Below, piece after piece: positions 1-64,000 of a DNA stretch of 64,000 bases (positions within the stretch are counted from its first letter, which is position 1; every line of letters starts with the position of its first letter). The position numbers and the translations under genes were made by a program. Source of the DNA: Stappia sediminis. GTDB taxonomy: Bacteria; Pseudomonadota; Alphaproteobacteria; Rhizobiales; Stappiaceae. Where the stretch lies: assembly GCF_009826895.1 (NCBI RefSeq), contig NZ_WUMV01000002.1, forward strand, positions 675,726 to 739,725, written 5' to 3'. The notes beneath the pieces are model-generated. The model was not told the origin of the DNA, made no database searches, and saw only the letters and a list, made by a program, of their open reading frames with translations.

Positions 1-1
1 C

Positions 2-439
<438 letters not shown>

Positions 440-445
440 GGGCTC

Positions 446-1204
446 ATGCGTATTCTTCTGACCAACGACGACGGTATCAACGCGGAGGGTTTCGCCGCGC
501 TTCGCACCATCGCGGGCGAACTTTCCGACGATGTCTGGTGTGTAGCGCCCGAGACCGACCAGAGCGGAACCGCTCATTCGCTCACGCTGCATGATCCCTT
601 GCGCGTAAGGAAGCTTGACGAGCGCCGCTTTGCCGTGCGCGGCACGCCGACCGACTGCGTCATCATGGGTGTTCGCGAATTGATGGACGGCCCGCCGGAT
701 CTTGTGCTTTCCGGCGTCAATCGCGGACAGAACGTTGCGGATGACGTCACCTATTCCGGCACCATCGCAGGCGCCATGGAAGGCATCTTGATGGGCGTGC
801 GCTCCATAGCGTTGTCGCAGGCTTATTCCTGGAGGGCGGGACAGAAGCCGGATTTCGGGACTGCGATCGCGCATGCGCCGGACCTTATCCGCAAGCTTCT
901 CGATATCGACCTGCCGTCCGACACGTTGCTCAACGTGAATTTCCCCGCCGTTTCCGCTGAAGAGGTCGCCGGGGTCGATGTGACTCGGCAGGGGAAACGG
1001 GAAGTCGGTGCCCTGTACGTGGATGCGCGCGTGGACGGGCGCGGCGTACCTTACTATTGGCTTGCCTTCAGGGGCGAGGAGGAAACCCCTGCGGAACATA
1101 CGGATCTCGGCGCCCTTCGCGCGGGTTATATCTCCGTCACGCCGATGAAACTCGACCTTACGGCCGAATCGCTTAGGGATACGCTCGTGACCGCGCTAAA
1201 ATAG
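446..1204 (+). CDS. surE: 5'/3'-nucleotidase SurE
   Basis: SurE is a metal-dependent cytosolic phosphatase that dephosphorylates nucleoside monophosphates and is linked to stationary-phase survival. The 252-residue length is normal. The metal-binding Asp8-Asp9 pair lies in '[11 protein letters not shown]'; Ser40 ('DQSG') and Asn92 ('SGVNRGQN') complete the site. A GAGGG sequence sits just before the ATG. It follows serS closely and precedes pcm, an arrangement common in alphaproteobacteria. Confidence 0.97.
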
Positions 1205-1242
1205 GCGCAGGTAAGGTCATGAGCTCATGACCTGAGGGGGGC

Positions 1243-1929
1243 GTGAACTTGAACGACGATTTTGACCACGACAGTCCAGAGCCGACGCCCCAGGAGGTGG
1301 AGGCCAGGGCCGGCTTGATCCTGGATCTCAGGAGGCAGGGTATTCGCGACACGCGGGTGCTGTCGGCGATAGAGCGTGTTCCGCGCCGTTTTTTCCTCAC
1401 CGCCAAGCTGCAGAAACACGCTTACGACAATACGGCTTTGCCGATCGAATGCGGCCAGACGATTTCCCAGCCCACCGTCGTCGGCATGATGACGGAAGCG
1501 CTTGATGTGAAGCCGGAGCATCGCGTGCTTGAGATCGGTACCGGATCCGGTTTTCAGGCCGCGGTCCTCGGGCATTTGGCCAAGGAGGTCTATTCGGTGG
1601 AGCGCTACCGCACGCTTGCCGATCTTGCGCGCGACAGGCTGTCGGCCTTGAAGCTGAAGAACGTCTTCGTGCACTTCGGAGACGGCATGCTGGGTCTGCC
1701 CGAACATGCCCCGTATGACCGCATAATCGTGACGGCGGCTGCGGATCCTATCCCCCAGGCATTGATGGATCAGCTTGCCGATGATGGGAAGCTGGTGGCG
1801 CCGGTTGGCCATTCCGGCGGCATTCAGGAGCTTGTCCTTTACGAAAAAACGTCGAATGGCCTCGTGAAGCGTAATCTTGGCGCCGTGCGTTTCGTTCCGC
1901 TTCTGCCGGGTGCCGCCAGCAGCCTTTAA
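1243..1929 (+). CDS. pcm: Protein-L-isoaspartate O-methyltransferase
   Basis: Pcm uses S-adenosylmethionine to methylate L-isoaspartyl residues in aged proteins and so starts their repair. The 228-residue protein has the family signature 'GQTISQP' at about 71-77 and the SAM-binding motif I 'VLEIGTGSGFQ' at about 95-105. Translation is placed at a GTG preceded by a G-rich stretch; no ATG lies close by in frame. It is the third gene of a serS-surE-pcm series, and the next gene encodes an NlpD-type protein. Confidence 0.95.
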   Translation: MNLNDDFDHDSPEPTPQEVEARAGLILDLRRQGIRDTRVLSAIERVPRRFFLTAKLQKHAYDNTALPIECGQTISQPTVVGMMTEALDVKPEHRVLEIGTGSGFQAAVLGHLAKEVYSVERYRTLADLARDRLSALKLKNVFVHFGDGMLGLPEHAPYDRIIVTAAADPIPQALMDQLADDGKLVAPVGHSGGIQELVLYEKTSNGLVKRNLGAVRFVPLLPGAASSL

Positions 1930-2211
1930 CCATCAAGCCTGCGGTTTGGCCGGCTAGCTGTCTAATAGTTGCAAAATGTGAAGGTCCGCTCCCGCGGTGT
2001 GTTCGCGCTGGCGTCGCCTGGCCGCAAGTTCCTGAAATAACCGGAAAAACGCGAAAATTCCTTTAGGGAAAATTCCTTGCGGAAAAGACGCAGCGGCAGA
2101 GCAAAACGCCGCTCATCCGTACGTTTTTCGCGCTCTTTAAGCCTTTATCAACGTTACCGCGATTTACTTGTGAAGAACATTTCTTCCGGTGTCTTGAGTC
2201 CGAGTAGCGCC

Positions 2212-3555
2212 ATGATCACGCATTTCACCAGACGGCAAGCCCACTATCTTTCCCGCACTGCAATTGTGGTTGTTATTGCGGCAATGGCAGCAGGGTGCAG
2301 CTCCCACGTCGACCGGTTCGAGGGGCCGATCTACACCGGCAGTACCGGCAACCAGAAGAAGATCCTCAACCAGGGCTTCGAGCAGCCGAGTTTCGATGAT
2401 ATCGCGGCCGGGCCGACGGCGTCGACGGTGAAGCGAAACAAGGTCGAATCGGCGGATCTTCCGCCGGCGAACGGTTATTCGCCGCCTTCCACCACCGGAT
2501 CGATATCCAAGTCTTCCAGGCTCTCGCCGACGTTGAAGCCGATCCCGACAAGTGGTGGACAGAGCACTCTTCAGGCGCAAGCGCAGGCCGAAAGCGGGGC
2601 CCAGGCGCCCCGCACCTCGCGCGGCTGGTCGACCGCGGGCGGCACGCACGTCACGGTAACGAGCGGTGACACGCTCTATTCGATGTCGCGGCGCTATGGA
2701 GTGCCTCAGAAAGTGCTGGCGGATGTGAACGGGCTCGATTCGGCTGCCTCCCTTCAGGCCGGTCAGAAGATCGTCATCCCGACCTACAGTGCTTCGCCAG
2801 GCAGGTCTGCTACGAATTCCGCCCCGGTGCGTCTGCCGCCTGCAAATGGCGAGCCGAGCGTGACGGGCACCGTGCCGAAATCCGCGGCACGCCTGAATAC
2901 CACGCTGCCAAGGCCGGAGCCGAAGCCCGAGAGCGTGCGCGTCGCGTCGGTTCCGGCGACGACGGTGACGGATGCTTCCGTCGGTACGCCAAGCAGGAAG
3001 CCGGAAGATACGGCTGCCGGCGCGGGGCGTCCCACCGCGAAAGTCGGCAGGGCGGAGAAAGCAGCTGGCGAGCCGTCGCGCGTCGTCACGACGGAGCGTG
3101 TTGGTTCGAAGAAAGAGGAAAAGCCGGAGAAGGTGGAGGTTGCCGCGCTGGCATCCAATGCGGCCGATCCGAATGAAGGCCGCTTTCGCTGGCCGGTGCG
3201 CGGGCGCATTATTTCCGAGTTCGGCTCCAAGCCGGGCGGCACGCGAAACGACGGCATCAATCTCGCCGTGCCGGAAGGAACCGAGGTCAAGGCCGCCGAT
3301 GACGGTGTCGTCATCTACTCCGGCAACGAGCTCAAGGGCTATGGCAACTTGATCCTTGTCCGCCATAGCGAGGGTTGGGTGTCTGCCTATGCCCACAACA
3401 GCAAGCTGTCGGTCTCGCGTGGTGACAGTGTGCGTCGCGGCGATACCATCGGATATGCCGGGGCGACCGGCTCGGTAAGCCAGCCGCAGGTCCATTTCGA
3501 GCTTCGAAAGGGCAATAAGCCCGTCGATCCGATGCGTTACATGTCGCGGGGCTGA
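2212..3555 (+). CDS. nlpD: NlpD-type LysM/M23 lipoprotein (probable amidase activator)
   Basis: This is an envelope lipoprotein that probably activates a cell-wall amidase during division. With the ATG at 2212 the protein has 447 residues and a lipoprotein signal with the lipobox cysteine at about 29 ('MAAGCSS'). In-frame GTG and TTG codons lie upstream but would spoil the signal peptide. A LysM domain covers about 145-191 ('VTSGDTLYSMSRRYG'), then a long Pro/Ser/Lys-rich linker, then an M23/LytM domain from about 325. Where active M23 enzymes have His and Asp zinc ligands this protein reads 'RNDGINLAV', so the metal site is incomplete, as in E. coli NlpD. No rpoS follows, unlike in gammaproteobacteria. 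Confidence 0.9.
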   Translation: MITHFTRRQAHYLSRTAIVVVIAAMAAGCSSHVDRFEGPIYTGSTGNQKKILNQGFEQPSFDDIAAGPTASTVKRNKVESADLPPANGYSPPSTTGSISKSSRLSPTLKPIPTSGGQSTLQAQAQAESGAQAPRTSRGWSTAGGTHVTVTSGDTLYSMSRRYGVPQKVLADVNGLDSAASLQAGQKIVIPTYSASPGRSATNSAPVRLPPANGEPSVTGTVPKSAARLNTTLPRPEPKPESVRVASVPATTVTDASVGTPSRKPEDTAAGAGRPTAKVGRAEKAAGEPSRVVTTERVGSKKEEKPEKVEVAALASNAADPNEGRFRWPVRGRIISEFGSKPGGTRNDGINLAVPEGTEVKAADDGVVIYSGNELKGYGNLILVRHSEGWVSAYAHNSKLSVSRGDSVRRGDTIGYAGATGSVSQPQVHFELRKGNKPVDPMRYMSRG

Positions 3556-3586
3556 TAGCCGCGCGGCGCTTCACCCCGGAAGCTTT

Positions 3587-4474
3587 TCACTCGCCGAGCG
3601 TCCTCCCGAGACGCCCGGCGAGATCCTGTATGTATTGGAAGGCGACGCGCCCGGAGCGGCTGCCGCGTGTCTGGGCCCATTCGATCGCCTCGGCCTTTAG
3701 CACCACAGGCGCGACATCCAGTCCGTAGTGATCGACATAGCCTTCGATCATCTTCAGGAATTCGTCCTGGCTGCAATTGTGGAAGCCGAGCCAGAGGCCG
3801 AAGCGGTCCGACAGCGAAACCTTTTCTTCCACGGCTTCGCTTGGGTTGATGGCCGTTGAGCGCTCGTTTTCGATCATGTCGCGCGGCATCAGGTGGCGGC
3901 GGTTTGAGGTCGCGTAGAAAAGCACGTTCGCCGGACGCCCTTCGATCCCGCCTTCCAGCACGGCCTTGAGTGATTTGTACGACGTGTCGCCGCCATCGAA
4001 GCTCAGGTCGTCGCAAAAGACGATGAAGCGGTGCCGGCTTTCTTTCAGGTGCGCCATCAGGCGCGGCAGGCTTTCGATATCCTCGCGGTGGATTTCGATG
4101 AGCTTCAGGCGGCGGTCCGCGCCGTCCTTTTCCAGGGTCGCGTTCACCGTCGCGTGCGAGGCTTTCACCAGCGACGATTTGCCCATGCCGCGCGCACCCC
4201 ACAACAGAACGTTGTTGGCGGCGTATCCTTTCGCAAACCGCTCCGTGTTTTCAACAAGTTGGTCTCGCATCCGGTCGATGCCGTGCAACAGGTCGATTTC
4301 CACACGGTTGACCTTTGTCACCCCCTCCAGCCGCTCCGGGTGAAGATGCCACACGAAGGCATCCGCCGCCTCGAAGTCCGGCTTTGCCGGCTCGGCGGGG
4401 ACCGCGCGTTCGATCAAACCGATCAGGCGGTCCAGTTTCGCGGCGATCAGGCTTGCATCGGTATCTTGCGGCAT
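3587..4474 (-). CDS. DUF815-family ATP-binding protein
   Basis: This is a 295-residue AAA-type ATPase of the DUF815 family, whose cellular role is not established. The Walker A loop 'GARGMGKS' is at about 93-100 and a Walker B-like 'FIVFCDDLSF' at about 150. Downstream come 'YATSNRRHL' and an arginine-rich segment. It stands alone on the minus strand, convergent with nlpD (31 bases between stops) and divergent from yajC. The family assignment is firm and the function is unknown. Confidence 0.88.
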   Translation of the reverse strand: MPQDTDASLIAAKLDRLIGLIERAVPAEPAKPDFEAADAFVWHLHPERLEGVTKVNRVEIDLLHGIDRMRDQLVENTERFAKGYAANNVLLWGARGMGKSSLVKASHATVNATLEKDGADRRLKLIEIHREDIESLPRLMAHLKESRHRFIVFCDDLSFDGGDTSYKSLKAVLEGGIEGRPANVLFYATSNRRHLMPRDMIENERSTAINPSEAVEEKVSLSDRFGLWLGFHNCSQDEFLKMIEGYVDHYGLDVAPVVLKAEAIEWAQTRGSRSGRVAFQYIQDLAGRLGRTLGE

Positions 4475-4713
4475 CTTCGCGTTCCCGGTGTTTGTTGTTG
4501 CGCGGCCCGCGGGCTGTCGTTAATTCAGGCTCCATTATCACGACGGCGCCAAACGCCAAAGTGGTCGTGCGGATGGGTTACGGCGTGCCTTGCATTAGCG
4601 GGCATGGTCGCTATAGTCCGCGCACCATTGATCAATGTACGGTCTTGTGGGATTCCGGGTCGGTTTGACAAGCTCTGCCAGCCGGATCGCCACAGTTTCC
4701 CGAGGAGATGTTC

Positions 4714-5049
4714 ATGCTGATTACTCCTGCGTTCGCGCAAGGCGCTCCTGCGGCGGGCGGCGCGGATTTCCTGATCTCGATCCTGCCCTTCATCCTCATC
4801 TTCGTGATCATGTATTTCCTGATCATTCGCCCGCAGCGGCAGAGGATGAAGCAGCATCAGGAAATGGTGTCGAACCTGCGGCGCGGCGATACGGTCGTGA
4901 CGACCGGCGGGCTGATCGGCAAGGTCTCCAAGGTTATCGACGACGGCGAGGTTCAGCTTGAACTCGGCGAAGGCGTCAAGGTTCGTGCGGTGCGCAGCAT
5001 GATCCAGGAAGTGCGCTCCAAGTCGGAACCTGTGAAGGAAAACGGCTGA
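4714..5049 (+). CDS. yajC: Sec translocon accessory subunit YajC
   Basis: YajC is a small inner-membrane protein that associates with SecD and SecF and supports protein export. One membrane helix covers about residues 19-39, followed by the family signature 'IIRPQRQRMKQHQEM'. An ATG also occurs at 4708, but the GAGGAG ribosome-binding site (4702-4707) abuts it with no spacer, whereas it sits 6 bases before the ATG at 4714; I therefore use 4714 (111 residues). It is the first gene of yajC-secD-secF, on the opposite strand from the DUF815 gene. Confidence 0.95.
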   Translation: MLITPAFAQGAPAAGGADFLISILPFILIFVIMYFLIIRPQRQRMKQHQEMVSNLRRGDTVVTTGGLIGKVSKVIDDGEVQLELGEGVKVRAVRSMIQEVRSKSEPVKENG

Positions 5050-5115
5050 GCGTCGGCCAACTGACGCCGGGCTGGGAAAAATGCCCCGGTCCGGCAATCG
5101 AACGGGTTCCCTGTC

Positions 5116-6726
5116 ATGCTTTATTTCGCACGCTGGAAGATCGCGCTGATCGTCCTCGTAGTCCTAGCCGGCCTCGTTTCCACGCTGCCGAACTTCTTTT
5201 CCACCGAAACCTTGAGGCAGATGCCGGATTGGCTGCCGAAGCGCCAGATCGTGCTCGGGCTGGACCTGCAGGGCGGCGCCTATCTGCTTTATGAGGTGGA
5301 CAAGCAGGATTACATCCAGAAACGCCTGAAAACCCTGGTTGGCGATATCCGCCAGACACTGCGTGAGGAGCCGCGCATCGGCTATACGGGCCTTGGCGTG
5401 CAGGGGCAGGGCGTACAGGTGCGCATTCGCGACGTGCAGCGCATCGATGAGGCGCGCAACCGCCTGTCGGAGCTTGCAAACCCGCTGGTATCTTCGCTCT
5501 TCGGCGGCCAGCAGGTAAATGAATTCACACTGGATGTGTCGGAAGACGGGCTGGTTCGCTTTACCTTCACCGAGGAAGGCCTTGCGCAGCGCGTGCGTTC
5601 CATCGTCCAGCAGTCGATCGAGGTTATCCGCCGCCGCGTGGACGAACTCGGCACGACCGAGCCGAACATCCAGCGCCAGGGCGAGGATCGTATCCTTGTC
5701 GAGGCGCCGGGCGAAAACGATCCCCAGCGCCTGAAGGCGCTTGTCGGCCAGACCGCGCAGTTGACCTTCCACATGGTGGACGTCTCCATGTCGGCGGAGC
5801 AGGCGCTGCAGACGCGCCCGCCGGCCGGCACCGTGGTCATGGACTCCATCGACGAGCCGCCGATCCCCTATCTTCTGGAGGAAGCGCCGCTCCTGTCGGG
5901 TGAGGATCTCGTCGATGCACAAGTCTCCTTCGATCAGCGCACCAACGAGCCGGTGGTGAACTTCCGCTTCAACACTTCTGGCGCGCGCAAGTTTGCCATC
6001 GTCACGCAGCAGAATGTCGGCCGCCCCTTCGCGATCGTGCTCGACAGCGAGGTGATCTCGGCTCCCGTCATTCGCGAGCCGATCACCGGCGGTTCGGGAC
6101 AGATTTCGGGCAGTTTCGACGTCGAATCGGCCAATGATCTTGCCGTGCTCCTGCGCGCCGGAGCGCTTCCCGCCAAGCTTACGGTGGTGGAGGAACGTTC
6201 GATCGGCCCGGGTCTTGGCCAGGATTCGATCGATGCCGGGCGCCTCGCATCGCTGATTGGTGCGGCAGCGGTCGTCATCTTCATGGTGCTGGCCTATGGC
6301 CGCTTCGGCGTCATGGCCGACATCGCGTTGACGGCGAATATCCTTCTGATCTTCGGCGCGCTGACCTTCCTTCAGGCAACGCTCACGTTGCCGGGCATCG
6401 CTGGCATCGTGCTGACGATCGGCATGGCGGTGGACGCCAACGTGCTCATCTTCGAGCGTATTCGCGAGGAATCGCGCGCCGGCAGATCGGCGATAAGCGC
6501 GATCGACGCCGGGTATTCCCGTGCGCTCGGTACGATCCTTGATGCTAACATCACGACGCTGATCGCCGCGGTCATTCTTTTCCAGCTTGGTTCCGGCCCG
6601 ATCCGCGGTTTCGCAGTCACGCTTGCCATCGGCATTTTCACCACGGTCTTCTCCGCCTTCACCTTCTCGCGTCTGCTTGTCGCGCTGTGGGTGCGCTGGC
6701 GCCGGCCGAGCCATTTGCCGATCTGA
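5116..6726 (+). CDS. secD: Protein translocase subunit SecD
   Basis: SecD is the RND-fold membrane protein that uses the proton gradient to help pull exported proteins across the inner membrane. It has one N-terminal helix (about 7-27), the conserved 'GLDLQGG' at 48-54, a large periplasmic domain, and a C-terminal block of five helices from about 375, including 'GIVLTIGMAVDANVLIFERIREE'-type sequence with the TM4 aspartate. The 536-residue length is typical of alphaproteobacteria. secF starts 10 bases after the stop. Confidence 0.97.
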   Translation: MLYFARWKIALIVLVVLAGLVSTLPNFFSTETLRQMPDWLPKRQIVLGLDLQGGAYLLYEVDKQDYIQKRLKTLVGDIRQTLREEPRIGYTGLGVQGQGVQVRIRDVQRIDEARNRLSELANPLVSSLFGGQQVNEFTLDVSEDGLVRFTFTEEGLAQRVRSIVQQSIEVIRRRVDELGTTEPNIQRQGEDRILVEAPGENDPQRLKALVGQTAQLTFHMVDVSMSAEQALQTRPPAGTVVMDSIDEPPIPYLLEEAPLLSGEDLVDAQVSFDQRTNEPVVNFRFNTSGARKFAIVTQQNVGRPFAIVLDSEVISAPVIREPITGGSGQISGSFDVESANDLAVLLRAGALPAKLTVVEERSIGPGLGQDSIDAGRLASLIGAAAVVIFMVLAYGRFGVMADIALTANILLIFGALTFLQATLTLPGIAGIVLTIGMAVDANVLIFERIREESRAGRSAISAIDAGYSRALGTILDANITTLIAAVILFQLGSGPIRGFAVTLAIGIFTTVFSAFTFSRLLVALWVRWRRPSHLPI

Positions 6727-6736
6727 GGGACAAGTC

Positions 6737-7693
6737 ATGCTTTTGAAACTGGTTCCCGAAAACACCCATTACCGCTTCATGTGGCTGCGCCGGTACAGCT
6801 TCCCGCTGTCGGCCCTCATCGCGGTCGCCTCCATCGTGCTGTTCTTCACCGTCGGGCTGAATTTCGGCATCGACTTCAAGGGCGGCACGGTCATCGAAAT
6901 GAAGACCAACGAGAGCCCGGCGGATATTGCACAGATCCGCGCGGACCTCGGAACGCTGGACCTGGGCGACGTTCAGGTCCAGAGCTTTGGTGGGCCGGAC
7001 GAAGTCCTGGTCCGTATCCAGCAGCAGGACGGTGGCGAGCCCGCCCAGCAGGCGGCCGTTGCCAAGGTTCGAAGCAGTTTCGAGAACAGGGTGGAGTTCC
7101 GCCGGATCGAGGTGGTCGGCCCGCGCGTTTCGGGCGAGCTTGCCCAGGCAGGCACGATTGCCGTGATCTCGGCGCTGGTCGTGATCCTCTTCTACATCTG
7201 GTTCCGGTTCGAGTGGCAATTCGCGATCGGCGCCATAGTCACGACGATCAACGACATCATCGTCACCGTCGGCCTCTTCGTCGTCCTGCAGCTTGAATTC
7301 TCGCTGTCCAGTATCGCCGCGATCCTGACGATCATCGGTTATTCCTTGAACGATACCGTCGTCGTCTACGACCGGATTCGCGAAAACCTGCGCCGGTACA
7401 AGAAGATGGCGCTTCCCGAACTTCTCGACCGGTCGATCAACGAGATGCTGTCGCGCACGGTGATGACCTCCGTCACGACGCTTCTTGCGCTCATCGCCCT
7501 ATATATCTTCGGTGGAGAGGTTATTCGCACGTTCACGCTGGCGATGATCTTCGGCATCGTGATCGGCACCTATTCGTCGATCTTCCTTGCCGCTCCCATG
7601 TTGATCTTCCTGAACCTGCGGCCGGGCGGCGGACAGGCAAAGGCCGACAAGGAGGACAAGGAAGAAGACGACAGCGCGGCTGCGCCGGCATAA
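6737..7693 (+). CDS. secF: Protein translocase subunit SecF
   Basis: SecF is the partner of SecD in the proton-driven SecDF complex. From the ATG at 6737 the protein has 318 residues, with a first helix at about 22-40, 'FGIDFKGG' at 43-50, a periplasmic domain, and five C-terminal helices containing 'LTIIGYSLNDTVVVYDRIRENLR'-type sequence. The reading frame extends upstream into secD, but only this ATG follows secD naturally. The tail is short and charged (Lys/Asp/Glu-rich). Confidence 0.96.
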   Translation: MLLKLVPENTHYRFMWLRRYSFPLSALIAVASIVLFFTVGLNFGIDFKGGTVIEMKTNESPADIAQIRADLGTLDLGDVQVQSFGGPDEVLVRIQQQDGGEPAQQAAVAKVRSSFENRVEFRRIEVVGPRVSGELAQAGTIAVISALVVILFYIWFRFEWQFAIGAIVTTINDIIVTVGLFVVLQLEFSLSSIAAILTIIGYSLNDTVVVYDRIRENLRRYKKMALPELLDRSINEMLSRTVMTSVTTLLALIALYIFGGEVIRTFTLAMIFGIVIGTYSSIFLAAPMLIFLNLRPGGGQAKADKEDKEEDDSAAAPA

Positions 7694-7715
7694 GAGGGCG
7701 CGGGAAGGTTCCGGG

Positions 7716-8114
7716 ATGGCCCAGAGAGGACAGGGCATCGTCATTCGCGACGCGCATTTTCCAGGGCGCGCGCCTGTCGATGCCTATGGCAACGGCGGCT
7801 TCCGCTTCGCGAAGATGTCCCATCGCGGCTCGATATTGAGCGTGCCCAGCGGGATCTACGGCTGGTTGCCGGCGACTGTCGAGGAATTGACCATTGAGGC
7901 TTTCGAGCGGGTCTTTGAAGAAGCCGGCGAGATCGAGGTGCTTTTGATCGGCACCGGGCCCGATATTCGCCGTGTCCCGCCTGCGCTTCGCGAGGAGTTT
8001 CGCGCCCGCGGCATTCGCGCCGATTCCATGGCGACCGGGGCGGCTGTCAGAACCTACAATGTGTTGCTTTCCGAAGACAGGGCCGTCGCCGCTGCACTTC
8101 TCGCCGTGGACTGA
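7716..8114 (+). CDS. Mth938-like (DUF498) domain protein
   Basis: This is a small soluble protein of 132 residues with the Mth938/DUF498 fold, related to mammalian AAMDC and NDUFAF3-type proteins. It has the typical order of segments 'YGNGGFRF', 'LLIGTGPDIRRVPPALREEFRARGI' and 'MATGAAVRTYNVLLSEDR'. GGAAGG lies just upstream of the ATG. It follows secF by 22 bases and precedes a squalene-synthase-fold gene related to NDUFAF6. Two relatives of complex I assembly factors side by side hint at a shared role, which is an inference. Confidence 0.85.
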   Translation: MAQRGQGIVIRDAHFPGRAPVDAYGNGGFRFAKMSHRGSILSVPSGIYGWLPATVEELTIEAFERVFEEAGEIEVLLIGTGPDIRRVPPALREEFRARGIRADSMATGAAVRTYNVLLSEDRAVAAALLAVD

Positions 8115-8117
8115 TCC

Positions 8118-9008
8118 GTGCGGCGTTCTACTTCAATCACAATGAAGAGTGCCGCCGACCATTGCCAGTCGTTCGTTCGCGAATCCGACAGAGACCGTTA
8201 TCTCGCTTCGCTGTTCGCGGGCGACGAGACCAGGCGCGGGCTCTTTGCGCTTTATGCCTTCAACACCGAGGTCTCGCGGGTGCGCGAGATCGTGTCGGAC
8301 CCGCTTCCCGGCGAAATCAGGCTCCAGTGGTGGCGCGATGCGCTGGAGGGCGAAGACCATGGCGATGTTGAAAGCCATCCCGTATTGGCGGAGCTTCGCT
8401 GGGCAATCGAGCGTTTCAATCTGCCGACAGCGCCGCTCGTCAACCTGATCGAGGCGCGCACCTTCGATCTTTATGACGATCCGATGCCGAGCCTGAACGA
8501 TCTTGAGGGCTACACGGGAGAAACGTCTTCGGCGCTTATCCAGCTTGCGGCGATCGTGCTGGCCAATGGCGAGGATCCGGGCACGAGCGAGGTCGCGGGC
8601 CATGCTGGCATAGCCTATGCCGTCACCGGGCTACTGCGCGCGCTGCCGCTTCATGCCGCCCGCCGGCAGATGTTCCTGCCGGCCGACGTGCTTGAGCGTC
8701 ATGGCGTTGATCCGGAAACGGTCTTCCGCGGCAAGACGTCGCCTCAGCTGAAGTCCGCTGTGGAGGAACTGCGCCTTTACGCAACGGAGCACCTGCTTCG
8801 CACCCGCAGCCTTATCGGCTGCGTCGGCTCCGGGATCATCCCGGCCTTTCTGCCGGTTTGCCTGGTGGAGCCGCACCTGGAGCGCATGCGAAAGAAGAGC
8901 TACGACCCCTTGCATGATTTTGTCGAGCTTTCGCCCCTGAAACGCCAGTGGGTTCTGTGGCGCGCCTGGAAGAGTGCATGCCGGAGCTGCCGACACCGCA
9001 GCGTCTGA
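8118..9008 (+). CDS. Squalene/phytoene synthase-fold protein (NDUFAF6-like)
   Basis: The 296-residue protein has the all-alpha squalene/phytoene synthase fold. The first aspartate-rich segment of true synthases is replaced by 'LYAFNTEVSRVREIVSDP', and 'GEIRLQWWRDAL' follows, the pattern of NDUFAF6-like proteins that assist complex I assembly rather than make carotenoids. No other carotenoid gene is nearby. The start is a GTG 3 bases after the preceding stop; an ATG at 8142 is an alternative. The stop lies 5 bases from the convergent trmFO stop. Confidence 0.8.
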   Translation: MRRSTSITMKSAADHCQSFVRESDRDRYLASLFAGDETRRGLFALYAFNTEVSRVREIVSDPLPGEIRLQWWRDALEGEDHGDVESHPVLAELRWAIERFNLPTAPLVNLIEARTFDLYDDPMPSLNDLEGYTGETSSALIQLAAIVLANGEDPGTSEVAGHAGIAYAVTGLLRALPLHAARRQMFLPADVLERHGVDPETVFRGKTSPQLKSAVEELRLYATEHLLRTRSLIGCVGSGIIPAFLPVCLVEPHLERMRKKSYDPLHDFVELSPLKRQWVLWRAWKSACRSCRHRSV

Positions 9009-9013
9009 AGATT

Positions 9014-10429
9014 CTATTCCGCCGCTTCCCGTGTCGGGGCGATGCCCGCGACCCAGCGGTCGAAATCCGCAAGCGCTCGGCGGGAAAGCGCAAGGTTGCG
9101 CGCCTTCTTTTTCGCCTGGCCGCGAAGCCGCTTTCCGTCCTCGCCCTTGGTCGGCGCTTCGACTGGCGGAAACAGGCCGAAATTCACGTTCATTGGCTGG
9201 AAGGAGCGGGGGCCCTCGTCGTCGCGCGAAATGTGACCGCCGGTGATATGCGCGAGGATCGCACCCATCGCCGTCGTCTCCGGCGGGCGTGATATCTCCT
9301 GACCCAGCCGTTCGCATGCTGCGAAGATGCCGGTCATGCAGCCGACGGAGGCCGATTCCACATAGCCCTCGCAACCGGTGATCTGGCCGGCGAAGCGCAG
9401 CGAAGGCCGTGCTTTAAGCTTCAGCGTTGCGTCAAGCAGCTTCGGCGAGTTCAGGAAGGTGTTGCGATGCAGCCCGCCGAGGCGCGCGAAAGAGGCTTCC
9501 TGAAGGCCCGGAATCATCTGGAAGACCTCGACCTGGGCTGAATATTTCAGCTTCGTCTGGAAGCCGACCATGTTGTAAAGCGTCCCAAGGGCGTTGTCCT
9601 GGCGCAGCTGGACCACTGCATAGGGCTTGACGGTCGGGTTATGGGCGTTTGTCAGCCCCATCGGCTTCATCGGCCCGTGGCGAAGCGTTTCGCGCCCGCG
9701 TTCCGCCATTACCTCGATCGGCAGGCAACCGTCGAAATAGGGTGTGTCTTCCCATTCCTTGAACTCGGTCTTGGGCCCGTCGATCAGCGCGTCGATGAAC
9801 GCCTCGTATTGTTCCTTGTCGAGCGGGCAATTCACGTAGTCCTTGCCCGTGCCGCCGGGGCCCACCTTGTCGTAGCGCGACTGGAACCAGGCGGTTTCCA
9901 TGTCGATGCTGTCGAAATGGACGATCGGGGCGATCGCATCGAAGAACGCCAGTTCGTCCTCGCCGGTAACCTTCAGGATCGCGTCGCTGAGCGCGGGCGA
10001 GGTGAGGGGGCCGGTGGCGATGATCGCGCTGTCCCAGTCTTCGGGCGGAAGGCCGGCGATTTCGCCGCGTTCGATCTCGATCAGCGGATGAGCCTCCAGC
10101 GCCTCGGTGACGGCTCTGGAAAATCCGTCGCGATCGACGGCGAGCGCGCCGCCTGCGGGCACCTGGTTGGCATCGGCTGCGCGCATGACCAGCGATCCGG
10201 CGCGGCGCAGTTCCTCATGCAACAGTCCGACGGCGTTGAACTGCGCATCGTCGGAACGGAAGGAATTGGAGCAGACGAGTTCGGCAAGTCCGTCGGTCTT
10301 GTGTGCGTCCGTGCCGCGAACGGGCCGCATCTCGTGCAGGACGACAGGCACGCCCCGGTTCGCCATCTGCCATGCGGCTTCCGAACCGGCAAGACCGCCG
10401 CCGATCACGTGGACAGGCTTCATCGTCAC
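9014..10429 (-). CDS. trmFO: tRNA (uracil-5-)-methyltransferase TrmFO
   Basis: TrmFO forms 5-methyluridine at position 54 of tRNA with methylenetetrahydrofolate as methyl donor and FADH2 as reductant. The 471-residue sequence opens with the FAD-binding '[14 protein letters not shown]' (about 7-20). Cys53 in '[12 protein letters not shown]' matches the reactive cysteine described for the family. '[16 protein letters not shown]' is the C-terminal FAD signature. It is convergent with the squalene-synthase-fold gene. Confidence 0.96.
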
Positions 10430-10504
10430 TCATCCTTCATCGTGCTGTCTGGCGCCCGCGCCGGTCCTGCCGGCGCTTTGCCTGCCCCCGTATATGTGGG
10501 AGGT

Positions 10505-11359
10505 TCAGGGTCTCGCAAGCGATTTCGCCGTGGACGAGATCGCTCTGAACGCAATGCGCCGCAAATCCGTCTTGAGGTAGGACAGCCTGTCGGGGCGGAA
10601 TTCCACAGCCTCTGCCGGATTGCGGCTCTTGTCCCATTTCCGGTCCTTCCAGCGCTCGTAGAGCGCCTGGTCGAGCGCGTTTTCCTTAAGGATCCTGTTC
10701 TTCCACTTTTCCGGCAGGCTTTTCTTGTCGTAAATCCTGAGCGAGGTAACGTTTCGCGGCGTCGGTTCCTGCTCTATGCCGAGTTCGGCTGCCATGCGGC
10801 CCAGGAATTCATCGCTGTGCCGGTAGGATCCGACATAATGAAAGTCCCGCAGGTATCTTTCGATGGTTTCCAGCCTTTCGCGTGACGGCATGAATTCGAG
10901 CTTCGGGTAGCCGATGCCGAGGTAGCGGAAGAGGAAATGCTGGGCGACGGGGTTTTTCTGGACCGATCTGTACCATAGTCCGAACGGCAATATCTCGCGA
11001 CCGGCTTCCACGCCTTTCTGCATCGTGAAATTATAGTGCGATACGAAAAAGCCGACCGGGTCGCGCAGGTTCACGCATTCCCTTACTTCCCTGTCCTGAA
11101 AGCGATCGATCAGATAGCGGGGCAGTTGATGTCCCGATAGCGCCACTATCCTGCGGAAATCTTCAGGAAAATCGGCTCGCTTCGGGCCGGGTTTGAATAT
11201 GCTGCGAATGTTTCCGTCCTTGTGGCCGAACTCCGCAATCTGGTCTGGTGAAAGTTCGTCGCGCAAAAATCCACGGACCGTTGAACCGGCGCACTTCGGT
11301 ATATGCACGATGAAATAGGCGGGGATATCCATCTTCTGCATGTCGGCGGAAGTCTTCAC
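10505..11359 (-). CDS. Sulfotransferase-family protein
   Basis: This 284-residue protein resembles the sulfotransferase-2 type of carbohydrate sulfotransferases. Near its N-terminus is 'FIVHIPKCAGSTVRGFLRDE' (about 16-35), which is the 5'-phosphosulfate loop of PAPS-dependent enzymes. 'NLRDPVGFFVSHYNF' in the middle matches the 3'-phosphate-binding region. No signal peptide or membrane segment is evident. The substrate is unknown; a surface glycan or small molecule is possible. It lies 75 bases upstream of trmFO on the same strand. Confidence 0.75.
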   Translation of the reverse strand: MKTSADMQKMDIPAYFIVHIPKCAGSTVRGFLRDELSPDQIAEFGHKDGNIRSIFKPGPKRADFPEDFRRIVALSGHQLPRYLIDRFQDREVRECVNLRDPVGFFVSHYNFTMQKGVEAGREILPFGLWYRSVQKNPVAQHFLFRYLGIGYPKLEFMPSRERLETIERYLRDFHYVGSYRHSDEFLGRMAAELGIEQEPTPRNVTSLRIYDKKSLPEKWKNRILKENALDQALYERWKDRKWDKSRNPAEAVEFRPDRLSYLKTDLRRIAFRAISSTAKSLARP

Positions 11360-11597
11360 GGGCTGTATTCTTCTTGATCATCTTGTGTGGTGGGGAAATC
11401 GACCGCGAGTTCGACCATGCACGGCCTATTGGCCTCAGGTCGGCACCCCGTATGGGGGATTTAAACTGGACCCAGAGGCCAGCTTGCATGGAATTTTGCT
11501 GCTCGAAGGGGCATTTAGTGGCCGATATCGGGCGGGAATGCAAACGCTTATGCACACGGGCGTGAAATTCACCTGCATTCGCGGAGAAGGAAATTGA

Positions 11598-12233
11598 ATG
11601 TTCCGTAACGGCATGAAATATCTGGCACTATGCGCCGTTACGGGGGCGACGCTCGCGGCCTGCGGGACGGCCCAGATCAGCAGCCATTCGGGCGGCTGGT
11701 ATCGTCAGCATTCCGGCGTCATGCCGCGCGCCGATGGCAGGCTCTATATCTGTCACGGTTTCGGCTGCGCATATAAAACGCCGGTCGATTTTTCACCCGC
11801 CCAATTGTCGAAGCTTCGCAATATTGTCGCGAATGGCGCCGCATCGCCGGTGGCCGAACGGCGGGCGATCGCGAAGGCCGTCGCCTGGAACGAGGCGCGT
11901 GTCGCCCCGGTTGTCGGCTCGGCGAATGATGTCGGTGGTTACGATCTCACGAATTCGGGCGAGCGCGGCCAGATGGATTGTATCGACGAGGCGACGAACA
12001 CGACGAGCCTTTTGCTGGTCATGCAAGGCAAGGGATACTTGCGCTATCACGAAGTTGTGTCGCCGGTTGCGCGCGGCTTTTTCATTGATGGCGAGTATCC
12101 ACACGCGACGGCGGTCGTGCGGGAGAAGGAGAGCGGTCGGGCCTTTGCGATCGATTCCTGGCCGCGCGGCAATGCGCAAGCACCCGTGGTTCAGGATCTC
12201 GGATCGTGGTTTGCGTCGCTTCCAGCATCCTGA
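11598..12233 (+). CDS. Exported lipoprotein of unknown function
   Basis: A 211-residue protein with a lipoprotein signal peptide ('CAVTGATLAACGTAQ', lipidated Cys at about 22). I do not recognise a named family. The mature part contains 'ICHGFGCAYKTPVDFS', 'RAIAKAVAWNEARVAP' and a C-terminal 'AFAIDSWPRGN' segment. The cysteine/histidine-bearing centre ('MDCIDEATNT') and the C-terminal His/Asp pattern faintly recall a cysteine-protease-like fold, but this is not supported further. An AAGGA ribosome-binding site sits 6 bases before the ATG. Confidence 0.75.
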   Translation: MFRNGMKYLALCAVTGATLAACGTAQISSHSGGWYRQHSGVMPRADGRLYICHGFGCAYKTPVDFSPAQLSKLRNIVANGAASPVAERRAIAKAVAWNEARVAPVVGSANDVGGYDLTNSGERGQMDCIDEATNTTSLLLVMQGKGYLRYHEVVSPVARGFFIDGEYPHATAVVREKESGRAFAIDSWPRGNAQAPVVQDLGSWFASLPAS

Positions 12234-12275
12234 AGCCCGCCGCTCGGTTCATATAAGTCTCTGAACCCGTTCCAG

Positions 12276-12320
12276 AAAAAGACAACGCCCACCGGAGGGA
12301 GGAGAACCGGTGGGCGTTGT
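12276..12320 (-). terminator. Rho-independent terminator ending the first DUF1127/anti-SD unit
   Basis: A perfect 14-bp stem (12282-12295 pairs with 12307-12320) encloses an 11-base loop. Reading the minus strand, the stem is followed by C and then five T residues (12276-12280). The loop on that strand reads TTCTCCTCCCT, so the terminator hairpin itself carries the C-rich anti-Shine-Dalgarno-like motif. Confidence 0.75.
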
Positions 12321-12400
12321 TCCTGAGAGCCGGCCCCTTGGGGGGAAGTAAGAGCCGGCTTTGTGGGCTGCCTTGGCTTGGGAGGGGGAACGCCTCGGCA
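12282..12400 (-). ncRNA. Candidate CcsR/'cuckoo'-type anti-SD RNA, unit 1 (three hairpins)
   Basis: Downstream of the DUF1127 gene at 12494-12643, the minus strand can fold into three successive hairpins: 12369-12400 (4+3 bp with an internal loop; loop contains CCCCCTCCC), 12328-12360 (7 bp; C-rich loop) and 12282-12320 (14 bp; loop TTCTCCTCCCT, then TTTTT). In Rhodobacter sphaeroides, CcsR1-4 RNAs with CCUCCUCCC loops are processed from a DUF1127 mRNA, and related 'cuckoo' RNAs are reported in other alphaproteobacteria. The position and loop sequence here match that description. Expression and processing are inferred. Confidence 0.6.
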
Positions 12401-12493
12401 ACCTCTTCGTGAATTCATATGGTGTTTGTCAGGCGATTTTCCAGATTAATGCAATTGCATAGCAGCCTTGCGAAAATCGCATATCATACCGCG

Positions 12494-12643
12494 TCAGCGG
12501 ATAACGTAGCGGGATGGGCAGCCGGCGGCACGGCAGCCGAGGCCGAGGTCTTCCAGCTCCCGCAATGAAAGGCGGGAAAGCTCGTCTCGCGTCTGGCGGT
12601 ACTTCTTCCAGGTTTGGTAGCTTCGGATAACGGTATCGAGCAT
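12494..12643 (-). CDS. DUF1127 small protein (copy 1)
   Basis: This 49-residue arginine-rich protein begins 'MLDTVIRSYQTWKKYRQTR' and contains the DUF1127 core 'ELSRLSLRELEDLGLG'. The C-terminal half ('CRAAGCPSRYVIR') deviates from the usual 'R.DI' ending. DUF1127 proteins are small, often stress-induced, and have been linked to phosphate/carbon metabolism and RNA turnover. No clear Shine-Dalgarno sequence precedes the ATG (upstream is A-rich). It is about 48% identical by eye to copy 2 at 13018-13167. Confidence 0.85.
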   Translation of the reverse strand: MLDTVIRSYQTWKKYRQTRDELSRLSLRELEDLGLGCRAAGCPSRYVIR

Positions 12644-12888
12644 GGGTTCACTTTTGTTTTGATCGTCTTTTTAGCCGCTTCGGCGTTGCGAAGCGGCTGT
12701 TGTTGTGTGGGGTTTAGCCGGTTCGCCGGCTAAATGGCAGGCCGTCCTCGGCATGACTGTCCTGCGAATGCTGCAGAGCACAATCATGTGAGTGCCGCGT
12801 CATGGAAGGGCGGCCGCCGCGGAGCCGATATTCAGAATTTGGGAGATGCCGGGCAATCGCGGAAGGTATCCCTACCCGAAAATGCGAA
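12644..12888 (-). other. Spacer between the two DUF1127 units, with two strong hairpins
   Basis: No gene is supported here. Two stable inverted repeats are visible: 12673-12682 with 12689-12698 (10 bp, 6-base loop) and 12713-12721 with 12726-12734 (9 bp, four-base loop TTCG on the plus strand). Neither has a T-run on the minus strand, so they may be 5' leader structures of copy 1 or the 3' end of unit 2 rather than ordinary terminators. The remainder shows nothing recognisable. Confidence 0.45.
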
Positions 12889-13004
12889 CGCCCGCCGGTG
12901 GGAGGAGGTACCGGCGGGCGACGCAATGTCCGGCTAGGGCTGGGAGGAGGATGCCTTCGCCGGGAACGTTCAGGGGTATAGGGAGGAGGAATACCCCTTG
13001 AACG
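12889..13004 (-). ncRNA. Candidate CcsR/'cuckoo'-type anti-SD RNA, unit 2 (three hairpins)
   Basis: Directly after the stop of the DUF1127 gene at 13018-13167, the minus strand forms three hairpins: 12967-13004 (12-13 bp with one bulge), 12930-12963 (11 pairs, one mismatch) and 12889-12920 (perfect 11 bp). All three loops contain CCTCCTCCC on the minus strand. That nonamer is complementary to GGGAGGAGG-type Shine-Dalgarno sequences and is the defining loop of R. sphaeroides CcsR RNAs, which also lie downstream of a DUF1127 gene. The repeated loop with unrelated stems argues for selection on the loop. Confidence 0.72.
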
Positions 13005-13017
13005 CGAAGCTCTGAAT

Positions 13018-13167
13018 TCAGATGATCTGCTGGCGGGCGACGAAGCGAATGTCGCCGCGGCCGATGCCGATGTCGTTGAGTTCGCGGTTGGAAAGACGCG
13101 ACAGTTCGTTGACTGTCTGCTGATAGGTCTTCCAGCTGCGGTACTTGGTACGGATCGAATCAAACAT
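13018..13167 (-). CDS. DUF1127 small protein (copy 2)
   Basis: The 49-residue protein starts 'MFDSIRTKYRSWKTYQQTV' and carries the full DUF1127 core 'ELSRLSNRELNDIGIGRGDI'. A GGAGG ribosome-binding site is 7 bases before the ATG. Upstream is an AT-rich segment with a possible TTGCAC...TAAATA promoter, too weak to annotate separately. Its mRNA would run straight into the three-hairpin element at 12889-13004, the arrangement of the R. sphaeroides DUF1127-CcsR operon. Confidence 0.9.
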   Translation of the reverse strand: MFDSIRTKYRSWKTYQQTVNELSRLSNRELNDIGIGRGDIRFVARQQII

Positions 13168-13326
13168 TTACTGCCTCCATCCATCTGGGAGTGGGGCGGC
13201 AGCGGCGTTTCCGTCGTGCCGTCGTGTTGATCCCTATGTATTTAATTCACCCCCTGAAAAAAAGTGCAATTTCTGCACGGCAGCCATGCGCGTTGTGCAA
13301 TGCAATAAATTGAGCTTCATCAAATG

Positions 13327-13341
13327 TTTACGTTGCGTAAA
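13327..13341. promoter_or_regulatory. Perfect inverted repeat TTTACG-N3-CGTAAA upstream of DUF1127 copy 2
   Basis: TTTACG TTG CGTAAA is an exact 6+6 dyad in an AT-rich stretch between the uvrA terminator and DUF1127 copy 2. Several TTGCA/TGCAA words surround it. It has the size of an operator for a dimeric regulator, but no cognate regulator can be named from sequence alone. Confidence 0.3.
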
Positions 13342-13378
13342 TAGCAATTGCGAACGGATTGTGCATGTTGCTATGCAA

Positions 13379-13411
13379 AAAAGCACCTGCCGGTATGGGG
13401 CAGGTGCTTTT
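13379..13411 (-). terminator. Rho-independent terminator of uvrA
   Basis: A perfect 13-bp stem (13379-13391 with 13399-13411) with a 7-base loop begins 33 bases beyond the uvrA stop. Its arms end in A4/T4, and on the minus strand the T tract continues to six. It probably separates uvrA transcription from the DUF1127 units. Confidence 0.85.
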
Positions 13412-13443
13412 CAGTGAAATTCGCCTGATTTTTCAGCGATTTC

Positions 13444-16374
<2,931 letters not shown>

Positions 16375-16578
16375 GAACCGGTATCCTCGGCAGATATCCC
16401 CGTTTCGAAGGCAAGACGCACGGGGGATGAACGAATGGTTGACTGTCGTTGGTCTTCAGGGGTCATTCACGCGCTGGATCAGCGATTAGGAAATGGACCA
16501 TCGATGGGCGGTTGTCGAGGTTCTTGAGCACGCATCCTTGCATCTTTTATTAGTTGACGTTGCGACAATTATTTTCGA

Positions 16579-16593
16579 GAACATAGCAGGAAC
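16579..16593 (-). promoter_or_regulatory. SOS box (LexA site) for uvrA
   Basis: On the minus strand the site reads GTTCCTGCTATGTTC, an exact GTTC-N7-GTTC, the LexA consensus of alphaproteobacteria. It lies in the uvrA-ssb intergenic region at the uvrA side. Confidence 0.75.
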
Positions 16594-16609
16594 AAATTCG
16601 GGGTGGCAA
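16580..16609 (-). promoter_or_regulatory. Probable uvrA promoter
   Basis: On the minus strand TTGCCA (16604-16609) and TATGTT (16580-16585) are separated by 18 bases. The -10 element is embedded in the SOS box at 16579-16593, as expected for a LexA-repressed promoter. Inferred from sequence only. Confidence 0.4.
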
Positions 16610-16683
16610 TGACAAATTTCCGTCCTGGCCGACGGGCACCAATCCAAGGACAAAGTGAAACTGCCGTTTTTGGAATGAAGGCA

Positions 16684-16712
16684 TTCTCATTCACCTTTTT
16701 CGCCGCTATAAG
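16684..16712 (+). promoter_or_regulatory. Probable ssb promoter
   Basis: TTCTCA (16684-16689) and TATAAG (16707-16712) are spaced by 17 bases. The second SOS box starts at the next base, so LexA binding would cover the transcription start. The -35 element is weak (4 of 6 matches). Confidence 0.4.
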
Positions 16713-16727
16713 GAACAAATGTGGAAC
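16713..16727 (+). promoter_or_regulatory. SOS box (LexA site) for ssb
   Basis: GAACAAATGTGGAAC is an exact GAAC-N7-GAAC, the reverse complement form of the alphaproteobacterial LexA consensus. It lies 145 bases before ssb and abuts a plausible -10 element. With the box at 16579 it gives each divergent gene its own operator. Confidence 0.7.
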
Positions 16728-16872
16728 TAAATACTTTCTCCTCGATCCTTTGTGGAAAACGGCCGAAAGGCCGGGAGAGGACGACGGTTGGGGTCTAGGC
16801 TGATCCCGAAATCTGGTATCGGCACCGCGATCGGTCAATATCGGAACAATGCGAAATCGCAGGAGAGGCGAC

Positions 16873-17409
16873 ATGGCGGGAAGCGTTAACAAGGTGATCC
16901 TCATCGGCAACCTCGGAGCCGATCCGGAAGTGCGCCGCATGCAGGATGGCCGTCCGGTCGTGAACCTGCGCATCGCGACGTCCGAAAACTGGCGTGACCG
17001 CAATACCGGCGAGCGCCGGGAAAAGACGGAATGGCACCGCGTCGTGATCTTCAACGAGGGCCTTGCCAAGGTTGCCGAAAACTACCTGAAAAAAGGCTCC
17101 AAGGTTTACATCGAAGGCCAGCTCCAGACCCGCAAGTGGCAGGACCAGTCGGGCCAGGACAAATATTCGACCGAAATCGTCCTCCAGGGCTTCAACTCCA
17201 CGCTCACCATGCTCGACGGGCGCGGTGAAGGCGGTGGCGGGGGCGACTACGGCGGCGGCTATTCCTCCGGTGGCGGAGGAGGCGGCGGATACGGCGGCCA
17301 GAGCGGTGGAGGCTCGGGCGGCGGATACGGCGGAGGCCAGGGCGGCGGTGGCGCTGGCGGCCAAAGTGGCGGCTTTGGCGGCGGAATGGACGACGAAATT
17401 CCGTTCTGA
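16873..17409 (+). CDS. ssb: Single-stranded DNA-binding protein
   Basis: SSB coats single-stranded DNA during replication, repair and recombination. The ATG at 16873 gives 178 residues starting '[19 protein letters not shown]'; GGAGAGG precedes it. An OB fold covers about 5-110. It is followed by a glycine-rich linker (about 116-172) with many GGG and GGY repeats and the conserved acidic tip 'DDEIPF' that recruits partner proteins. It is divergent from uvrA with an SOS box upstream. Confidence 0.97.
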
Positions 17410-17450
17410 GGTTGTCGCAAAGCGAATTTAACTGAATGACGCGATGACGA

Positions 17451-17473
17451 AACGGGGCCGAAATGGCCCCGTT
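17451..17473. terminator. Bidirectional terminator between ssb and the cation transporter
   Basis: AACGGGGCC (17451-17459) pairs perfectly with GGCCCCGTT (17465-17473) across a 5-base loop. It lies between the convergent stops of ssb and the CDF gene, one base from the latter. Confidence 0.65.
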
Positions 17474-17474
17474 C

Positions 17475-18425
17475 TTAATGGTTGGGCGCTTTTTCCGCCG
17501 CCAGCATTTCTTCGTGATGCCGGGTCGCCTGCACTTCTATGAAGATGCGCTTGACGATCGGGAAGCGCTCCTTGATGGCGATTTCGAGCGCATAGATCGC
17601 CTCTTCCACCTTGCCGACGGTGAGATTGTCCTCAAAGTCGATGGAAAGCGCCAGAAGCACGTCCTGCGGTCCGCGATGTAGCGTGCGGAGTTCGTTCATG
17701 CGCGAGACCGTGGGCGTGGCCTCGACGATGGCGCGCACGGCGTTGGTGACGTCCGGATCCGCGGCTTCGCCCACCAGAAGCCCTTTGGTTTCATAGGCAA
17801 GAAGCGCCGCGGCGCCGGCAAGGATCAGACCGATGACGATGGATGCCACGCCGTCCATCCATGCAAGACCGAGATACTGGACGCAAAGCAGGCCGGCGAA
17901 GGCGACGACAAGGCCGAGCATGGCCGCCGTGTCCTCGAAAAGCACGGTGAAAACGGTCGGATCCTTGGATTCGCGCACGGCCTCCAGCAGGCCGCGCTTG
18001 CCGCGAATGACGCTGAATTCCTTGTAGGCGATCCACCAGGCAACCGCTTCGAACATCATGGCAAGCCCAAGAACGATATAGGCGACGTAGGGGCTTTCCA
18101 CGGGGTGCGGGTGAAGGACCTTTTGGATTCCTTCGTAGATCGACACGCCGGCTCCGACGGCGAAAATCAGGATCGCGACGACGAACGCCCAGAAATAGAT
18201 CTCAGATCCATAGCCGAAAGGATGTTTGTCATCAGCGGGTTGCTTGGCTTTCTTCATGCCGTGTAGCAGCAGGCCCTGATTGCCGGTATCCACCAGAGAG
18301 TGGATGCCTTCCGAAAGCATGGCCGACGAACCCGTATAGGCGGCAGCGGCGAATTTCGTAATCGCAATCAATGCGTTGCCGGCAAGGGCCGCGATGATTA
18401 CCTTCTTTGAGCCGTGTCCAGCCAT
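17475..18425 (-). CDS. Cation diffusion facilitator (CDF) transporter
   Basis: An inner-membrane antiporter that exports divalent metal ions such as Zn2+ or Fe2+. The 316-residue protein has six predicted helices, the helix-2 metal motif 'EGIHSLVDTGNQ' at about 39-50 and 'DDKHPFGYGSEIYFWAF' between helices 2 and 3, plus a C-terminal cytosolic domain ('RTLHRGPQDVLLALSIDF'). The pattern resembles the ZnT9-like branch. The substrate cannot be fixed from sequence alone. Confidence 0.9.
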   Translation of the reverse strand: MAGHGSKKVIIAALAGNALIAITKFAAAAYTGSSAMLSEGIHSLVDTGNQGLLLHGMKKAKQPADDKHPFGYGSEIYFWAFVVAILIFAVGAGVSIYEGIQKVLHPHPVESPYVAYIVLGLAMMFEAVAWWIAYKEFSVIRGKRGLLEAVRESKDPTVFTVLFEDTAAMLGLVVAFAGLLCVQYLGLAWMDGVASIVIGLILAGAAALLAYETKGLLVGEAADPDVTNAVRAIVEATPTVSRMNELRTLHRGPQDVLLALSIDFEDNLTVGKVEEAIYALEIAIKERFPIVKRIFIEVQATRHHEEMLAAEKAPNH

Positions 18426-18561
18426 GTCCCGCCTTTCAGCTTGTTCGCATCACGATCAGTCTTGCCGATTTCCGCACCGATAACAAAGCTTTGATCCGGC
18501 TGGCCTTACTCACGCGCTCTGCCGGTGGAAAATGAAGCCGCAAGACAACGGAGCACGCCAG

Positions 18562-18966
18562 ATGATCTCAACGAGCATAAAGCAGTCTTATCGGATGGGG
18601 ATATTGCCGGTGCTCGCCGGCCTGATGGCTTTGATCGGCGCGGGTTCAGCCGCCGCGGGCGAGGCGGATATCGTCGATGCGAAGGCAACGCGGACGGGCG
18701 AGGGGGTCTGGCGGTTCGATGTCACGGTCAGCCACGCGGACGAGGGATGGGAGCATTACGCAGACCGGTTCGATATCATTGCTCCGGACGGCATAGTGCT
18801 TGGCGAGCGCATCCTTCTGCATCCGCATGTCACCGAGCAGCCCTTCACGCGCTCGCTCACCGGCGTTCAAATCCCGGAAGGCGTGACATTCGTGGAAATC
18901 CGGGCCAACGACAAGGTGCACGGCCTTGGCGGCAAGACGCTGAAGCTCGACCTGCCGCACGACTGA
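18562..18966 (+). CDS. Exported protein of unknown function
   Basis: The ATG at 18562, 8 bases after GGAG, gives 134 residues with a Sec signal peptide ('GILPVLAGLMALIGAGSAAAGEAD', cleavage near 32). The mature ~100 residues contain 'WRFDVTVSHADEGWEHYADRF' and 'GERILLHPHVTEQPFTRSL', which look like a beta-sandwich of periplasmic type. I do not recognise a named family. It converges with marC 10 bases downstream. Confidence 0.75.
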   Translation: MISTSIKQSYRMGILPVLAGLMALIGAGSAAAGEADIVDAKATRTGEGVWRFDVTVSHADEGWEHYADRFDIIAPDGIVLGERILLHPHVTEQPFTRSLTGVQIPEGVTFVEIRANDKVHGLGGKTLKLDLPHD

Positions 18967-18976
18967 ACACTTGCTG

Positions 18977-19615
18977 CTAAATGGCGGTTTTCACGAAACT
19001 GGCGATGCCGTCGGCGATGAACTGCACGGAAAGGGCCGCCAGCAACACGCCCAGCAGCCGCGTGATCACCATGCTCGCGGTTTCGCCCAGCATCTTGTCG
19101 ATCCTGGATGCGAGCAGGAAGGAAAGAAGGCAACTTCCGACGATCACCAGCACTACGGCGATGAGACCCGTATAGGCGATCGCGTCATCGGCTTCCGAGC
19201 TCAGGAGGATGACGGCGCTGATCGCCGCCGGGCCGGAAATCAGCGGAATTCCGAGGGGAAAGACCGCAACGCCATGCAGGTCTTCCGGGTGTCCGGCCAT
19301 TGCCTTTTCCGCAGATTCCGATTTCCGCTTTTGCCGCTTTTCGAAGACCATCTCCACGGCGATGATCAGAAGCAGCAGGCCGCCCGCTATCTGAAAGGCG
19401 GGGACCGATATGCCAAGCGTCTTCAAGACGCTTTTTCCCGCCACGAGGAAGACCAGAAGTATGCCGCCGCCGATCAGCGTCGCCTGTACCGCGATCTTTC
19501 GCCTTTGATGGGTATCGGCACCCGCCGTGACGGCCAGGAACATGGGCGCAAGACCGACCGGATCGATCGTCACGAAGAGCGTGGCGAAGGCGTTCAAAAG
19601 GTAGTCGGAAAGCAT
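18977..19615 (-). CDS. MarC-family integral membrane protein
   Basis: A 212-residue inner-membrane protein with six predicted helices and the family sequences 'LFVTIDPVGLAPMFL' and 'AVFPLGIPLISGPAAISAVI'. MarC proteins were first named for multiple antibiotic resistance but their function is unsettled. The reading frame is open further upstream, but the start is placed at the ATG in 'MLSDYLLNAFATLF', which gives the family N-terminus. Confidence 0.88.
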   Translation of the reverse strand: MLSDYLLNAFATLFVTIDPVGLAPMFLAVTAGADTHQRRKIAVQATLIGGGILLVFLVAGKSVLKTLGISVPAFQIAGGLLLLIIAVEMVFEKRQKRKSESAEKAMAGHPEDLHGVAVFPLGIPLISGPAAISAVILLSSEADDAIAYTGLIAVVLVIVGSCLLSFLLASRIDKMLGETASMVITRLLGVLLAALSVQFIADGIASFVKTAI

Positions 19616-19835
19616 GAAACGGCCCTCGAATCGTGGTGCGCTGAACAATCTATAACAGGCTCGTGAGCTCAGTTCGCGGTGGCGCGCCGCCAAACTATGC
19701 ACACATTCTGAGGCTGCATCTGTAAGACCTTGTGTTTGTTGAGAAAATTACGACCGAAACTGTGGCTCAGGATTTGTCGCGAAAAGCGGAATCGGCTATA
19801 AATTGCCAACCTTCCATCAGACACGAGAAACTTCC

Positions 19836-22616
19836 TTGTCAGATCAGGATACAAACCCGCCGTCAGGTGGTCTGCCGTCCGATATCCGCGCGGTGTCGAT
19901 CACCGACGAGATGAAGCGCAGCTATCTCGATTACGCCATGAGCGTGATCGTCAGCCGTGCGCTGCCGGATGTCCGTGACGGCCTGAAGCCCGTGCACCGC
20001 CGTATCCTCTACTCGATGCACGAGAATGGCTACGACTGGAACAAGGCCTACAAGAAATCGTCCCGCGTCGTCGGCGACGTGATGGGTAAATATCACCCGC
20101 ATGGCGACAGCGCGATCTACGACGCGCTCGTGCGCATGGCGCAGAATTTTTCGCTTCGCCTGCCGCTCGTCGACGGGCAGGGCAACTTCGGTTCCGTGGA
20201 CGGCGACCCGCCTGCCGCCATGCGTTATACCGAGGTGCGTCTGGCGAAGCCCGCGCACAGCCTGCTGGAGGATATCGACAAGGATACAGTCGATTTCCAG
20301 GAAAATTATGATAACTCCGAGAGCGAGCCGGTCGTTCTCCCGGCGCGGTTTCCGAACCTTCTCGTCAATGGCGCCGGCGGCATCGCGGTCGGCATGGCGA
20401 CGAACATCCCGCCGCATAATCTGGGCGAAGTGATCGACGCAGCCATCGCCGTGATGGAGGACCCCGGGATCACGCTTGAAGATCTCATGCAGATCGTTCC
20501 AGGTCCCGATTTCCCGACCGGCGGCATCGTGCTCGGCCGCTCGGGCATCCGTTCCGCCTATGAGATGTCTCGCGGCTCCATCCTGATGCGCGGCCGAGTG
20601 CATGTGGAAGAGGTGCGCAAGGATCGCGAAGCGCTGATCATCACCGAGATTCCCTATCAGGTGAACAAGGCGTCGATGATCGAGAAGATCGCCGACCTCG
20701 TGCGCGACAAGCGCATCGAGGGTATCGCCGACCTGCGCGACGAGTCCGACCGTGACGGCATGCGTGTCGTGGTGGAACTCAAGCGTGACGCGGTTTCCGA
20801 CGTCGTTCTCAACCAACTTTACCGCTTCTCGCCCCTGCAGACGAGCTTCGGCGCCAACATGGTGGCGCTGAACGGCGGACGGCCGGAGCAGCTCGGCCTG
20901 AAGGACATGCTTCAGGCGTTCATCCACTTTCGCGAGGATGTGGTCCAGAGGCGCACGCGTTTCCTGCTCGCCAAGGCGCGCGACAGGGCGCATGTCCTCG
21001 TCGGCCTGGCGATCGCGGTCGCCAATATCGATGAGGTCATTCACCTGATCCGCACCGCGCCCGATCCTGCAACCGCCCGCGCCCAGTTGATGGAGCGGAA
21101 TTGGCCGGCGAAGGACGTTGCGCCGCTCGTCATGCTGATCGACGATCCGCGCCACCGCGTGGCGGACGACGGCACATACAAGCTCTCCGAAGAGCAGGCT
21201 CGCGCGATTCTCGAACTTCGCCTGCAACGCCTCACGGCCCTCGGACGCGACGAAATCGCCGACGAGCTGAACAAGCTCGGCGACGAGATCAAGGAATACC
21301 TGGAAACCCTTCGTTCCCGTGCCAAGATCCAGGAAATCGTCCGCAACGAACTCACCGCGGTGCGTGACGAGTTCGCCACCCCGCGCCGAACGGAACTTAT
21401 GGAAGGCGGGGCGGACCTCGAGGACGAGGACCTGATCCAGCGCGAGGACATGGTCGTCACCGTCAGCCACGCTGGCTACATCAAGCGCGTGCCGCTTGAC
21501 ACCTACCGCGCCCAGCGCCGGGGCGGAAAGGGGCGCTCGGGCATGTCGACGAAGGACGAGGATTTCGTCACACGCCTCTTCGTGGCAAATACCCATACGC
21601 CGGTCCTGTTCTTTTCCTCGCGTGGCATTGCCTACAAGCTGAAGGTCTGGCGTTTGCCGATCGGTGGGCCGACGTCGCGTGGCAAGGCGTTGATAAACCT
21701 GCTGCCGCTGGAAGCGGGCGAGCAGATCACCTCCATCATGCCGCTGCCGGAGGACGAGGCAAGCTGGGATAACCTGCATGTCATGTTCGCGACGCGCCGT
21801 GGCACGGTGCGCAGGAACAAGCTTTCGGACTTCGTGCAGATCAACAAGAACGGCAAGATCGCCATGAAGCTCGAGGATGGCGACGGAATCGTCGGCGTCG
21901 AGACATGCACGGAAAACGACGACGTCCTGCTGACGACGGCGGCGGGCCAGTGCATACGCTTCCCCGTGACGGAGGTGCGCGTCTTTGCCGGCCGAAACTC
22001 CGTCGGTGTCAGGGGCATCGCGCTCGCGCAGGACGATACCGTAATCTCCATGTCGGTGATCCACCACTTCGATGCGAGCGCTGAGGAGCGTTCCGCCTAT
22101 CTCAAGCGCCGGCGGTTGATGCGTGGCGAAACGGAAGAAACGGCGGCCGAAGTCGAAGAGGGCGTTTCCAATGGCGAACTTTCCGAAAGCCGTTACGTCG
22201 CGATGAGTGCGATCGAGCAGATCATCCTCACGCTTTCGGAAAACGGGTATGGAAAACGCACGTCGTCCTTCGAGTATCGGACGACGGGGCGTGGCGGCAA
22301 GGGCATCGTCGCGATGGCCGTCAATCCGCGAAACGGCCCGCTCGTGGCCTCTTTCCCGGTGGAGGACGACAACCAGATCATGCTGGTGACGAACGGTGGC
22401 CAGCTTATACGGTGCCCGGTCGATGGAATTCGTATCGCCGGTCGTTCCACGCAAGGCGTGATCGTTTTCAACACGGCTGAGGACGAGAAAGTCGTCGCCG
22501 TGGAGCGCGTTTCCGATGTGGACGCCGAGGAAGAAATCGAGCTCAGCGGCGAAGACGGAAGCGTTGACGGTGACGCGCCAACATCCAACGGCGATGATAA
22601 CGGTGAAGTTGAATAA
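19836..22616 (+). CDS. gyrA: DNA gyrase subunit A
   Basis: GyrA cuts and rejoins DNA in the A2B2 gyrase that introduces negative supercoils. I place the start at TTG 19836 ('[12 protein letters not shown]', 926 residues); a TTG at 19803 is an alternative and no ATG is available. The catalytic tyrosine is about residue 131 ('[11 protein letters not shown]'). The quinolone-determining region reads '[14 protein letters not shown]', with Ser and Asp at the positions of E. coli 83 and 87. The C-terminal beta-pinwheel contains the GyrA box-like '[13 protein letters not shown]'. The extreme C-terminus is acidic. Confidence 0.97.
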
Positions 22617-22649
22617 AACCGATCTGTCAGTGATTTAGAAAAAAGAAAA

Positions 22650-22683
22650 GGCGCGCCGAACTGAAATTCGGCTGCGCCTTTTT
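22650..22683 (+). terminator. Rho-independent terminator of gyrA
   Basis: 22650-22660 (GGCGCGCCGAA) pairs with 22667-22678 (TTCGGCTGCGCC) with one small internal irregularity, followed by TTTTT. It starts 33 bases after the gyrA stop. Confidence 0.85.
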
Positions 22684-22726
22684 CGTTCTAACCGATTTCT
22701 TCCCTGCAGGCCCGGCGCGTTCGGTA

Positions 22727-23074
22727 TCAGCGCGAAGCCACTCGCATCAGTGTGGAAGTAGCCTGCTTGGCATTGCGGGTCTCGATTGTGACGGTGCGGA
22801 TCGGTGTGCCGGCCGAGTTTCCGGCAAGCGCGCTCAGGCACTCGGGCGACCAGTCGCCCCAAGCCTGGCCATGGCAGGAGCCGGGAAGCTTGCTATCGAG
22901 CCTGTCGGCCTTTGCGAGCGTCTTGACCGGTGCTGCCGTAACTGGATTGTCCGAAAAGGCTGTGTCGGCGACGATTGCAGCCCCTGCAACCATCAACAAA
23001 GCGGCAGCGGTGGCGATCGTCAGTTCCTTGAGCCGGGGAAAGGTGAAAGTTGCGTAGGACGGAAGCGAGGTCAT
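22727..23074 (-). CDS. Small exported protein, unknown function
   Basis: A 115-residue protein with a hydrophobic N-terminal segment (about 20-41, 'IATAAALLMVAGAAIVADTAF') that is a signal peptide or anchor. The C-terminal part has two cysteines in 'SCHGQAWGDWSPECL', followed by 'IRTVTIETRNAKQ'. The second ATG is chosen because GGGAG lies 8 bases upstream. It is the first of three small exported proteins between gyrA and coaD, all on the minus strand. Confidence 0.65.
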   Translation of the reverse strand: MTSLPSYATFTFPRLKELTIATAAALLMVAGAAIVADTAFSDNPVTAAPVKTLAKADRLDSKLPGSCHGQAWGDWSPECLSALAGNSAGTPIRTVTIETRNAKQATSTLMRVASR

Positions 23075-23175
23075 CAATATTTCTCCCTGCATCGCGATTT
23101 GCGATTACCGATGAGCCCACAATCTCCCGTCCCCCGTATTTATTCAGTGACAGACGTCACAGGTTGCGTGATTGC

Positions 23176-23496
23176 CTATCCTGGTCTGAAGCGACCTTTG
23201 GCGAGGAAGTCGACAAGGATCAATCCGACGGTTCGCTCGCCGGTCGATTCGGCCGTTGTTGCGGGCCGTCCGATCGCGAAACAGCCGGGGTCCTCGTCAC
23301 GGAAAATCACGCCTTCGCATTCGCTCTGGAGCAAAACGGCCTCGGAGGTGTTTTTCGTAATTTCCGGCCTGCCGAACGATGCGGCCATGCCTTCGGCATA
23401 GGTTGAGAAGCCGACCATAAGACCGATGAGCATGAATGTGGCGCCGCACCAAGCGACGAAAGCAGCCGGCAAGAGACTTCTGTACAGCGTGCTCAT
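23176..23496 (-). CDS. Small exported protein, unknown function
   Basis: A 106-residue protein with an N-terminal hydrophobic helix (about 8-33, 'LLPAAFVAWCGATFMLIGLMVGF'). The remainder contains two cysteines in 'SECEGVIFRDEDPGCFAIGRP'. That C-x2-[VI]-x-x-D...GC-x-[IH]-x-x-P pattern is loosely shared with the neighbour at 23707-23997. No named family is recognised. Confidence 0.55.
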   Translation of the reverse strand: MSTLYRSLLPAAFVAWCGATFMLIGLMVGFSTYAEGMAASFGRPEITKNTSEAVLLQSECEGVIFRDEDPGCFAIGRPATTAESTGERTVGLILVDFLAKGRFRPG

Positions 23497-23643
23497 GGAG
23501 AGGAATTGGGTAGTTGACGCAACGTTTCAATCGGTATTCGCAGGCGCTCTGGTAATCATTTCGTGAACGTCTTTGGTGTCAACCATGGATCGTTGCGAGG
23601 GGGTAGAAATCGATCAAGCTATCCAATTGATTTAAAATGAAGT

Positions 23644-23674
23644 GCGGCGGTGTGTCGGGGAGCCACACCGCCGC
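23644..23674 (-). terminator. Terminator-like hairpin after the 96-residue protein gene
   Basis: GCGGCGGTGTG (23644-23654) pairs perfectly with CACACCGCCGC (23664-23674) around a 9-base loop. On the minus strand it follows the stop at 23707 and is trailed by a T-rich stretch (ACTTCATTTT). Confidence 0.55.
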
Positions 23675-23706
23675 ATATCCGTGTAATCCGCGGTCAGGTA
23701 TACGGA

Positions 23707-23997
23707 TTACTCTTCAAGTTTTGTACGTACCAGAACGGTTGTCTGGCCGAAGGTCTTTGCCTCGGTGACATAGGCCGTGTTCTGTTCCTGCCCGACAGGC
23801 TTCGCGATATGGTCGCACCCTTTCGTCGCGTCGGTGACGACAATGTCTTTGCACGCGACATGAACAAGCGGCACGGCACGATCACCCTTCTTCGCGACAT
23901 TCGTTTCGACGCCTTGATTCGTGCTGACAACAGCCAGAATCAATGCGGCGAAAGCCGAAGCTAGGATCAAACTCCAACGACCGACGGCACTCAGCAT
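23707..23997 (-). CDS. Small exported protein, unknown function
   Basis: The ATG at 23997, 6 bases after GGGAGG, gives 96 residues with a signal peptide or anchor ('WSLILASAFAALILAVV', about 8-24). The exported part has two cysteines ('HVACKDIVVTDATKGCDHIAKP') and ends in an alternating hydrophobic segment 'TTVLVRTKLEE'. It resembles the 23176-23496 protein in layout. Confidence 0.65.
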   Translation of the reverse strand: MLSAVGRWSLILASAFAALILAVVSTNQGVETNVAKKGDRAVPLVHVACKDIVVTDATKGCDHIAKPVGQEQNTAYVTEAKTFGQTTVLVRTKLEE

Positions 23998-24137
23998 TTG
24001 TGCCTCCCTTGTTATAGTCGCGAATACTAACAGCTTTGTGTTGCCGTGCAAATAAAAGGTTTGCGCGTTGCGAAATTGCCACAAGCCGCTCATCGCAGCG
24101 CTTGTATCGCCTCGCCGCTACGGTTAGACAGAACAAC

Positions 24138-24638
24138 ATGAATCGTATCGCGCTTTACCCCGGATCCTTCGATCCCGTCACGAACGGACACCTCGACCTG
24201 CTGCGGCACGCGCTCGGGCTTGCGGATACCGTTGTCGTGGCAATTGGCGTTCATCCCGGCAAGAAGCCCCTGTTCTCCTTTGAGGAACGGGTGGAGATGA
24301 TCAAGGAGGTCGCCAGCGGCGCATTCGGCACCGGGAATGCGGAAAGGATCAAGGTCGTCGCGTTCAACAACCTGGTGATCGATTCTGCGCGAGATCATGG
24401 GGCGTCGTTCCTCATTCGCGGGCTGCGGGACGGAACCGACCTTGATTACGAAATGCAGATGGCCGGCATGAACGGCACCATGGCGCCAGAGGTGCAGACC
24501 GTATTTCTCCCTGCCTCGCCTGACGTTCGCCATATCACCGCCACGCTGGTCCGGCAGATCGCATTCATGAACGGAGATATAAGCCACTTCGTTCCGCAAT
24601 CCGTCGCAAGACGCATGGCCGACAAGCTCGCTCAATAG
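24138..24638 (+). CDS. coaD: Phosphopantetheine adenylyltransferase
   Basis: CoaD catalyses the penultimate step of coenzyme A synthesis, making dephospho-CoA from phosphopantetheine and ATP. The 166-residue length is normal. The nucleotidyltransferase motif is seen as '[12 protein letters not shown]' (about 9-20), followed by '[15 protein letters not shown]' and the ATP-binding 'ITATLVRQ' (ISSTxxR-type). The start is the ATG of '[13 protein letters not shown]'. It leads a plus-strand series coaD-ppi-ppi-queA-tgt. Confidence 0.97.
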
Positions 24639-24695
24639 ACGGGAATCGCGTTTTCCCGCCTTCGGCCGCGTCACAGATTCAACAGGAGATCCCCC

Positions 24696-25235
24696 TTGTT
24701 ACGCTATTTATCCGCATTGGCGGCATTCGGACTGGCTGCCGTTCTTTCGCTCGCCGTTTCCGCGCAGGATCTCGATCCTGAAAACACGATCTACATGGAT
24801 CTCAAGGATGGGCGCGTGACGATCCGCCTCTTGCCGGAGGTCGCGCCGAAACACGTCGAGCAGATCAAGAAACTGACGCGTGAAGGGTTTTACGACGGTA
24901 TTGTCTTTCACCGCGTGATCGACGGTTTCATGGCGCAGACGGGTGATCCTACTGGCACAGGAACCGGAGGTTCGGATCTGGCGGATATTCCGGCCGAATT
25001 TTCCGACGTGCCGTTCGAACGCGGAACCGTCGGCATGGCCCGGGCACGTGATCCCGATAGCGCGAATTCCCAGTTCTTCATCATGTTCGCACCAGGCGAC
25101 TTCCTGAACGGCAAATATACGGTCTGGGGCGAAGTGGTCGGTGGAATGGAACATATTGACACGATCAAGCGCGGAGAGCCGCCGCAGGATCCGGACAAGA
25201 TCATCAAAATGCAGGTTGCCGCCGATGCCGGCTGA
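24696..25235 (+). CDS. Cyclophilin-type peptidyl-prolyl isomerase, exported
   Basis: This cyclophilin has a cleavable signal peptide ('SALAAFGLAAVLSLAVSAQD', cleavage near 24), so it folds proteins in the periplasm. The 179-residue protein has the active-site sequence 'VFHRVIDGFMAQTGDP' and 'SQFFIMFA'. Translation starts at a TTG, 8 bases after AGGAG; no ATG is available. It is followed 42 bases later by a cytosolic paralogue. Confidence 0.93.
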   Translation: MLRYLSALAAFGLAAVLSLAVSAQDLDPENTIYMDLKDGRVTIRLLPEVAPKHVEQIKKLTREGFYDGIVFHRVIDGFMAQTGDPTGTGTGGSDLADIPAEFSDVPFERGTVGMARARDPDSANSQFFIMFAPGDFLNGKYTVWGEVVGGMEHIDTIKRGEPPQDPDKIIKMQVAADAG

Positions 25236-25277
25236 AGCATTGCGAGCGCAGTAAACGAAAAAAGAAAGGGAATTCCG

Positions 25278-25748
25278 ATGGCCGAGATCAAGGATCCGGA
25301 AAACACGTTGCTGATGGAAACCTCCAAGGGATCCGTCGTTATTGAAATGCGGCCGGATCTTGCGCCTGGCCATGTCGAGCGCATCAAGGAACTGGTGCGC
25401 GATGGCTTTTATGACGGTGTCGTCTTTCATCGCGTGATCGATGGGTTCATGGCCCAGACAGGTTGCCCTCACGGGACGGGCACCGGTGGATCGGGCAAGA
25501 AACTAAAGGCAGAGTTTTCCCAGGAAAAGCACAAGCGCGGCACCGTCTCCATGGCGCGTGCCATGGACCCGAATTCCGGTGACAGCCAGTTTTTCATCTG
25601 TTTTGAGGACGCTCCCTGGCTCGACAGTCAGTACACCGTCTGGGGGCAGGTGATCGAAGGAATGGAAAACGTCGACCAGATCAAGCGCGGCGAACCTGTA
25701 CGCGATCCCGATACGATCACGTCGCTGAAGGTCGCGGCCGACGCCTGA
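25278..25748 (+). CDS. ppiB: Cyclophilin-type peptidyl-prolyl isomerase, cytosolic
   Basis: A 156-residue cyclophilin without a signal peptide, which catalyses cis-trans isomerisation of proline bonds in the cytoplasm. It has 'VFHRVIDGFMAQTGCPHGTGTGGSG' and 'DSQFFICFEDAPWLD'. A GAAAGGGAA ribosome-binding site precedes the ATG. It closely resembles the exported copy just upstream, suggesting an old tandem duplication. Confidence 0.94.
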   Translation: MAEIKDPENTLLMETSKGSVVIEMRPDLAPGHVERIKELVRDGFYDGVVFHRVIDGFMAQTGCPHGTGTGGSGKKLKAEFSQEKHKRGTVSMARAMDPNSGDSQFFICFEDAPWLDSQYTVWGQVIEGMENVDQIKRGEPVRDPDTITSLKVAADA

Positions 25749-25778
25749 TCGCGACCGACTGCGAAAGATACAGCATTC

Positions 25779-25812
25779 GAGCCACGGACGGATTGCCGTC
25801 CGTGGCTCTTTT
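25779..25812 (+). terminator. Rho-independent terminator after ppiB
   Basis: A perfect 13-bp stem (25779-25791 with 25796-25808) with a 4-base loop, followed by TTTT, lies 30 bases after the ppiB stop. queA therefore probably has its own promoter in the short gap after it. Confidence 0.85.
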
Positions 25813-25847
25813 CGTTATCAGGCGACACTCCAATTACGGATCAGCCC

Positions 25848-26933
25848 ATGCGTGTCGACCTTTTCGATTTCGAACTGCCACAAGAGCGGATCGCATTGCG
25901 CCCGGCGCGGCCGCGCGATTCCGCGCGAATGCTGGTCGTTCGCCCGGGCAACGCGGCTCCATTCTCGGATATGGGCGTGAAGGATCTCCCGAACCTCCTC
26001 GAGCCGGGCGATGCGCTTGTCTTCAACGACACGAAAGTCATTCCGGCCCAGCTGGAGGGCGTTCGCGAACGTGAAGGCGTCACGGCGCGCATCGGCGCGA
26101 CGCTGCATATGCGGGAAGGGGCCGACCGCTGGCGTGCGTTCGTCCGTCCTGCGAAAAAACTCACTGCGGGTGACCGAATTCGCTTCGGTTCCGATCCCGG
26201 AGCCTGTCTTCTTGGGTCTCTCGACGCGACAGTCGCGGAAAAGGGAGAAGGTGGGGAGGTGCTCCTCGTTTTCGACCTTGCCGGACCGGATCTAGACGAA
26301 GCCATCGCCGCTGTCGGCCATATTCCGTTGCCGCCATATATCGCGGCAAAACGTCCGGACGACGAGCAGGACCGGACCGACTATCAGACCATCTTCGCAG
26401 ACAAGGACGGTGCTGTCGCAGCCCCGACAGCCGGGTTGCATTTCACGCAGGGGCTGATTGATGCGCTCGATGCGCGGGGGATCGAACGGCATACCGTCAC
26501 CTTGCACGTCGGTGCCGGTACATTTCTGCCTGTCAAGGCAGATGATACGGATGCACACCGAATGCATGGCGAGTGGGGCGAAGTCTCGCGAGAAACCGCT
26601 GAGGCGCTTCGCTCGGTTCGGGCGCGTGGCGGAAAAATCGTTTCCGTGGGGACGACGAGCCTCAGGATCCTCGAAAGTGCTGCACAGGAAACCGGTGCGT
26701 TGCAGGAATTTTCCGGTGAAACACGGATTTTCATTACGCCAGGCTACAAATTCCGGGCGATAGACGCGCTCATTACGAACTTTCACCTGCCGAGATCGAC
26801 GCTCTTCATGCTCGTTTCCGCCTTCAGCGGCCTTGGGACGATGCGCGCAGCCTATGAACATGCAATCGAAACCGGCTATCGCTTCTATTCCTATGGCGAT
26901 GCTTCGCTTCTCTTTCCCGATGACGGCCAATGA
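25848..26933 (+). CDS. queA: S-adenosylmethionine:tRNA ribosyltransferase-isomerase
   Basis: QueA transfers the ribosyl part of SAM to preQ1 in tRNA, making epoxyqueuosine. The 361-residue protein has the family sequences '[17 protein letters not shown]', 'TAGLHFT', '[14 protein letters not shown]' and '[17 protein letters not shown]'. Its stop overlaps the start of tgt by 4 bases (ATGA), so the two steps of queuosine synthesis are translationally coupled. Confidence 0.97.
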
Positions 26934-28093
26934 CGAACAACGATAACGCTCCCTTTTCCTTTCGCCTGATCGCGACTGACGGCATGGCCCGGCGAGGGGA
27001 AATCCGCACGCCTCATGGAACGGTCCGTACGCCCGCCTTCATGCCGGTTGGAACGCAAGCCACCGTAAAGGCGATGTACCCCGATCAGGTCCGGGAATTG
27101 GGCTCGGACGTGGTTCTTGGAAACACCTATCATCTCATGCTTCGCCCAACTGCCGAGCGTGTGGCGAGGCTGGGCGGGCTCCATAAATTCATGAACTGGC
27201 CGCACACGATCCTGACCGACTCTGGCGGCTTTCAGGTGATGTCGCTCGCTCAACTTCGAAAGCTGAGCGAAAAAGGCGTTACCTTCCAAAGCCATGTAGA
27301 CGGGCAGAAGATCGAGATGACGCCGGAGCGTTCGATCGAGATCCAGCAGCTTCTGGGATCCGACATCCAGATGCAGCTCGACGAATGCATCGCATTGCCG
27401 GCCCCGCGCGAGGAAGCGGAACGTGCGATGCGCCTTAGCCTCCGGTGGGCGGAACGCTCCCGCGTGCAGTTCGAGGCAATGGGGGGGCCTGGAAGGGGCC
27501 AGGCACTTTACGGGATCGTGCAGGGCGGCACGGATCCCGAGTTGCGTCTGGAGTCAGCCGGAATGCTTTCTCAAATGCCGTTCGAGGGTTATTCCGTTGG
27601 TGGGCTTGCTGTCGGCGAGCCGCAGGAGGTGATGCTGAAGACGCTGGAGATCACCACTCCGGCAATGCCCGCGGACAAGCCGCGCTACCTTATGGGTGTT
27701 GGCACGCCTGAAGATATTCTGGAAAGTGTGGCGCGCGGGATAGACCAGTTCGATTGCGTCCTGCCGACGCGAGCCGGCAGGCATGGGCTGGCCTATACGC
27801 GATACGGGAAGGTCAATCTGAAGAACGCAAGGCATGCGGATGATCCGCGCCCACTTGACGAAACGTCGCCTTGCGAAGCGAGCAACCGGTATTCCCGTGC
27901 CTATCTCCATCACCTCGTAAAGGCGGGCGAAGGGCTGGCCGCGATGCTGCTGACCTGGAACAATCTGGCCTATTATCAGCAGCTTATGCAGGGCATACGC
28001 GATGCTATCGAGGCGCAAACCTTCGAAGAATTCAGGGCAAGAACGCGCGCAGACTGGGCGAAGGGGGATATACCGCCTTTCGCATCACGATGA
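26930..28093 (+). CDS. tgt: tRNA-guanine transglycosylase (zinc site missing)
   Basis: Tgt exchanges guanine-34 of certain tRNAs for preQ1. The 387-residue protein keeps the active-site acids: Asp97 ('LTDSGGF'), Asp151 ('QLDEC') and the nucleophile Asp275 ('[16 protein letters not shown]'). With a constant offset of five from the Zymomonas mobilis enzyme, the zinc ligands Cys318, Cys320, Cys323 and His349 correspond here to Ser313, Cys315, Ser318 and Asn344. Three of four ligands are lost, so the structural zinc is probably absent. The surrounding 'YSRAYLHHL' is intact. The catalytic residues suggest it is still active. Confidence 0.95.
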
Positions 28094-28124
28094 TTGAAGC
28101 TGGTCGACGTGTACGCCGATCCCG

Positions 28125-28556
28125 TCAGACCGCTTCGCCCTTATCGCGGGTCAGGTAGCAGCCGGAAATTTTCCAGCTCCCGTCCGGCTGCTGTTCGAAG
28201 GTGTATACGGCCCTCCACGCATCGTCATTTCGGTCAATGATCCAGACCTCCTGCGATGGGCCGATCGGTGTTTCCTTCATCCGGCCGAAGCTTACGGATT
28301 TGGGACGATAGACAGGACGGTATCCCTGGCGGACCATCTGCAGAAAAACGTCGGGGCGCTGAAAGCGCTGCCGGATGATTGGCGCGGCAAAGGAAAAGGC
28401 CAGTTCGCCGTCATCCGCACGAAAAGCCTTTATCTGGCTTGTGATGATCTTCTGGAATTCCGCACTGCGCTCATCCGCGACCGCCGGCGCTGCCAGCATC
28501 AACAAGGCAGCGGCGACCATGAGCGACACAAATGCAATCCACCCGGTTCGAAACAT
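28125..28556 (-). CDS. DUF4864 exported protein
   Basis: The ATG at 28556, 6 bases after GGAGGG, gives 143 residues with a signal peptide ('IAFVSLMVAAALLMLAAPAVADE'). The mature part matches the DUF4864 pattern: 'SQIKAFRADDGELAFSFAAP', 'GYRPVYRPKSVSFG', 'VWIIDRNDDAWRAVYTFEQQPDGSWKISGC'. The fold resembles NTF2-like domains. The function is unknown. It is convergent with tgt (31 bases between stops). Confidence 0.82.
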   Translation of the reverse strand: MFRTGWIAFVSLMVAAALLMLAAPAVADERSAEFQKIITSQIKAFRADDGELAFSFAAPIIRQRFQRPDVFLQMVRQGYRPVYRPKSVSFGRMKETPIGPSQEVWIIDRNDDAWRAVYTFEQQPDGSWKISGCYLTRDKGEAV

Positions 28557-28681
28557 CGGCACCCTCCATTTCGAATCCATGGCTGATGATACGCCAAAAA
28601 GACGAAATGGATGAATCACTCCAGGCACATTGTTTCGTGACAGCTTGTCCCGCCCTTGCTGTCAATGCTCGCGCTAGCCCG

Positions 28682-29563
28682 CTATTTCGCCAAAATTCCC
28701 TCGAGCAGAGGGCGAACTTCGCCCGCAAGGACTTCATCGTCCATCGCGAACGCGATATTTGCGGAAAGGAATCCGGCTTTGGAGCCGCAGTCGTAGCTTT
28801 CTCCCTCGAAACGCAGGCCTTTGAAGGACTGGTTCTGCATCAGTGAAATCATCGCGTCGGTAAGCTGGATTTCGCCTCCGGCTCCCTTTTCCTGCTCCGC
28901 GATCAGGTCGAAGATTTCCGGCTGCAGGATGTAGCGCCCGGTGATGATGAGGTTTGACGGCGCTGTTCCCGGAGCGGGCTTTTCCACCATGCCGTTGATA
29001 TCGACCACGGCAGAGTTGGCATTACCGTTGACTTTCACGATGCCGTAGCTCTGTGTTTGGTCTTCAGGAACTTCTTCCACCGCGATCACGTTGCCGCCGG
29101 TTTCGTCGTAAAGGTCGACCATCTGTTTAAGGCAGCCTCGACCCGCCTTGATGAGAACATCCGGCAGCAGAACGGCGAATGGCTCATTGCCGATGAGGTC
29201 GCGCGCGCACCAGATCGCGTGGCCGAGGCCCAGCGGTTCCTGCTGGCGGGTGAAGCTCGTGGTTCCCGGTGACGGACGAATCTTGTCCAAAATCTCCAAC
29301 GCCGCCGTCTTGTTGCGTTCGCGAAGGGTATCTTCGAGTTCGTAGGCGATATCGAAATGATCTTCGATGACGTGCTTGTTGCGCCCGGTGACGAATACGA
29401 TGTGCTCTATGCCGGCTTCGCGGGCCTCATCCACCACATACTGGATGATGGGCCGGTCCACGATCGTCAGCATTTCCTTCGGCACGGCCTTGGTGGCCGG
29501 AAGAAAACGAGTACCAAGACCGGCAACGGGCAGGACCGCCTTGCGAATGCGTTTGAAGGCCAT
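28682..29563 (-). CDS. galU: UTP-glucose-1-phosphate uridylyltransferase
   Basis: GalU makes UDP-glucose for surface polysaccharides and other sugar nucleotides. The 293-residue protein starts '[20 protein letters not shown]' with the nucleotide-binding '[17 protein letters not shown]', and later has '[14 protein letters not shown]' and '[19 protein letters not shown]'. AAGGAG lies 10 bases before the chosen ATG; a GTG two codons upstream is possible. UDP-glucose is the substrate of the ugd product encoded 1.1 kb away. Confidence 0.96.
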
Positions 29564-29760
29564 GAACACGCTGCTCCTTAGTGGTATGAATCTCTTATCC
29601 CATTTAGCATGGCGCAATTTGATTTAGTCCGCATAAAAATCGGCGACAATAAGGGGATCATTTTGAAATTCAGCTTAATGCGCCGGTTTCGATCGGTTGC
29701 AGCGAGATGCCGCTGGCTGTATGCACGCAGGCAGGAATTTCATCGTCTTGGGAGCGCACC

Positions 29761-30609
29761 ATGAGCGAACCGCGAAACTGCAACAAGCGTGTCGAGGTCG
29801 GCGGCGTCCCTTTCGATAATCGATTGCCCTTTTCCCTGATCGCCGGACCCTGCCAGATGGAGAGCCGCGAGCATGCGCTTGAAATGGCCGCCGCGGTGAA
29901 GGAGATTTGCGCCGGCCTCGGTATTCCGGTCGTTTTCAAGACGTCCTTCGACAAGGCGAACCGCACGAGCCTTGGAGGGCGTCGCGGTCTCGGGCTCGAT
30001 GCGGCTCTGCCGGTTTTTGCCGAGGTGCGCGAACGGTACTCGATGCCGGTGTTGACGGATGTTCACCTCCCGGAACAATGCGCCAAGGTCGCGGAAACCG
30101 TCGACATCCTGCAAATTCCCGCCTTTCTTTGCCGTCAGACGGATCTGCTCGTTGCGGCGGCGCAAACGGGACGCGTCGTGAACGTCAAGAAGGGGCAGTT
30201 CCTGGCGCCATGGGACATGAAAAACGTGCTGGCCAAGGTTGTCGACAGCGGCAACCCGAATGTCCTTCTGACGGAACGCGGAGCTTCCTTCGGTTATAAC
30301 ACGCTTGTTTCGGATATGCGTTCCCTGCCGATCATGGCACGCACGGGTGCGCCGGTCGTGTTCGATGCCACCCATTCGGTCCAGCAGCCGGGCGGACAGG
30401 GAGGCTCGACAGGGGGCGACCGGGAATTCGTGCCGGTTCTCGCTCGAGCTGCGGTCGCAGTCGGTGTGGCGGGGCTTTTCATCGAAACGCATGACGATCC
30501 CGACAACGCGCCTTCCGACGGCCCGAACATGGTGCCGGTAAAACAGCTCGGCGCGCTTCTGAAAGAACTGAAGGCCATAGATGCCGTCGTTAAGGCGCAA
30601 ACGGCATAA
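29761..30609 (+). CDS. kdsA: KDO-8-phosphate synthase
   Basis: KdsA condenses phosphoenolpyruvate with arabinose-5-phosphate to give KDO-8-phosphate, a precursor of the lipopolysaccharide inner core. The 282-residue protein has '[16 protein letters not shown]' with Cys31, 'TDVHLPEQ' and '[11 protein letters not shown]'. Cysteine at that position, with the later His, Glu and Asp ('[17 protein letters not shown]'), marks the metal-dependent class rather than the E. coli type. It is divergent from galU. Confidence 0.96.
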
Positions 30610-30699
30610 ACCTGTAACATAGCACGCGCAAAGCCGTCTTCATCTCAAGACCGGATCAGGCACTGAAGCGAAGTTCCAACCAGGGATGGTAATACCACC

Positions 30700-33386
<2,687 letters not shown>

Positions 33387-33405
33387 GAAAAGAGCGCATT
33401 GACGC

Positions 33406-33434
33406 AAAAAAGGCGGCTCCCGGCCGCCTTTTTT
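33406..33434. terminator. Bidirectional Rho-independent terminator after eno
   Basis: AAAAAAGGCGGC (33406-33417) pairs exactly with GCCGCCTTTTTT (33423-33434) across a 5-base loop. The A and T tracts let it work for both eno and the convergent DsbA-family gene, whose stop is 19 bases further on. Confidence 0.9.
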
Positions 33435-33453
33435 ATTGATCAGGTTTTGATAT

Positions 33454-34116
33454 TCAGGCGGCGGCGCCCGGTTTCGTTTCCTTCGCATGCTTGATCGCAG
33501 CAACGATGGTTTCCGGCGTCTCCGCCCCCATCAGCGCAAAGCGCTCATCTATGATTACGCATGGCACGCCGTTAACACCCATCTGATGCGCGCTTTCGAT
33601 TTCTGTCTTGATGCGGTCGAGGTCTTCATCGGTGGCAAGCCGCTCGGCAACACGTTCCGCATCCATCCCGATCTCACGTGCCACCGCGACAAGATTCTCT
33701 GTTACCGACAGATCCACGCCTTCCAGAAAATACATCTCGAAAAGGCGTTGAACCGCCTTGTCTTCGAGCCCGTCCGCCCGTGCCCATAGTATGAGCCTGT
33801 GGCAATCGAGCGTGTTCGGCGATTTGGTGATCTTATCGAATTGAAAATCGATGCCGTCGCCAGCGCCTGCTGATTTGATCCTGCTATATATTTCCGCCGC
33901 ACGTTCGCGCCCACCGAACTTGTCGTTCAGATAGGCCTGCCGGTCCTTGCCTTCATGCGGCAGAGTGGCATCCAGCTGGAAAGGCCGCCAGCGCACGGCC
34001 ACGGGAATTTCCGGAATTTCCCTGAGCGCACTCTCCAGGCGTTTCTTGCCGATGAAGCACCATGGACACATCACATCCGATACTACGTCGATGACGATCG
34101 TTTGCTCTTCGTTCAT
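33454..34116 (-). CDS. DsbA-family oxidoreductase (FrnE-like)
   Basis: A thioredoxin-fold protein of 220 residues with the redox motif CPWC at 17-20 in 'VVSDVMCPWCFIGKKRLE', a helical insertion and the cis-proline region 'GVNGVPCVIIDE'. There is no signal peptide, so it acts in the cytoplasm, like FrnE-type proteins and 2-hydroxychromene-carboxylate isomerase relatives. The start is the ATG of 'MNEEQTIVID'. It is convergent with eno. Confidence 0.88.
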   Translation of the reverse strand: MNEEQTIVIDVVSDVMCPWCFIGKKRLESALREIPEIPVAVRWRPFQLDATLPHEGKDRQAYLNDKFGGRERAAEIYSRIKSAGAGDGIDFQFDKITKSPNTLDCHRLILWARADGLEDKAVQRLFEMYFLEGVDLSVTENLVAVAREIGMDAERVAERLATDEDLDRIKTEIESAHQMGVNGVPCVIIDERFALMGAETPETIVAAIKHAKETKPGAAA

Positions 34117-34181
34117 TTTATGCCTTCCCGCCACGAGCGTACCGCATCGAGGCGTCCTATTTCCTGATAAAATCGATACCG

Positions 34182-35372
34182 TCAGCCGAACCGTGTGGTG
34201 CGGGCGAAAGCCTTGACCCGCTCACCGACCCGTTCTGCCGCTGCCGCTCCGTGGACAACCGCGACCGGCCCGCGCCCCGTTACCTCCACCACAAGGTCTT
34301 CATCGCGTGAAACCAATGTAGCGGCAGACGCCAACCTTGTGGCCAGCGGCTTGTCGGCACTTTGGGCAACCTGCCCGGTTTCCCGGAGTAGACCTTGCGC
34401 AAGCTCTTCGAGCCAGATCACTTGCAGCTCTATACCTCGCTTGCGCGCCATCTTCTCCGAACAGTTCAGATAGGTCTCGAAAGTTAAAGGGTCGATAGGA
34501 AGCCACTGCTCATCAATCAAGAAACGATCACGAAATGTCGAAAACCACAGGTTGGCAAGCCTCCGACGAACTCCCGTTCGGGCTGCAAAGGCCAGGCGGG
34601 CGGCGAGCTCAGCCTCGCCACGAGGTTCAACGATCACGTCAGTCGCGCCGGCAAGATATAAATCCGTAGCGTCATTCGTATCCGATGCAGCCGCTATAAC
34701 AGGCAATGTCACATGGCGCGGATCGGCGCGCAGCCTGAGGATCTGTTCCTGAGCCGTTTCCACGTCGGAATCGATCATCACCGCCAGGAATGGCGCTTCC
34801 GAAAGATAATAGTCAGCCATATCCGAGGTGAATGCGCCGACAAGTTTTATTCGGTCGCGATTTGCGGCCTGGATCGAAGCGAACCTTCGCCCGTTGCCGA
34901 CAATCAGGAAGCCGGCGTCGGCGAGCAGACCCGGCGGCCTTTCGTACATGTTCCGTAGCGGGCCGAAGACCTTGCGCCGAAGCCGCGCCTCCTCTATCCG
35001 CCGGGTCAGTCTCGCGACATCGGCAAGCCTGGTCTGAAGGTTTGGCAGGGGAAATCCGCGCCCCAACACGGCGGCAGGACGAAGTAAGGACGGTAGCATC
35101 CCCGATTTCGCGAGCATCACAATCAGCGGAATTTCGATCGACAGGCCGCGAAGCTCCTTTCGGAGGCGCTCGATCAATTCACTCTCACCGGGAGAGCCGG
35201 TACTTACGACAAGGGCGGCATCAGGCAGGCGTGAAGATGCAAAAAGAGCCAGAAGCCCTTCAACGTCATCGACGAAGGCCGGTAAAACCTCTTCGCGGAA
35301 AGCGCCATAGAGCTTTGGGAGCAGGCCATGATCCGCACAGATAACGCAGTAACGGAAATCGCAAAGTTGCAT
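34182..35372 (-). CDS. Degenerate PleD-like protein (receiver-like, receiver-like, GGDEF-like)
   Basis: I read this 396-residue protein as a decayed relative of PleD-type REC-REC-GGDEF regulators. Residues 1-120 look like a weak receiver domain. Residues 153-265 keep the receiver pattern ('FLAVMIDSDVE', 'LPVIAAASDTNDATDLYLAGATDVIVEP'), but the usual first acidic pair is missing ('FLIVGNGRR') and the conserved lysine is Glu249. Residues 285-390 follow a GGDEF-domain layout, with 'GRGPVAVV' where GGDEF should be, so no cyclic-di-GMP synthesis is expected. The stop codon of the AMP-ligase gene lies 5 bases upstream. Assignment is by eye and tentative. Confidence 0.6.
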   Translation of the reverse strand: MQLCDFRYCVICADHGLLPKLYGAFREEVLPAFVDDVEGLLALFASSRLPDAALVVSTGSPGESELIERLRKELRGLSIEIPLIVMLAKSGMLPSLLRPAAVLGRGFPLPNLQTRLADVARLTRRIEEARLRRKVFGPLRNMYERPPGLLADAGFLIVGNGRRFASIQAANRDRIKLVGAFTSDMADYYLSEAPFLAVMIDSDVETAQEQILRLRADPRHVTLPVIAAASDTNDATDLYLAGATDVIVEPRGEAELAARLAFAARTGVRRRLANLWFSTFRDRFLIDEQWLPIDPLTFETYLNCSEKMARKRGIELQVIWLEELAQGLLRETGQVAQSADKPLATRLASAATLVSRDEDLVVEVTGRGPVAVVHGAAAAERVGERVKAFARTTRFG

Positions 35373-35377
35373 CTATT

Positions 35378-37003
35378 TCACGCGACAGCGGCCCTGAGCT
35401 TGTGAATGCGCGCAGCCAGAGCGTCCCTGTCCACCTTTCCTCCGTCAGCCCTCGGTATGGCCGGCAGCGAAAGCACCCGATTGGGGATTTCCGCAAGGCC
35501 GACACCTTCCGCATCGAGGTAAGCGAAAAAACCTTCGGTATCGAGGAGTGTACCGCGTTCCGGCACAAGCGCGGCGTAGAGACGGGCTCCAAGTATCGCG
35601 TCCTCGACGAGAAAGGCGGCGGCATCCGTCAGACCCGGAAAAGATGAATATAGCGAATCAAGAAGCTGTAGCGGTCCCGCACCGGGGGCGGCCTTGCCGG
35701 GGATTCCAAGTCCAGTGATGCCGTTTTCAGCTCGCCGGACGGGAACGAGCGTATCTACATATCCGGCCTTGTCGCAAGGAATATGCACCTTGCTCGCCGG
35801 CCATGGGCAGCCAGCCACCATGGGACCGCGAACCTTTAGCGTGTTCGGCAAGGTCTCGTCATCAATGCCGACCTCGACGAGGACTGGAGGATTATCCGCG
35901 CCGGACGGTGCTCCGACGGGCCCTGAAGGAATGGCGCGCGGAAGCGCACTGGCACCGCGACTGAGCGCGATCATCGCGAATTCATCGGCCACATGAAGAT
36001 CGTAAAGGGCTCTGTTCGTTGTGAGTGGGGCAGGGTGCGGCGCATTCCCGCTCCAGACCGAAACGATTTTTCCCTCGGCGGTATTAAGCTTGCGCTCCAA
36101 AGCCGCCACAAGCGCTCCCGGACACAATATGTAGTCCGCTTCGATCCTGTCCGCATGGTCTGCCAGGGTCCGGAGGGCCGTTGGATGGTGAAGATGAAGC
36201 TCACCTCCCGTCATGAGCCAGGGAACGAGACCGGCGCCTATTCCGACCATGCCCGTGAGCGGGTAGGGGGAAAGTATCTTTGCTTCTTCGGCGAGCCCGG
36301 TTTCCAGAAATGGCATGAAACCGGCCGCCAACCAGTGGTTGTGACTCCGTGCGACGGGAAGAGGCTCTCCGCTGGTCGATCTGGACCATGTGAGTGTGGC
36401 CACGTGATCGGCGGGGTTTTTGTCTCTGCGCAAATCGGGCGGCGGCAAGTCTTCTCCGTTCATCTCGGACAATACCGAGGCAATATCGACCAAACCGTCG
36501 GGAACCTCGTTTCCAATTCCGAAAACGAACCGGAGGCTGAAAAGTTCCGCTGCCGTTTCCCGGGCATCATCCGCGATCTTCTGATTTTCGGCACGATCGC
36601 CCGCAACGAGCGCCTTTGCGCCCGCTCGCGTCAACGCCTTCACGACATCTCGGCGCCGCCAATGCAGCGGCAAGGGGGCGACAACCAGGCCCGCCCTCAA
36701 TGCGGCCAGAAAAGTGATGACGCTGTCTGCGGTGTTCGGTGCGTGGAGGCCAACGACATTATCCGCCGATAGTCCGACCGCCGCGAAAAAACCTGCAATA
36801 CGGGATATTTCCTCATCGGCCTGGCGATAAGTCAGTTGCCGCGGTGCGCCGCCTGTCCATTCCAAACGGTCGGACGCATCGCAAAGCGCAATCCGGTCGG
36901 GATGTTTCGACGCTGCCCTTCGAAAAAGCGTATCGAGCGTATTTCTGCCCCATATGCCGCTTTTCGCATTTGCATTCAGGATCTCTTCAGACGTAAGGAT
37001 CAT
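35378..37003 (-). CDS. Divergent AMP-dependent synthetase/ligase
   Basis: The 541-residue protein has the acyl-CoA synthetase (ANL) fold: an N-terminal domain beginning 'NTLDTLFRRAASKHPDRIAL', then 'LTYRQADEEISRIAGFFAAVGL'. The adenylate-binding loop reads 'STSGEPLPVARSH' instead of the usual TSGTTGxPK, and the Y-x-TGD motif is replaced by 'GYVDTLVPVRR'. The C-terminal catalytic lysine is kept ('RADGGKVDRDAL'). Activity is uncertain. The ATG at 37003 is used because the preceding gene ends at 37009; the frame is open further upstream inside that gene. Confidence 0.75.
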   Translation of the reverse strand: MILTSEEILNANAKSGIWGRNTLDTLFRRAASKHPDRIALCDASDRLEWTGGAPRQLTYRQADEEISRIAGFFAAVGLSADNVVGLHAPNTADSVITFLAALRAGLVVAPLPLHWRRRDVVKALTRAGAKALVAGDRAENQKIADDARETAAELFSLRFVFGIGNEVPDGLVDIASVLSEMNGEDLPPPDLRRDKNPADHVATLTWSRSTSGEPLPVARSHNHWLAAGFMPFLETGLAEEAKILSPYPLTGMVGIGAGLVPWLMTGGELHLHHPTALRTLADHADRIEADYILCPGALVAALERKLNTAEGKIVSVWSGNAPHPAPLTTNRALYDLHVADEFAMIALSRGASALPRAIPSGPVGAPSGADNPPVLVEVGIDDETLPNTLKVRGPMVAGCPWPASKVHIPCDKAGYVDTLVPVRRAENGITGLGIPGKAAPGAGPLQLLDSLYSSFPGLTDAAAFLVEDAILGARLYAALVPERGTLLDTEGFFAYLDAEGVGLAEIPNRVLSLPAIPRADGGKVDRDALAARIHKLRAAVA

Positions 37004-37008
37004 CGTCT

Positions 37009-38889
37009 TCAATCCCCTGTCTTTTCGGCCTTGGCCGTATCCGACCACCAGGCTTCCAACTGCGCACCCGTTACAGACGATCGCTCGGGGTGCTCGTAAA
37101 TATTCCAGCGAGCGATCCATTCTTCGGGGACATGAAACAGGGGAACCACATAGTGGCCGGAAACAAGGGTCCGGTCGAAGGCGCGAACGGCCGCTACGAA
37201 TTCTTCCTGCGTGCGTGCAGCGAGCAAAGCCGCGATCATCGCGTCGACCGCATCGCTTTCAACGCCTGCGAAGTTGAAGGAGCCATCGGCACTCGCAGCT
37301 TTACTGCCCCAGCGATAGTTCTGCTCGTTGCCCGGAGAAAGGGAAGACGGCCAGAAATTCAGCACCATGTCATAATCGAAGACCTGGCGGCGCTGCTGGT
37401 ATTGCGCTGCATCCACCGTTCTGATGAACGTCCGGATGCCGACAAGCTTCAAAAGGCGTTGATACGCCAATGCAAGGCGCTCCTGATCCTTGGATGCGAC
37501 CAGGACCTCGAACTCCAGCGGTACACCGCCGCCATCCTCCATCACGCCGTCACGGATCGTGTAGCCGGCCTGCTTCAACAGGCCGACGGCCTTGCGCAAT
37601 ACCGTGCGGTCGCGGCCGGAGCCGTCGGCTTCGGTCGGCCGCCATTCTCCTTCCATGACTTCGGGTTCGATCTGGTCCTGAAACGGCTCCAGAAGGGAGC
37701 GTTCGATTGCGTTTGCCGGCCGGCCTATGGATGACAGCACGGAATTGTCGAAGTAGCCCGCCGTTCTCCGGTAAAGGCCGTAGTAGAGATTTCTGTTCAC
37801 CCATTCGAAATCGAAAAGCATCGCTAGCGCTTTGCGCACCGATTTATCGGTGAAAAGGTTCCGGCGGGTATTGAAAACGAAGCCGTACATTCCCGCCGGG
37901 GTGCGCAGATCGAATGCGTCGCGTACGACATCGCCGCGTTGAGCCGCGGGAAAATCGAAGCCGGTCTTCCATCTTGCCGGATCGCTAACCGGAAGAACGG
38001 AAACCAACCCCTTCTGAAACGCCTGCTGGAGAGAATTTTCATCCCGATAGTATTCGACTTTGACCTCATCGAAATTATAGAGCCCTTGCTGGGCCGGAAC
38101 GTCCTTGCCCCAATAATCCGGATCGCGCCGGAAGGTGATTTGCGTTCCAGGCTCCACGGATTCGATTACATATGGTCCCGACCCGACGGGAGGCACGAGC
38201 GTGCTCTTGTCGAAACTGTCCCGATCGATCGTGTGACTTGCAAATATCGGAGAAAGCCCGAGCAACAAGGGCAATTCTCGATCATCGCCGTTTTCGAATG
38301 TGAAGCGCACCGAGCGGGGGCCCGTCTTCTCGATGGAACGGATACGCTCATAACGGGCGCGAAAATGCGGGCGTCCTTTTTCCTTCAAAATATCGAAGGA
38401 AAATATCACATCCTCGACCGTGACAGGCTTCCCGTCGGAAAATCTCGCATCCGGATTTAGCGTGAATTCAATCCATTCGCGTGATTCCGGCAAGCGAACG
38501 CTTTCCGCGAGGAGGCCATATAGGGAAAAGGGTTCATCGTTATTCCGTGTCAGCAGGCTTTCGATCACAAGCGCCCCGTATCGCGAATCGCGAACCCCGC
38601 GAGCTGACGACGTTCCTCCCTGAACGACGAATTGGTTGAGACTATCGAACGAGCCTTGGACCCCATAGGTGATGCGCCCGCCTTTGGGCGCATTCGGGTC
38701 CGCATAGGGAAACGATTCGAAACCCTCTGGCAGGGCCGGATCGCCGTGCATTGCAATCCCGTGCACCGCGGGCACGTCCTGCGACATTGCCGGGGCTGTA
38801 ATGATCGTGACAGCCGACAGTGCAAGCGCCAAGGCCAAGGACAGCTTTTTCACAGGCGGTCTTGGGCGAAGGGACATAAACCTGACCAT
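37009..38889 (-). CDS. Periplasmic solute-binding protein, family 5 (peptide type)
   Basis: This 626-residue exported protein resembles YejA-type oligopeptide-binding proteins. It has a signal peptide ('LSLALALALSAVTIITAPAMSQD'), the family opening 'HGIAMHGDPALPEGFESFPYADP', and 'GGRITYGVQGSFDSLNQF', 'FTLNPDARFSDGKPVTVEDVIFSFD', 'VRKALAMLFDFEWVNRNLYYG'. No permease or ATPase gene accompanies it; instead the divergent AMP-ligase gene starts 5 bases after its stop. An ATG four codons downstream (38877) is an alternative start. Confidence 0.9.
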   Translation of the reverse strand: MVRFMSLRPRPPVKKLSLALALALSAVTIITAPAMSQDVPAVHGIAMHGDPALPEGFESFPYADPNAPKGGRITYGVQGSFDSLNQFVVQGGTSSARGVRDSRYGALVIESLLTRNNDEPFSLYGLLAESVRLPESREWIEFTLNPDARFSDGKPVTVEDVIFSFDILKEKGRPHFRARYERIRSIEKTGPRSVRFTFENGDDRELPLLLGLSPIFASHTIDRDSFDKSTLVPPVGSGPYVIESVEPGTQITFRRDPDYWGKDVPAQQGLYNFDEVKVEYYRDENSLQQAFQKGLVSVLPVSDPARWKTGFDFPAAQRGDVVRDAFDLRTPAGMYGFVFNTRRNLFTDKSVRKALAMLFDFEWVNRNLYYGLYRRTAGYFDNSVLSSIGRPANAIERSLLEPFQDQIEPEVMEGEWRPTEADGSGRDRTVLRKAVGLLKQAGYTIRDGVMEDGGGVPLEFEVLVASKDQERLALAYQRLLKLVGIRTFIRTVDAAQYQQRRQVFDYDMVLNFWPSSLSPGNEQNYRWGSKAASADGSFNFAGVESDAVDAMIAALLAARTQEEFVAAVRAFDRTLVSGHYVVPLFHVPEEWIARWNIYEHPERSSVTGAQLEAWWSDTAKAEKTGD

Positions 38890-39329
38890 CCGGGAAGCCT
38901 TACGGGAGAATCATTCTATTAAGGTTACCATACCTGTTGAGGTTTGGCGGGTAAGCCGATTCGGGTAAAGAGGGCACTCGTGAATTCGGCAACGGCAAGC
39001 AAAAAAACTGCGTTTCAGGTCCGGTGCACACCGGTTAGGCCCGATCTCCACGGCGCCTGTTTAAACGTGTTGTGAAGCGTTGCTCATTTGCCTCGTTGAA
39101 GGATCGTTGATCGGTTCTGGCAGATTGTCTGCTGGAATTTTTCGTATGGTCCTTGTAAAGATGCCGCCAAATACGAGCTTCGAGCCGAAAGGGTCAAGGT
39201 CTTGCCGCAATCCGAAATCAAACGGGTGGCGGGGCGACGGTCAGCAGATTGACGATATATACCGCTGCGAGCCAAGGGGCCATTCGGCACAGATGCCAGA
39301 TGGCAAACAGGAATTGAGGACGACTTCGT
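38890..39329. other. Intergenic region between divergent genes
   Basis: No gene is supported in these 440 bases between the solute-binding protein gene (minus) and ialB (plus). It should hold both promoters. The only distinct structure seen is the dyad CCGGTG-CA-CACCGG at 39021-39034. An A-run lies just before it. No riboswitch or small-RNA signature was recognised. Confidence 0.5.
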
Positions 39330-39953
39330 ATGGCGAGGAAATTCAAGCGCGGACTTGCGATATTGGCTCTGGGTTCTATTGCCAGCCTCAGCATGGTCAC
39401 CGGTGCCGCGGCTCAGGAAGTTACGCCGGGTGAGGAATCGCCTTGGATCAAGGTTTGCAATACGGATCCGAAGGCGAATAAGGACGTTTGCCTCATCACC
39501 CAGGAATTGCGCACCGACACGGGACAATTCCTTGCATCCGTAGCTCTTCGGGAGATTTCGGGCGAAGCACGCAAGACCCTGCTTATCGCAGTGCCGCCGG
39601 GAATGCTTATTCAGCCGGGTCTGAGGGTCCAGGTCGACAGCGGTAAGCAGACCGAAGCGAAGTACGGCATTTGCTTCCCGAATGCATGCTATTCGGAGCT
39701 GGTCGTCGACGACAATTTTATTGGTTCGATGAAGAAGGGCGGGGCGCTGAAGCTCACGACCCTGAACCAGCAGGCGAAGCCTGTGCCTTTCGAACTTTCG
39801 CTGATTGGCTTTACCAAGATCTATGAAGGTGAGCCGATCGACCCTGCAGCGTTGCAGCAGCGCGAGCAGAAGCTTCAGTCGGAATTGCAGAAGCGCGCGG
39901 AAGAAGCGCGTCAGAAGCTGATCGAGAAGCAAAAGGAAGTCACCGGGAACTGA
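39330..39953 (+). CDS. ialB: Invasion-associated locus B (IalB) family protein
   Basis: A 207-residue exported protein with a signal peptide ('LAILALGSIASLSMVTGAAAQE', cleavage near 28) and an IalB domain at about 35-165 ('SPWIKVCNTDPKANKDVCLITQEL', 'GICFPNACYSELVVDD'), including the conserved cysteines. The last ~35 residues form a charged coiled coil ('QQREQKLQSELQKRAEEARQ'). IalB was described in Bartonella invasion of erythrocytes, but homologues are widespread in non-pathogenic Rhizobiales, so no virulence role is implied. Confidence 0.92.
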   Translation: MARKFKRGLAILALGSIASLSMVTGAAAQEVTPGEESPWIKVCNTDPKANKDVCLITQELRTDTGQFLASVALREISGEARKTLLIAVPPGMLIQPGLRVQVDSGKQTEAKYGICFPNACYSELVVDDNFIGSMKKGGALKLTTLNQQAKPVPFELSLIGFTKIYEGEPIDPAALQQREQKLQSELQKRAEEARQKLIEKQKEVTGN

Positions 39954-39983
39954 TTTCGCCGAAATCAAGCTTGTGAAGAAAAG

Positions 39984-40019
39984 AAACGCCGCGGGATCAA
40001 TGTTCTCGCGGCGTTTTTT
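39984..40019 (+). terminator. Rho-independent terminator of ialB
   Basis: AAACGCCGCG (39984-39993) pairs with CGCGGCGTTT (40007-40016), and the T tract runs to six. It lies 31 bases after the ialB stop. Confidence 0.85.
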
Positions 40020-40156
40020 ATGTTTGCCGTGGCGCGAAGCCGACCAAGTCTGAATCGGTTTTGGCTATCAGGGCGTGCTCGCAATGTAGCTCCTTGAGCG
40101 ATTTGCGAACGCGAGAGTGGTCTCGTTTTTGGAGAGAGCGCTCTGGGTTTTGCCGA

Positions 40157-40480
40157 TCAGTGAAGATCGACGTCGCGCGGCCGATAGCTGCCGTCCGGCT
40201 GTTCTTCGAAAATCTCCTGCACCTGCGGATGCCGGACAGGTTCGCCCGTATCGTCGGGAACGAGATTTTGTTCGGAGACATAAGCGACGTATTCGGTCTC
40301 GGCATTTTCGGCAAGGAGATGGTAAAATGGCTGGTCGCGGCGTGGGCGCACGTCTTCGGGAATGGCCTGCCACCATTCTTCCGTGTTGCTGAAGGTTGGA
40401 TCCACATCGAAGATCACCCCGCGAAAGGGGTAAATCCGGTGGCGAACCACCTGTCCGATGCTGAACTTCGCCGTACGCAC
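40157..40480 (-). CDS. hspQ: Heat shock protein HspQ
   Basis: HspQ (YccV family) binds hemimethylated DNA in vitro and acts as a specificity factor for Lon protease in enterobacteria. The 107-residue protein has 'AKFSIGQVVRHRIYPFRGVIFDVDP', 'PFYHLLAENAETEYVAYVSEQNL' and 'HPQVQEIFEE'. I use the GTG at 40480 because homologues begin right at this 'RTAKF' segment; a GTG at 40492 is an alternative with a closer G-rich leader. Confidence 0.9.
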   Translation of the reverse strand: MRTAKFSIGQVVRHRIYPFRGVIFDVDPTFSNTEEWWQAIPEDVRPRRDQPFYHLLAENAETEYVAYVSEQNLVPDDTGEPVRHPQVQEIFEEQPDGSYRPRDVDLH

Positions 40481-40677
40481 TTTCCGAATCACTCCGCCTG
40501 ACAGTCTTTCCCGATTTCCCGGATCAATTCCGGTTTGCCGCTGAATTCATTACATGGTTCACTCCAAACACGCCTGTAAAGGTTCGTAATTTGGGCGCTT
40601 TAAAGGTCACGATGGCGTCAGCGTGTCAAGTTAACGATTTTACAGCCGCTTCTCGCCTTCCGTTCTGAAGGCCACGC

Positions 40678-41718
40678 TCAAACGCTGTATTTTTCTGCAA
40701 ACTCCGGATCCTTGGACGCTACGCGTTCGGCAAGGTCGAGAATAACCTTCGCTTGCTTCCAGGTGGCATCATCCTGCATTTTACCGTCTATCATGACGGC
40801 ACCGGTACCATCGGGCATCGCGTTGACGATTTTACGAGCAAATGAGACCTCGTTAGGGTCTGGACTGAAGACCCGCTTGGCGATCCCGATCTGGCGTGGA
40901 TGCAGGGACCAAGCCCCAACGCAGCCCATGAGAAAGGCGTTGCGAAACTGGGATTCGCAAGCCTCGTCATCGGCAAAATCGCCGAACGGGCCGTAAAAAG
41001 CCCGAATACCTGCCGACATGCAGGCATCCACCATTTTTGCAACGGTATAGTGCCAAAGATCCTGCTGAACGGTTGTGCGCGCCGCTTCGTGCCCGGCATC
41101 GGAAAGGACCGAATAATCGGGGTGTCCACCGCCGACGCGGGTAGTCTTCATGCCACGGGAGGCGGCGAGGTCCGCCGGCCCCAGGCTCATCCCGTGCATA
41201 CGCGGGCTGGCGGACGCGATGGTGTCGACGTTTTTAACCCCTTCCGCCGTTTCCAGGATCGCATGAATGAGTATCGGCCGCTCAATCCCGCCCCGCGCTT
41301 CCAGTTGTGCCAGAAGCTGGTCGAGATAGTGAATGTCCCACGGCCCCTCGACCTTGGGCAGCATGATCACGTCCAGCTTGTTGCCGATGGCTGGTACGAT
41401 CTCCAGAAGATCGTCCAGAACCCAAGGACTGTTCAGGCAATTGATGCGTGTCCAAAGGCCGGTGGAGCCGAATTCGTTTTCCTGCGCCATTTGTATGAAG
41501 CCCTGGCGAGCGGCAACCTTCTGATCCGCGGGGATCGCGTCTTCCAGGTTGCCGAGTATCACATCAACGGATTCGATCAGGTCCGGAACCTTGGCGAGCA
41601 TTTTTTCGATATGGGGCGGAACGAAATGAATCATCCGTTCCAGCCGGGTCGGCAATTCGCGATAGGGGGCAGGAGCCCCAATAGCGAGCGGTTGGTAGTA
41701 GGCGCGCGGTGTCTTCAT
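40678..41718 (-). CDS. HpcH/HpaI-CitE family lyase (malyl-CoA lyase-like)
   Basis: The 346-residue protein belongs to the CitE-like family of CoA-ester lyases, which cleave malyl-CoA or beta-methylmalyl-CoA into glyoxylate and an acyl-CoA. It has '[21 protein letters not shown]' (Mg-binding Glu/Asp), '[14 protein letters not shown]', '[12 protein letters not shown]' and 'AILETAEGV'. No glyoxylate-cycle or ethylmalonyl-CoA partner is adjacent, so the substrate is inferred. It stands alone on the minus strand. Confidence 0.85.
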
Positions 41719-41828
41719 GGCGGCGGACCTTCCTTATCAACATCATTCGGCTACCGCTACATATAGCAGGCTATGCTGCGGTGCACATATACGCCGAAAA
41801 GAGAAAAAGAAGGAATTCCGGACCCCGC

Positions 41829-42707
41829 TCACACCCACTTTCGGTGAATCCACATCCACTGGCTCGGATATTCGCGGATCCAGTCCTCGAACTGGCGGTG
41901 GATCATGGCGGTCGTCTCTTCGACATCGGCCTTTCGGTCACCCGTGATGGGGTAATCGAGCGGCTTCGCTTCGATGCGGAACTTCGCTCCGCCCTCCCGT
42001 ACGACCCTGGTAACGATAAGGGGAACCTTGTTTCCCCTGGCAATCGTCGCCGGAAAAGCGGTTGCATAGGCAGGGCGCCCAAAAAAGGGAACCTTGGGCC
42101 CGCGGAAATCCCTGAGGTCCGCAAGAAATGAAATCATTCCATGATTGCGGACGATTGAAAGAATACGTCTTGCCGTATCGTGGCTCTTGGCAAAAAGCCC
42201 GCCCGGATAAAGACCTTGCCGAAGCTCGTGGATTTCGCGGTCCGAGTAGGGGTTTTTGGTCGCCTGATAGACGCCTGCGGGCTTGTGCCCCGCAACGATG
42301 CCGCCAAGTGCCGTCACCTCCCAATTCCCGCTATGCATGGAAACGACAACGCATCCGACGCCGTCGATACGCTCGCGCGCCTTTTCAAGATCGAAGGTGA
42401 ATCGGCTACGGTCCGCGACGATCCGGTCGAGTTGGATTGTTTCCGCGGTAACACGACCCAGGTTTTCCCACATGTCGCCCGCTATTGCTTCGCACTCGGA
42501 TGAAGATTTTTCGGGGAATGCCGCCTGAAGATTTGCAATAGCCCGCTTGTGCCTGTGGTTGAACGGGGCCAGATGACGCCAGAACCAGCCCATCATTGCC
42601 GATGCGGCGTCAATGGGCATGAGGCGGATCAATACCAGCAGGGTTTTGAGACCGAGCCATTCGATCCGGTAGCGAATGATCTTCAGGGGACCGTTACGCC
42701 GCGCCAA
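41829..42707 (-). CDS. Lipid A biosynthesis acyltransferase (LpxL/HtrB-like)
   Basis: A membrane-bound acyltransferase of about 292 residues that would add a secondary acyl chain to lipid A or a related lipid. It has an N-terminal hydrophobic segment ('LGLKTLLVLIRLMPI'), 'NLQAAFPEKSSSE' and the catalytic HX4E motif in 'VVSMHSGNWEVTAL'. The start is uncertain: a TTG at 42707 fits the family N-terminus ('ARRNGPLKIIRYRIEW'), while another TTG lies at 42785. No ATG or GTG suits. Confidence 0.85.
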   Translation of the reverse strand: MARRNGPLKIIRYRIEWLGLKTLLVLIRLMPIDAASAMMGWFWRHLAPFNHRHKRAIANLQAAFPEKSSSECEAIAGDMWENLGRVTAETIQLDRIVADRSRFTFDLEKARERIDGVGCVVVSMHSGNWEVTALGGIVAGHKPAGVYQATKNPYSDREIHELRQGLYPGGLFAKSHDTARRILSIVRNHGMISFLADLRDFRGPKVPFFGRPAYATAFPATIARGNKVPLIVTRVVREGGAKFRIEAKPLDYPITGDRKADVEETTAMIHRQFEDWIREYPSQWMWIHRKWV

Positions 42708-42882
42708 ACCCTTGTTCCGTTCCTTGCAAGCTGAAATACCAGCGAAAATCCGCCAATGCCGCGTGTGTGTGACGTTGACCGCCAACGGCTTACCCGTTAG
42801 GCCTGCGGTGATTACTCAAGTGTCGCGGGCTTGGCAACCGCCCGGTGTCAGTTAAGCCCGGGGTGCTTACCGGAAGGACTTC

Positions 42883-43836
42883 ATGGAAAAGGTCATTTCC
42901 CTGGCGCTACCGTTTTTCGGGCTGATCTTTCTTGGCGTAGCGGCCGGTAAAATCCGGAAAATTCCGGCATCCGGGCTCGATTGGATGCGATTTTTCGTCA
43001 TCTACATCGCGTTGCCCGCTCTTTTCTTCCGCCTGCTTGCCAAAACGCCGATAGAGGAATTGACCAACGTTGCCTATGTTTCGGCAACCACTTTTGCAAC
43101 CTATTGCGCTTTCGCGATAGCTTTTCTCGTCGGGATCCTTGCTTCGCGGGGCAACATCCCGGAGGCGACTATTCAAGCGCTTGTCGGTGCGTATTCCAAC
43201 ATTGGTTACATGGGACCGGGCCTGACGCTGGCCGTGCTCGGGCAGTCGGCGGCAGTGCCGACCGCGCTGATCTTCTGTTTCGACAACATACTGCTGTTCA
43301 CACTCGCTCCCCTCATGATGGCGATCGGCGGCACGGAGGACGAACCGCCTCTCAAGACCGCGATAACCGTTCTGCAGCGAATATTCACCCATCCTTTCAT
43401 CATCGCCACCATCGCCGGTGTTCTTGCCGCCGCCGTTGAATTTCAGCCACCGCAAGCGCTGGAAACCCTGCTGACTTTTCTCAGCAATGCCGCAGCGCCT
43501 TGCGCCCTGTTCGCCATGGGCGTAACCGTGGCGCTTCAGCCGATGGGCCGCATACCGCTGGAGCTGCCGGTGGTATTGCTTGTCAAGCTTGTCGTGCATC
43601 CGATTATCATTCTCACGCTTTTGCTTTGGATCGGCGGGTTCGATCCGGCCTGGGTGGCGACGGCTGTGCTCATGGCCTGCCTGCCTCCTGCCGCAAATGT
43701 CTTCGTGATCGCGCAACAATACGGCGTCTACGTTCAGCGTGCTTCAAGCGCGATCCTGATCGGAACGGTGTTGTCCACCGTCACGGTCACCGCATTCATG
43801 TATGCGATCACCAACGACATTCTGCCGATGCAGTAG
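42883..43836 (+). CDS. Auxin efflux carrier (AEC) family transporter
   Basis: A 317-residue inner-membrane protein with about ten helices, of the AEC/MdcF-type family. It has 'FFGLIFLGVAAGKIRKIP' and 'YSNIGYMGPGLTLAVLG' near the helix-4 crossover, plus 'ACLPPAANVFVIAQQYGVY' at the second repeat. Bacterial members carry organic acids such as malonate or malate. It is followed by a CoA-transferase gene 59 bases downstream, which fits import and activation of an organic acid, as an inference. Confidence 0.88.
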   Translation: MEKVISLALPFFGLIFLGVAAGKIRKIPASGLDWMRFFVIYIALPALFFRLLAKTPIEELTNVAYVSATTFATYCAFAIAFLVGILASRGNIPEATIQALVGAYSNIGYMGPGLTLAVLGQSAAVPTALIFCFDNILLFTLAPLMMAIGGTEDEPPLKTAITVLQRIFTHPFIIATIAGVLAAAVEFQPPQALETLLTFLSNAAAPCALFAMGVTVALQPMGRIPLELPVVLLVKLVVHPIIILTLLLWIGGFDPAWVATAVLMACLPPAANVFVIAQQYGVYVQRASSAILIGTVLSTVTVTAFMYAITNDILPMQ

Positions 43837-43895
43837 AATGACGCTTCGAGCTCCGGCGAGCAGGAAGCCCGAGCCGCACAGCAGGGAGGCGCCTG

Positions 43896-44984
43896 ATGGA
43901 GGCAAGACCGCTAGAGGGAATAAAGGTTCTTGATTTCACGACCCTTTTGCCGGGACCGCTCGCTACGCTAATCCTTGCTGAGGCCGGTGCGGAGGTTGTG
44001 AAGATCGAAAGGCCGGGCGGTGAGGATCTGAGACGGTATCCGCCCTTCATCGGCAAGGCGTCCGCTCCTTTCGTTCTTTTGAACCGCGGAAAGATATGCC
44101 GCGAAGTGGATCTGAAAGACGAAAAGGCGCATGAGGTTTTGATCCCTCTAATCGAAGAGGCCGATGTTCTCGTCGAACAATTTCGACCTGGCGTGATGGA
44201 ACGGCTTGGGTTGGGATTTGAAAACGTCCGGAAAATCAATCCTCGCCTGATCTACTGCTCGATCACGGGCTATGGGCAGATTGGCGTTCGCGCCGGTGAA
44301 GCCGGGCACGACATAAATTATCTGGCGTTGACCGGGTTGCTGGCGCTTTCACATGGCAGTTCAGAGCATCCGGCGTTACCGCCGACGCAGATTGCGGATA
44401 TTGGCGGCGGTAGTTTTCCGGCGGTCATGAACATTCTACTTGCTCTGCTCCAGCGGGAACGCACGGGGAAGGGGGTGCGGCTCGATATTGCGATGGCCGA
44501 CGCCATGTTCACATTTGCGGTTTTTGCGCATGCGGAGCTTGCAGCCACGGGCAAGGCCCCGCAAAACGGCAAGGCGCTTCTTAGCGGCGCATCGCCGCGC
44601 TATCAGCTCTACTTCGCAAGCGACGGCGAGGCTATTGCCGTTGGGGCGCTTGAGCAGAAATTCTGGATCGCGTTTTGCGACGCGATCGGGCTGCCGGAAC
44701 ACCTTCGGAACGATTCCGTCAATCCCGCGGCGACCATGGATGCCGTCCGCAATATTATTTCAAGCCGCAGCAGAGCCGAGTGGGAGCCGGTCCTTGCCGA
44801 GGCGGACTGTTGCGCGACGCCTGTGAAAACGCTGGCTGAGGCTATGAACGACCCCCACTTCCTCGAACGTGGGTTGTTCGATCACGAGGTCGCCGGATTG
44901 ACCAAAGCAGTCGCTGCCGCGGTGGTTCCCGTCGAGCCTCAATTTCGCACTAGTCCAGGCAATGCGCGAACACGACGTTCATGA
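43896..44984 (+). CDS. CaiB/BaiF (class III) CoA-transferase, AMACR-like
   Basis: The 362-residue protein begins 'PLEGIKVLDFTTLLPGPLATLILAEAGAEVVKIERP', the hallmark of class III CoA-transferases and alpha-methylacyl-CoA racemases. The putative active-site Asp lies in 'EAGHDINYLALTG', as in racemases and class III transferases. GGGAGG precedes the ATG by 6 bases. The last residues overlap the end of the convergent monooxygenase gene by 6 bases. Confidence 0.88.
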   Translation: MEARPLEGIKVLDFTTLLPGPLATLILAEAGAEVVKIERPGGEDLRRYPPFIGKASAPFVLLNRGKICREVDLKDEKAHEVLIPLIEEADVLVEQFRPGVMERLGLGFENVRKINPRLIYCSITGYGQIGVRAGEAGHDINYLALTGLLALSHGSSEHPALPPTQIADIGGGSFPAVMNILLALLQRERTGKGVRLDIAMADAMFTFAVFAHAELAATGKAPQNGKALLSGASPRYQLYFASDGEAIAVGALEQKFWIAFCDAIGLPEHLRNDSVNPAATMDAVRNIISSRSRAEWEPVLAEADCCATPVKTLAEAMNDPHFLERGLFDHEVAGLTKAVAAAVVPVEPQFRTSPGNARTRRS

Positions 44985-46217
44985 CGCTCGCGGGAGCGAG
45001 AAGCCTTTCATCAGTCGGGGCCGCGAGAACATCGGCGCTATACCCTCGCGCATGAGAAGGCGGCGCAAGGGGCCGACCTTGCCGGCAAGATAAAGGCCGG
45101 CACTTCGGGCAAGCTGTACCGGCAACAAGTCGGTCAGCAGCGAACGGTTCAGAAGATCGACCCCTGTCGTTCTAGAAAGGATGTCCGGGCGGCGCGCACG
45201 CTCGTAACGCGACAGCACTTCGCCGGAGCCTATGTCGATGCCTTGCTGGCGGGCGTTCGCAACGATTTCCCCGAGGGCGGCCACATCCCGCAATCCCAGA
45301 TTAAGGCCTTGCGCGCCAATGGGAGGAAAGACATGGGCGGCCTCGCCCACGAGCGCGCAGCGGTTGCGCGCAACGGTTTTGGCGCTAAGACCGCCGAGCG
45401 GGTAGCACTGCCTGCTGCCGGCGACTTTCATTGCTCCATAGGCTGATTGGGCGCGTCTTTCGATTTCCAGCGCAAGCTCTTCATCGGGCAAACGCTTCAG
45501 GGTCTCCGCGGTGTCGGGGTCGACCACGCAGACGAGCGAGGATCGACGGCCCGGCAAGGGCACGAGCGTAAAGGGGTCGCTTCTGGTGTGGAATTCCGTT
45601 GAGTGATTGTAGTGCGGAACGTGATGCTCGAGATTGAGAACAAGCGCGCTCTGCGGGTATCGCCATTCAGAAACCTCTATGCCGGCCGCATCGCGCACCT
45701 TTGAGCGCCGACCATCCGCACCGATCGTCAAAGCCGCTTCAACGATGACACCGTTATCGAGTGAGATACTGACGCTCTGCGCTCCGATGGTTAGAGTGTC
45801 CGCAAGCGCGTTGAAGCGTTGCAGGTCTTTTTCCCCCTTGCATGCCTTGGCAAGGATAGCGTTGAGGTCCTTGTTTTCTACATTGTAGCCGAAGGCTTCG
45901 AGTTTCAGTTCGCTTGCGTCGAAAACGATTTCCGGTGCGCGGATCAGGCGTTCGGTCGCATCTATAATGCGCATATGGCTCAAGGGTGCCGCATGAGGTC
46001 GAATGGCGTCCCAAAGGCCGAGGTTTTTCAGCATTTCGACGGAGGAGTCGAGAAGCGCAGTCGTTCGGCCGTCTTCTGACGGTCCGCTCGGCGCAATGAG
46101 AGCGGTGGAAAACCCCTGGCGGGCGAACAGGATTGCGCAGGCCATTCCCGATGGTCCGGCGCCAACGACCGCCACATCCACTTTCGCGGGCGATTTCCCG
46201 GCAGATTTCGCGGTCAT
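44979..46217 (-). CDS. UbiH/VisC-like FAD-dependent monooxygenase
   Basis: A 412-residue flavoprotein hydroxylase of the UbiH/UbiF family, probably acting in ubiquinone synthesis. It has the N-terminal dinucleotide motif 'VDVAVVGAGPSGMACAI', 'LTIGADGRRSKVRDAAGI' (the DG motif) and 'RCALVGEAAHVFPPIGAQGLNLGLRD', in which Glu replaces the usual Asp of GDAAH. The start is the ATG 8 bases after GGAG. Other ubi genes are not in the window, so the hydroxylation position cannot be told. Confidence 0.88.
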   Translation of the reverse strand: MTAKSAGKSPAKVDVAVVGAGPSGMACAILFARQGFSTALIAPSGPSEDGRTTALLDSSVEMLKNLGLWDAIRPHAAPLSHMRIIDATERLIRAPEIVFDASELKLEAFGYNVENKDLNAILAKACKGEKDLQRFNALADTLTIGAQSVSISLDNGVIVEAALTIGADGRRSKVRDAAGIEVSEWRYPQSALVLNLEHHVPHYNHSTEFHTRSDPFTLVPLPGRRSSLVCVVDPDTAETLKRLPDEELALEIERRAQSAYGAMKVAGSRQCYPLGGLSAKTVARNRCALVGEAAHVFPPIGAQGLNLGLRDVAALGEIVANARQQGIDIGSGEVLSRYERARRPDILSRTTGVDLLNRSLLTDLLPVQLARSAGLYLAGKVGPLRRLLMREGIAPMFSRPRLMKGFSLPRAS

Positions 46218-46425
46218 TGTGATGCTCCGTTCTTGATGTTGTGTACTTGAAATTGAGTTGTTTTTCCGGAAATGCAAGCCGTGCAAACGTGCGTTTCGTC
46301 GCATAAGGCTTCTAACGAATGCCGCCTTGTGCAAATCGACTGTATTAGCGCCCCTCTACCTATGGCGCGGTTTCTTGTAAATTGTGCCAGTTGTGGCGAA
46401 ATGCGAAAAGATTGATCGGGCTTTC

Positions 46426-47394
46426 ATGCGAGTTTCGATGACCGGTAGCCAGGTTCAGGAAATTGAACGGATCGTTTCGCCCGCCACGCAACGGCGGCCG
46501 GAAGCGCAAGTTCGCCGTATGCGATTCCTCGTTTTTGTTTCCGTAGGGGCGGCGGCACTTGTCGGCTGGGTGTATCTTGGCGCCATGGTTGCCGCAATGG
46601 TGCCGGTGATGGACATGGCCGATCTTGGCCCCGGCATGCAAATACTCAATAGTTTCAATATTTTTCATGATCTGTCTGCGGAGGCACGGGCAGCACTTGC
46701 GGTGCTTTGCCTGCCAGCTGGCGCGGAAATATTCGGAATGCCAGCGACAGCCCACTGGACAGCCGTCGATTTCGGACTGGTCTTCGCGATGTGGATGATG
46801 ATGACACTGGCGATGATGCTGCCAAGCGCTGCACCCATGATCTCCGCATATGCCGAAACCGGTGTCACGGTCGCGCCTGGCGAGCCAAAGCTATCTCCCG
46901 TATTCGCGCTTTCGCTTGGATATCTCAGCATTTGGGCGGGATATGCGCTGGTTGCCACGATCGGCCAGTGGCTGCTTGTCGAGGCGCGGTTGTTATCCGA
47001 AATGATGGCTCCTGCGACGATGGTGCTCGCCGGCACCACCATGCTTGCGGCAGGGATCTACCAGTTCACGCCTGCGAAACGGGCCTGCCTGATGCGGTGC
47101 CAGCGGCCGCTCGAATTTTTCGCCATGCGGTTTTCCAACCGCGTTCCGAGGGCCTATGTGCTTGGAATCGAACAAGGATTATTGTGTCTCGGCTGCTGTT
47201 GGGCGCTTATGACGGTCATGTTCGCCGTTGGCGTCATGAATATATTCTGGATCGCCGTTTTGGGTGCATTCATGGCAATTGAAAAATCCATTCTTTCTCT
47301 CTGGCCCTCGCGCTTGATCGGCATCCTGCTTCTGGCATGGGGGGGCGCGCTTGTCGCCGCAAGCCCAGCCGGGCAGGCCCTGCTGGCGGGCTGA
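46426..47394 (+). CDS. DUF2182 integral membrane protein
   Basis: A multi-helix membrane protein of about 322 residues with the DUF2182 signature 'MWMMMTLAMMLPSAAPM', 'QFTPAKRACLMRCQRPLEFF' and 'GLLCLGCCWALMTVM'. Metal or copper handling has been suggested for relatives because of the methionine and cysteine clusters, but this is unproven. The start is not certain: GTG 46384 and ATG 46438 are in frame too, and no clear ribosome-binding site decides. Confidence 0.82.
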   Translation: MRVSMTGSQVQEIERIVSPATQRRPEAQVRRMRFLVFVSVGAAALVGWVYLGAMVAAMVPVMDMADLGPGMQILNSFNIFHDLSAEARAALAVLCLPAGAEIFGMPATAHWTAVDFGLVFAMWMMMTLAMMLPSAAPMISAYAETGVTVAPGEPKLSPVFALSLGYLSIWAGYALVATIGQWLLVEARLLSEMMAPATMVLAGTTMLAAGIYQFTPAKRACLMRCQRPLEFFAMRFSNRVPRAYVLGIEQGLLCLGCCWALMTVMFAVGVMNIFWIAVLGAFMAIEKSILSLWPSRLIGILLLAWGGALVAASPAGQALLAG

Positions 47395-47583
47395 CGACCG
47401 GTGGCCGTTTCGTTGCGTGCTCTCCAATCCGCGTACAAAATTGCCGGATTTGAAAATCCGCACTCGCATTCGGCAACGGTCGCGGATATGAGCATTGCCG
47501 CAGGGGATCGATTTTTCCTGGATCCACAAAATATTGACGAGGCGTGATATTCTGCGGTTGGATTCGCGCTTGGGGGCGGCCCT

Positions 47584-48336
47584 GTGTCGCAGGCAGGAGC
47601 TGGAAAACGACGAATGGCGGACGGCAAGGCGCAGACAGCGGAACACGGGGCGCCCGGCGCCCTTTTCCTGATCCATGTTCTTACCGCGCTCGGCGCGCCT
47701 GTCGCGCTTCTGGCGCTGCTCGCCGGCGCACGTGGCGACTGGGGCGAACTGTTCATCTGGCTCGGTGTCGCACTGCTGATTGACGGGATCGACGGCCCGC
47801 TTGCCCGCAGATTCCAGATCGCCACCCGGATGCCGCGCTGGTCGGGTGCCGCGCTCGACTTCGTCATCGATTACGCCACCTATGTTTTCCTGCCCGCTTT
47901 CGTTCTTGCCGGAAGCGACATGCTTTCCACCCCCTGGAACTGGATTTGCGGCGGTCTGGTGGTCTTCACCGGGGCGCTTTACTTCGCCGACAACGGCATG
48001 AAGATGCCGGACGGATCGTTCAAGGGATTTCCAGTCGGATGGAACATGGTCATCTTCGGATTGATGGCGCTGTCTCCGTCCGAGACCTTCACAATCATTT
48101 TCGTCATCGCGTTCTGCGCGCTGACGTTCGCGCCCATACGCTTCGTTCACCCGGTCCGCGTCGCCAGATGGCGGGTTTTGACACTGTCGGTCACCTTCGT
48201 CTGGTTTGTCGCGGCGGGGGCGGCTATCGCTCAAGCCATGATGCCCGATCCGCTGGCTGCCTGGGCGCTGGGGCTATCCAGCATCTACCTTCTGACCGTT
48301 TGTGCCGTTCAGCAGATACTCGATCGTTACAGCTAA
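47584..48336 (+). CDS. pcs: Phosphatidylcholine synthase
   Basis: Pcs condenses choline directly with CDP-diacylglycerol to make phosphatidylcholine in the inner membrane, a pathway typical of Rhizobiales and relatives. The 250-residue protein has multiple helices and the CDP-alcohol phosphotransferase pattern DG-x-DG-x2-AR-x9-G-x3-D-x3-D ('DGIDGPLARRF' and 'WSGAALDFVIDYATY'), plus 'MKMPDGSFKGFPVGWNMVIF'. It starts at a GTG; an ATG ten codons later is an alternative. terC follows 25 bases later. Confidence 0.93.
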   Translation: MSQAGAGKRRMADGKAQTAEHGAPGALFLIHVLTALGAPVALLALLAGARGDWGELFIWLGVALLIDGIDGPLARRFQIATRMPRWSGAALDFVIDYATYVFLPAFVLAGSDMLSTPWNWICGGLVVFTGALYFADNGMKMPDGSFKGFPVGWNMVIFGLMALSPSETFTIIFVIAFCALTFAPIRFVHPVRVARWRVLTLSVTFVWFVAAGAAIAQAMMPDPLAAWALGLSSIYLLTVCAVQQILDRYS

Positions 48337-48361
48337 ATATCTCCAAGACCGGGATCCTTGA

Positions 48362-49093
48362 ATGTTCAGCTGGCTGACCGACCCTGCGATCTGGGCGAGC
48401 CTCCTTACGCTTACCGTGATGGAGATAGTCCTCGGCATCGACAATATCGTCTTCATTTCCGTGATCGTGGGCCGGCTGGAAGCGAATGCGGCGAAACGCG
48501 CGCGCCAGATCGGCCTCGCGTTGGCGCTGGTCTTCCGCATCATACTGCTTTCGATGCTGACCTTCCTGATCGGGCTGACCGAGCCGGTCTTCACCGCATT
48601 CGGCGAGCCTTTCTCCTGGCGCGATATAATCCTGCTTGCCGGCGGCATATTCCTGCTGGTCAAGGGAACGCACGAGATCCACAAGGGCATCGAAGGCGAT
48701 GGCGAGGAAGTCGCCGACAAGGCTGCCAAGGGGTTTATGTCGGTCATTGCGCAGATCATCGTCATCGACATGGTGTTTTCGGTCGATTCCATCGTTACGG
48801 CAATCGGCATGGCAGAGCATGTCGAGGTGATGATAGCCGCCGTCATCATTTCCATGGCAGTGATGTATGTGGCCTCCGGACCTATCGCGGAATTTATCCA
48901 CCGCCATCCGACGACAAAAATGCTTGCGCTTGCCTTCCTGCTGCTGATCGGCGTGGCATTGGTGGCGGATGGCCTCGGTTTCCATATACCGCGCGGCTAC
49001 ATCTATTTCGCCATGGCGTTCTCCGCCGGCGTCGAGATGATCAATATCGCGGCGCGCGGAAACAGGAAGCGGGAAGGCAAGACCTCCTCCTGA
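48362..49093 (+). CDS. TerC-family membrane protein
   Basis: A 243-residue protein with about seven helices and the TerC family motifs 'VMEIVLGIDNIVFISVI', 'IDMVFSVDSIVTAIG' and 'AGVEMINIAARG'. TerC proteins were named for tellurite resistance; relatives such as Alx and MeeY export manganese, some of them to metallate secreted proteins. No tellurite operon is present, so manganese handling is the more likely role. Confidence 0.9.
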   Translation: MFSWLTDPAIWASLLTLTVMEIVLGIDNIVFISVIVGRLEANAAKRARQIGLALALVFRIILLSMLTFLIGLTEPVFTAFGEPFSWRDIILLAGGIFLLVKGTHEIHKGIEGDGEEVADKAAKGFMSVIAQIIVIDMVFSVDSIVTAIGMAEHVEVMIAAVIISMAVMYVASGPIAEFIHRHPTTKMLALAFLLLIGVALVADGLGFHIPRGYIYFAMAFSAGVEMINIAARGNRKREGKTSS

Positions 49094-49202
49094 GCGTTCG
49101 GATTTCTTGATGTATCGCAGCCTGGTAGCGGGCATGCCTTGCCCGGCGGCACCAAGCTCGCCATGATCGGGGCAACTCAGAACGACCAACGAGGTGTCTC
49201 AA

Positions 49203-50180
49203 ATGGTTCATGCGATCAAGGTTCATGAAACTGGCGGTCCGGAGGTTATGCGGTGGGAAGAAGTCGAGGTTGGCGACCCCGGCGCGGGCGAGGCGCGCAT
49301 TCGCCATACCGCAATCGGCCTCAACTACATCGATGTCTATTTCCGCTCCGGCCTTTATCCCGCGCCTAACGGCCTTCCCCTTGTTCCCGGTAGCGAGGGT
49401 GCGGGCGTCGTCGTGTCGGTGGGCGAGGGCGTCGACAGCCTGAAACCGGGCGACCGCGTCGCCTATGCCGGCCCGCTCGGCTCCTATGCCGAGGAGCGGA
49501 TCGTGGCGGCCGATCGGCTTGTAAAGATCCCTGATGGCGTGGACGACAAGACCGCGGCGGCCATGATGCTCAAGGGCATGACGGCAAGGTATCTGTTGCG
49601 GCGTACGTACAAGGTCACTGCCGAGACAACTTTCCTGTTTCATGCCGCCGCCGGCGGCGTGGGCCTGATCGCCGGCCAGTGGGCGAGGAAGTTGGGCGCG
49701 ACGGCGATCGGTACGGCGGGATCTCCCGAGAAGGTGAAGCTCGCGCTTGAAAACGGGTATTCCCACGTCATCAACTACCGCAAAGAAAACTTTGTCGAAC
49801 GTGTGCGGGAAATCACCAACGGGAAGCTGTGCGATGTGGTTTACGATTCGGTCGGAAAGGACACCTATCCCGGATCGCTGGATTGCATAAAGCCGTTAGG
49901 TCTTTGGGTTTCCTTCGGACAATCGTCCGGGCCGATCACCGATTTCAACATGGCGATCCTTTCCCAAAAGGGATCTCTTTTCGCGACGCGGCCGACGATA
50001 TCCACCTATATCGCTGCACGTGCAGACCTGGAGGAGACCGCGAACGACCTGTTCGACGTCGTTCGCTCCGGTGACGTGAAGATCCGGATAAATCAGGAAT
50101 ATGCGCTGAAGGACGCAGTCCGTGCGCATCAGGACCTTCAGGGGCGGAAAACGACGGGCGCAACCGTCTTGATTCCCTGA
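49203..50180 (+). CDS. Quinone oxidoreductase (zinc-free MDR family)
   Basis: An NADPH-dependent quinone reductase of 325 residues in the medium-chain dehydrogenase family. It has the N-terminal 'ALNYIDVYFRSGLYP'-like GroES segment ('GLNYIDVYFRSG') and the nucleotide-binding 'HAAAGGVGLIAGQWARKLGA', and lacks the zinc-binding cysteines of alcohol dehydrogenases. The ATG at 49203 has GAGG 8 bases upstream; an in-frame GTG is three codons earlier. Confidence 0.92.
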   Translation: MVHAIKVHETGGPEVMRWEEVEVGDPGAGEARIRHTAIGLNYIDVYFRSGLYPAPNGLPLVPGSEGAGVVVSVGEGVDSLKPGDRVAYAGPLGSYAEERIVAADRLVKIPDGVDDKTAAAMMLKGMTARYLLRRTYKVTAETTFLFHAAAGGVGLIAGQWARKLGATAIGTAGSPEKVKLALENGYSHVINYRKENFVERVREITNGKLCDVVYDSVGKDTYPGSLDCIKPLGLWVSFGQSSGPITDFNMAILSQKGSLFATRPTISTYIAARADLEETANDLFDVVRSGDVKIRINQEYALKDAVRAHQDLQGRKTTGATVLIP

Positions 50181-50189
50181 ATGATTTCG

Positions 50190-50214
50190 GTTGCCGGGCT
50201 AAAGGCCCGGCAAC
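50190..50214 (+). terminator. Hairpin between the quinone reductase and LysR genes
   Basis: GTTGCCGGGC (50190-50199) pairs perfectly with GCCCGGCAAC (50205-50214) over a 5-base loop. It is followed by CCCCTC and A6 rather than a T tract, so termination strength is doubtful. It ends 10 bases before the ribosome-binding site of the LysR gene. Confidence 0.4.
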
Positions 50215-50238
50215 CCCCTCAAAAAAGGAGACAGAGGT

Positions 50239-51192
50239 CTGGATCAGGCGCGACAACTTTACGGGCCTTCATTACGCTATTTTGCAGCGGCGGCCGCAGC
50301 GGGGTCGATCCGCGCAGCCGCCCGTGAGCTCAATGTCGCCTCATCGGCCGTCAACAGGCAGATACTCTGGCTTGAGGACACGCTCGACCTGAAGCTCTTC
50401 GAGCGCGTTGGCCGTGGCGTGAAACTGACGGAAGCCGGTGAAATCCTCCTGGCGCATATACGCCGCTCCTTTTCGGATTTCGACGCGACACTCGGCGAGT
50501 TGCAGGCCCTGAAAGGGCTACGGCGCGGCTCCGTAGCGATCGCCGCGGTGGAAAGCGTGTGCGACAGCCTGCTGCCGGACGTCGTCTCCGCATTCCGGGC
50601 GAAGTTTCCGGGCATTCACGTCTCGCTCAAGGTGGGTGGCTCGGAGAGGGTGAATCGCTTCATCGTCTCGGGCGAGGCTGAAGTGGGGTTCACATTCGAG
50701 CCGGCGCGGGACCACGGTCTGACCGTCGCGTTCCAGCGTGACCTGTCGATCGGCGTCATCATGCGCCCGGATCATCCGTTGGCGGCCAGAAAACAGCTGC
50801 AACTGGCAGATTGTATCGAGTTCCCTTTCTGTCTTCCGAGCGAGGGTCTATCTCTCAGAAAACGGCTCGACGCCGTGCTTGTCACTCTGCCTTCCCATCG
50901 CAAGACCTACGTGGAGGCGAATTCCCTGCGTTTCATGCGTTCGCTCGTGAAAAGGGGCGAGGAGGTGATCGCCTTCCAGACCCGTTTCGGTATCGAGGAC
51001 GAGCGTGCATCGAACACACTGATCTTTCGCGAGCTCGACGATCCACCTTTGAGGCGCGATCGCTTTGCCGTGGTGATTTCCGCAAATCGGGCACTGAGCC
51101 TTGCCGCTTCAATGTTTTTTGATCACGCAACAGACGCAATTAGACGCCAGCTATCGGAAAGTGATGCCGATATGGCATCGTTGCGTGCGTGA
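50239..51192 (+). CDS. LysR-family regulator, apparently starting at CTG
   Basis: A 317-residue LysR-type transcription factor, likely the regulator of the purine genes downstream. The helix-turn-helix is complete only if the frame is read upstream of the first conventional start: 'LRYFAAAAAAGSIRAAAREL' then 'SAVNRQILWLEDTLDLKLFERVGRG'. In that frame, between the stop at 50200-50202 and the GTG at 50419 there is no ATG, GTG or TTG. CTG at 50239 has a strong AAGGAG exactly 8 bases before it. Starting at GTG 50419 would delete the whole DNA-binding domain. The effector-binding domain is normal. Confidence 0.85.
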   Translation: MDQARQLYGPSLRYFAAAAAAGSIRAAARELNVASSAVNRQILWLEDTLDLKLFERVGRGVKLTEAGEILLAHIRRSFSDFDATLGELQALKGLRRGSVAIAAVESVCDSLLPDVVSAFRAKFPGIHVSLKVGGSERVNRFIVSGEAEVGFTFEPARDHGLTVAFQRDLSIGVIMRPDHPLAARKQLQLADCIEFPFCLPSEGLSLRKRLDAVLVTLPSHRKTYVEANSLRFMRSLVKRGEEVIAFQTRFGIEDERASNTLIFRELDDPPLRRDRFAVVISANRALSLAASMFFDHATDAIRRQLSESDADMASLRA

Positions 51193-51289
51193 ATCTGTGC
51201 TAGTGCGCATACGCTAATTGGTGCAGCATCTTTTGGCGTGCCCAATTCGCAATCGATAATCATGCCTTCCAATCAAAGGGGAATGCGGA

Positions 51290-51596
51290 ATGGGACGTTT
51301 GACCACGCATGTGCTCGATACGTCCAAGGGCGTATACCCGCAGCGGGGCTTGCCATAGAGCTTTGGCGTATCGGGGAGGAGGGTGTCCTGATAAAGCGCG
51401 CTTTGACAAATGACGACGGCAGGGTCGATGGACCGCCGCTTGAAGGCGCGTCGATGCGAGCCGGCGAAGCCGCATTGCCAGAGCCGGCATTTCTCGACCA
51501 GATTCCAATTCGTTTCGGCATATCGGAGCCCGAAGCGCACTATCGTGTGCCGCTGCTCTTGTCGCCTTACGGATATTCAACACATCGGGGGAGTTG

Positions 51597-51597
<1 letters not shown>
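51290..51597 (+). pseudogene. uraH: 5-hydroxyisourate hydrolase remnant (frameshift and internal deletion)
   Basis: The family start '[14 protein letters not shown]' is read from the ATG at 51290 (GGGG 8 bases upstream), but this frame stops after 22 codons. The rest, '[10 protein letters not shown]...[14 protein letters not shown]...[11 protein letters not shown]...[10 protein letters not shown]', lies in another frame; one G appears lost from the run at 51328-51330. The central strand with its usual Y-x-L-x-F...YF sequence is missing (about 17 residues between 'MRAGE' and 'AALPEP'). Two signatures are altered: HYHVP is HYRVP and the C-terminal YRGS is HRGS. The gene is probably non-functional. 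Confidence 0.85.
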
Positions 51598-53067
<1,470 letters not shown>

Positions 53068-53078
<11 letters not shown>

Positions 53079-55401
53079 GCATCCGGCACCTAGCGAGTAT
53101 TCGGTTATCAACAAGCCGTCGCCGCACGACAGCGCAGTAAAGCATGTTTCCGGTACCGCCACCTACATCGACGATATTCGCGAACCGGCCGGTCTTCTAC
53201 ATGTGGTTCCGGGCTGGTCTCGCGACGCCATACGCGGACGTATTGTCAAGATGGACCTTGAGGCCGTGCGAAATGCACCCGGCGTCATTGCGGTGCTGAC
53301 GGCTAGCGACGTGCCGGGAAAAAACGACTGCTCGCCGTCTATCGGCGACGATCCGGTGTTTGCGGATGGCGAGATCCAGTTCTACGGCCAGGTTATATTC
53401 GCGGTGGTGGCGAAAACGCGGGATGAGGCGAGGCGCGCGGCAAGCCTGGCGAAAATCGAAGTGGAGCACCTCACTCCGATCCTCACCGTCGAAGACGCCA
53501 TAGACGCCGACATCACGGTTTTGCCGGACTACCAGTTCCGCAAGGGTTCGCCCGAGACGGGGATGGTCCAGGCCGGGCGCAAGCTTGCGGGCTCGATGAG
53601 GATCGGCGGACAGGAGCACTTTTACCTCGAAGGGCAGGTGGCCATGGCACTGCCCGGCGAAGACGGCGATATGCACGTCTATTCCTCCACCCAGCACCCC
53701 ACGGAGGTTCAGCACACGGTTGCCAAGGTTCTTGGCCAGCCGGATGCCGCGATCACCATCGAGGTGCGCCGGATGGGTGGCGGCTTCGGGGGCAAGGAAA
53801 GCCAGGCCAATCAATGGGCGGCACTCGCCGCGATTGCGGCACATGCAACCGGCGCGCCCTGCAAATGCCGGCTCGACCGTGACGATGACATGATCATGAC
53901 CGGCAAACGTCACGACTTCCGTGCGGACTGGACGGTCGGTTTCGACGATGGCGGGCAGATCCGCGCGATCGACATGCAATATTTCGCGCGTTGCGGCTAT
54001 TCGGCCGATCTGTCGCTCGGTGTCGTCGATCGCACGATGTTTCACTCCGACAACAGTTATTATTACCCGGATGCGATCATCAACACCCGGCGAATGAAGA
54101 CGGACACCGTTTCCAACACGGCGTTTCGGGGTTTCGGCGGGCCTCAGGGCACGCTTGCCGCCGAAAGGGTGATCGATGCGATCGCGATTACGCTCGGCAA
54201 GGACCCGCTGGAGATCCGAAAGGCGAATTTCTATCGCGAGGGGCGGGATATCACGCCCTACGGCATGACGGTGGAGGAGTATGAGACGCTGCATTCCGTC
54301 GTGGCGCAGCTTGAAGCGTCTTCACGGTACTGGGCGCGCCGGGAAGAGGTGAAAGAGTTCAATGCCGCAAACCACGTGCTCAAGAAGGGGCTTGCGCTTA
54401 CGCCGGTGAAATTCGGCATCGCCTTCACGCTGAAGCATCTGAACCAGGCCGGCGCATTGGTGCATGTCTATACGGACGGTTCGATCCATCTGAACCACGG
54501 CGGCACCGAGATGGGGCAGGGGCTCTATCAGAAGGTGGCGCAGGTGGTCGCGGAAGAATTCGGCGTTTCGCTCGATCGCGTGCGCATAACCGCCACCCAC
54601 ACGGGCAAGGTGCCTAACACCGGCCCGACGGCGGCTTCCAGCGGGTCGGACCTGAACGGCATGGCCGCCAAGCGCGCGGCAGAGGCGATCAAGGCACGGA
54701 TGGTGGCCTTCGCCGCCGAGGAATTCGGCATCGAGCCGGAGACCATAGAATTCCGAGACAATCAGGTGATCCTCGGAAACGAGGCGATAGACTTCGGTGC
54801 GCTGGCAAAGCAGGCGCATCTGAACCGCATTCAGCTTTCCGCAGCAGGCTTCTACGCAACCCCGCATATCACCTGGGACCGCGAGACGGCGAGCGGACAG
54901 CCATTCCTCTATTTCGCCTATGGTGCGGCCTGTTCCGAAGTGACGATCGACACCATGACGGGCGAAATGCGCGTCGACCGCGTCGATATCCTCCACGACG
55001 TCGGTCATTCGCTCAATCCGGCGCTTGATATCGGCCAGATCGAGGGCGGCTTCGTGCAGGGAATGGGGTGGCTCACAACCGAGGAACTGGTCTGGGACGA
55101 AAAGGGACGCCTGCGCACGCATGCGCCGTCGACCTACAAGATCCCGACGGCATCCGACGTGCCAGAAGAATTCAACGTTTCCCTCTATGAATCGAAAGGT
55201 AATCCGCAGGATACGATCTATCGGTCAAAGGCCGTCGGCGAGCCGCCGATCATGCTGGCAAACTCCGTGTTCTCGGCGATCGTCGACGCGATTGCGAGCC
55301 TGAAGCCCGGGATCATTCCGCCGCTCGATGCGCCTGCAACGCCGGAGGCGATCCTGAAGGCCGTGACGGCGATAAAACGCGCGGAAAGCGCCGAAAAATG
55401 A
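53068..55401 (+). CDS. xdhB: Xanthine dehydrogenase large (molybdopterin) subunit
   Basis: XdhB holds the molybdenum cofactor and oxidises hypoxanthine to xanthine and xanthine to urate. The 777-residue protein has 'RRMGGGFGGKESQ', 'AFRGFGGPQG' (with the substrate-orienting Arg), 'GGTEMGQGLYQKVAQV', 'SSGSDLNGMAA' and the catalytic Glu region 'KAVGEPPIMLA'. It overlaps xdhA at its start and xdhC (ATGA) at its end, so the three subunits are translationally coupled. Confidence 0.97.
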
Positions 55402-56402
55402 AAGTTTGGCCAACCATATCCGCTGCGCTCGAGCGTTACGGCGCCTCCGCGTTGGTGACGGTATTGACCGCGGAAGGATCAAGCCCGCGGGAGGAAGGCG
55501 CGCGGATGGTGGTAAGGCCCGACCGCAGCTTCTCCGGTACCATCGGCGGAGGCCAGTTGGAATTCGATGCGATCGCCATCGCCTGCGAGGCATTGAAACG
55601 CGGAGAAGCGGGGCTGTCGCTCAGAAGTTTCTCGCTCGGTCCGGACCTTGGCCAGTGCTGCGGCGGGCGTGTGCGCATCGCCCTGGAGGTGATCGATGCC
55701 GAGCGCCGTGACGAGGCGAGCCGGCTGGCCGAGAAGGAACGCGGCGGGCCAGTTTCGACGCGGGCCTTGGTCGGAGGTGATGGAAAGGTCGGGCCGCGTG
55801 AGATTGTCGAGCCGGCCGACGCACCGTTCATCCGATTGAACGGGACTGAACTGGTCGAGACGTTCGGCGAGCGGCGCACGCAGCTTTGGCTCTTCGGAGC
55901 GGGGCATGTAGGCCGCGCCCTGGTTCTGGCGCTCGCGCCATTGCCGTTCGATGTCACGTGGATCGACAGCCGCTCCGACGCATTCCCGGCGATGGTACCG
56001 GCAAACTGCCGCTGCGTTTGTAGCGAGCGGCCGGACGAGGAACTGAACAACGCGCCCGATGGTGCCTGGCTGGTCATCATGACGCACAGCCACGCGCTGG
56101 ATCGGACGATCGCGGATACAGCACTTCGAATGGAACGCATCCCTTATGTCGGGATGATAGGCAGCAGGACCAAGCGGGGGCGGATGCTGTCCAGGTTCCG
56201 GGCAGGGGGAATTGGCGAGGGCGCGCTCGATCGTTTCGTGTGCCCGATCGGCCTCCAATCCATTCGATCCAAGCATCCGGCGGCTATTGCGGCTTCGGTC
56301 GCCGCAGATCTGCTTGCGAGACAGGAAACGGCGGCCGGAGCGTCCGATTCTGGCGTGCCTCTTGCATCTTCACTTGCGTCTGCACGGCGGACATCACGGT
56401 AA
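55398..56402 (+). CDS. xdhC: Xanthine dehydrogenase accessory protein XdhC
   Basis: XdhC binds the molybdenum cofactor and delivers its sulfurated form to XdhB; it is not part of the final enzyme. The 334-residue protein has the N-terminal XdhC/CoxI domain ('TVLTAEGSSPREEGARMVV', 'GTIGGGQLE', 'GQCCGGRVRI') and a C-terminal Rossmann domain ('LWLFGAGHVGRALV', 'GMIGSRTKRGRM'). The last ~20 residues are low-complexity Ala/Ser. Confidence 0.95.
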   Translation: MKVWPTISAALERYGASALVTVLTAEGSSPREEGARMVVRPDRSFSGTIGGGQLEFDAIAIACEALKRGEAGLSLRSFSLGPDLGQCCGGRVRIALEVIDAERRDEASRLAEKERGGPVSTRALVGGDGKVGPREIVEPADAPFIRLNGTELVETFGERRTQLWLFGAGHVGRALVLALAPLPFDVTWIDSRSDAFPAMVPANCRCVCSERPDEELNNAPDGAWLVIMTHSHALDRTIADTALRMERIPYVGMIGSRTKRGRMLSRFRAGGIGEGALDRFVCPIGLQSIRSKHPAAIAASVAADLLARQETAAGASDSGVPLASSLASARRTSR

Positions 56403-56421
56403 CACACCCGACGGGGGAGCA

Positions 56422-58026
56422 ATGGAAACCGATACGCAAACGGCAAAGGATCCGCAGGCGGGCGACTTTGAAAGGTCGGGTGACCTGCTGCTCCAGGCCC
56501 AGGGCATTACGAAACGCTTCGGCGAGATACTCGCCAACAACAATGTTTCGATCGATCTCAGGGCAGGGGAAATCCATGCGCTTCTGGGAGAAAACGGCGC
56601 CGGCAAATCGACGCTTGTGAAGATCCTCTACGGAGCCCTGGAGCCGAACGACGGTGCCTTGCTGTGGCGCGGGAAACCAGTTGCAATCACCTCACCTGCC
56701 GAGGCAAGAAAACTCGGTATCGGTATGGTATTTCAGCATTTTTCCCTGTTTGAGGCGCTGACGGTCGCTGAAAATATCGCTCTCGCCCTTCCGGGAAAAC
56801 TGTCGATACGCGAGCTTTCGGAGCGCATCCGGAAAGTCTCGACGGACTATGGCCTGGAACTCGACCCAGGTGCGATCGTGGCGGACCTGCCGGTCGGCAT
56901 ACGCCAGCGTGTTGAAATCGTGAGGTGCCTGCTGCAGGAGCCGGACCTCATCATCATGGATGAGCCGACATCGGTGCTGACACCACAGGAGACGGATCAG
57001 CTTTTCATTACATTGCAGCGCCTTACGAAGGAAGGCTGCGCGATCCTCTACATCAGCCACCGGCTGGAGGAGGTAAAGCAGATCTGCCATCACGCAACGA
57101 TCATGCGTCACGGCGAGGTGGTGAGCGAATGCGATCCGTCAAAGGAAACGCCCGCCACGCTCGCAAGCATGATGGTGGGCGCGGAAATCAAGGACGTGCG
57201 CAAGCCGAGCGCTGGTGCCCCCGGAGACGAGCGGCTGGTCATCGAGCGGCTTAGCGCGCCAGCCGACGGACCGTTCGGGGTGGCGCTGCGCGACGTCGAC
57301 CTGACTATTCACGCGGGCGAGGTCGTCGCGATCGCCGGGATCGCCGCGAACGGGCAGGGCGAGCTTTTCGACCTGATATCCGGCGAACGGCTTTCCGCCC
57401 TCCCCGAGAGTGTGCGGATCGACGGACAACCTGTCGGCCGCAAGGGCGTTAATGAGAGGCGCCGGGCCGGCGCTGCATTCGTTCCGGAAGAGCGGCTGGG
57501 TCATGGCGCTGTGCCAGGGCTCAAGCTTTCCGAAAACATTGTCCTGACGCGCCACGGCGTGAATGACGGGCTCGTGCGCGCAGGCTTCGTGAACCGGTCA
57601 CGCGCCGCGGAGCTGGAGAAAAAGATCAAGAAGAACTACGACGTGCGTATGTCGCATGACGACCCTGAGGCAAGGTCGCTTTCCGGCGGAAATCTCCAGA
57701 AATTCGTCGTCGGGCGCGAACTCGACAGAAATCCGGGCGTGATCGTCATCAATCAGCCGACCTGGGGCGTGGATGCCGGGGCGGCTGCCACGATCCGCCA
57801 GGAGTTGATCGACCTGGCGCGGGCGGGAAGCGCCGTTCTCGTGATCAGTCAGGATCTTGACGAGATATTCGAAGTTGCCGACCGCATCGCTGTGATCTCG
57901 CGCGGTGAGCTGTCGGACGCCGAGCCCGCGGAAAGCATGACGAGAGAGAGGATTGGCCTGCTGATGGGCGGAATAACCGATGCGCACACGGCTCAAGGCG
58001 GAGGAGCGGCGACCCATGCGGCTTGA
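56422..58026 (+). CDS. ABC transporter ATPase, nucleoside/BMP type (two ABC domains)
   Basis: A 534-residue fused double ATPase of the RbsA-like type used with BMP-family binding proteins for nucleoside uptake. Domain 1 has 'GENGAGKST', a weak signature 'LPVGIRQRVEI' and 'LIIMDEPTSVL'. Domain 2 has the degenerate Walker A 'GIAANGQGEL' but a good signature 'LSGGNLQKFVVGREL', with 'VIVINQPTWGVD' in place of a Glu-containing Walker B, which is normal for this class. The start is the ATG right after GGGGGAG. It overlaps the next gene by 11 bases. Confidence 0.94.
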   Translation: METDTQTAKDPQAGDFERSGDLLLQAQGITKRFGEILANNNVSIDLRAGEIHALLGENGAGKSTLVKILYGALEPNDGALLWRGKPVAITSPAEARKLGIGMVFQHFSLFEALTVAENIALALPGKLSIRELSERIRKVSTDYGLELDPGAIVADLPVGIRQRVEIVRCLLQEPDLIIMDEPTSVLTPQETDQLFITLQRLTKEGCAILYISHRLEEVKQICHHATIMRHGEVVSECDPSKETPATLASMMVGAEIKDVRKPSAGAPGDERLVIERLSAPADGPFGVALRDVDLTIHAGEVVAIAGIAANGQGELFDLISGERLSALPESVRIDGQPVGRKGVNERRRAGAAFVPEERLGHGAVPGLKLSENIVLTRHGVNDGLVRAGFVNRSRAAELEKKIKKNYDVRMSHDDPEARSLSGGNLQKFVVGRELDRNPGVIVINQPTWGVDAGAAATIRQELIDLARAGSAVLVISQDLDEIFEVADRIAVISRGELSDAEPAESMTRERIGLLMGGITDAHTAQGGGAATHAA

Positions 58027-59107
58027 ACTCGAAAAGCGGTCCGAACACTCGACGTTCTATTCGATCGCATCGCCATTTATCGCGATCGGCTTGACGCTGA
58101 TATTCGGCGCGATCCTGTTTGCCGTCATCGGCAAGGACCCGGCGGAGGCGCTTTACATCTATTTCGTGAGCCCTTTGACCTCCACCTGGTCCCTTCATGA
58201 ACTTGCGGTCAAATCGGCGCCCCTGATCCTGATCGGCGCCGGCCTGTCGCTTTGCTTCCTGTCATCGAACTGGAACATCGGCGCTGAAGGGCAATTCGTC
58301 ATGGGCGCGGTATTCGGCTCGATGATGCCGATCGTCTTTCCGGATGTGCAGAACACATTCGTCCTTCCGCTCATGATCATCATGGGCATGGCTGGCGGCG
58401 CCGCCTATGCGTTCATACCGGCCTTTCTCAAAACCCGCTTCGGGACGAACGAGATCTTGACAAGCCTGATGCTGGTCTATGTGGCGCAGCTTTTCCTGGA
58501 TTGGCTGGTGCGCGGACCGTGGCGCAATCCGGAAGGCTTCAACTTCCCCGAGTCCAGGACATTCCACGAATACGCGATCCTGCCGGAAGTGCTGGAATCG
58601 GGCAGGGCGCACTACGGGGCGGTTTTCGCGGTCCTCGCGGTTATCGGCCTTGCGGTGCTGCTTTCCAAGACGTTGAAAGGCTTTGAAATCCAGGTTGCGG
58701 GTCAGGCACCAAGGGCTGGACGTTTCGGCGGGTTTTCCGCCGCGAAGATGACTTTCTTCGCCTTCCTGCTTTCAGGCGCACTTGCGGGGCTTGCCGGAAT
58801 TTCGGAGGTATCCGGCGCGGTACAGCAACTCCGGCCGGTGGTCTCCCCAGGTTACGGCTTCACGGCGATCATCGTGGCGTTCCTGGGCAGGCTCAACCCG
58901 ATCGGTGTTCTTTTCGCCGGCATCCTTCTTGGAATTTCCTATCTGGGCGGTGAGGAAGCGCAGATCGTTCTGGGCCTCTCCGACAAGATCACCCGCGTGT
59001 TCCAGGGCATGCTGCTCTTCTTCGTCCTCGCTTGCGACACGCTGATCCTCTACCGCATCCGCTTCGTGTCCACGCGCACGCCTGCGCTTGCGATGGGAGA
59101 AAACTGA
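58016..59107 (+). CDS. ABC transporter permease, nucleoside/BMP type (first)
   Basis: The 363-residue inner-membrane protein has about nine or ten helices and the permease signature 'FLSSNWNIGAEGQFVMGAVFGS', 'RFGTNEILTSLMLVYVAQL' and 'GFTAIIVAFLGRLNPIGVLFAGI', typical of the YufP/NupP-type subunit. The start is the ATG of 'MRLELEKRSEHSTFYS', preceded by GGAGGAG. Stop and next start share one base (TGATG). Confidence 0.93.
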   Translation: MRLELEKRSEHSTFYSIASPFIAIGLTLIFGAILFAVIGKDPAEALYIYFVSPLTSTWSLHELAVKSAPLILIGAGLSLCFLSSNWNIGAEGQFVMGAVFGSMMPIVFPDVQNTFVLPLMIIMGMAGGAAYAFIPAFLKTRFGTNEILTSLMLVYVAQLFLDWLVRGPWRNPEGFNFPESRTFHEYAILPEVLESGRAHYGAVFAVLAVIGLAVLLSKTLKGFEIQVAGQAPRAGRFGGFSAAKMTFFAFLLSGALAGLAGISEVSGAVQQLRPVVSPGYGFTAIIVAFLGRLNPIGVLFAGILLGISYLGGEEAQIVLGLSDKITRVFQGMLLFFVLACDTLILYRIRFVSTRTPALAMGEN

Positions 59108-60027
59108 TGGAACTCGCTGTCGCAGTTATCGTCACGATCGTCACGGCGGCGACGCCGCTCCTGATCGCCGCCATCGGCGAACTGGTGGTGGAACGCTCCG
59201 GCGTCTTGAACCTTGGCGTGGAAGGCATGATGGTGATCGGCGCCGTAGCCGCTTTCGCCATCGCTCATAACACGGGCAGTCCCTACCTGGGCATCGTCGG
59301 CGGCATGGCGGCAGGCGCTTTCCTTGCGCTCCTGTTCGGCCTTTTGACCCTTACGCTTGCAACGAACCAGGTGGCGACCGGCCTTGCGCTGACGCTGCTT
59401 GGCCTCGGCCTTTCGGGAGCGATCGGCGAGCCCTACGTCGGCCTTCCGGGCACCAAGCTTCAGCCGATCGAAATTCCGCTGCTTGCCGACATTCCCTTCT
59501 TCGGGCCGATCCTCTTCAAGCAGGATATCATCGTCTATGCGTCCTTCGCGCTTGTCGCGGGTGTGGCATGGTTCCTGTTTCGCACGCGAGCCGGACTTAC
59601 GTTGCGCTCCGTCGGCGACAGTCAGACATCGGCCCATACACTGGGAATATCCGTGATCCGTATTCGTTATCTGGCGGTGTTGTTCGGCGGCGCCTGTGCG
59701 GGCCTGGCCGGAGCGCAGCTTTCGCTCGCCTATACGCCGCAGTGGGTGGAAAACATGACGGCGGGCAGGGGCTGGATCGCGCTGGCGCTTGTCGTTTTCG
59801 CATCCTGGAGGCCGCTGCGCGTGATTGCGGGAGCCTATCTCTTCGGCGCGGTCACGATAGGCCAGCTGCACGCGCAGGCACTGGGCTTCGGCATTCCCTC
59901 CCAGTTGCTATCGTCGCTCCCCTATCTTGCGACGATTGCCGTTCTCGTTATCATCTCGCGCGACCGTCGGTTGACTCTTGTGAATACCCCGGCTTCGCTC
60001 GGAAAACCCTTCGTACCGGACAGATAA
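59107..60027 (+). CDS. ABC transporter permease, nucleoside/BMP type (second)
   Basis: A 306-residue permease with about eight helices, the smaller partner (YufQ/NupQ type). Signatures are 'LVVERSGVLNLGVEGMMVIGAV', 'ATNQVATGLALTLLGLGLSG', 'SVGDSQTSAHTLGISV' and 'AGRGWIALALVVFASWRPL'. It is coupled to the first permease and followed 76 bases later by the binding-protein gene. Confidence 0.93.
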   Translation: MELAVAVIVTIVTAATPLLIAAIGELVVERSGVLNLGVEGMMVIGAVAAFAIAHNTGSPYLGIVGGMAAGAFLALLFGLLTLTLATNQVATGLALTLLGLGLSGAIGEPYVGLPGTKLQPIEIPLLADIPFFGPILFKQDIIVYASFALVAGVAWFLFRTRAGLTLRSVGDSQTSAHTLGISVIRIRYLAVLFGGACAGLAGAQLSLAYTPQWVENMTAGRGWIALALVVFASWRPLRVIAGAYLFGAVTIGQLHAQALGFGIPSQLLSSLPYLATIAVLVIISRDRRLTLVNTPASLGKPFVPDR

Positions 60028-60103
60028 TCGACGTATGGAGAGCGGGAGGACGGGCAAAGCGCGTTCACACCCGCTTGGAATAACCAGAGAGGAAGTTGCA
60101 ATC

Positions 60104-61171
60104 ATGAAGCTTAGAATTCTGGGACTTACCCTTGCCGCGGCAATTGTCGGATCGGCCAGCGCACAGGCGCAGGATCCGGTCGAAGCCTGTTTCGTCTATG
60201 TCGGTTCCAAGACCGACGGCGGCTGGACCCAGGCCCACGACATTGGGCGGCAGGAGGCCGACCACCTGATGGGTGACGCGGTCACCACGAAATTCGTCGA
60301 AAACATCCCCGAAGGGGCGGATGCCGAACGCGCGATCGAACGTTTTGCCCGCTCCGGCTGCGACATCGTCTTCACGACGTCGTTCGGCTTCATGGATCCC
60401 ACGATAAAGGTCGCGAAAAAATATCCAGACGTGAAATTCGAGCACGCAACCGGATATAAAACTGCTGACAACGTCACGAGCTACAATTCCAGATTCTACG
60501 AAGGCCGCTATATCATCGGCCAGATCGCGGCGAAGATGTCCAAGACGGGCGTTGCCGGATATATCGCCTCCTTCCCGATTCCCGAGGTCGTTCAAGGCAT
60601 CAACGCGTTCCTTCTTGGCGCGCAATCGGTCAATCCGGATTTCAAGCTCAAGGTCGTATGGGTGAACAGCTGGTTCGATGCCGGCAAGGAAGCCGACGCA
60701 GCCAAGGCGCTGATCGACCAGGGCGTAGACATCCTGACCCAGCATACCGACTCCACGGCCCCGATGCAGGTTGCCGCGGAACGCGGCATTCATGCTTTCG
60801 GGCAGGCTTCCGACATGATCAAGGCTGGCCCTGAGACACAGCTTACGGCCATCGTGGATACTTGGGGCGCGTATTATATCAAGCGTATTCAGGCGGTCAT
60901 CGACGGCACCTGGGAATCCCAGTCGAGCTGGGATGGTCTGAAGGATGGCATCTTGACCATGGCGCCTTACACGAACATGCCCGATGATGTGAAGGCGATG
61001 GCCGAGGATACGGAAGCCAAGATCAAATCCGGCGAGCTTCATCCCTTTACCGGCCCGGTCAAGAAGCAGGATGGTACCCAGTGGCTTGCCGATGGTGAAA
61101 CGGCCGACGACGGCACGCTTCTCGGCATGAATTTCTACGTGGAAGGCGTGGACGACAAGCTGCCGCAATAA
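60104..61171 (+). CDS. BMP-family periplasmic binding protein (purine/nucleoside type)
   Basis: The 355-residue exported protein is the substrate receptor of the preceding transporter. It has a Sec signal peptide ('LGLTLAAAIVGSASAQAQD', cleavage near 22) rather than a lipobox, and the BMP pattern: 'VYVGSKTDGGWTQAHDIGRQ', 'IVFTTSFGFMDPTIKVAKKYPDVKFEHATGY', 'YNSRFYEGRYIIGQIAAKMSK', 'GYIASFPIPEVVQGINAF'. Its genetic company suggests a purine base, nucleoside or ureide as ligand. Confidence 0.93.
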   Translation: MKLRILGLTLAAAIVGSASAQAQDPVEACFVYVGSKTDGGWTQAHDIGRQEADHLMGDAVTTKFVENIPEGADAERAIERFARSGCDIVFTTSFGFMDPTIKVAKKYPDVKFEHATGYKTADNVTSYNSRFYEGRYIIGQIAAKMSKTGVAGYIASFPIPEVVQGINAFLLGAQSVNPDFKLKVVWVNSWFDAGKEADAAKALIDQGVDILTQHTDSTAPMQVAAERGIHAFGQASDMIKAGPETQLTAIVDTWGAYYIKRIQAVIDGTWESQSSWDGLKDGILTMAPYTNMPDDVKAMAEDTEAKIKSGELHPFTGPVKKQDGTQWLADGETADDGTLLGMNFYVEGVDDKLPQ

Positions 61172-61180
61172 GTCAGGACA

Positions 61181-61228
61181 AACCGTCGGGACGCATGGCG
61201 CGTTCCGACGGTTCCTATTGATTTTTTT
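61181..61228 (+). terminator. Terminator-like hairpin after the BMP gene
   Basis: AACCGTCGG (61181-61189) pairs with CCGACGGTT (61205-61213); T7 follows after an 8-base gap (61222-61228). It may reduce read-through so that the binding protein is made in excess over the hydrolases downstream. Confidence 0.6.
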
Positions 61229-61372
61229 AAAATATTCGAATTCCACCCCACGAAGTGTTGGCTTCGCCATGAAACTGGCAATAGGATGTCGGGATCATGA
61301 CGACGCCTATCGAATTCAAAGCCGATTCCGGGGACATCGAGTATCGGATGATGGTAAGCGCGGGAGCGGGCC

Positions 61373-62650
61373 GTGGTGCCTGACATACCGCTGCAATCCA
61401 CATATGAGCTGGGCGAGACAGCTTCCAGGCTCATTGATGATCTTTCGCGAATTTCCGCTGACGAAGACAAGCTCACGAGGCTCTACCTGACGCCCGAGCA
61501 CCGCAAGGCCGCTGACCTTGTCGGCGAATGGATGCGGCAAGCAGGCCTGGAGGTAACCGAGGACAGCCTCGGAACCGTGCGCGGCAGGCTTTCTTCGCCA
61601 TCCACTGCGAATAGCAAAAAACGCCTGCTTATTGGCTCCCACATCGATACGGTGATCGACGGGGGAAAATTCGACGGTTCACTTGGCGTTATCTGCGCGA
61701 TCCTTGCTGCGCGCGAAATCCGAAAACGCGGCATGGAACTGCCATTCGATATCGATGTGCTTGCGTTCGGTGACGAGGAGGGGGTCCGTTTCCCGACAAC
61801 GTTATTGTCCTCTTCGGCGCTTGCAGGAACCGTGCCTCCTGGCGAGTTGGACGCCTGCGACTCGGATGGCATAAGCGTTGCTGCGGCTTTGCGCGAGTTC
61901 GGAGGTGATCCGGAAAATATCGGAGGTATCAAGGAGGATCCCGATAAAGTCATCGGATATCTCGAAGTTCACATTGAGCAGGGGCCTGTACTTGAAAACG
62001 AGGAATTGCCGATCGGTATCGTCACATCGCTTGCAGGTGCCGAGCGGCACTGGATAACCGTGCAAGGCGAAGCGGGGCATGCCGGAACGGTGCCGATGGA
62101 TATCCGAAGGGATGCGTTGTCCGTCGCAGCGGACTTGATCGGAGCCATCGAGGTAGCCGCCAAATCCGCAAAACGGGATAGTGTCGTAGCCACGATCGGC
62201 TCGCTTGAAGTTTCACCGGGGGCAGTCAACGTCATACCGGCGGAAGTGAAGATGACGCTGGACCTGCGCGCGGCGCGCGAAGAGCCGCGGGCGGCGGCGA
62301 TAGAGGCGATCAAGGCTGAAGCAGCCCGCATTTCCGAAAAGCGCGGCTGCCGGATCGAATTCGATCAATTTCACGAAGTGAAGACGTCTCCCTGTGCCCA
62401 GGTCTTTCAGGATGCCGCGGAACGGGCGATCGCTTCCATGAATATCCGCCCGCACCGGCTGATGTCCGGCGCTGGACACGATGGTCAGGCGATGAAGGCC
62501 CTGACGGAAATCGGCATGCTCTTCGTGCGATGCAGGAATGGCATAAGTCACAATCCGGCGGAACACGTATCGGTGGAGGATATGGGCGTGGCAGTCGAGG
62601 CGATGGTCCGCTGGGTGGCAGAGATCGCGCAAGAGGGGGCCGGCGCGTGA
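61373..62650 (+). CDS. M20 amidohydrolase, allantoate amidohydrolase/N-carbamoylase-like
   Basis: A 425-residue metal-dependent amidohydrolase of the AllC/HyuC type. Metal-binding motifs are 'LIGSHIDTVIDGGKFDGSLGV', 'FGDEEGVRFPTT', 'VHIEQGPVLE' and 'GAGHDGQAMKAL', with the dimer-lid 'QGEAGHAGTVPMDIRRDAL'. Next to xanthine dehydrogenase and a nucleoside-type importer, allantoate or ureidoglycine hydrolysis is the likely reaction, but carbamoyl-amino-acid hydrolysis (pyrimidine route) cannot be excluded. GTG start with GGGAG 6 bases upstream. Confidence 0.9.
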   Translation: MVPDIPLQSTYELGETASRLIDDLSRISADEDKLTRLYLTPEHRKAADLVGEWMRQAGLEVTEDSLGTVRGRLSSPSTANSKKRLLIGSHIDTVIDGGKFDGSLGVICAILAAREIRKRGMELPFDIDVLAFGDEEGVRFPTTLLSSSALAGTVPPGELDACDSDGISVAAALREFGGDPENIGGIKEDPDKVIGYLEVHIEQGPVLENEELPIGIVTSLAGAERHWITVQGEAGHAGTVPMDIRRDALSVAADLIGAIEVAAKSAKRDSVVATIGSLEVSPGAVNVIPAEVKMTLDLRAAREEPRAAAIEAIKAEAARISEKRGCRIEFDQFHEVKTSPCAQVFQDAAERAIASMNIRPHRLMSGAGHDGQAMKALTEIGMLFVRCRNGISHNPAEHVSVEDMGVAVEAMVRWVAEIAQEGAGA

Positions 62651-63864
62651 TCAAAACCGCTATCGATGTGCGATGGGCCGACGAGATTGATTTTCTCAAA
62701 GCCCTCATACGGATACCGAGCGACAATCCGCCCGGCGACACGGTAACCCATGCCGAGGAGACGGCGAACCGGCTGGAAGCCCTGGGTTTTCAGGTGGAGC
62801 GGCACCCGGTGCCCGAACCATTCGTGAAGCAGCACGGAATGCGCAGCGTAACCAATCTCATAGTGAGGGAAAAATTCGGCGAAGGCACGGGACCGACTAT
62901 CGCGTTGAATGCGCACGGAGATGCGGTTCCGCCAGGTGAGGGGTGGACGAGCGACCCCTACGGCGCAGAGGAAATAGCCGGGGCGATCTACGGTCGCGGC
63001 GCGGCGGTTTCCAAGTCCGATTTCGCCACATATGCCTTTGCGCTTCTTGCGTTGAAGGAAGCTCCAGGCAAGCTCAACGGCACTGTGGAGCTGCATTTGA
63101 CCTATGACGAGGAGGCTGGCGGCTTCGTAGGCCCGAGATGGCTTCTGGAACAGGGACTTACCAGGCCGGACTACGCAATTTCAGCCGGATTTTCCCACGC
63201 GGTGACGACGGCACATAACGGCTGTCTTCATCTCGAAATCGTCATCCGGGGCAGACAGGCACATGCGGCCACGCCGGAATTGGGCATCGATGCCCTGGAA
63301 GTTGCGACGCCGGTGCTCGCAGCCCTGTATGAAGAGCGCAAACGATTGCTTGGCATCCGCAGCGAAATTCCCGGCATCGGCACACCGCAGCTCACCGTCG
63401 GCCTCATTGAAGGCGGCATCAACACCAATGTAGTGCCGGACCGAGTAACGCTGCGCGTCGATCGCCGATTAATCCCGGAGGAAGACGGCAACGTTGCTGA
63501 AGAGGCGTTGATTGACCTTGTCGAATCTGCTGCTCCCGAACGCGACGGCCTCGAGGTTGAGTGCCGCCGCATCATGCTCGCCGATCCCATGCGGCCGGTA
63601 CCCGGAACCGAAAGGCTCGCCGATACGCTCAAGCGCCACGCACGTGAAGTCCTTTCGGAAGATGTGCGCGATACCGGCGTACCGCTTTACACCGATGCGC
63701 GCCACTATACACAAGCCGGCATTCCAACGGTGCTTTATGGGGCCGGGCCGCAATCGATTGCCGATGCCAATGCACACGGGGCGGATGAGCATGTCATGCT
63801 CTCGGACCTCCGGGCGGCAACGGAAGTCATCGCGCTAGCGGTGAGAGATATACTGACGCAATGA
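62647..63864 (+). CDS. M20 peptidase/deacylase (ArgE/DapE type)
   Basis: A 405-residue metal-dependent amidohydrolase. It has 'LNAHGDAVPPGEGWTSDPYGAEE' (metal His and Asp), 'YGRGAAVSKSDFATYAFAL', the catalytic 'TYDEEAGGFVGPRWLL' and a lid domain beginning 'IVIRGRQAHAATPELGIDALE'. It starts at a GTG that overlaps the preceding stop (GTGA), so it is coupled to the allantoate-type hydrolase. The substrate is unknown; ureidoglycolate or another ureide is an inference from position. Confidence 0.88.
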   Translation: MIKTAIDVRWADEIDFLKALIRIPSDNPPGDTVTHAEETANRLEALGFQVERHPVPEPFVKQHGMRSVTNLIVREKFGEGTGPTIALNAHGDAVPPGEGWTSDPYGAEEIAGAIYGRGAAVSKSDFATYAFALLALKEAPGKLNGTVELHLTYDEEAGGFVGPRWLLEQGLTRPDYAISAGFSHAVTTAHNGCLHLEIVIRGRQAHAATPELGIDALEVATPVLAALYEERKRLLGIRSEIPGIGTPQLTVGLIEGGINTNVVPDRVTLRVDRRLIPEEDGNVAEEALIDLVESAAPERDGLEVECRRIMLADPMRPVPGTERLADTLKRHAREVLSEDVRDTGVPLYTDARHYTQAGIPTVLYGAGPQSIADANAHGADEHVMLSDLRAATEVIALAVRDILTQ

Positions 63865-63900
63865 TTGTTCAATTACTTGGTGCCATGCGCTGAGTGAAAC

Positions 63901-64000
63901 TAGGCTCAGGACTCATTGAATCCACCATGTGACGATGGCAGCGATGGTGATTGCGGCCATGAAGATATCGGCACGGCGGTCATATCGCGTGGCAATGCGT
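63901..64000 (-). mobile_element. IS5-family insertion sequence, one end only
   Basis: The right edge of the window contains the 3' end of an IS5-type element on the minus strand, recognised by the transposase C-terminus. The exact end is not fixed: GGCTCAGGACTC at about 63903-63914 could be the terminal repeat, and CTAG at 63900-63903 a target sequence. The other end lies outside the window. Confidence 0.6.
63913..64000 (-). CDS. IS5-family transposase, C-terminal fragment (continues outside window)
   Basis: On the minus strand the last 28 complete codons read 'RIATRYDRRADIFMAAITI' and then 'AAIVTWWIQ', ending at TGA. This is the conserved C-terminal block (Y-x2-R-x3-x-A-x-I-x-IA-x3-WW) of IS5/IS427-group DDE transposases. 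The N-terminal part is beyond the window, so completeness is unknown. Confidence 0.85.
   Translation of the reverse strand, partial: RIATRYDRRADIFMAAITIAAIVTWWIQ

What the first reader, a model, noticed from the sequence alone, without database searches (positions are those of the whole stretch)
12276..13167. Two tandem DUF1127 genes, each followed by three hairpins with C-rich anti-Shine-Dalgarno-like loops
On the minus strand each 49-residue DUF1127 gene is followed by three stem-loops. All three loops of unit 2 contain CCTCCTCCC; unit 1 has CTCCTCCC, CCCCCTCCC and a C-rich variant. Stems differ while loops are kept, which points to selection on the loop. In Rhodobacter sphaeroides, CcsR1-4 with CCUCCUCCC loops are cut from a DUF1127 mRNA and belong to the alphaproteobacterial 'cuckoo' RNA family. 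Here the whole module is duplicated head-to-tail, and unit 1 looks diverged. The loop is complementary to strong ribosome-binding sites, so the RNAs may mask SD sequences or titrate a protein.
Basis: partly seen in the sequence, partly recalled or inferred. Interest (0 to 1): 0.8.

Follow-up and report, generated by a model that had tools for sequence, protein, structure and literature searches.

The report
Paired RNA hairpin arrays under LsrB
This stretch of a bacterial genome holds two small-protein genes and two sets of three RNA hairpins of a known family, whose exposed tips match the ribosome-binding sites of other genes and would likely switch them off; three sites that fit a redox-sensing regulator (LsrB) sit ahead of them at spacings that recur in related bacteria, so the locus is likely three separately started units of one stress circuit rather than one copied module.

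Summary
On the minus strand, D1 (DUF1127, 13018-13167) is followed by an αr14 small RNA (RF02344, 66.4 bits, over cut-off), and D2 (12494-12643) by a second αr14-type array (56.1 bits, just under cut-off). Stems covary, loops are kept. The family is known: αr14/NfeR1 and 'cuckoo'/CcsR RNAs, often beside short DUF1127 genes. New: it does not look like one module copied head to tail. The printed LsrB/VtlR site (GCAT-N3-TG-N3-T) lies 109 nt before D1, 107 nt before D2 (both perfect) and, with one mismatch, 68 nt before the first loop of the downstream array. With at most one mismatch the spacing recurs in the family: D1 50 of 50, later DUF1127 genes 48 of 57, downstream arrays 16 of 21. In named Hyphomicrobiales 40 of 78 free arrays carry a perfect site, 1 of 78 in a shifted control; Rhodobacterales 0 of 8. 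The genome encodes an LsrB orthologue beside trxB. So the locus likely joins a 3'UTR array and an autonomous NfeR1-type array under one redox regulator. Transcription and binding are untested.

The parts
13277..13289 (-). Box 1: LsrB/VtlR-type site GCATGGCTGCCGT, perfect match to GCAT-N3-TG-N3-T, 109 nt before the D1 start codon
   Evidence: 50 of 50 family loci have a site with at most 1 mismatch 90-140 nt before the D1 domain start
13236..13264 (-). Core promoter-like sequence CTTTTT-N17-ATACAT of D1 (sigma-70-like, weak)
   Evidence: by eye; the simple promoter scan found none
13018..13167 (-). D1, 49-aa DUF1127 protein gene, SD GGAGG
   Evidence: Pfam PF06568 57.5 bits
12884..13010 (-). 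Upstream αr14 array (predicted 3'UTR of D1), hairpins 12972-12998, 12930-12963, 12889-12920, all three loops CCTCCTCCC
   Evidence: RF02344 66.4 bits; covariation
12751..12763 (-). Box 2: LsrB/VtlR-type site (reverse orientation, GCATGACTGTCCT), perfect, 107 nt before the D2 start codon
   Evidence: 48 of 57 second or later family DUF1127 genes have one with at most 1 mismatch 90-140 nt upstream, but only 2 of 57 a perfect one
12494..12643 (-). D2, 49-aa DUF1127 protein gene, diverged C-terminus with two Cys, no SD-like sequence before ATG
   Evidence: Pfam PF06568 38.4 bits
12457..12471 (-). Box 3: LsrB/VtlR-type site, two overlapping one-mismatch matches (12459-12471, 12457-12469), 68 nt before the first loop motif of the downstream array
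   Evidence: 16 of 21 long-gap family arrays
12417..12444 (-). Core promoter-like CTGGAA-N16-CCATAT of the downstream array, near the S. meliloti RpoH1 consensus
   Evidence: consensus read; not tested statistically
12280..12408 (-). Downstream αr14-type array, hairpins 12366-12403, 12328-12360, 12282-12320, loops CCCCCTCCC, C-rich without CCTCC, CTCCTCCC; followed by a T run
   Evidence: RF02344 56.1 bits, E 3e-9, under the gathering score

Best explanation
The locus holds two αr14-type RNA arrays and two DUF1127 genes, predicted to form three separately started transcription units under one redox-responsive LysR regulator, LsrB: D1 with a 3'UTR array, D2, and a free-standing NfeR1-type array. 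Inferred step by step: LsrB binds boxes 1-3 and starts each unit; the D1 mRNA is cut (CcsR-like) to release its hairpins while the second array is a primary transcript with its own terminator; the C-rich loops pair with GGGAGGAGG-type SD sequences, for example of ABC transporter mRNAs, and block translation. In this genome the middle loop of the second array has lost the SD-matching CCTCC core, which likely narrows its targets. Shown: genes, hairpins, covariation, site positions and their recurrence, an LsrB orthologue in the genome. Not shown: transcription, LsrB binding, processing, targets.
For: αr14 matches of both arrays. Covariation. LsrB consensus taken from print, not from these data; at most one mismatch, distances from the domain start or first stem: D1 50 of 50 against 8 and 3 of 50 in shifted windows; later DUF1127 genes 48 of 57 against 4 and 4; downstream arrays 16 of 21 against 4 and 0. 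Perfect site before D1 in 41 of 50 against 49 of 2000 random windows. Named genomes: free arrays (no DUF1127 within 130 nt upstream) of Hyphomicrobiales 40 of 78 perfect (control 1), DUF1127 without adjacent array 22 of 32 (control 0), Rhodobacterales 0 of 8 arrays and 0 of 18 genes; distance to the first loop piles up at 60-79 nt (38 of 97; controls 0 and 3). Seven named loci show DUF1127-box-array, five of them with a perfect box before the gene too: the layout of the D2 half. The LysR gene next to trxB in this genome matches A. tumefaciens LsrB (9HH1) over 298 aa, 435.9 bits, and is followed by a perfect box and an RNA-like element with an ACCTCCTCCC loop. Printed: LsrB activates NfeR1, an αr14 RNA; VtlR activates three DUF1127 genes. 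Targets: GGGAGGAGG-N3-11-ATG 12 times against 2 for the reversed pattern; two of the 12 start ABC transport proteins.
Against: No RNA data. Box 3 has one mismatch. By the perfect consensus the family signal is strong only for D1: 2 of 57 later DUF1127 genes and 5 of 21 gap regions have a perfect site, and only 1 of 40 free family arrays has one 50-89 nt before the first loop. One control for the downstream arrays is not empty (4 of 21; 2 of 3 in this genus). For Hyphomicrobiales DUF1127 genes with a directly adjacent array the perfect site is no commoner than in the control (8 of 19 against 7 of 19), which I put down to DUF1127-DUF1127 operons in Mesorhizobium, where the site is before the first gene. 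With one mismatch allowed, 3 of 17 Rhodobacterales genes with array also have a site (control 1). In g6 the second array lies about 20-25 nt behind D2 and would not need its own start. Family sequences are related, so counts are not independent. Core promoters are weak; the simple scan found none. AbcR (ar15) was not found by its Rfam model.
Confidence: 0.64

Rival explanations
1. One reading: one DUF1127-plus-array module (CIN1/CcsR type) duplicated head to tail; each array is cut from the 3'UTR of its DUF1127 mRNA.
For: Order D-ccc-D-ccc; in g6 the second array follows D2 by about 20-25 nt like a 3'UTR array; DUF1127 genes beside CcsR-like RNAs are a known locus type; D1 and D2 lineages are only weakly separated in the tree.
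Against: Own site (at most one mismatch) before the downstream array in 16 of 21 family loci with a long gap; nearest neighbours of D1 and D2 differ; DUF1127-box-array occurs on its own in seven named loci, among them Rhizobium, Agrobacterium and Shinella.
Confidence: 0.24
2. The downstream array is decaying: lost loop motifs mark a pseudogene of the RNA.
For: Middle loop without CCTCC, first loop CCCCCTCCC; Rfam score below cut-off in the window; in L167 my hairpin finder saw only two of the three hairpins.
Against: Stems stay paired with compensatory changes, loops 1 and 3 keep CCTCCC in window and L169, the T run and the site are kept in L169, and the L169 array is over the Rfam cut-off.
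Confidence: 0.08
3. The hairpins serve the DUF1127 protein or the mRNA itself (protein-binding or stability elements) and not trans silencing.
For: CcaF1 is an RNA-binding DUF1127 protein acting on CcsR RNAs (passages); predicted pairing of upstream-array loops with the D1 leader is -12 to -13 kcal/mol, though the uvrA leader gives -8 to -12 as well.
Against: 75 of 145 triple-loop arrays in the named set have no DUF1127 within 400 nt upstream (5 more lie too near an edge), genus g5 keeps arrays beside uvrA with no DUF1127 (11 of 11 loci), and loop-dependent silencing of ntrB is printed for NfeR1.
Confidence: 0.04

Closest known systems
αr14 family / NfeR1 (Smr14C2, SmelC397) of Sinorhizobium meliloti; Rfam RF02344; RFM SmelA075
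   Same: Three hairpins, CCUCCUCCC loops, variable stems, LsrB-type site upstream; the downstream array has the NfeR1 layout (site, core promoter, array).
   Different: Here two arrays stand side by side with two DUF1127 genes; one loop of the downstream array lacks CCTCC; no NtrC site was looked for.
ccaF1-CcsR1-4 of Rhodobacter sphaeroides (CIN1 locus, cuckoo RNAs)
   Same: Short DUF1127 gene directly followed by anti-SD hairpins (D1 and upstream array).
   Different: ccaF1-CcsR is printed as RpoHI/RpoHII-driven with four CcsR RNAs and a 71-aa protein; here three hairpins, 49-aa proteins and an LsrB-type site, whose perfect form the Rhodobacterales loci lack.
AbcR1/AbcR2 pair (αr15) next to lsrB
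   Same: Tandem anti-SD RNAs with differing core promoters (RpoD with LsrB-type site, and RpoH1).
   Different: Other RNA family; Hfq-binding; not at this locus. A comparable RNA-like element lies beside lsrB elsewhere in this genome.
VtlR regulon of Brucella (abcR2 and three DUF1127 genes)
   Same: The LsrB orthologue drives small DUF1127 genes.
   Different: Adjacent anti-SD arrays are not discussed in the passages I read.

Membership tests
αr14 (RF02344) | Covariance-model score over the gathering cut-off | tested here: met
   Upstream array 66.4 bits against 58.8: met. Downstream array: not met in the window (56.1, E 3e-9), met by its counterpart in L169 (70.8).
αr14 (RF02344) | Three hairpins with CCUCCUCCC unpaired in every loop | tested here: inconclusive
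   Met by the upstream array, not by the downstream one (CCCCCTCCC, C-rich without CCTCC, CTCCTCCC).
αr14 (RF02344) | Expressed as a trans-acting small RNA | not testable with these tools
   No RNA data held.
CIN1 locus (short DUF1127 with CcsR-like RNAs) | Short DUF1127 gene directly upstream of the array, same strand | tested here: met
   D1 stop to first stem about 20 nt; PF06568 57.5 bits. Definition read in passages of PMC10253847; the paper that defined it is not held.
CIN1 locus (short DUF1127 with CcsR-like RNAs) | Hairpins cut from the DUF1127 mRNA by RNase E with help of the protein | not testable with these tools
   Printed for R. sphaeroides (passages).
NfeR1-type autonomous array | LsrB-type site and core promoter directly upstream of the array | tested here: met
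   Box 3, one mismatch, 68 nt before the first loop; at most one mismatch in 16 of 21 family arrays and 64 of 78 named Hyphomicrobiales free arrays (control 14); perfect 40 of 78 (control 1). The core promoter was judged by eye only.
LsrB/VtlR regulon | Genome encodes LsrB, in an operon with trxB | tested here: met
   L244 2981-3877, next to trxB, best solved relative 9HH1 (A. tumefaciens LsrB), 435.9 bits.
LsrB/VtlR regulon | LsrB binds the sites | not testable with these tools
   Needs EMSA or ChIP.
AbcR (αr15, RF02345) | Covariance-model score over cut-off | tested here: not met
   Best match in the genome 17.5 bits against 40.

The most novel reading that the evidence does not exclude
The anti-SD hairpin arrays (αr14/cuckoo) and the small DUF1127 proteins of Hyphomicrobiales are one regulon: an LsrB site at a fixed distance, about 107 nt before DUF1127 start codons and about 65 nt before the first array loop, marks them across the order and is missing in Rhodobacterales, where the same arrays are run by another promoter. 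A redox sensor would thus set a cell-wide dose of 'anti-ribosome-site' loops together with their protein partners, with 3'UTR-type and free arrays as two delivery modes, both present in this window.
Probability: 0.55. Interest if true: 0.66.

Novelty: new variant of a known kind. Interest (0 to 1): 0.5.

Why it matters
DUF1127 proteins are a large family with contested function (RNA binding against sensor-kinase binding, one section read), and the functional work on αr14 RNAs that I saw concerns one member, NfeR1. A shared, precisely placed regulator site would tie the protein genes and the RNA arrays into one predicted redox regulon, gives a rule to look for its members in Hyphomicrobiales genomes, and separates two delivery modes of the same loops that can be tested side by side at one locus.

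Tried and rejected
Recent local duplication: set low; the genus has the tandem in 3 of 3 genomes, 48 of 50 fetched family loci with DUF1127 have two or more, and D1/D2 have different nearest neighbours (49 residues, weak). Pseudogene for the downstream array: set low. AbcR by Rfam model: not found; the element beside lsrB came instead as a weak ar14 match, 26.5 bits. Of the other weak ar14 matches in the genome, L008 looks like a terminator; L010 to L013 were not pursued. The three other DUF1127 genes of the genome have no run of loops behind them and no perfect site in the 300 nt before them. My own 17-base site consensus (TGCATGGCTGCCATGCA) was written after looking at the data; its shuffle test (D1 50 of 50 at 12 or more against 101 of 1000 shuffles; gap 20 of 21 against 34 of 420; D2+ 27 of 57 against 71 of 1140) is therefore biased and I rest on the printed consensus. 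RpoH-like core of the downstream array: seen in g1 and g7, not in g3/g4, by eye; kept as a hint. In one search the split by gap length put two g6 first arrays (L190, L201) in the long-gap set. Rows dropped: 11 g5 loci have no DUF1127 hit and are not in the D counts; of 87 family genomes I fetched stretches of 59 besides the window's own; arrays with a D gap under 85 nt are not in the 21; A1 used 23 of 45 and A2 16 of 18 arrays; Pfam was run on 9 of the 12 target candidates, two of which had no family. The match tables are capped ('more matches are not listed'), so stretches were picked from the listed part. One unclassified-alpha group (5 genes with array: 1 perfect, 4 with at most one mismatch) is in neither order.

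Full report
WHAT IS THERE. On the minus strand, downstream of uvrA (13444-16374, Pfam), lie D1 (13018-13167), an array of three hairpins, D2 (12494-12643) and a second array followed by a T run. Both genes are DUF1127 (57.5 and 38.4 bits, cut-off 23.3). Rfam names the first array ar14, 66.4 bits; in a search of the own genome the second array scores 56.1 bits, E 3e-9, just under the cut-off of 58.8. The exact loop CCTCCTCCC occurs four times on the minus strand and never on the plus strand of the window, three times in the first array. The second array reads CCCCCTCCC, a C-rich loop without CCTCC, and CTCCTCCC.

IT IS A KNOWN KIND. Passages of PMC10746234 describe αr14 RNAs as three hairpins, each with CCUCCUCCC as an anti-SD motif, stems variable, and report that the S. 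meliloti member NfeR1 silences ntrB through these motifs. PMC3927594 passages describe the same loops for RFM SmelA075 and SmelA099. [quoted passage not shown] The founding cuckoo, CcaF1 and CcsR papers are not held; the CcsR loop sequence itself I know only from the finding.

THE TANDEM IS OLD. All 3 genomes of the genus have it. In the family 85 of 87 genomes have an ar14 match (61 of 87 over the cut-off) and 87 of 87 a DUF1127 match. I fetched 60 stretches from 59 further genomes, picked from the listed matches; with the window that makes 61 loci, 50 with DUF1127 beside the array, 48 of these with two or more. D-ccc-D is the usual start of the order in g1, g3, g4, g6 and g7; loops follow the last DUF1127 gene in the tandem loci of g1, g3, g4 and g7 (in two g7 loci only after 800-1000 nt), while in g6 13 of 24 loci have two loop motifs there, 3 one and 8 none. 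g2 has variants such as four arrays between two DUF1127 genes, and the 11 g5 loci have arrays beside uvrA with no DUF1127. Genus g6 is close to Labrenzia sp. OB1 and AO1-B records (86.7% L221 to L091, 95.5% L225 to L149); Roseibium, the name of the L143 record that several g6 loci match best, is in Stappiaceae, Hyphomicrobiales, so the window's family is inferred to be Stappiaceae. D1 of this genus is nearest to D1 of g7, D2 to D2/D3 of g7: probably two lineages older than the genera, on a short protein and with mean distances (D1-D1 0.79, D2-D2 1.00, D1-D2 1.06) that separate them only weakly.

SELECTION ON LOOP AND STEM. In 45 short-gap arrays each hairpin has CTCCTCCC in 45 of 45 loops, with 25-27 distinct 5' arms; own arms pair at 0.88-1.00 of positions, arms swapped between loci at 0.48-0.70 (hairpins were chosen for pairing and for C-rich loops, so the swap is the control for pairing only). 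On alignments made without structure, 15 of 20 (23 arrays) and 18 of 28 (16 arrays) consensus pairs show changes on both sides with the pair kept; the first hairpin of A1 is not in its consensus fold. The middle loop of the second array lacks CTCCTCCC in the three genus genomes (L169 keeps CCTCC, the window and L167 do not) while the aligned g3, g4 and g7 arrays keep it.

THREE REGULATOR SITES. PMC12595884 passages give a VtlR site and say that VtlR drives three DUF1127 genes and abcR2. PMC8844928 passages give the LsrB consensus GCAT-N3-TG-N3-T, and PMC10746234 passages place an LsrB site at -72 to -57 of NfeR1, supported by EMSA. With that printed consensus the window has a perfect site at 13277-13289 (109 nt before D1), a perfect site at 12751-12763 (107 nt before D2), and one-mismatch matches at 12457-12471, 68 nt before the first loop of the second array; other one-mismatch matches in the scanned 1.3 kb are at 12777-12789 and 12640-12652. 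Family, at most one mismatch, distance from the domain start or first stem: D1 50 of 50 (shifted windows 8 and 3 of 50), D2 and later 48 of 57 (4 and 4), downstream arrays with a gap of 85 nt or more 16 of 21 (4 and 0). A perfect site is in the D1 position in 41 of 50 loci against 49 of 2000 random windows. By the perfect consensus the rest of the family does poorly: 2 of 57 later genes (the window's D2 and L178), 5 of 21 gap regions, 1 of 40 free arrays at 50-89 nt. I report this against the reading.

BEYOND THE FAMILY. Free arrays (no DUF1127 within 130 nt upstream) of Hyphomicrobiales: perfect site in 40 of 78 (control 1), at most one mismatch in 64 of 78 (control 14). DUF1127 genes without adjacent array: 22 of 32 perfect (control 0). 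Rhodobacterales: 0 of 8 arrays and 0 of 18 genes perfect; at most one mismatch 1 of 8 (control 2) and 3 of 18 (control 2). DUF1127 genes with an adjacent array in Hyphomicrobiales: 8 of 19, control 7 of 19; here Mesorhizobium has two DUF1127 genes in a row, site before the first. PMC11975290 passages say LsrB occurs only in Rhizobiales, in an operon with trxB, which fits the split. Two layouts recur: site-~100-D-~40-array, and site-~63-array; seven named loci have D-site-array, five of them with a perfect site before D as well. The window carries the first layout, then the last.

THE REGULATOR IS PRESENT. Next to the only trxB over cut-off lies a 298-aa LysR gene (L244 2981-3877) whose best solved relative is 9HH1, A. 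tumefaciens LsrB (435.9 bits, full length). Downstream of it are a perfect site and an RNA-like element with an ACCTCCTCCC loop and a hairpin with T run, the place of AbcR2 beside vtlR and AbcR1/2 beside lsrB in print, although the ar15 model does not find it.

HOW IT LIKELY WORKS. LsrB would start D1 with its 3'UTR array, D2, and the second array. The first array would be released by cutting, the second made directly; its core CTGGAA-N16-CCATAT is near the RpoH1 consensus, a hint only. Loops would cover SD sequences: GGGAGGAGG before ATG occurs 12 times in the genome against 2 for the reversed pattern; two of the 12 start ABC transporter parts (SBP_bac_5, BPD_transp_1), with predicted duplexes of -16 to -22 kcal/mol against about -7 to -10 for shuffles of one of these leaders; the D1 leader gives -8.5 to -13, the uvrA leader -8 to -12, the D2 leader -0.8 to -3. 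All of this is prediction.

NOVELTY. My searches listed no title or abstract that joins LsrB sites, DUF1127 genes and αr14 arrays, and the passages I read do not; three papers hold both 'LsrB' and 'DUF1127', two of them holding one of the words only in the reference list as far as the passages show. The library holds open-licence papers only and key papers are missing. The parts are known; the joint layout and the order-wide site rule are the addition.

Noticed in passing
L244:2630-2823 (own genome, contig C10): An RNA-like element with an ACCTCCTCCC hairpin loop, a perfect LsrB-type site and a terminator-like hairpin directly downstream of the lsrB orthologue; AbcR position, but not found by the AbcR model.
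   Followed up: partly
L179-L189 (genus g5): Arrays beside uvrA (11 of 11 loci) with no DUF1127 gene next to them; the RNA has outlived, or never had, the protein gene there.
   Followed up: partly
L170 (g2), L201, L202, L207 (g6): Three or four αr14-type arrays in a row between DUF1127 genes: array number varies strongly within the family.
   Followed up: no
window 12494-12643: D2 has no SD-like sequence and an unusual C-terminus with two Cys (GCRAAGC), shared with L169 but not L167.
   Followed up: no
window 12672-12699: Strong hairpin between the two halves, scored as a terminator for the plus strand; partly changed in L169, role unknown.
   Followed up: no
L072, L075, L079, L106: Named rhizobial loci with arrays and DUF1127 genes in a row, several with their own perfect site: expanded versions of the same cluster.
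   Followed up: partly
L210, L220 (g7): The array after D2 is 800-1000 nt away from the gene, with further sequence in between that I did not examine.
   Followed up: no
L053, L097, L123, L133, L161, L162, L163: Seven of 120 pattern stretches are outside Alphaproteobacteria by title, with no site and no DUF1127 near; nature not examined.
   Followed up: no
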